DNA of 20,382 nucleotides from JBMFOH01 sp049969715 [NCBI: bacterium] (lineage in GTDB: Bacteria > DUMJ01), in contig JBMFOH010000031.1 of the NCBI GenBank assembly GCA_049969715.1, forward strand, positions 1-20,382, read 5' to 3'. Below are positions 1 to 20,382 of this stretch, one piece after another; position 1 is the stretch's first letter, and each line of letters opens with the position of its first letter. The translations under genes were made by a program, and so were the position numbers. The notes below the pieces were generated by a model. That model saw nothing but the letters and a program-made list of their open reading frames with translations, did not search any database and was not told the origin of the DNA.

Positions 1-176
1 ACAAGCCTTAAAGAGTTTCGTATCTGATGCACAATACATACCTGTATCTCTGACTTAGGAAATGCTCCCCTTACTGCAGATTCTATCCCAGGAAGATGGG
101 TATCCATTTCTCCTTCTAAAACTGCTTCTATCATTTCCTTCTCAAGCTGGGTGATAAATTCATCTAGGTCATCCAT
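1..176 (-). pseudogene. IS256-family transposase, internally deleted and truncated by window
   Basis: Starting at ATG 176-174, the reading frame stays open for 58 codons to the window edge. The first 26 residues or so resemble the N-terminus of mutator-type (IS256) transposases, including KEMIEAVLEGEMDTHL. The next residues, PGIESAVRGAFPKSEIQVC followed by IVHQIRNSL, match the central catalytic region that follows the second DDE aspartate (the DGLPG...FP..Q.C.vHqiRNSL signature). In an intact protein these blocks are separated by well over 100 residues that include the first catalytic Asp. Here they are joined directly and in frame, so the copy has an internal deletion and cannot be an active transposase. 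Family assignment comes from motifs only. Confidence 0.65.
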
Positions 177-217
177 AGTCTTATATTGGGGGGTTTACAC
201 AGATTATTTTACACCCT
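1..217 (-). mobile_element. End of an IS256-family element, cut by window edge
   Basis: A leftward transposase remnant (1-176) is preceded by a non-coding stretch. At its outer edge, read leftward, this contains AGGGTGTAAAATAATCTGTG (217-198), the sort of terminal sequence expected at the transposase-proximal end of IS256-type elements. The outer boundary is therefore placed near 217. The other end lies outside the window, so the inverted repeat pair and the target-site duplication cannot be checked. The insertion lies just beyond the nadE-like gene's stop and hairpin, so it did not break that gene. Confidence 0.6.
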
Positions 218-229
218 CTATAGGGAACT

Positions 230-249
230 TAAGAGATGATTATCTCTTA
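230..249 (-). terminator. Hairpin at the end of the nadE-like gene
   Basis: An 8-bp perfect stem (230-237 with 242-249) closes a 4-base loop and includes the stop codon of the nadE-like gene. There is no clear T-run after it in the direction of transcription, so it may be a weak terminator or a 3'-end stabilising hairpin. Confidence 0.4.
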
Positions 250-1140
250 TAGCCTGGAAATTCTATAAGGTCTTTCTTTTTCTCTTTTCACCCAATCTAT
301 CTGTTCAAAAACAAGACCTACAAAATCCTTTCCAAATCTCTCCTCTATTTCCTCTCTCTTTCTTCCCTCTTCTATCTCCATAAGAATTTTATCTAATGTC
401 TCATAGTCTATACCTAAGGAAAACTCATCAGATATCCCAGGTAAGAGATCTGGAGATGGAGGTCTATTTAAAATCTCATCAGGAATAGATAATATCTTTG
501 CAAGCTCCCTTACCTCACTCTTATAGAGATGAGATATAGGAGCGATATCTGAGGAATCATCTCCATATTTCACATAATATCCTATGATATCTTCTGTCAG
601 ATTGGTACATCCTGCTACAAGAAAGTTTTTCTTTTCTGCATAGAAATAGAGAATTGCCATTCTAAGACGATGCTTTATTCTATAATAAGCCATCCCTTCA
701 TAATAGAAAGGAAGCCTCTCTTTTAATCTTCTTTTTTGTGCAAAAAATACGGGCTCATGAAGTCTCTTAGAGTAACTCTCATAAAATCTCCTTACCGTCT
801 TTCTCTTCAGTGGTCTAAAGGGAAATAAGAATAGAGGAAGTGTCTGATATATCCCAAGAAGAAATAGGCATTTTGTTAAGGATATAACCTTATAGGATAT
901 ACCAAGGCTCTTTACTAGATTTTTTGCAATCTTTACAGAGGATGGTTCTGTATCCAGCTCTGGGAGTATTAGAGCAAGGATTTTTTCTTTTCCTACAGCA
1001 TCATTTAGAAGATACAATGTTACTGCAGAGTCTATGCCTCCACTTACTCCTATAACAAAACCGTCTTTCTCGTCCTCTTTAAGTTTCTCTTTTATAAATT
1101 CTATAATCCTTTCCTTCTCTTTTAAAAGGTCTTTTTCCAT
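247..1140 (-). CDS. NAD synthetase-like ATP-pyrophosphatase (NadE family, divergent)
   Basis: The 297-residue protein belongs to the N-type ATP-pyrophosphatase family of NH3-dependent NAD synthetases, which amidate deamido-NAD using ATP. The PP-loop GVSGGIDSAV is at residues 31-40. A second block near residue 176 (GCTNLTEDIIGYYVKYGDD, then DIAPISHLYKSEVRELA) matches the NAD-binding GTxNKxE...GYxTKYGD...PI..LYKtqVreLA region, and PPSPDL...DEFSLGIDYE matches the C-terminal signature. There is no glutaminase domain. Oddities: GTxNK is GCTNL, and a basic, aromatic-rich segment of about 60 residues (about 100-160) sits between the nucleotide-binding halves where typical NadE proteins are shorter. 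Real NAD synthesis is plausible, but a specialised amidating paralogue is possible. No good Shine-Dalgarno sequence precedes the ATG. Confidence 0.75.
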   Translation of the reverse strand: MEKDLLKEKERIIEFIKEKLKEDEKDGFVIGVSGGIDSAVTLYLLNDAVGKEKILALILPELDTEPSSVKIAKNLVKSLGISYKVISLTKCLFLLGIYQTLPLFLFPFRPLKRKTVRRFYESYSKRLHEPVFFAQKRRLKERLPFYYEGMAYYRIKHRLRMAILYFYAEKKNFLVAGCTNLTEDIIGYYVKYGDDSSDIAPISHLYKSEVRELAKILSIPDEILNRPPSPDLLPGISDEFSLGIDYETLDKILMEIEEGRKREEIEERFGKDFVGLVFEQIDWVKREKERPYRISRL

Positions 1141-1171
1141 AAGTATTCACTAAGAGAAGAATAACCAAGGT

Positions 1172-1200
1172 ATTAAAAATGTAATACTTAGTAACCTCAA
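1172..1200 (-). promoter_or_regulatory. Possible promoter of the nadE-like gene
   Basis: Read leftward, TTGAGG (1200-1195) and TTTAAT (1177-1172) are separated by 17 bases and lie about 30 bases before the ATG. The region also contains a 6-bp inverted repeat, GTATTA/TAATAC (1170-1175 and 1182-1187). Both boxes match the consensus only partly, so this is a weak call. Co-transcription from the upstream tRNA cluster is the alternative. Confidence 0.3.
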
Positions 1201-1221
1201 CAATTTGGGAAATAAACCCTT

Positions 1222-1298
1222 TGGCGCGCCTGAGAGGACTCGAACCCCCAACAAGCGGATCCGAAGTCCGCTGCTCTATCCGATTGAGCTACAGGCGC
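1222..1298 (-). tRNA. tRNA-Arg (anticodon TCG)
   Basis: Read leftward, the cloverleaf closes with acceptor strands GCGCCTG and CAGGCGC, a discriminator G and an encoded CCA. The anticodon stem GCGGA/TCCGC holds the loop CTTCGGA, giving TCG, which reads CGN arginine codons. The T-arm has the usual TTCGAGT loop. This is the last gene of a four-tRNA cluster. Confidence 0.97.
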
Positions 1299-1305
1299 AA
1301 TAAAA

Positions 1306-1384
1306 TGGGGTGAATGAGGGGACTCGAACCCCCAGCATCTGGATCCACAGTCCAGCGCTCTAACCAAATTGAGCTACATTCACC
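1306..1384 (-). tRNA. tRNA-His (anticodon GTG)
   Basis: Acceptor strands GTGAATG and CATTCAC pair, and the anticodon stem CTGGA/TCCAG holds loop CTGTGGA, giving GTG. An extra G encoded before position 1 (base 1384) faces discriminator C73, the identity element expected for bacterial tRNA-His. CCA is encoded at 1308-1306. Confidence 0.97.
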
Positions 1385-1386
1385 AA

Positions 1387-1463
1387 TGGCGCGCCCAGCA
1401 GGACTCGAACCCGCGGCCCACAGATTAGAAGTCTGTTGCTCTATCCACCTGAGCTATGGGCGC
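1387..1463 (-). tRNA. tRNA-Arg (anticodon TCT)
   Basis: Acceptor strands GCGCCCA and TGGGCGC pair. The anticodon stem ACAGA/TCTGT holds loop CTTCTAA, giving TCT, which reads AGA/AGG. These codons are common in the genes of this window, so this is a major tRNA for the genome. CCA is encoded. Like the other Arg tRNA, its 3' end forms the palindrome GGCGCGCC or a close variant. Confidence 0.97.
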
Positions 1464-1465
1464 AA

Positions 1466-1543
1466 TGGTCGGGGCGAAAGGATTTGAACCTTCAGCCTCT
1501 TGGTCCCAAACCAAGCGCGCTAGCCAAGTTGCGCTACGCCCCG
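1466..1543 (-). tRNA. tRNA-Pro (anticodon TGG)
   Basis: Acceptor strands CGGGGCG and CGCCCCG pair, with discriminator A and encoded CCA. The anticodon stem CTTGG/CCAAG holds loop TTTGGGA, giving TGG. It is the first gene of the leftward cluster Pro-Arg-His-Arg; spacers between the four genes are only 2-7 bases. Confidence 0.97.
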
Positions 1544-1553
1544 AGCTATAAAT

Positions 1554-1581
1554 AGTATATCAAATTTTCTAATAAAATCAA
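1554..1581 (-). promoter_or_regulatory. Promoter of the tRNA cluster
   Basis: Read leftward, TTGATT (1581-1576) and TATACT (1559-1554) are 16 bases apart, and the -10 box is preceded by TG-A, an extended -10 motif. The expected start falls near 1547, a few bases before tRNA-Pro. It also lies just beyond the GH5 stop codon, with no terminator seen between the two units. Confidence 0.6.
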
Positions 1582-1599
1582 GAGAATTTTGTTGTTTGT

Positions 1600-3009
1600 C
1601 TATTCTTTCATAGCATTCTTTAAGATCTCTATTAATTCAGGTCTCTTATCACAGTTTGAGAATTCGAATGCTTCATAATGCATCTTTTTTATCTGGTCTT
1701 CTGTCATATCTGTAAACTGTAATGCATATAGAGGTGTAATGGCATTCCCTACCCTTCCATAGGTGGCATGTTCTTCTACCTCTCTACTAAGGGATTCATA
1801 GTCTAAGCTATAGTCTCTTACTTCTTCTGCCACCGTTTGAGCTATAAGCTCTATCATTCTAGCCACTTCGGTAGATAATAATCCGTGTCCTCTTGATGTC
1901 CAAGGGTCAAGCCCAAGTTTTCTCTTAAGATTAAGAATAGGCCTTATTCTTTTCATATACTCACAGTCTTCTCTTGGGACTACAAGTCCCTGGACCCCTA
2001 CATCTTTATAGGTCCATATTGTCCAGTGCTGTTCATACTTACTGAATACCTCTAACTGATCTTTTAAAGCCATAAGCCTAGCTTTATCGGCATTCGTAGG
2101 AGAACCAATTGGTCCATCAAATAGGGCACCAAATTCTCCTACCCAAGATGGTCTTTTATGTTCTAGAATCCATTTGTTTCTCTCAAGAAATATCTCTTCC
2201 ATCCACTTTTTGTCTACATATACATTACCAACATAACCAGGATACCTTCTTGCCCTATGGGTAGCTATCGTATAATTATGAGAGCTATATACAAGATTAT
2301 CATCGAATGGTTCATCTAAACCTTCAAAGATTTGAGAATATCTATTTCCTTCAATAAAGATTATATGCTTCTTATCGACTGTCCTTATAGCAGAAGTCCA
2401 CTCCCTATAGAGCTTATTTAGAATCTCCATATTGGGAGCATTAGGTTCATTGAGAAGATTATAGCCTGCAACCTGTGTCTCATCTTTATAATGGTCTGCT
2501 ATGTAAACCCATAAATTTTTTATCCTCTCCTGACAGTCTCTATTTCCCCAGAGAAGTGATATTCCATATGGATTATCCGAATGCCATCCCTGATTTTGCC
2601 ACCCTGGAGCTGCATGAAGGTCTAGGATAATATAGATATCGTACTTTTTGCCCCATTCAATAGCACGATCCAGATAAGAAAAGCCTTTAGGATTATACTT
2701 ACCTGGATTTAAGTCATCTTCAAAATGTCTATAGTTAAACGGAATCCTTACAACAGTTGATCCTATCTCTTTTAAAAATTTAAAGTCACCTTCAGTTATA
2801 AATGAATCTAATAGGCTATCAAAGAATGCCTGATAACGTTCTTCTCCAAGCTCATCCCTTATAGCCTGTCTAACACTACTTTCAGCCCCAGTATATCCAG
2901 TGATAAAATTCTCCATATTTAGCCATCCACCAAAACATACACCTCGCAAGAATACTTTCTTACCACTGTCATCTACAATATATGCTCCTTTAACCTGTAA
3001 AAATCCCAT
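1600..3009 (-). CDS. Cytoplasmic glycoside hydrolase family 5 enzyme
   Basis: This 469-residue protein has the GH5 (clan A, TIM barrel) signature. The acid/base glutamate is in LLNEPN (N187-E188) and the nucleophile in VGEFGA (E292). Supporting positions include R88 in VRIPFNYRHF, H132 in LDLHAAPGWQN, H244 in SSHNY and W332-region TIWTYKD. GH5 covers cellulases, mannanases and exo-glucosidases, so the substrate cannot be set from motifs. No signal peptide is present, so it should act on oligosaccharides after import. About 100 residues beyond the barrel form a helical, acidic extension of unknown role. It is last in the operon, 37 bases after the UroD-like gene. AAGGAGAT lies about 11 bases before the ATG. 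Confidence 0.85.
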   Translation of the reverse strand: MGFLQVKGAYIVDDSGKKVFLRGVCFGGWLNMENFITGYTGAESSVRQAIRDELGEERYQAFFDSLLDSFITEGDFKFLKEIGSTVVRIPFNYRHFEDDLNPGKYNPKGFSYLDRAIEWGKKYDIYIILDLHAAPGWQNQGWHSDNPYGISLLWGNRDCQERIKNLWVYIADHYKDETQVAGYNLLNEPNAPNMEILNKLYREWTSAIRTVDKKHIIFIEGNRYSQIFEGLDEPFDDNLVYSSHNYTIATHRARRYPGYVGNVYVDKKWMEEIFLERNKWILEHKRPSWVGEFGALFDGPIGSPTNADKARLMALKDQLEVFSKYEQHWTIWTYKDVGVQGLVVPREDCEYMKRIRPILNLKRKLGLDPWTSRGHGLLSTEVARMIELIAQTVAEEVRDYSLDYESLSREVEEHATYGRVGNAITPLYALQFTDMTEDQIKKMHYEAFEFSNCDKRPELIEILKNAMKE

Positions 3010-3046
3010 AATATAAAATCATCTCCTTCCTAAATGTTTTTAGGTT

Positions 3047-4129
3047 TTAGGAATACCAACAGTTTTCATTGAAAAGATTTAAAGCATATTTATAAGTATC
3101 TAAAGTAACAGTCGGTGGTATAGAGTGATCAGAATGAAAGAAATAAGGGATTTTCATTTTTGAAAGAACCTTTAATTTAGGAAGAATCTCTTCTTTAATT
3201 TTTAAAGGGTCGTTAGTATTTAACACTACTACATTAATATTACCCATATAGGCCAATTTATTCCCATAAGTTTTAGCAAATTCAACCACATCACACCCAA
3301 CCTTTGCCTCCATTGGTTGTAAACAGTCAAAACCTGCTGCTATAATAAGAGGGACAGCCTTTCTTATATCTCCGCACGAATGCAATATTACAGGAAGCCC
3401 GTAGGACTTCAAAAAACTGACAAATTCTTTCTCGTAAGGCATTATTAATTCTGATAAAACTTTAGGAGAACAAAATAATCCATTACTGTATCCAAAATCT
3501 TCATAGACTAAAAAGCCATCAGGAAGCCCAACCTCACGAAACAACATTTCGTAGTGATTTCTATAAAAATCTAAATAAACTTGAGCAAAATCTTTAATCC
3601 AATCTGGATCTAGAAGAAGAGCTGGTAAGAAATTCTGGTCGCCAATAGTTGCCCTCATTAGTTCAAATATAAAAAGGTCTCCAAATATAGTAAACTTTTC
3701 CCTTTCTCTAGCGATCTTAAGATTAAGTCTCATATTTTCTAAATCTCCAAGTCTTTCTTTTCTAATTTCTAATAAGGGTTCTCTATAAGTCTTCCATTTC
3801 TCCCTCTCAGTAATTTCAAAACCAATATGCTCTGGAGTCCCAGATTTATTTTTCCAAAACTTGAGCGTAGATCCTCTTCCATCCTTTATTATTCTCCACT
3901 CTTCAGTTTCTTTTATCACTTCCCTTACTCCAATAAACGGTTCAGAATTTATCCAACCGCCACAATAAACTATATCATAATCAAAATAATATGAAGGATT
4001 TCCCCCTTTTGGATATCCCTGTAGTGGCCAGAATTGTTCTAATGTTTCAGGCCAAAAATGCTCGAAAATCCCCATTCTGTCCGGAATTTCCTTATTTAAA
4101 AGCATCTTAGTTCTTTCATACGAAGTCAT
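3047..4129 (-). CDS. UroD/MtaA-superfamily protein in a sugar operon
   Basis: The 360-residue protein resembles the uroporphyrinogen decarboxylase fold family, which also holds corrinoid- or Zn-dependent methyltransferases (MtaA, CmuA). Visible marks are ILHSCGDI (H250, C252), the position of a Zn-binding HxC in the methyltransferase branch, a following LQPMEAKVGCDV segment, YMGNINV, and a C-terminal FFHSDHSIPPTVTLDTYKYA. The last block carries His where methyltransferases often have the third ligand Cys. The arginine-rich N-terminal motif of true HemE was not seen and no other haem genes are nearby, so haem synthesis is unlikely. It lies 30 bases after a sugar permease gene and before GH5. 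Its reaction is unknown; related UroD-like proteins are often annotated near sugar-utilisation genes. Confidence 0.75.
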   Translation of the reverse strand: MTSYERTKMLLNKEIPDRMGIFEHFWPETLEQFWPLQGYPKGGNPSYYFDYDIVYCGGWINSEPFIGVREVIKETEEWRIIKDGRGSTLKFWKNKSGTPEHIGFEITEREKWKTYREPLLEIRKERLGDLENMRLNLKIAREREKFTIFGDLFIFELMRATIGDQNFLPALLLDPDWIKDFAQVYLDFYRNHYEMLFREVGLPDGFLVYEDFGYSNGLFCSPKVLSELIMPYEKEFVSFLKSYGLPVILHSCGDIRKAVPLIIAAGFDCLQPMEAKVGCDVVEFAKTYGNKLAYMGNINVVVLNTNDPLKIKEEILPKLKVLSKMKIPYFFHSDHSIPPTVTLDTYKYALNLFNENCWYS

Positions 4130-4159
4130 TCCTTACACATCTCCCTTCTATAATGTCTT

Positions 4160-4981
4160 CTATCCTTTAAGAGCCCCAATGGTAATACCTCTTATAAATG
4201 CTTTCTGTCCTACTAGGACAAGAAGTATAAGGATTGGGATAGTAGAAAGAAAAGACCCTGCCATAAGCATCCCGTACTCTATTTTATAAAGATTCATCAA
4301 AGTGGTCAATCCGACAGGTAATGTCATCTTTGTATCAGAACTTAGTACTATTAATGGCCACATAAAATTATTCCATGAGCCAGTAAAAGTTAATATGGCC
4401 AATATACCAATACTTGCTGTGCTCATAGGTAGTACTATTTTACTATATATAGCAAACTCAGAAGCTCCATCTATCCTAGCTGAATCTAATATTTCATCTG
4501 GAATACTCATCATCGAAGAACGCATAAAGAATATTCCAAATGCACTCACTGCACCTGGAACTATTATTGCCCAATAAGTATCTATCCATTTGAACCAATT
4601 CATCATTAAAAATAAAGGTACTAGTCCTACTTGGGATGGAATCATCATGGTTACTAAGAGAAAGATAAAAAGGAAGTCCTTTAGCTTGAAGTTGTATTTA
4701 GCAAAGCCAAATCCACCTAGAGAAGCCAGAAATATATTTAAAACAGTCTGTATAGAAGCTATAAAGGTACTGTTAAAATATTGTCTTGCAAAAGGGATCT
4801 CTCTAAACAATCTGTGATAGTTTTCTAAATAAAATCTCTTCGGGATAAAGCTTATAGGAAGCGTATATATTTCAGCATTAGTCTTAAAGGAACAAACTAT
4901 CATATAGAAAAAGGGAAGAAATGTAATTAGAACACCGATAGCTAGAGATAAAAAGATAACCAGTTTATTTAAATTCTTCAT
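4160..4981 (-). CDS. ABC sugar permease, MalG type
   Basis: The 273-residue inner-membrane protein has six predicted membrane segments. Its cytoplasmic EAA loop, DSARIDGASEFAIYSKIVLP, is where the ATPase docks, and the C-terminus IRGITIGALKG is typical of CUT1 sugar permeases. It should pair with the permease encoded 11 bases upstream and the binding protein before that. GGAGGG precedes the ATG by 5-6 bases. The substrate is not visible in the sequence; the GH5 gene in the operon suggests a beta-linked oligosaccharide. Confidence 0.92.
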   Translation of the reverse strand: MKNLNKLVIFLSLAIGVLITFLPFFYMIVCSFKTNAEIYTLPISFIPKRFYLENYHRLFREIPFARQYFNSTFIASIQTVLNIFLASLGGFGFAKYNFKLKDFLFIFLLVTMMIPSQVGLVPLFLMMNWFKWIDTYWAIIVPGAVSAFGIFFMRSSMMSIPDEILDSARIDGASEFAIYSKIVLPMSTASIGILAILTFTGSWNNFMWPLIVLSSDTKMTLPVGLTTLMNLYKIEYGMLMAGSFLSTIPILILLVLVGQKAFIRGITIGALKG

Positions 4982-4992
4982 TTTGCCCTCCT

Positions 4993-5877
4993 TCAGTCGA
5001 TCTCTCCCATCCTAAAGAATTTTAACTGGAGTAATGTTAAGATAAAGATTATAATCATAAGGATAAAGCCTATAGCAGATGCGTATCCCATTCTTAGGAA
5101 GCGAAATCCGTTTATATAGAGATAAGCAGTCATCATTAACATCCCATCTCCAGCTCCAGCTCCTCCACTTCCTTGTCCTGCTAATATAAATGGCTCTGCA
5201 AAAAGATTATACGAACCAATTATCGCCTGAACTACAACAAAAAGAGTTACTGGCCTTAAAAGTGGAAAAGTTACATACCAGAATGATTGCCATTTATTAG
5301 CTCCATCTATCCTAGCTGCATCCTGTAGCTCCTCCGAGATTGATTGCAAACCAGAAAGGAAATACAAAGCATTTATTCCAGCATATCTCCATATTCCTAA
5401 TATTATTAATGTGGGAATACCAAATCTTGGTTCTTGAAGCCATCTATACGTAGGCAATTTGAAACTTCTTAATAAAGCGTTTAATAAGCCATATTCCGTA
5501 TCAAAGACAAGTGTAAACATTATAGCAACTACTATAGCAGAGGTAATAAGAGGAAGATAGAACGAAGTAGTAAAAAATCCTTTTAATCTTTCGATATATT
5601 TAGAATTTAAAAGTATAGCTAATATTAGAGCTATTGGAAGAATTATAAATATACTTCCAACAGCATAATAAGTGGTATTCCATAATGCCTTTATAAACCT
5701 AGTATCTGAAAATAAACTTATATAATTGCCAAATTTTACAAATTCTCCTCTTCCTAATCCAGTTATATCGAAAAAACTTAGATACAAAGCATATATTGTT
5801 GGGTATAGACCGAATATAGCATATAGGATAAAAAATGGAGACACAAAAAGATAAGGAGCTACTTTCTGGAATTTCAT
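4993..5877 (-). CDS. ABC sugar permease, MalF type
   Basis: The 294-residue protein begins with the N-terminal signature of CUT1 permeases (APYLFVSPFFILYAIFGLYPTIYALYLSF, residues about 7-35). It has six membrane segments and an EAA loop, DAARIDGANKWQSFWYVTFP. It forms the transmembrane heterodimer with the MalG-type protein. A strong GGAGGG lies 7-8 bases before the ATG. A GC-rich hairpin (5900-5924) sits between this gene and the binding-protein gene upstream, probably reducing read-through into the permeases. Confidence 0.92.
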   Translation of the reverse strand: MKFQKVAPYLFVSPFFILYAIFGLYPTIYALYLSFFDITGLGRGEFVKFGNYISLFSDTRFIKALWNTTYYAVGSIFIILPIALILAILLNSKYIERLKGFFTTSFYLPLITSAIVVAIMFTLVFDTEYGLLNALLRSFKLPTYRWLQEPRFGIPTLIILGIWRYAGINALYFLSGLQSISEELQDAARIDGANKWQSFWYVTFPLLRPVTLFVVVQAIIGSYNLFAEPFILAGQGSGGAGAGDGMLMMTAYLYINGFRFLRMGYASAIGFILMIIIFILTLLQLKFFRMGEID

Positions 5878-5899
5878 AATTTCTCCCTCCTATATAAAA

Positions 5900-5924
5900 G
5901 AGGAGGGGGGGTTACCCCTTCCTC
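5900..5924 (-). terminator. Intercistronic hairpin/attenuator after binding-protein gene
   Basis: Read leftward, GAGGAAGGGG (5924-5915) pairs with the C-rich strand CCCCCTCCTC (5909-5900), giving nine pairs and one A/C mismatch, followed by TTTT. It lies between the solute-binding-protein gene and its permeases, where partial termination or 3'-end protection would let the binding protein be made in excess. Confidence 0.55.
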
Positions 5925-5932
5925 TAAAAATT

Positions 5933-7177
5933 TTACTTCCCTTTCTCCATAAGTTTCCTTACATCATCTGCTGCCCTCTTTAATCCCTCTTCCGGAGCCA
6001 TTCTTCTGTTAGATACTTCTGGCCAATATTTATTACCCCATATATCATTCCATTCTGGAGTAAATGGGGTGTTTATCTGTTGTGGAACTCTTCTGCCAAC
6101 AGTGGCAAATAATGCTCCCAACTTTTGGTTACTAAAGAAAGGATCAGATTCTCTTAGTTCTGGAGCATCCCAGGCTTCTATTAATGGAGGGAAAAGATGA
6201 GTTAACTTATATCTCAGTATAGCATTCTCTTTAGTCAGTTGAGCATATTCCATAAATTTCCAAGCTTTATCTTTATCCTTTGCATAAACAGTCATACAGA
6301 GCCCAGTCCCACCAGAAGTACTTGTGTCTAAGCCACCCTTTTCCCATACAGGCAAAGCCTGTGCTTTCCATTTTCCACCTGTCTCTGGGGCATTATCCTT
6401 TATAAAACCAGCATACCAATCTGCACCTATCAAAGTGGCATACCTTCCATCTCTTACTGCACTCCAAAAAGCTGGACCAGATGGTGAGTCTTCTGTAACC
6501 TTATACTCATCTCTCGTAGCTAAAATCCATTTAAGAGTATCTATAGCTAGGGGACTGTCAGCTACTAGGTTACCTTTTTCATCAAAGAAATTCCCTTTTC
6601 TCTGCCTTAATAGGATGTCAAAAGGAGGTAAAGGACTTATAAACTTCTTAAGAGAGGTAAGCTTCTTACCAGCTTGTACCCATTCATCCCAAGTCGTTAT
6701 AGGAGGCTTTATACCAGCTTGTTGGAATATATCCCATCTATAGTAGAGAACTACAGGACAAAGGGCATGTTCTAATCCATAGATTTTACCTTGATATGTA
6801 TAAAGTGCCTGTCTTCCTTTAGCAAGTGCTGTAGTTTTATTCGCCCTTTTCAAGTAGTCATTCAGTGGAACTAATTTAATATCACCCTTTAAAAACCTAC
6901 CAAAAACTCCCTGTTCTATGTCCACTAAATCTGGAGCACCCACACCTGTCTGTAAAGAGATCGCTAATTTATCAAAGAGTGTACTATACTCTATCTCTTT
7001 TACATCTATTTCTACATCTGGTTCTATCTTTTTAAAATTCTCAGCAGCTTGCCTAAAGAATCGAGCGTGGGTATTAACAAAAGTCCAAAGTTCTAGCTTA
7101 GTTGATGTATATCCAACTGATTCCCATGCAAACAATAATATTATAGAAAAAAATAAAACTAATAACTTCCTTCCCAT
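5933..7177 (-). CDS. Periplasmic sugar-binding protein (family 1)
   Basis: The 414-residue protein is an extracellular solute-binding protein of the CUT1 class. A signal peptide (GRKLLVLFFSIILLFAWESVGYT) has no lipobox Cys, so the product should be free in the periplasm. The mature part starts with LELWTFVN and contains typical features such as LVPLNDYL, the ITTWDEWVQAGKKL hinge-region block and SGGTGLCM. I chose ATG 7177: a GTG nine bases upstream is open in frame but touches the AAGGAGG ribosome site, whereas the ATG is about 10 bases from it. It follows the LacI gene by 116 bases and is the first transport gene of the operon. The ligand is unknown. Confidence 0.92.
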   Translation of the reverse strand: MGRKLLVLFFSIILLFAWESVGYTSTKLELWTFVNTHARFFRQAAENFKKIEPDVEIDVKEIEYSTLFDKLAISLQTGVGAPDLVDIEQGVFGRFLKGDIKLVPLNDYLKRANKTTALAKGRQALYTYQGKIYGLEHALCPVVLYYRWDIFQQAGIKPPITTWDEWVQAGKKLTSLKKFISPLPPFDILLRQRKGNFFDEKGNLVADSPLAIDTLKWILATRDEYKVTEDSPSGPAFWSAVRDGRYATLIGADWYAGFIKDNAPETGGKWKAQALPVWEKGGLDTSTSGGTGLCMTVYAKDKDKAWKFMEYAQLTKENAILRYKLTHLFPPLIEAWDAPELRESDPFFSNQKLGALFATVGRRVPQQINTPFTPEWNDIWGNKYWPEVSNRRMAPEEGLKRAADDVRKLMEKGK

Positions 7178-7293
7178 ATTAAACACTCCTCCTTTTTATA
7201 TTTTAAAAATTCTATCCCCTCTTTTCCCTCATCTAAAATTCAAAGAAAAAATCTTTACTTCATCAAAATCTTAGTCAATTTTTCTAAAACTTC

Positions 7294-8310
7294 TCACCCC
7301 CTCTCCATTACAGACTTTCTTATCACTAAACTAGCCCTCAACATCCTGGGCTCAATGAATAGATTGCCACTTTCTAGTAAACCGATTAACATTTCTGCAC
7401 CATCTCTACCAATATCATATAGAGGTTGTCTTACTGTAGTTAATGGAGGATCTGCTAAACTTGCCGCATGAATATCATCAAATCCTACAAAAGAAATGTC
7501 TTCTGGTACCTTTAGACCATTATCTTTTGCTACCTGCATAGCAGCCAGTGCCATATTGTCATTGGCAACAAAGATAGCTGAAGGAAGTGGCTTTAGATTG
7601 AGAATCTTTTTCATTGCCTCTACAGCGCTCTTTTTATGGTAGTCTCCCTCTAGGATATACTCTTCTCTTATAGGGATATTGTGCTTAGTAAGTGCATCTA
7701 TATACCCCTTAAGCCTTAACTCTGCATGTTGGTGTCCTTTAGGACCAGAGATATGAGCTATACCTCTATGGCCAAGTCTTATCAGATATTCTACTATATC
7801 AAATGCACCCTTATAATGTTCTGTGGTTACAAAGTTTCTCTCAAAACCAGAGATACTTCCACCCAAAACGACAAAAGGTCTTTTATTATCTAAAAAAGGT
7901 AAAAGCTCATCTATTGATAGAGACCAGTGAGATAGGATAAGAATTCCATTAGAATTATTGGGAATGTTTTCTAAGATCTCTTTACGCTTAATGAACTCGT
8001 CTGGTCCGTAATCTCCTCGGATATCTAGATTGGTATAGTACCCCTCGTCTCTTAGCCTATCTATTACCCCTTGAATGAGAGGCATATAAAAGCCTCCTGT
8101 ATAATGAGTACCATCAATAAAAGCAATAAGTGAAATCCCATCTTGAACCCTTCTATTAGAGATATATCCTAATTCAGAAGCTACTTTAAAAACCTTTTCT
8201 TGGGTCTCTTTGCTTATCTTTCCTTTACCTGATAAGACTAAAGATGCTGTAGTATATGAAACCCCAGCTTTTTCCGCTATATCTTTTATTGTTATTCTCT
8301 TTTCACTCAA
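7294..8310 (-). CDS. LacI-family transcriptional regulator
   Basis: The 338-residue protein begins with a LacI helix-turn-helix (ITIKDIAEKAGVSYTTASLV) and hinge region, followed by a periplasmic-binding-protein-like effector domain (GILILSHWS..., RGIAHISGP, FVANDNMALAAM, ISFVGFDDIHAASLADPPLTTVRQP). It very likely controls the downstream sugar operon and releases DNA on binding a sugar. An upstream ATG at 8361 would add 17 hydrophobic residues and has no ribosome site. TTG 8310 is preceded by GGGAG six to seven bases away and gives a normal LacI N-terminus, so I use it. Confidence 0.9.
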   Translation of the reverse strand: MSEKRITIKDIAEKAGVSYTTASLVLSGKGKISKETQEKVFKVASELGYISNRRVQDGISLIAFIDGTHYTGGFYMPLIQGVIDRLRDEGYYTNLDIRGDYGPDEFIKRKEILENIPNNSNGILILSHWSLSIDELLPFLDNKRPFVVLGGSISGFERNFVTTEHYKGAFDIVEYLIRLGHRGIAHISGPKGHQHAELRLKGYIDALTKHNIPIREEYILEGDYHKKSAVEAMKKILNLKPLPSAIFVANDNMALAAMQVAKDNGLKVPEDISFVGFDDIHAASLADPPLTTVRQPLYDIGRDGAEMLIGLLESGNLFIEPRMLRASLVIRKSVMERG

Positions 8311-8391
8311 CCAGTTCTCCCATAGTAATAAATTAACTAATATTTTTAGTAATAATATCATAAAAAATCTTATATGTAAATAGAAAATCGA

Positions 8392-8452
8392 CTCATACTA
8401 GAGTTCTTTTATCATACTTTAGTATGAGTAAAACTATATCCAGTAGTATGAG
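8392..8452. promoter_or_regulatory. Cluster of AGTATGAG half-sites, candidate operator
   Basis: The gap between lacI and the curlin gene holds four copies of one motif. CTCATACT is at 8392-8399, TCATACT at 8412-8418, AGTATGA at 8421-8427 and AGTATGAG at 8445-8452. The middle two make a 16-bp palindrome (TCATACT-TT-AGTATGA). The outer copies are in opposite orientations, so the block has overall inverted symmetry. This looks like a multi-site binding region for a dimeric regulator acting on lacI, the curlin gene or both. Which protein binds is not known. Confidence 0.55.
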
Positions 8453-8456
8453 AAGG

Positions 8457-8474
8457 ATCATCATTACGGATGAT
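8457..8474 (+). other. Small hairpin in curlin leader
   Basis: ATCATC and GATGAT form a 6-bp perfect inverted repeat around a 6-base loop, just after the half-site cluster. It is short and could be an operator half or an RNA stem; function unknown. Confidence 0.3.
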
Positions 8475-8494
8475 AGAAATATCTACTAGTCAGT

Positions 8495-8530
8495 CCTCTC
8501 ATTAGAATTGGTGGCTAATTCTGGTAGAGG
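8495..8530 (+). other. Two-part hairpin in curlin leader
   Basis: An outer stem CCTCT/AGAGG (8495-8499 with 8526-8530) and an inner stem AGAATT/AATTCT (8504-8509 with 8517-8522) are separated by a small internal loop and close the loop GGTGGCT. This nested pairing suggests a folded 5' leader rather than a DNA operator. Confidence 0.4.
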
Positions 8531-8538
8531 CTTGTTAA

Positions 8539-8564
8539 TTTCTCTGGCAAAGGCAAGAGAGAAA
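8539..8564 (+). promoter_or_regulatory. Hairpin overlapping the curlin ribosome binding site
   Basis: TTTCTCT (8539-8545) pairs with AGAGAAA (8558-8564) across a 12-base loop. The 3' arm runs into AAAGGA (8562-8567), the likely Shine-Dalgarno for the GTG start at 8575. Folding would partly hide the ribosome site, which suggests translational control of the curlin gene. Confidence 0.4.
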
Positions 8565-8574
8565 GGAAAAGAGA

Positions 8575-9605
8575 GTGGATAAAGTGAGGAAAAGTCTACT
8601 GGTATTATTTGTTTTGGTGTGCTGCATCCTTATCTCGAGTGTACCTGCATTGGCAGGTTATAATCACGCCGAACAAGAACAGTATGGCAATGGTGATTAT
8701 GTAAGCATCGAACAGGATGGTAATTGGAATTCTGCATATCAATGGCAAGATTATTACAATCAAACTAATGGAGGGAATAATATCTCTAACATCTATCAGC
8801 GAGGGGATCAAAATACTGCTAGCCAGGTTCAAGAAGGTACAAACAATCAGACTTCTATTACTCAGATCGGTAACAACAACTATGCTGGAAATGTAGATTG
8901 GGCAGGACAATGGCAATCTGGCGATTCATATGGGACAAGTTGGACTAACATGGCAATTGGAACTCTGCCTCTATATATCAGGAGGGCAATACTAATAGAG
9001 CTAGTCAGACAACTATTGGTGATTATAATCAGGCATATATCACTCAAATAGGGAATAATAATGACGCTGGCTTCGTTGGAGACTCTGAATTATGGCCAGG
9101 TAATTGGGTGTTTAATGCTGGATAAAGACAGTTTGGCGATTCAAACTATGCTTCTATCTATCAAAACGGATCATACAATAGAGCGGTACAACGCCAGAAT
9201 ACATTTACTTCACCTGGCAATGGCAATACCGCTATTATTACTCAGTATAGAACAAACTCTGGTGGACCTTGGAGTCAACTTGTAGCTGCCGGACAAAAAC
9301 AATACGGTAATTACAACTACGCCTCCATCTATCAAAACGGATATGAAAACTACGCTTACTCTGAGCAGAGAGGAAACGGAGATACAGTTAGCCAATCTCA
9401 GACTGGTGACTATAATTATAGCTCCGTGATCCAAACTAGTGACTACAATAAAACTAATGTTACTCAAGCCATCGGCTATAATCATAGCGTTGTAACTCAA
9501 ACTGGAAATTATAACAATGCAATTGTTAATCAGACTACTAACAATAATTATAGCTCTGTATCACAGAGCGGAAATTGGAACACGGCAGTAGTCAACCAAA
9601 ATTAA
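8575..9605 (+). pseudogene. Curlin-repeat (CsgA/CsgB-like) amyloid subunit gene, disrupted
   Basis: Two open pieces in different frames encode one secreted amyloid-type protein of about 343 residues. It starts at GTG 8575 with a signal peptide (KSLLVLFVLVCCILISSVPALA). More than 20 imperfect 11-residue units of the form Q-x-G-x-x-N-x-[AS] follow, as in curli subunits. Frame is lost after ACT 8944-8946: restoring one base (ACT-[C]AA-CAT-GGC) gives back the conserved Gln and the repeat HGNWNSASIYQEGNTNRA. A second lesion is TAA at 9123-9125 in GGA-TAA-AGA-CAG-TTT; the parallel repeat later in the gene reads GGA-CAA-AAA-CAA-TAC, so CAA became TAA. The last repeats run to TAA 9603-9605. Without correction only about 123 residues of true protein plus a wrong-frame tail to 9051 would be made. 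It precedes csgF and csgG. Sequencing error could explain one lesion but hardly both. Confidence 0.8.
8700..9600 (+). repeat. Tandem curlin repeats (about 33-bp period)
   Basis: The DNA encodes serial 11-codon units such as QDGNWNSAYQW, QIGNNNYAGNV, QNGSYNRAVQR, QTGDYNYSSVI and QSGNWNTAVVN. Two stretches are near-duplicates: QFGDSNYASIYQNG (from about 9132) and QYGNYNYASIYQNG (from about 9300), showing growth by segmental duplication. Such repeats are prone to slippage. Confidence 0.7.
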
Positions 9606-9630
9606 CCACCTAGGTAATAATGAGGTTAAT
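9601..9630 (+). other. Inverted repeat at the end of the curlin gene
   Basis: ATTAACC (9601-9607, containing the stop) and GGTTAAT (9624-9630) form a 7-bp stem around a loop holding the palindrome ACCTAGGT. A second weak stem, GGG-T-CAG with CTGCCC (9667-9686), lies closer to csgF. These could stabilise curlin mRNA or lower read-through into csgF-csgG. No strong T-run follows either one. Confidence 0.3.
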
Positions 9631-9728
9631 TTAAAACATCTTGCCTAACCGGATAAAATGGGAAGTGGGTCAGAAGGTCTCTGCCCTTTCTAGATTTTAA
9701 AAACTATAAGTATGTAAGGAGGTCTAAA

Positions 9729-10160
9729 ATGAAAGTAAAGATAATTTCAGCAATTATAACCCTTTCAATGCTCTTTTGTTATAATGTTCTAAGCCCTGCA
9801 GGAGTGGTTACAATCTGGGACTTTGAACTCTACAATAAGCCTTATACAGAGCAGATAGCCTTAAGTATTATTCAAACCCAAAAAAGCCTAGGGGAGGAAA
9901 CAAAATCATATCTAAATCAGGACCCTATGGAAATGTTTAAGGATATGATTACTCGTCAAATACTCTCTAGATTAGCGCAGATGGTAATAAATGATGCGTT
10001 CGGTGAGGGGGGACTCCAACCAGGACAATATACCATTGGGAATTATACAATTGACATCTCTACTGACGAGGTATTTATTACTGTTGTCATTACTGACACG
10101 CAAACAGGCAATATAACAACCATACAGGTCCCTTATTATAATTATACTAGTATTCAATAA
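9729..10160 (+). CDS. csgF: Curli assembly protein CsgF
   Basis: The 143-residue protein has a signal peptide (residues 1 to about 24) and the CsgF layout. A helical middle, FKDMITRQILSRLAQMVIND, corresponds to the FTQAIQSQILGGLL region of the enterobacterial protein. It is followed by PGQYTIGNYTIDIS and a C-terminal strand, VVITDTQTGNITTIQVP, matching NVTDRKTGQTSTIQV. CsgF sits at the mouth of the CsgG pore and couples subunit export to fibre nucleation. The N-terminal NPxFGGNP motif that contacts CsgG in proteobacteria was not found, so the contact may differ. AAGGAGGT lies 5 bases before the ATG. It follows the broken curlin gene by 123 bases and precedes csgG by 26. Confidence 0.8.
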   Translation: MKVKIISAIITLSMLFCYNVLSPAGVVTIWDFELYNKPYTEQIALSIIQTQKSLGEETKSYLNQDPMEMFKDMITRQILSRLAQMVINDAFGEGGLQPGQYTIGNYTIDISTDEVFITVVITDTQTGNITTIQVPYYNYTSIQ

Positions 10161-10186
10161 TTCTTAAAACGGGAGGAGGAAGATTA

Positions 10187-10933
10187 ATAAGTACTGCAAT
10201 TGTTATAATTGAATTTCTAGTAATCCTTTCTCTTCTTACAAATCCTACGCCTCAAGCATTAGAAGAAAATATGATACTCTCTCAATCTAATGAGACTACC
10301 GCTACCAAACTTTTAATGTCGCTCCCAGAGCCAAAGGAGAAGATTCCGATAGCAGTGTATGAGGTCTTAGATAAAACTGGCCAATTTAAAGAGGACAATA
10401 ATATAGGTAATTCTCGCATAGTAACTCAGGGTGCAACGGAAATGCTAATAACAGCCTTAGTAAGATCGCACCAATTTGCTGTATTAGATAGGGTTCAATT
10501 CCAACATATACTTAATGAGCAGAATTTAAGATTACAGAATCGTCTTTCTCCTGGTGAAGCAGCTAAAGTAGGGGTTCTTACTGGCGCGAAGTATATCATT
10601 GAAGGCGCAATCACTGAATATAATGTAGATATGGTCATTGAAGGACTTGGATTAAAGATTACTGGCATTGGTGCCTCTGGAAAGAATGCTAAGGCGAGCT
10701 GTGCTATTGACCTAAGGCTAACTGATACTACTAGTGGAGAGGTAATATGGGCTAAATCTTTCAAGAAAGAGATATTAGGACAGAGAATTGGATTAACGGC
10801 ATTTACATTTATGGGAACGAGTATAGTAGAGTTTGAAACTGGGCAGGGAAGACAAGAGGTAATAAACCTTGTAGTCCGTACTCTATTAGAAGAAGCTGTT
10901 TATGAACTATGTAAAGATATCCTCATACATTAA
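10187..10933 (+). CDS. csgG: Curli secretion channel CsgG, start codon apparently ATA
   Basis: CsgG forms the outer-membrane pore that exports curli subunits. Matches include IPIAVYEVLDKTGQFK (compare FVSVYNIQDETGQFK), SATAML-like GATEMLITAL, FAVLDRVQFQHILNEQ, AKYIIEGAITEYN, and the long C-terminal block ending TLLEEAVYEL. The first in-frame ATG (10271) lacks a ribosome site and would remove the signal sequence. The frame is open upstream to 10151. It encodes STAIVIIEFLVILSLLTN, a hydrophobic export signal, directly after ATA 10187, which is 6 bases from AGGAGGA (10174-10180). No ATG, GTG, TTG or CTG lies in that stretch. So either ATA initiates, or an ATG has mutated. An ATA/ATT overlapping the csgF stop (10157-10162) is a less likely start. 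No lipobox Cys is visible, unlike the E. coli lipoprotein. Confidence 0.75.
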   Translation: MSTAIVIIEFLVILSLLTNPTPQALEENMILSQSNETTATKLLMSLPEPKEKIPIAVYEVLDKTGQFKEDNNIGNSRIVTQGATEMLITALVRSHQFAVLDRVQFQHILNEQNLRLQNRLSPGEAAKVGVLTGAKYIIEGAITEYNVDMVIEGLGLKITGIGASGKNAKASCAIDLRLTDTTSGEVIWAKSFKKEILGQRIGLTAFTFMGTSIVEFETGQGRQEVINLVVRTLLEEAVYELCKDILIH

Positions 10934-11975
10934 AATAAAAGGTTATTATGTCTCCATCTTGAACCTCGTACTCTTTACCTTTCATATATACCTTACCTAA
11001 CGACTTTAATATGCTTTCACTTTTATACTGTATGAACTCGTCATATTTCACCACTGAAGCTCTTATAAAGCCCCGTTCAATATCTGAGTGTATCTTCCTT
11101 CCTGCAGATGGAAGCAGTTCTCCCTTATGTATGGTCCATGCCCTTACTTCATCAGGACCTACAGTGAAAAATGAAATATATGAAAGGACATTGTATATGG
11201 TCTTAGTAAGTTTATTTATGGCAGGTTCATCGATTCCAAGTGCCTTCATAAAAGATTCCCTATCATATGGCTCTAATTCGTTTATCTCCTGTTCAATCTT
11301 TGCAGAAAGCATAATAACCCTAGTGTTCTCCCCTCCCCATTTTTTCTTTATATCTTCAGATATCTTCCCAGAATTTAATCTTTCGATATCAGTATTTATT
11401 ATGATTATTAACTTTTTATTACTAACAAACTGAAGATGCCTTATAGTCTTTTCTATATCCTCGTCAATCTTAATATCTCTTAGAGACCTTCCTTCCTCTA
11501 GATATCTCTTCAAAAGATCAAGTACCTCTTTCTCTTTTCCTCTCTCCTTAATATTCTTATCCTTTTCTATTCTTTCGAGTCTTTTTTCAATAAGAGAAAG
11601 ATCAGCCAAGATACCTTCTAGATTAAAAACCTCTATATCCCTTTTTGGATCAATAGAGCCTTCTATATGGGGAACAGTTTCATCTTGGAAGTCCCTCGCT
11701 AGATAGCAGATACAATCTATATCTTTGAACTGGGACATATAATTTTCTCTATCCCGATTTTTCCCTATAGAAGGTAGGCAGGATATTTCAAGCTCAGCAT
11801 ATACTACTCTTTTAGGTTTGTAAATATTAGCCAACTCGTCTAACCTTTTATCTCTTACCTTAGTTATACCCTTTATTTCCTTATCTCTCTCAGAAGATTC
11901 AGCAGAAATCCCTGTTAATAATTTAAAGAGAGTCTTTTTACCTACATAGGGAAGCCCTACAATGCCTATCTTCAT
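10923..11975 (-). CDS. YchF/EngD-like GTPase homologue with degenerate G motifs
   Basis: The 350-residue protein has the length and layout of the Obg-family ATPase/GTPase YchF: an N-terminal G domain, a coiled-coil middle (about residues 125-180) and a C-terminal TGS/DUF933 domain. That last domain has very typical sequence (ISFFTVGPDEVRAWTIHKG, KIHSDIERGFIRASVVKYDE, VQDGDIITFYFNV). The P-loop reads GLPYVGKKT (7-15), with Lys at the usual Ser. The DxAGLV...GEGLGN switch II segment is replaced by EISCLPSIGKNRDREN, with no DxxG. The base-recognition NxxE is NTDI (194-197), and SAK (224-226) is kept. Nucleotide hydrolysis may be lost. I start at ATG 11975, with GGAGGG five bases upstream; longer frames add an unrelated hydrophobic tail. 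The stop overlaps the 3' end of csgG. Confidence 0.8.
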   Translation of the reverse strand: MKIGIVGLPYVGKKTLFKLLTGISAESSERDKEIKGITKVRDKRLDELANIYKPKRVVYAELEISCLPSIGKNRDRENYMSQFKDIDCICYLARDFQDETVPHIEGSIDPKRDIEVFNLEGILADLSLIEKRLERIEKDKNIKERGKEKEVLDLLKRYLEEGRSLRDIKIDEDIEKTIRHLQFVSNKKLIIIINTDIERLNSGKISEDIKKKWGGENTRVIMLSAKIEQEINELEPYDRESFMKALGIDEPAINKLTKTIYNVLSYISFFTVGPDEVRAWTIHKGELLPSAGRKIHSDIERGFIRASVVKYDEFIQYKSESILKSLGKVYMKGKEYEVQDGDIITFYFNV

Positions 11976-12009
11976 AGCATCCCTCCATCTTCCTTTATTC
12001 AAGGGAGTT

Positions 12010-12038
12010 ATTTTAACATAAAGAATGGAATAAAACAA
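12010..12038 (-). promoter_or_regulatory. Promoter of the YchF-like gene
   Basis: Read leftward, TTGTTT (12038-12033) and TAAAAT (12015-12010) are 17 bases apart, placing the start near 12003, about 28 bases before the ATG at 11975. Confidence 0.45.
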
Positions 12039-12049
12039 TGGCCTAATTA

Positions 12050-12058
12050 TGATATAAT
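12050..12058 (+). promoter_or_regulatory. Extended -10 promoter of the flavoprotein-fucU-GH172 operon
   Basis: TG-A-TATAAT is a perfect -10 hexamer with the TGn extension. No -35 box is recognisable, as is common for extended -10 promoters. The start should fall near 12065, about 27 bases before the ATG. It is divergent from the YchF-gene promoter in the same gap. Confidence 0.55.
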
Positions 12059-12091
12059 AATGTAAGTTTTTGAAAGAAGGAACACTGATAT

Positions 12092-12907
12092 ATGAAGGTC
12101 TTAGGAATAGTAGGAAGTCCACATAAGAATGGGATGACAGCTAAACTTGTTAATAGGGCTTTGATAGGGGCGAAAGAAGAAGGAATAGAGACAGAAATAA
12201 TATATCTAATAGATGAGGACCTAAGATACTGTGAGGGATGTGGTGGTGGATGTTTTCAGACATTAAAATGTGTAAGAGATGAAAAGGCAACAGCAAGAAG
12301 TCAAAGAATAAGCTCCTGTGATGCCCTTATCTTTGGAGTTCCAGTTTATTGCTGGCAGATAAATGGACTATCTAGTCTATTCATAGATAAGCAGAGATTT
12401 AATACTGGTTCTATAGTTGCCCCATCAATTAATACAAGACCAGCTCTAGGTATTGCTGTAGCTGGTGGCAGTGGAACGGGATGTATCCTAGCATTACAGT
12501 CTCTATACAAATACTTCTTCAATTGGAGTTTTAGAGGGATTGATCCATTACCTGTTACTAGATTTAATTTCCAGGAGGCTTTAGAGCTTGCCGAGGAGTA
12601 TGGGAAACATCTTGTCCAAGTGGCAAGGGAAAAGAAACAATTCTCTAGCTTTGGAGAAGCGATAGCATACTACGAGACATTAGAGTATATGAAATATACA
12701 CCAATAGATGAATTACATTTTATAGTCAAAAGTATCTTGAAGAGTGTAGATAAGAAAGAAGAAGCCAGTGATCTAAAAGAACAGCTATTAAACGAGCTGG
12801 ACCTAGCTGAAAGGGCTTTAGCTAATGGGGATAGGCTTAATGAAGCTATCCATTTAGATAATGCATATAGAATAGGTATAAAGGCTTGGAATATAATTAA
12901 TTCTTAA
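12092..12907 (+). CDS. Iron-sulfur flavoprotein-like, NADPH-dependent FMN reductase fold
   Basis: The 271-residue protein starts with the flavodoxin-like FMN reductase signature MKVLGIVGSPHKNGMTAKLV (phosphate-binding GSP.kNG.T) and has the flavin-site block DALIFGVPVYCWQINGLSSLFIDK and GIAVAGGSGTG. Four cysteines at residues 47-60 (C-x2-C-x3-C-x5-C, in YCEGCGGGCFQTLKC) fit the compact Fe-S motif of Isf-type iron-sulfur flavoproteins. That would make it an electron carrier or reductase in the cytoplasm. A helical tail of about 70 residues after position 200 (KEQLLNELDLAERALANGDR...) is beyond the family core. It is first in an operon with a mutarotase and a GH172-type protein, which suggests a redox step on a sugar or its acid, but the substrate is unknown. 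Confidence 0.8.
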   Translation: MKVLGIVGSPHKNGMTAKLVNRALIGAKEEGIETEIIYLIDEDLRYCEGCGGGCFQTLKCVRDEKATARSQRISSCDALIFGVPVYCWQINGLSSLFIDKQRFNTGSIVAPSINTRPALGIAVAGGSGTGCILALQSLYKYFFNWSFRGIDPLPVTRFNFQEALELAEEYGKHLVQVAREKKQFSSFGEAIAYYETLEYMKYTPIDELHFIVKSILKSVDKKEEASDLKEQLLNELDLAERALANGDRLNEAIHLDNAYRIGIKAWNIINS

Positions 12908-12924
12908 ATAGGAGGTGAATATCT

Positions 12925-13341
12925 ATGCTTAAAGGAATCTCTCCTTTACTTTCTCCAGAACTATTAAAAGTGCTATGTGAGATGGGACATGGAGATGAGA
13001 TCGTCCTTGCAGATGCCAATTATCCAGTTTGTTCAAGCGGACCAAAAGTAATAAGAGCAGATGGATTAGGTATGCCAGAGCTCTTAGAGGCAATAATCAA
13101 ACTCTTTCCATTAGATACATTTGTCAAAGAGAATGTAATCTTAATGGCACCAAACGAAGGAAGACCTGAAATATGGGATAAGTATGAAGAGATACTTAAA
13201 GCTTCAGGAGAAGATGCAAGGATTACAGCTATAGAGAGGTTTGAGTTCTACAAAAGGGCATCAAATGCCTATGCAGTAGTAGCTACTGGGGAAAGGGCTT
13301 TATATGCTAATATAATCCTTAAAAAAGGAGTAATAAAATAG
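12925..13341 (+). CDS. fucU: FucU/RbsD-family sugar mutarotase
   Basis: The 138-residue protein matches the L-fucose mutarotase/D-ribose pyranase family: MLKGISPLLSPELLKVLCEMGHGDEIVLADANYP with the conserved His22 and Asp30, then an APNEGRPEIW segment and a C-terminal GERALYANIILKKGV. Length fits FucU. The family interconverts alpha/beta anomers and pyranose/furanose forms so that downstream enzymes receive the right form. GGAGGTGA lies 7 bases before the ATG, and the gene follows the flavoprotein by 17 bases. Next to a furanosidase-type gene, its job may be to convert a freshly released furanose. L-fucose itself is not implied by the neighbours. Confidence 0.85.
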   Translation: MLKGISPLLSPELLKVLCEMGHGDEIVLADANYPVCSSGPKVIRADGLGMPELLEAIIKLFPLDTFVKENVILMAPNEGRPEIWDKYEEILKASGEDARITAIERFEFYKRASNAYAVVATGERALYANIILKKGVIK

Positions 13342-13354
13342 GAGGGGGAGAATA

Positions 13355-14392
13355 ATGTTTGAATTGTGGAGAATACATCTATTATCAAGTGCAAAGACAC
13401 GGTCTATCTCAGCAGAGAATCCAAATGGTGAGGTTGGTGGAGGAGCAAAAGAGATACCTGATGCAAGTAATCCAGCATCCAACTTAGGAAAAGGGTGGAA
13501 GGTAAGACCCTGTATTACTCTACCTAAAAATTCTACTACAACTTTAGCTGAGATCAAAGGACCTGGAATAATAAATCATATATGGATCACTGTCATAGAA
13601 AAGGCGTATAGAGATTGCATCTTAAGGTTTTTCTGGGATTATGAAGAAAAGCCTTCTATCGAGGTCCCTCTGGGTGATTTCTTTGCTAATGGACATGGAT
13701 TACGATACAATGTCAACTCATTACCAATAGTGGTAAACCCTTCTGGTGGATTTAACTCTTATTGGCCTATGCCATTTAGAAAACACTGTAAGATTACTGT
13801 AGAGAATGAAAGATGGGAGGACATCAATGGATTCTTCTATCAGATTAACTATTCCCTCTGTGAAGTCCCAGAAAACGCAGTGTATCTTCATGCGCAGTGG
13901 AGGAGGAAGGTCACAGATAGACAACATCCAGAGTACGTAATCCTAGACAATGTAAAAGGGAAAGGGCACTATGTAGGGACATTTCTTGCCTGGACTCAAC
14001 TATCAAATGGATGGTGGGGAGAAGGGGAGATAAAGTTCTTCATAGATGGAGACATAGAGTATCCAACGATCTGTGGCACAGGGACAGAAGATTACTTTGG
14101 CGGGGCATGGTGTTTCGGAGGAGAGACTTATTCTACGCCATTCTTAGGGTATCCTCTATATAGAAAAGAACCGGGAGAAGTTCCAAAACATGGATTGTAT
14201 AGATGGCATATAATGGACCCAATAAGATTTGAAGAAAGCCTAAAAGTCACAATCCAAGCATTAGGATGGTGGCCAAATGGAAAATTCCAGCCATTAACAG
14301 ATGACATTGCTTCAGTTGCATACTGGTATCAGACTGAACCTCATTATGAGTTCCAGAAACTTCCATCCGTAGAAGAAAGATGGCCTAGATAG
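13355..14392 (+). CDS. DUF2961 / GH172-family protein, probable furanosidase
   Basis: The 345-residue protein carries the DUF2961 hallmark near its N-terminus (SISAENPNGEVGGGAKE, residues 17-33), a PLGDFFANGHG block (105-115), and GTGTEDYFGGAWCF (241-254). Next comes YRWHIMDPIRFEESLKVTIQ (282-301). DUF2961 is now CAZy family GH172, whose studied members act on difructose anhydride or D-arabinofuranosides. The Glu of GTEDYF (E245) and one of E293/E294 are the likely catalytic pair. No signal peptide, so it is cytoplasmic. The start is 13 bases after fucU, whose stop lies next to this gene's GGAGGGGGAG ribosome site. Exact substrate unresolved. Confidence 0.82.
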   Translation: MFELWRIHLLSSAKTRSISAENPNGEVGGGAKEIPDASNPASNLGKGWKVRPCITLPKNSTTTLAEIKGPGIINHIWITVIEKAYRDCILRFFWDYEEKPSIEVPLGDFFANGHGLRYNVNSLPIVVNPSGGFNSYWPMPFRKHCKITVENERWEDINGFFYQINYSLCEVPENAVYLHAQWRRKVTDRQHPEYVILDNVKGKGHYVGTFLAWTQLSNGWWGEGEIKFFIDGDIEYPTICGTGTEDYFGGAWCFGGETYSTPFLGYPLYRKEPGEVPKHGLYRWHIMDPIRFEESLKVTIQALGWWPNGKFQPLTDDIASVAYWYQTEPHYEFQKLPSVEERWPR

Positions 14393-14401
14393 AAACTAGG
14401 G

Positions 14402-14426
14402 AGAAGGACCCAAAAAGGGTCCTTCT
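14402..14426. terminator. Shared terminator of convergent GH172 and GH127 operons
   Basis: AGAAGGACCC (14402-14411) and GGGTCCTTCT (14417-14426) form a perfect 10-bp stem with a five-A loop (five T on the other strand). It lies in the 32-base gap between two convergent stop codons, and the GH127 stop overlaps the stem. It should stop transcripts from both sides, though T-runs are short. Confidence 0.75.
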
Positions 14427-16278
14427 ATCTTGCCTTTATCCACACCTCCATAGGACCAGGGGTCCTATTAGCCCAAGCAAAATATGGAATTGCAATAAAT
14501 TCTACCTCTTTTCTTAAAGAATCTGCCTCCTCTTTTGCCAAATAGAGGTCTTTCCAAGATAGTGGGTCATTTACATATCCCTTTCCCTTTATTACAACTA
14601 TCCCACCAAGTATATCTCTATACTCTTGGCTAAGTTTTACATCTTTCGGTATCTCTAGATTCCAGACATCACCCCAAGGATTGTCCGCACCTTCCACACA
14701 GTAGATAATTGGTCCTCTTCTTATTGCAACCCTTCCTACATTATCTTTGATATTTGGATGACTCTCCAAAAGCTCAAGCTTCATAGATAGATTTAAAGTT
14801 ACAGTATCTCCCCTTTGCCATCTTCTATTTATTGAAATGTATCCCTTTTCTAAAGTTGGTTCAATCTCTTCTCCGTTTATACTTACAGAGAATTCTTTAC
14901 TCCATACTGGTTTTCTTAAAAAGATAGTAAACTGAGAGTCTGCATCTATCTTAAACTCTATCTCTCCATTCCAAGGATAATCTGTCCTTTCTTCTAACAC
15001 TATCTTAGAGCCATTAATATCAAACTCAGATTTATTGCTGGCATAAAGATTTACCCAGATCCCTTCAGGAGATGTTGAGTACATATAACCAGGAATAGAA
15101 GTTATAGTTCTAGCTATATTAGGTGGACAACAGGCACAGGCAAACCATCTCTGTCTTCTATGAGAACCTCTATCTGCTAAAGGATTTACATAAAAGTACT
15201 CCTTTCCATCTATTGAGATTCCAGATAGAATTCCGTTATAGAGACAAAGCTCCATTATATCAGCAAATCTACCTTCACCTGATACTAAAAGCATTCTATA
15301 GTTCCACATAAAGTTTGCTATAGTAGCACAGGTCTCGGCATAGGCTGTCTCGTTTGGAAGCTCATAGTTCTCTCCAAAAGCCTCTCCCTCATGCCTTGCC
15401 CCTGCACCTCCAGTAACATACATCTTTTTATCTACTAGACTATTCCAGAGTCTTTCTAATGCATATAATAGAGTTTTATCTCCTGTCTCCATATACAGGT
15501 CTGTAGCACCACTATTTAGATACAGAGACCTTACTGCATGACCAACAATTTCATCTAGCTCTCTAAATGGTTTATGGTCTATATGATAAGAACTTCCACC
15601 AATAACCCCTTTTCCCCTTTCATCTATAAAGAACCTAGCTAGGTCTAGATACTTCTTATCGTTTGTCTCTCTATAGAGTTCTACAAGAGCCATCTCTATC
15701 TCAGGATGTCCAGGAGTTCCTTCTCTCTTATCTGGACCAAATACTCTTGCTATATGGTCTGCCAATTTTATTGCTATATTTAAAAAGTTTGTCTTCCCTG
15801 TCGCCCTATGATGGGCAATAGCAGATTGAATGAGATGACCTGCACAATAGAGTTCATGCATATCTTTTAAGTTAGTCCAACGGTCCTGTTTTCTAGAAAA
15901 TGTAAAGTATGTATCCAGATATCCGTCTTCATCCTGAGCTAGCCTTATCTCTTCTATTACATCATCTACGAGCTTATCTAATTTTTCATTCTTATTAGAA
16001 GCTAGAAAATATGATACTGCCTCTATCCACTTATAAACATCAGAGTCATTAAAGAAAAAGCCAACAAATTCTCCAGAGAGCTTTCCAGCAGCAATTCTAA
16101 AGTTATTCAATCTTCCAGTTTCTTCCATAATCTGATACTGTAGAGGCAGGGTCGTTTCGCCTATAAGCCTTACCCTCTTTGCCCAGAAGTTATCAGTAAG
16201 CTCTACTGAGCTTATAGGGACAGACTTTAAGCTAGAATATTTACTTCTACTAGTGTCAACTACATAGGTCTTAGACAT
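14425..16278 (-). CDS. GH127 beta-L-arabinofuranosidase
   Basis: The 617-residue protein (formerly DUF1680) removes beta-L-arabinofuranosyl units. The catalytic set of the studied enzyme HypBA1 is present with matching spacing. E299 (in HEGEAFGEN) corresponds to the acid/base Glu322. E315 and C317 (AYAETC) and C383-C384 (in ACACCPPNIARTI) correspond to the Zn ligands Glu338, Cys340, Cys417 and Cys418, with C383 as the cysteine nucleophile. An (alpha/alpha)6 barrel occupies roughly 30-440, followed by beta-sandwich domains. No signal peptide, so it works on imported sugar. The family includes other specificities (related GH146, some acidic sugars). AAGGAGGAG lies about 5 bases before the ATG. 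Last gene of the GntR-headed operon. Confidence 0.88.
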   Translation of the reverse strand: MSKTYVVDTSRSKYSSLKSVPISSVELTDNFWAKRVRLIGETTLPLQYQIMEETGRLNNFRIAAGKLSGEFVGFFFNDSDVYKWIEAVSYFLASNKNEKLDKLVDDVIEEIRLAQDEDGYLDTYFTFSRKQDRWTNLKDMHELYCAGHLIQSAIAHHRATGKTNFLNIAIKLADHIARVFGPDKREGTPGHPEIEMALVELYRETNDKKYLDLARFFIDERGKGVIGGSSYHIDHKPFRELDEIVGHAVRSLYLNSGATDLYMETGDKTLLYALERLWNSLVDKKMYVTGGAGARHEGEAFGENYELPNETAYAETCATIANFMWNYRMLLVSGEGRFADIMELCLYNGILSGISIDGKEYFYVNPLADRGSHRRQRWFACACCPPNIARTITSIPGYMYSTSPEGIWVNLYASNKSEFDINGSKIVLEERTDYPWNGEIEFKIDADSQFTIFLRKPVWSKEFSVSINGEEIEPTLEKGYISINRRWQRGDTVTLNLSMKLELLESHPNIKDNVGRVAIRRGPIIYCVEGADNPWGDVWNLEIPKDVKLSQEYRDILGGIVVIKGKGYVNDPLSWKDLYLAKEEADSLRKEVEFIAIPYFAWANRTPGPMEVWIKAR

Positions 16279-16298
16279 AAAAACTCCTCCTTCTTAAT

Positions 16299-17144
16299 TT
16301 ATCCTTTCAAACCAGTTAATGTAATACCCTGGATAAAATATCTCTGTCCTATAAAGAAGACTACTATTACCGGAAGCAATATTACAACAGAGGCAGCCAT
16401 AAGGTAATGCCACTGGGCGACATACATACTCCTAAAAACTGAAAGACCTATGGCAAGTGTATATTTATCCGGGTCACTAAGGTATATAATTGGTCCTAAC
16501 AAGTCATTCCATACACCTATAAAATTAAATATCGCTACAGTTATAACCGCTGGTTTAGAGAGAGGCACTACTATGCTCCAGAGAACCTTCAGAGGATTAG
16601 CTCCATCCATATAAGCCGCTTCATCTAATTCATAAGGAATCGTAAGGAAAAATTGCCTTAAGAGAAATATATTAAACATCCCTCCCCCAAACCATGCAGG
16701 GACAGTTAGAGGGTAAAAGGTATTTAATCCTCCCAATATCTTCCAAAGTATAAAGGTTGGAATAAGAGTAACTGCATATGGAAGCATCAATGATGTTAAT
16801 AAAATAGCAAAAATAAAATCTCTTCCTGGCCACCTTAATCTAGCAAAACTATATGCACATATAATGGATGTTGCTACAACTCCGGATTCATTAAATATAA
16901 GTATCTTTAGAGTATTTATGAAATATTTTAAGAAAGGAGCAGCTGTTAGAGCCTCAACATAATTCTGCCATCTAAAAGGTTTTGGAATCCATTCTGGAGG
17001 TATTATAAAAATTTGTCCTAGTTCCATAAATGAACTTCTAAGAAGCCATACAAATGGCAGCATAAATACTGCTGAACCTAAAATAAGGAATATATATGTT
17101 AAAGTCCTAGTAATCTTTGTCGAAACAGTTTTACCAAGCTTCAT
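16299..17144 (-). CDS. ABC sugar permease, MalG type (second system)
   Basis: The 281-residue inner-membrane protein has six membrane segments, an EAA loop EAAYMDGANPLKVLWSIVVP and a C-terminus QGITLTGLKG. It pairs with the MalF-type protein encoded immediately upstream. The best ribosome site, AAGGAGGT, overlaps the end of that gene and is about 13 bases from the ATG, longer than ideal. An in-frame stop just before the ATG rules out a longer form. GH127 follows by about 20 bases. Confidence 0.92.
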   Translation of the reverse strand: MKLGKTVSTKITRTLTYIFLILGSAVFMLPFVWLLRSSFMELGQIFIIPPEWIPKPFRWQNYVEALTAAPFLKYFINTLKILIFNESGVVATSIICAYSFARLRWPGRDFIFAILLTSLMLPYAVTLIPTFILWKILGGLNTFYPLTVPAWFGGGMFNIFLLRQFFLTIPYELDEAAYMDGANPLKVLWSIVVPLSKPAVITVAIFNFIGVWNDLLGPIIYLSDPDKYTLAIGLSVFRSMYVAQWHYLMAASVVILLPVIVVFFIGQRYFIQGITLTGLKG

Positions 17145-17155
17145 TTAATATGCTT

Positions 17156-18058
17156 TTACCTCCTTCTTGCACTCTCATAATAGACCCAATAAGGAGAAGA
17201 CCTAAAGACTACAAGGGTAAACGCAAGTATTATAAAGAAGAGTATTACAGCAAGGGCACAGGCATATCCCATCTGTCCGTATCTAAACGCGGAAAGGTAT
17301 ATATAATATACGTAGAACATACTGGCATAATTTGGGCCACCATCAGTCATTATATAGGCACTAGTAAAGACTTGAAAAGCACCTATAATTGCCATCACAA
17401 GATTAAAAAATATAGTTGGAGTCATCATGGGAATAGTCACATATCTAAATCTATGCCACCAACTTCCACCATCAATCTCTACTGCCTCATAAAGCTCTTG
17501 AGGAACTCCTTGAAGTCCTGCTAGGAATATCACCATTGTTCCTCCCATCCCCCATATACTCATAAAGATAAGAGCAGGCACAACTTGTTTTTCATCATAT
17601 ATCCATTGAAGCTTAGGGATTCCAAATATGCCTAGAGCTTGATTAAGAAGTCCAAAATCTGGGTTAAAAAGCCAGATCCAGAGCATTGCACTAGCAATAG
17701 TGGGGGTAATAGATGGGAGATAAAAGATTGTCCTAAAAACTGGCAATCCTCTTACCTTTTGGTTTAATAATATAGCTACTAAGAATGCGGCTATTATCGT
17801 TAGAAATACACTTCCTAATGAATAGTAGACAGTAGCATATATTGATTTTTTAAATATAAAATCATTAAAAAGAATCTTTTTAAAATTCCCTGCACCAATA
17901 AACTTAGGGGTTGTTACTACGCCCCAATCAGTAAAACCTAAGACAAAACTTGCTATCATAGGTCCCAATATCCAGATGAGAAAACCAAGGATAGCAGGAA
18001 GTGCTAATATTATTCCCCATTTAGCTTCATTATTATAAAGATATGTCCTTTTAGCCAT
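17156..18058 (-). CDS. ABC sugar permease, MalF type (second system)
   Basis: The 300-residue protein has a CUT1 N-terminus (GIILALPAILGFLIWILGPMIASF), six membrane segments and an EAA loop EAVEIDGGSWWHRFRYVTIP. I take ATG 18058, seven bases after AAGGT; a GTG nine bases further upstream overlaps that ribosome site. A strong hairpin (18085-18116) separates it from the binding-protein gene. No ATP-binding subunit gene is present, so a shared MsmX/MalK-type ATPase elsewhere is likely. Confidence 0.92.
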   Translation of the reverse strand: MAKRTYLYNNEAKWGIILALPAILGFLIWILGPMIASFVLGFTDWGVVTTPKFIGAGNFKKILFNDFIFKKSIYATVYYSLGSVFLTIIAAFLVAILLNQKVRGLPVFRTIFYLPSITPTIASAMLWIWLFNPDFGLLNQALGIFGIPKLQWIYDEKQVVPALIFMSIWGMGGTMVIFLAGLQGVPQELYEAVEIDGGSWWHRFRYVTIPMMTPTIFFNLVMAIIGAFQVFTSAYIMTDGGPNYASMFYVYYIYLSAFRYGQMGYACALAVILFFIILAFTLVVFRSSPYWVYYESARRR

Positions 18059-18084
18059 TCTTCTCACCTTTTATAATCTGTTAA

Positions 18085-18116
18085 TAAGAGCCAAGGGGTT
18101 CTCCCCTTGGCTCTTA
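18085..18116 (-). terminator. Strong intercistronic hairpin after second binding-protein gene
   Basis: A perfect 14-bp stem (TAAGAGCCAAGGGG with its complement, 18085-18098 and 18103-18116) closes a 4-base loop directly after the binding-protein stop codon. No T-run follows in the leftward direction, so it is better read as a 3'-end stabiliser or partial terminator that raises binding-protein output over permease output. Confidence 0.65.
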
Positions 18117-18119
18117 TAC

Positions 18120-19484
18120 TTACTTATCATATCTTCCTGTTAATAAGGGCTTTATCTTTGTAGCTATATTATCACAAGCTGTTTTAGCAGAGACTTTACC
18201 TAGCCACACATTGGAAAGCTCTTGATACATAATATCTGATATCTGGTTCCAATTCCTAAGATAATAGCTTGGACTCCTTCTTCCATACTTTAATAGATAA
18301 TCTATTACTGCAGGTTTATATTCTTTTGGATGAACTTCTGGGTCTAGCCATTTCTCTAAGTACTTAGGATCTGTATACCACCATTTTTGTAATGGCATCC
18401 ATAATCCACCTCTTACAAGTGAAATGACCTTTTCACTATTTGTAGTCCACTTATAAAATTCCCATGCCTCTTTGAGATGTTCCTTGGCTGACACAGTAAA
18501 CATAACATTAGGAGCTCCAAGTTCTAGACAGACAGGCTTCTTAAGTTTTGGAAGTGGGGCAACCCCAAGTTTGATTCTTCCTTCTTTTGCCATCTGCCCT
18601 AGATCTAAGAGAGCCCATTGTCCATCTATGTACATTGCTACTTTCTTGGTCTGTAAGGCTATTCTAAGGGCAGGAAACGCCTGCATCTGGGTAGGACTAG
18701 GAGCGACATGATATTTAAGTATTAAGTCAACTAGTTTTTGGATAGCTTCAACAGAAGCAGGGTGATTAATCAAAGGCTTTTTCCCTTCAGAGTTACATAT
18801 ATCTCCACCATTAGACCATATAAAGGGAAGTATAGGACCCCACCATGTACCAAAAGCAACACCATAGGTGTCAATGTTACTTGGGTCAAATCCAGAATCT
18901 CCTGGATGCTTGCCATTCCTATCTACAGTCAGTTTTATTGCTGTATCAAGGAACTTATCCCATGTCCAAGCATCAGGATTTGAGGAAGGGTAGGGGATAC
19001 CTGCTTTGTCAAAGATCTCTTTGTTGTACCAAAGGACCATTACTTCTGCTGCAAGGTTTGTACCGATAGTCTTCTTACCTTTATCATACCAGTACCAAGT
19101 CATAGAAAGCCTATTCTCTACCTTTACTGATGGGTCCTTATCTTCCTTTATCAATGGGAGAATATCCATTAGAACACCCTTTTCTGCCCACTCTAAAGAG
19201 AGCCCTTCACCAAGCTGTGCTACATGTGGCGGTTCACCTGCAGCCACCATTGCATTTATCTTCTCATCGTAGTTTGAAGGGATGTAAATATCTTTGACCT
19301 TAATACCAGGGAAGATATCCTGATATGCTTTCTCAAAGTCTCTACACATTTTGGCTTGAGCATCTCGCTCTAACTGGCTACCCCAATAGGTATAGATAAG
19401 TTCTACGGGAGCAGTAAAAGCAGACACTGTCATACCTAAAATCAGGACTACACTTAAGAAAACCACCCATAAAGACTTCTTTAT
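18120..19484 (-). CDS. Periplasmic sugar-binding protein (second system), start apparently ATA
   Basis: The 454-residue family 1 binding protein has ELIYTYWGS at the mature N-terminus, VAAGEPPHVAQLGEG, WTWDKFLDTAIKLT and MYIDGQWALLDLG. It is large for the class and has no lipobox Cys. The first GTG (19466) would give a signal peptide without positive charge, 24 bases from the ribosome site. Reading further upstream, AAAAGGAGG (19500-19492), seven bases, then ATA-AAG-AAG (19484-19476) yields KKSLWVVFLSVVLILGMTVSA, a textbook signal peptide. ATG, GTG and TTG are all absent at that point. ATA is therefore the likely initiator, or a mutated ATG. It follows the GntR gene by about 30 bases. Confidence 0.85.
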   Translation of the reverse strand: MKKSLWVVFLSVVLILGMTVSAFTAPVELIYTYWGSQLERDAQAKMCRDFEKAYQDIFPGIKVKDIYIPSNYDEKINAMVAAGEPPHVAQLGEGLSLEWAEKGVLMDILPLIKEDKDPSVKVENRLSMTWYWYDKGKKTIGTNLAAEVMVLWYNKEIFDKAGIPYPSSNPDAWTWDKFLDTAIKLTVDRNGKHPGDSGFDPSNIDTYGVAFGTWWGPILPFIWSNGGDICNSEGKKPLINHPASVEAIQKLVDLILKYHVAPSPTQMQAFPALRIALQTKKVAMYIDGQWALLDLGQMAKEGRIKLGVAPLPKLKKPVCLELGAPNVMFTVSAKEHLKEAWEFYKWTTNSEKVISLVRGGLWMPLQKWWYTDPKYLEKWLDPEVHPKEYKPAVIDYLLKYGRRSPSYYLRNWNQISDIMYQELSNVWLGKVSAKTACDNIATKIKPLLTGRYDK

Positions 19485-19513
19485 TTTCCAGCCTCCTTTT
19501 ATTTTTGTAGAAT

Positions 19514-20236
19514 TTAAAAATGATTTCTTCCCCCATTCCTCAGCATACTATTATCCCTCTTTACCTCATCCTCGAGCATATCTAGCAATTTATCTATAAC
19601 AGAATGTGCCCTTTTGATATCCCTATCTTTTATCCCCTTAAAGAGTTCTCTATGGAAAGAGTAAGTTTTGTCTGCGAAAGAAGGACATTCAAAAGGGTCT
19701 TCCCAGAAGAGGTGAAACTCCCTTAGCCCATCTAGAATATCAAATAAGAACTTGTTCCCTGCCGAACGATAGATTATACTGTGAAATGCCCAGTTTTCTT
19801 CCCTGCTCTCATCTCCTCTCCTTAATTTTTCTTCAAGAAGATTTACCCTCCTTTCTAACTCCTTTATCTCTTCATCAGTAAGATTCCTAATAGCCTCTTC
19901 TACAGCAAACTTCTCTAATACTCTTCTTATCTTAAGGATCTCTAGGATCTTACTCTTTTCTTGGTTGATATGGAGAATCAGATAAGACATATCATTCTTT
20001 AAAGGAACCTTAATAAAGATTCCTCTCCCAGCTAGGACTTCAATAAGATTTAAGCTCTCCATTTTCCTTAAGGCTTCCCTTAAGAGGGGACGACTTACCT
20101 TGAGTGCACTAGATAACTCTCTTTCAGATGGAAGCCTATCCCCAACTTTCAAATTATTAGAAGAGGCATATTCTACTATAGCTTCTATTATGTTTTCTGT
20201 TAACTTTACTCTATTAATCGGTCTCATAATACCCAT
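19514..20236 (-). CDS. GntR regulator, FadR/FCD subfamily
   Basis: The 240-residue protein has a winged helix N-domain (VGDRLPSERELSSALKVSRPLLREALRKME, about residues 31-60) and a helical FCD ligand domain with FHSIIYRSAGNKFL and FHRELFKGIKDRDIKRAHSVID. The usual metal-binding D-x-x-F-H is N-x-x-F-H here, and the last His appears replaced by Asp, so effector binding may differ from metal-dependent relatives. It should control the downstream uptake and GH127 genes, and its own promoter, through the operator just before its start. ATG 20236 is used; a second ATG three codons in is possible, and neither has a strong ribosome site. Confidence 0.87.
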   Translation of the reverse strand: MGIMRPINRVKLTENIIEAIVEYASSNNLKVGDRLPSERELSSALKVSRPLLREALRKMESLNLIEVLAGRGIFIKVPLKNDMSYLILHINQEKSKILEILKIRRVLEKFAVEEAIRNLTDEEIKELERRVNLLEEKLRRGDESREENWAFHSIIYRSAGNKFLFDILDGLREFHLFWEDPFECPSFADKTYSFHRELFKGIKDRDIKRAHSVIDKLLDMLEDEVKRDNSMLRNGGRNHF

Positions 20237-20259
20237 CTGGTCTTACCATCTTACCAGAT
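20235..20259. promoter_or_regulatory. FadR-type operator before the GntR gene
   Basis: TGGT-CTT-ACCA (20238-20248) is a perfect copy of the TGGTnnnACCA palindrome bound by FadR-subfamily regulators. It lies inside a wider palindrome, ATCTGGT (20235-20241) with ACCAGAT (20253-20259), and CTTACCA is repeated. The block covers the expected transcription start and the whole leader of the GntR gene, a position suited to autorepression. Confidence 0.7.
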
Positions 20260-20262
20260 ATA

Positions 20263-20292
20263 AGTATAAAACATAAAATAAGGGATTGTCAA
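20263..20292 (-). promoter_or_regulatory. Promoter of the GntR operon
   Basis: Read leftward, a perfect TTGACA (20292-20287) and TATACT (20268-20263) are 18 bases apart. The start should fall near 20256, inside the operator block and only about 20 bases before the ATG. Confidence 0.7.
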
Positions 20293-20294
20293 GG

Positions 20295-20338
20295 GGAAAG
20301 GTTCCCTGGCCTGTAATCATTTTACCCACCCCCTTTCC
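20295..20338 (-). other. Inverted repeat upstream of the GntR promoter
   Basis: GGAAAGG (20295-20301) and CCTTTCC (20332-20338) pair across a 30-base loop that includes the end of a possible upstream reading frame. It could be a poor terminator of that unit; no T-run is seen. Confidence 0.25.
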
Positions 20339-20382
20339 AAAGACCGTTTGAAACATTCTAATACGATGGGTAATCCTAGATA
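20317..20382 (-). CDS. Possible 3' end of an upstream gene, cut by window edge
   Basis: Reading leftward from the window edge, 21 codons stay open and end in TGA (20319-20317), with the translation YLGLPIVLECFKRSLERGWVK. This is too short to assign to a family, and an open stretch of this length can occur by chance. It is noted because the bases between it and the GntR promoter otherwise have no content. Confidence 0.25.
   Translation of the reverse strand, partial: YLGLPIVLECFKRSLERGWVK

Follow-up and report, generated by a model that had tools for sequence, protein, structure and literature searches.

AUA start codons are a known, rare kind of translation start, and a measurement of all 64 start codons was reportedly made by Hecht in 2017. 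In S. aureus, the AUA starts of infC, ccpN, and citZ were mapped by retapamulin ribosome profiling; in poor medium, reporters with the AUA codons of ccpN and citZ reached about 10% of what AUG gave, the ccpN value rising to as much as 30% in rich medium, and the AUA of citZ is restricted to strains of the NCTC 8325 lineage (PMC13009471, in the portions concerning these genes). The near-cognate start of infC and the accompanying autocontrol by IF3 are mentioned in the same portions (PMC13009471). For Streptomyces sigR, it was shown experimentally that a GTC start is under IF3 repression, as described in the relevant part of PMC5472188. Switches of start codons to GUG or UUG among prokaryotes, with a stronger Shine-Dalgarno sequence as compensation, were also described (PMC5622118, in part).

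The locus considered here is the start region of a sugar-binding protein gene, lying in the window, i.e., the whole stretch of DNA that was analysed (20,382 bases; Table 1). Its start position holds ATA. We consider it probable that the start codon changed from ATG to ATA in the lineage of the window and that the gene, which is intact, is still translated from AUA at low efficiency.

Table 1. Coordinates of the features discussed, with strand and basis of assignment.
Feature	Position	Strand	Basis
Shine-Dalgarno AAAAGGAGG of the sugar-binding protein gene	19500-19492	minus	sequence
ATA, start position of the sugar-binding protein gene	19484-19482	minus	sequence and orthologue alignment
ABC transporter sugar (solute)-binding protein gene, 454 codons from ATA	18120..19484	minus	Pfam and orthologues
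Next in-frame canonical codon, GTG (codon 7); a start there loses KKSLW	19464..19466	minus	sequence
Two open genes, presumably for permeases, following on this strand; identity to relatives 86-89%	16299..18067	minus	
Large enzyme gene, ATG start, 77-79% identical to G001-G003	14425..16278	minus	
GntR/FCD regulator gene, upstream; stop 29 bases ahead of ATA	19514..20236	minus	
csgG-like gene; GGGAGGAGG precedes ATA; no basic residues in the N-terminus ISTAIVIIEFLVILSLLT	10187..10933	plus	sequence
Curlin-repeat gene, broken	8575..9605	plus	curlin repeats in each of three pieces
csgF-like gene, ATG start, open, between the curlin gene and csgG	9729..10160	plus	
Four-tRNA cluster (Arg-His-Arg-Pro)	1222-1543	minus	

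The start region and its orthologues

A preliminary description of this DNA proposed a Shine-Dalgarno sequence followed, after 7 bases, by ATA and a signal peptide, and the minus strand reads so at 19500-19482. The spacer between AAAAGGAGG and ATA is CTGGAAA, and ATA is followed by AAG AAG TCT TTA TGG. The signal peptide, IKKSLWVVFLSVVLILGMTVSA, was recognized by eye from its pair of lysines, its hydrophobic stretch, and the small residues of the cleavage site. The open reading frame matches the Pfam families SBP_bac_1 (2.2e-29; 103.9 bits vs a curated cut-off of 26) and SBP_bac_8 (2.4e-22). On the 5' side of ATA the frame stays open for 21 codons up to a stop, and there is no ATG, GTG, or TTG among them; on the 3' side the first canonical codons in frame are the GTG at codon 7 (19466) and then an ATG at codon 18. 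This bears out the earlier statement that canonical codons are missing near the ATA in frame and that a start at the next GTG would remove the charged n-region. Translation from one of these two downstream codons, both of which are canonical and in frame, is an alternative; however, no Shine-Dalgarno sequence was found ahead of either, and the GTG start drops KKSLW, the beginning of which is kept in relatives as (M)KKS or RKS. Because the Shine-Dalgarno sequence is missing and the n-region would be lost, the GTG start was rejected, and we find a downstream start hardly credible. At 19468-19470 of the minus strand, 14 bases after the first base of ATA, a base differing from relatives makes an out-of-frame ATG; it could compete for ribosomes, but it is distant from the Shine-Dalgarno sequence.

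A protein search of genome_contigs with the sugar-binding protein gave 42 loci. Three of these are close, L001 (89% identity), L002 (88%), and L003 (87%), each coming from a metagenome-assembled genome; L004 and L005 follow with 58 and 56%, and all others have at most 31%. As for a copy from the same species, none above 89% identity was found in genome_contigs, none in viral_contigs, and none of at least 60% in plasmids. In each of the three close orthologues the codon aligned to the ATA of the window is ATG; therefore, the ATA occupies the homologous start position. The ATG is preceded by AAAAGGAGG in L001 and L002, as is the ATA in the window, and by TAAGGAGG in L003, the spacing from AAGGAGG to ATG being 8 bases in all three vs 7 in the window. 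The residues after the start (KKS, RKS, and RKS in L001, L002, and L003, respectively) agree with the charged n-region of the window protein. Judging by this alignment, the lineage of the window, or its sequence, departs from the relatives by one base of the start codon, and ATG is likely the ancestral state among the sequences compared. The suggestion of an ATG-to-ATA change made in the preliminary description is hence supported for the sugar-binding gene; the ATG of the three relatives speaks against AUA as an ancestral or conserved start, though not as a derived one. Unlike in infC (see below), the near-cognate codon at this start is not kept across species.

The more distant orthologues have ATG (L005, from G005) and CTG (L004, from G004) at the corresponding place. 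The CTG was considered as a parallel case and set aside. The assembly of G004 contains a binding-protein gene without a start or a signal peptide (L238, G004:C7:2248-3123) and a permease gene with an internal TGA (L200). Since the start of L238 is missing and L200 is interrupted, the near-cognate starts of G004 are doubtful, and the CTG of L004 was given little weight.

The leaders were also compared by minimum-energy folds, computed at 37 °C on isolated leaders. In the 70-base leader of the window, the Shine-Dalgarno sequence is predicted to pair with codons 7-10 (-14.2 kcal/mol, z -2.3; 3 of 200 shuffles fold as well). In the folds of the relatives' leaders (-9.4, -7.5, and -10.1 kcal/mol), most of the Shine-Dalgarno sequence is free in L001 and L003, and part of it is paired in L002. 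The placement of the window's Shine-Dalgarno sequence in a predicted hairpin argues for even weaker translation; this is suggestive, a weak further hint of lower output.

Selection on the gene and its neighbours

Downstream of the sugar-binding gene, the same strand carries two genes whose products we take to be permeases, and then the enzyme gene, presumably of family GH127. Between the window and the three close relatives, the sugar-binding gene has dN of 0.08, dS of 1.6-2.5, and dN/dS of 0.031-0.051, where dS is near saturation and dN/dS is a branch average, blind to very recent loss. The corresponding dN/dS values are 0.029-0.082 for the permeases, a range that includes the values of the sugar-binding gene, 0.071-0.118 for the enzyme gene, and 0.074-0.085 for the regulator. 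Among the relatives themselves, dN/dS of the sugar-binding gene is 0.017-0.024, about half of the window-to-relative value; the window values of the neighbours are higher too. By these ratios, the sugar-binding gene is under purifying selection, and its function was maintained by selection along most of the branch. Because of this selection, the ATA is best read as a functional AUA start of low efficiency. Elsewhere in the window, the tRNA cluster is 95-96% identical to that of the relatives, the orthologous protein genes being 69-79% identical as DNA.

The curli cluster and its bearing on the ATA

The preliminary description treated csgG as a second, equal case of an ATA start. The presence of GGGAGGAGG and of ATA at 10187 holds, and the reading frame matches CsgG (5.5e-48), but the pairing of the two genes is weakened by the damaged curli cluster in which csgG lies. 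The broken curlin-repeat gene shifts frame around 8941-8948, a position located by eye, and runs into an in-frame TAA at 9123-9125. Past its ATA, csgG encodes STAIVIIEFLVILSLLT; because these residues have a glutamate within the hydrophobic stretch and no basic residue ahead of it, the signal peptide was judged by eye to be poor. For csgG no match was found in G001-G005; matches occur in 23 of 97 relatives, and the best-scoring one is 35% identical over residues 93-253 only. The simplest reading is that the cluster is decaying or poorly sequenced. Given the damage in the same cluster, csgG should not be pooled with the sugar-binding gene as an equal AUA start, and the cause of its ATA is probably a different one.

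The lesions of the curlin gene are also relevant to the explanation that the ATA of the sugar-binding gene reflects an error of consensus or assembly, or else a variant present in a minority, and that the true codon of the species is ATG. A single base suffices for this, all three close relatives have ATG, and the frame break and the stop of the curlin gene, lying in the same window, could be errors too. However, the 11 of 19 window genes with a relative above 45% identity all align in one frame, cut only at the ends of loci or contigs; csgA, csgF, and csgG are among the 8 genes that lack such a relative in the loci compared. Moreover, both curlin lesions and csgG fall within one cluster, and this clustering suggests biology over evenly spread error. 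We regard an error as unlikely, though serious enough to be kept in mind; if it is one, the case is a warning against inferring biology from one base.

Another explanation is that the start was lost and the gene freshly silenced, so that it is an incipient pseudogene giving no useful protein. It would account for the loss of ATG with no nearby in-frame canonical substitute provided with a Shine-Dalgarno sequence, and for a Shine-Dalgarno sequence that is predicted to be paired in the window and open in two of the three relatives' minimum-energy folds; the curli genes form another damaged cluster in the same window. Against it stand the purifying selection over the branch and the open reading frames of the gene itself, of the permeases, and of the enzyme gene. 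Recent silencing appears unlikely, though it too is a serious rival, and translation from AUA at a reduced rate remains the preferred reading.

Start codons elsewhere in the clade

In infC of G001, G002, and G003 (L158, L159, and L160), the start region reads TAAGGAGGGATTGGTAA ATA AGT AAC GAR TTA AGA, with a stop immediately ahead of ATA, and ATA lies 9 bases past TAAGGAGG in all three. In the G003 copy, a canonical codon first appears 30 codons downstream, and the product matches IF3_N (1e-30) and IF3_C (1.4e-25) in Pfam. The ATA start of infC in three relatives implies that the ribosomes of the clade accept AUA there. An ABC permease gene of G001 and G003 (L198/L199; G001:C14:53811, minus, and G003:C115:2418, plus), 97% identical between the two, has an apparent ATT start behind AAGGAGG, 10 bases past GGAGG, and the spacer contains a short out-of-frame ATG frame. 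There is no close copy of it in G002, and a G004 relative of 67% identity shows TTG close to this place, plus an internal TGA. The mreC gene has an apparent CTG start in three of three relatives (L208, G002:C386:70298; L209, G001:C27:18526; L210, G003:C54:9226), MreC and the upstream MreB having been named by Pfam in the G002 copy. In each of them, the CTG and the TGA that ends the upstream gene overlap as CTGA, and no canonical in-frame codon lies between the CTG and the preceding stop. The CTG is an apparent near-cognate start, conserved and with apparent translational coupling; a search of the open-licence literature for mreC with a CUG start found no related report. From these sequences, a few genes of the clade (infC, the ABC permease gene, and mreC) appear to use near-cognate starts.

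The possibility that AUA is a routine start codon in many genes of the lineage, one of the options of the preliminary description, was addressed by counting. The sample comprised 40 stretches of G001-G003, 763,666 of about 6.6 million bases. A codon was counted when it lay 4-9 bases past AGGAGG at the head of an open reading frame of at least 80 codons with no canonical start upstream; a non-canonical codon also had to be free of canonical starts within 3 codons. The first starts so found were ATG 107, TTG 7, GTG 6, ATA 4, TCA 4, TTA 3, and CCT 3, with others fewer. The four ATA cases are infC, L133 (primase-like by Pfam, with ATG five codons on), and two frames that we judged apparently spurious. 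A cruder count behind Shine-Dalgarno motifs in the same stretches gave 25 ATA vs a background of 32.5. The pattern AGGAGG N4-9 ATAARR has 122 matches in the three genomes vs 102 for a reversed control; of the 122, 30 matches with loci, plus those inside the sampled stretches, were inspected. By the same counting rule, the window has 2 ATA cases in its 20,382 bases vs a Poisson expectation of 0.107, with P(>=2) of 0.005, a value that takes no account of the window having been picked for its ATA pattern; the alignment of orthologues carries more weight.

Routine use of AUA could draw on the two ATA candidates among the 19 window genes and on the conservation, in relatives, of the apparent near-cognate starts of infC, the ABC permease gene, and mreC. 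However, in the relatives ATA stands behind AGGAGG no more often than some codons that are not starts (4 vs 4 for TCA), with infC as the one clear gene start, and the cruder count stays below its background. Binding proteins as a class favouring weak starts were considered and rejected: G001-G005 have 72 matches to PF01547, and in 29 of the 30 inspected, an ATG, GTG, or TTG precedes the domain in frame; the exception is L238 of G004, which looks broken. For the ordinary genes of the relatives a lineage habit is thus unsupported, and we hold routine AUA initiation to be highly improbable.

Two further surveys yielded candidates that were mostly put aside. The comparison of orthologue starts comprised 166 pairs in which both members had a Shine-Dalgarno score, and the start codon was identical in 149. 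It gave 13 distinct non-canonical rows, one being the ATA of the window; the other 12 were dropped by eye as mis-called starts, most having a weak Shine-Dalgarno sequence, two strong ones having GTG as the next codon, and one being an offset in the enzyme gene of the window. The sampled stretches gave 17 near-cognate rows in which the first canonical codon is the fourth or later; four were pursued (infC, the permease ATT, and two mreC CTG), L133 was scanned with Pfam, and the remaining 12 were discarded on inspection by eye.

A proposed model of initiation at AUA

The following mechanism builds on what is generally known of initiation in bacteria and on part of PMC13009471. The strong Shine-Dalgarno sequence, 7 bases ahead, would position the 30S subunit with AUA in the P site, and initiator fMet-tRNA would pair with its first two bases, A and U. 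Proofreading by IF3 would act against the third-position mismatch, so that initiation at AUA would be slower, at a fraction of the AUG rate. A real low-efficiency start, as considered in the preliminary description, would fit both the purifying selection on the gene and the ATA of infC in the clade. Three points are inferred: a genuine base, use of the AUA by the cell, and a reduced output.

An extension of this model is that AUA starts form a small IF3-sensitive set in the clade, comprising infC, and that the binding protein of the sugar operon joined it in the window lineage. We put this forward as a very doubtful idea. If it is true, the level of IF3 would set the output of the sugar-binding protein, and the predicted Shine-Dalgarno hairpin would add attenuation.

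Comparison with described near-cognate starts

Gene callers restricted to ATG, GTG, and TTG would start the protein at the GTG, losing part of the signal peptide. Within the clade, infC keeps its ATA across three relatives, whereas the ATA of the sugar-binding gene occurs only in the window lineage. As one gene presumably kept low by a non-canonical start, the sugar-binding gene resembles Streptomyces sigR as partly described in PMC5472188, although there the codon is GTC and the gene is regulatory. It shares with the switches treated in part of PMC5622118 the loss of AUG at a start conserved among related genomes, with the difference that the new codon here is AUA. A compensating Shine-Dalgarno sequence was not seen in the window gene, those of L001-L003 being equally strong.

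The S. aureus genes come nearest. A strong, extended Shine-Dalgarno sequence is stated there for infC and ccpN (PMC13009471, in part), and that of the window gene is likewise strong. The S. aureus starts were established by profiling, with reporters in addition for ccpN and citZ (PMC13009471, same part), whereas the window start was read from DNA, in a gene for an exported binding protein of an uncultured bacterium. A real AUA start here would suggest that, in a bacterial clade about which little is known, a near-cognate start can be supported by a strong Shine-Dalgarno context. The gene would then also be another metabolic gene with a one-base start change, and the closest parallel is S. aureus citZ, in which AUA likewise stands for AUG in a metabolic gene of one lineage (PMC13009471, as far as its citZ data extend).
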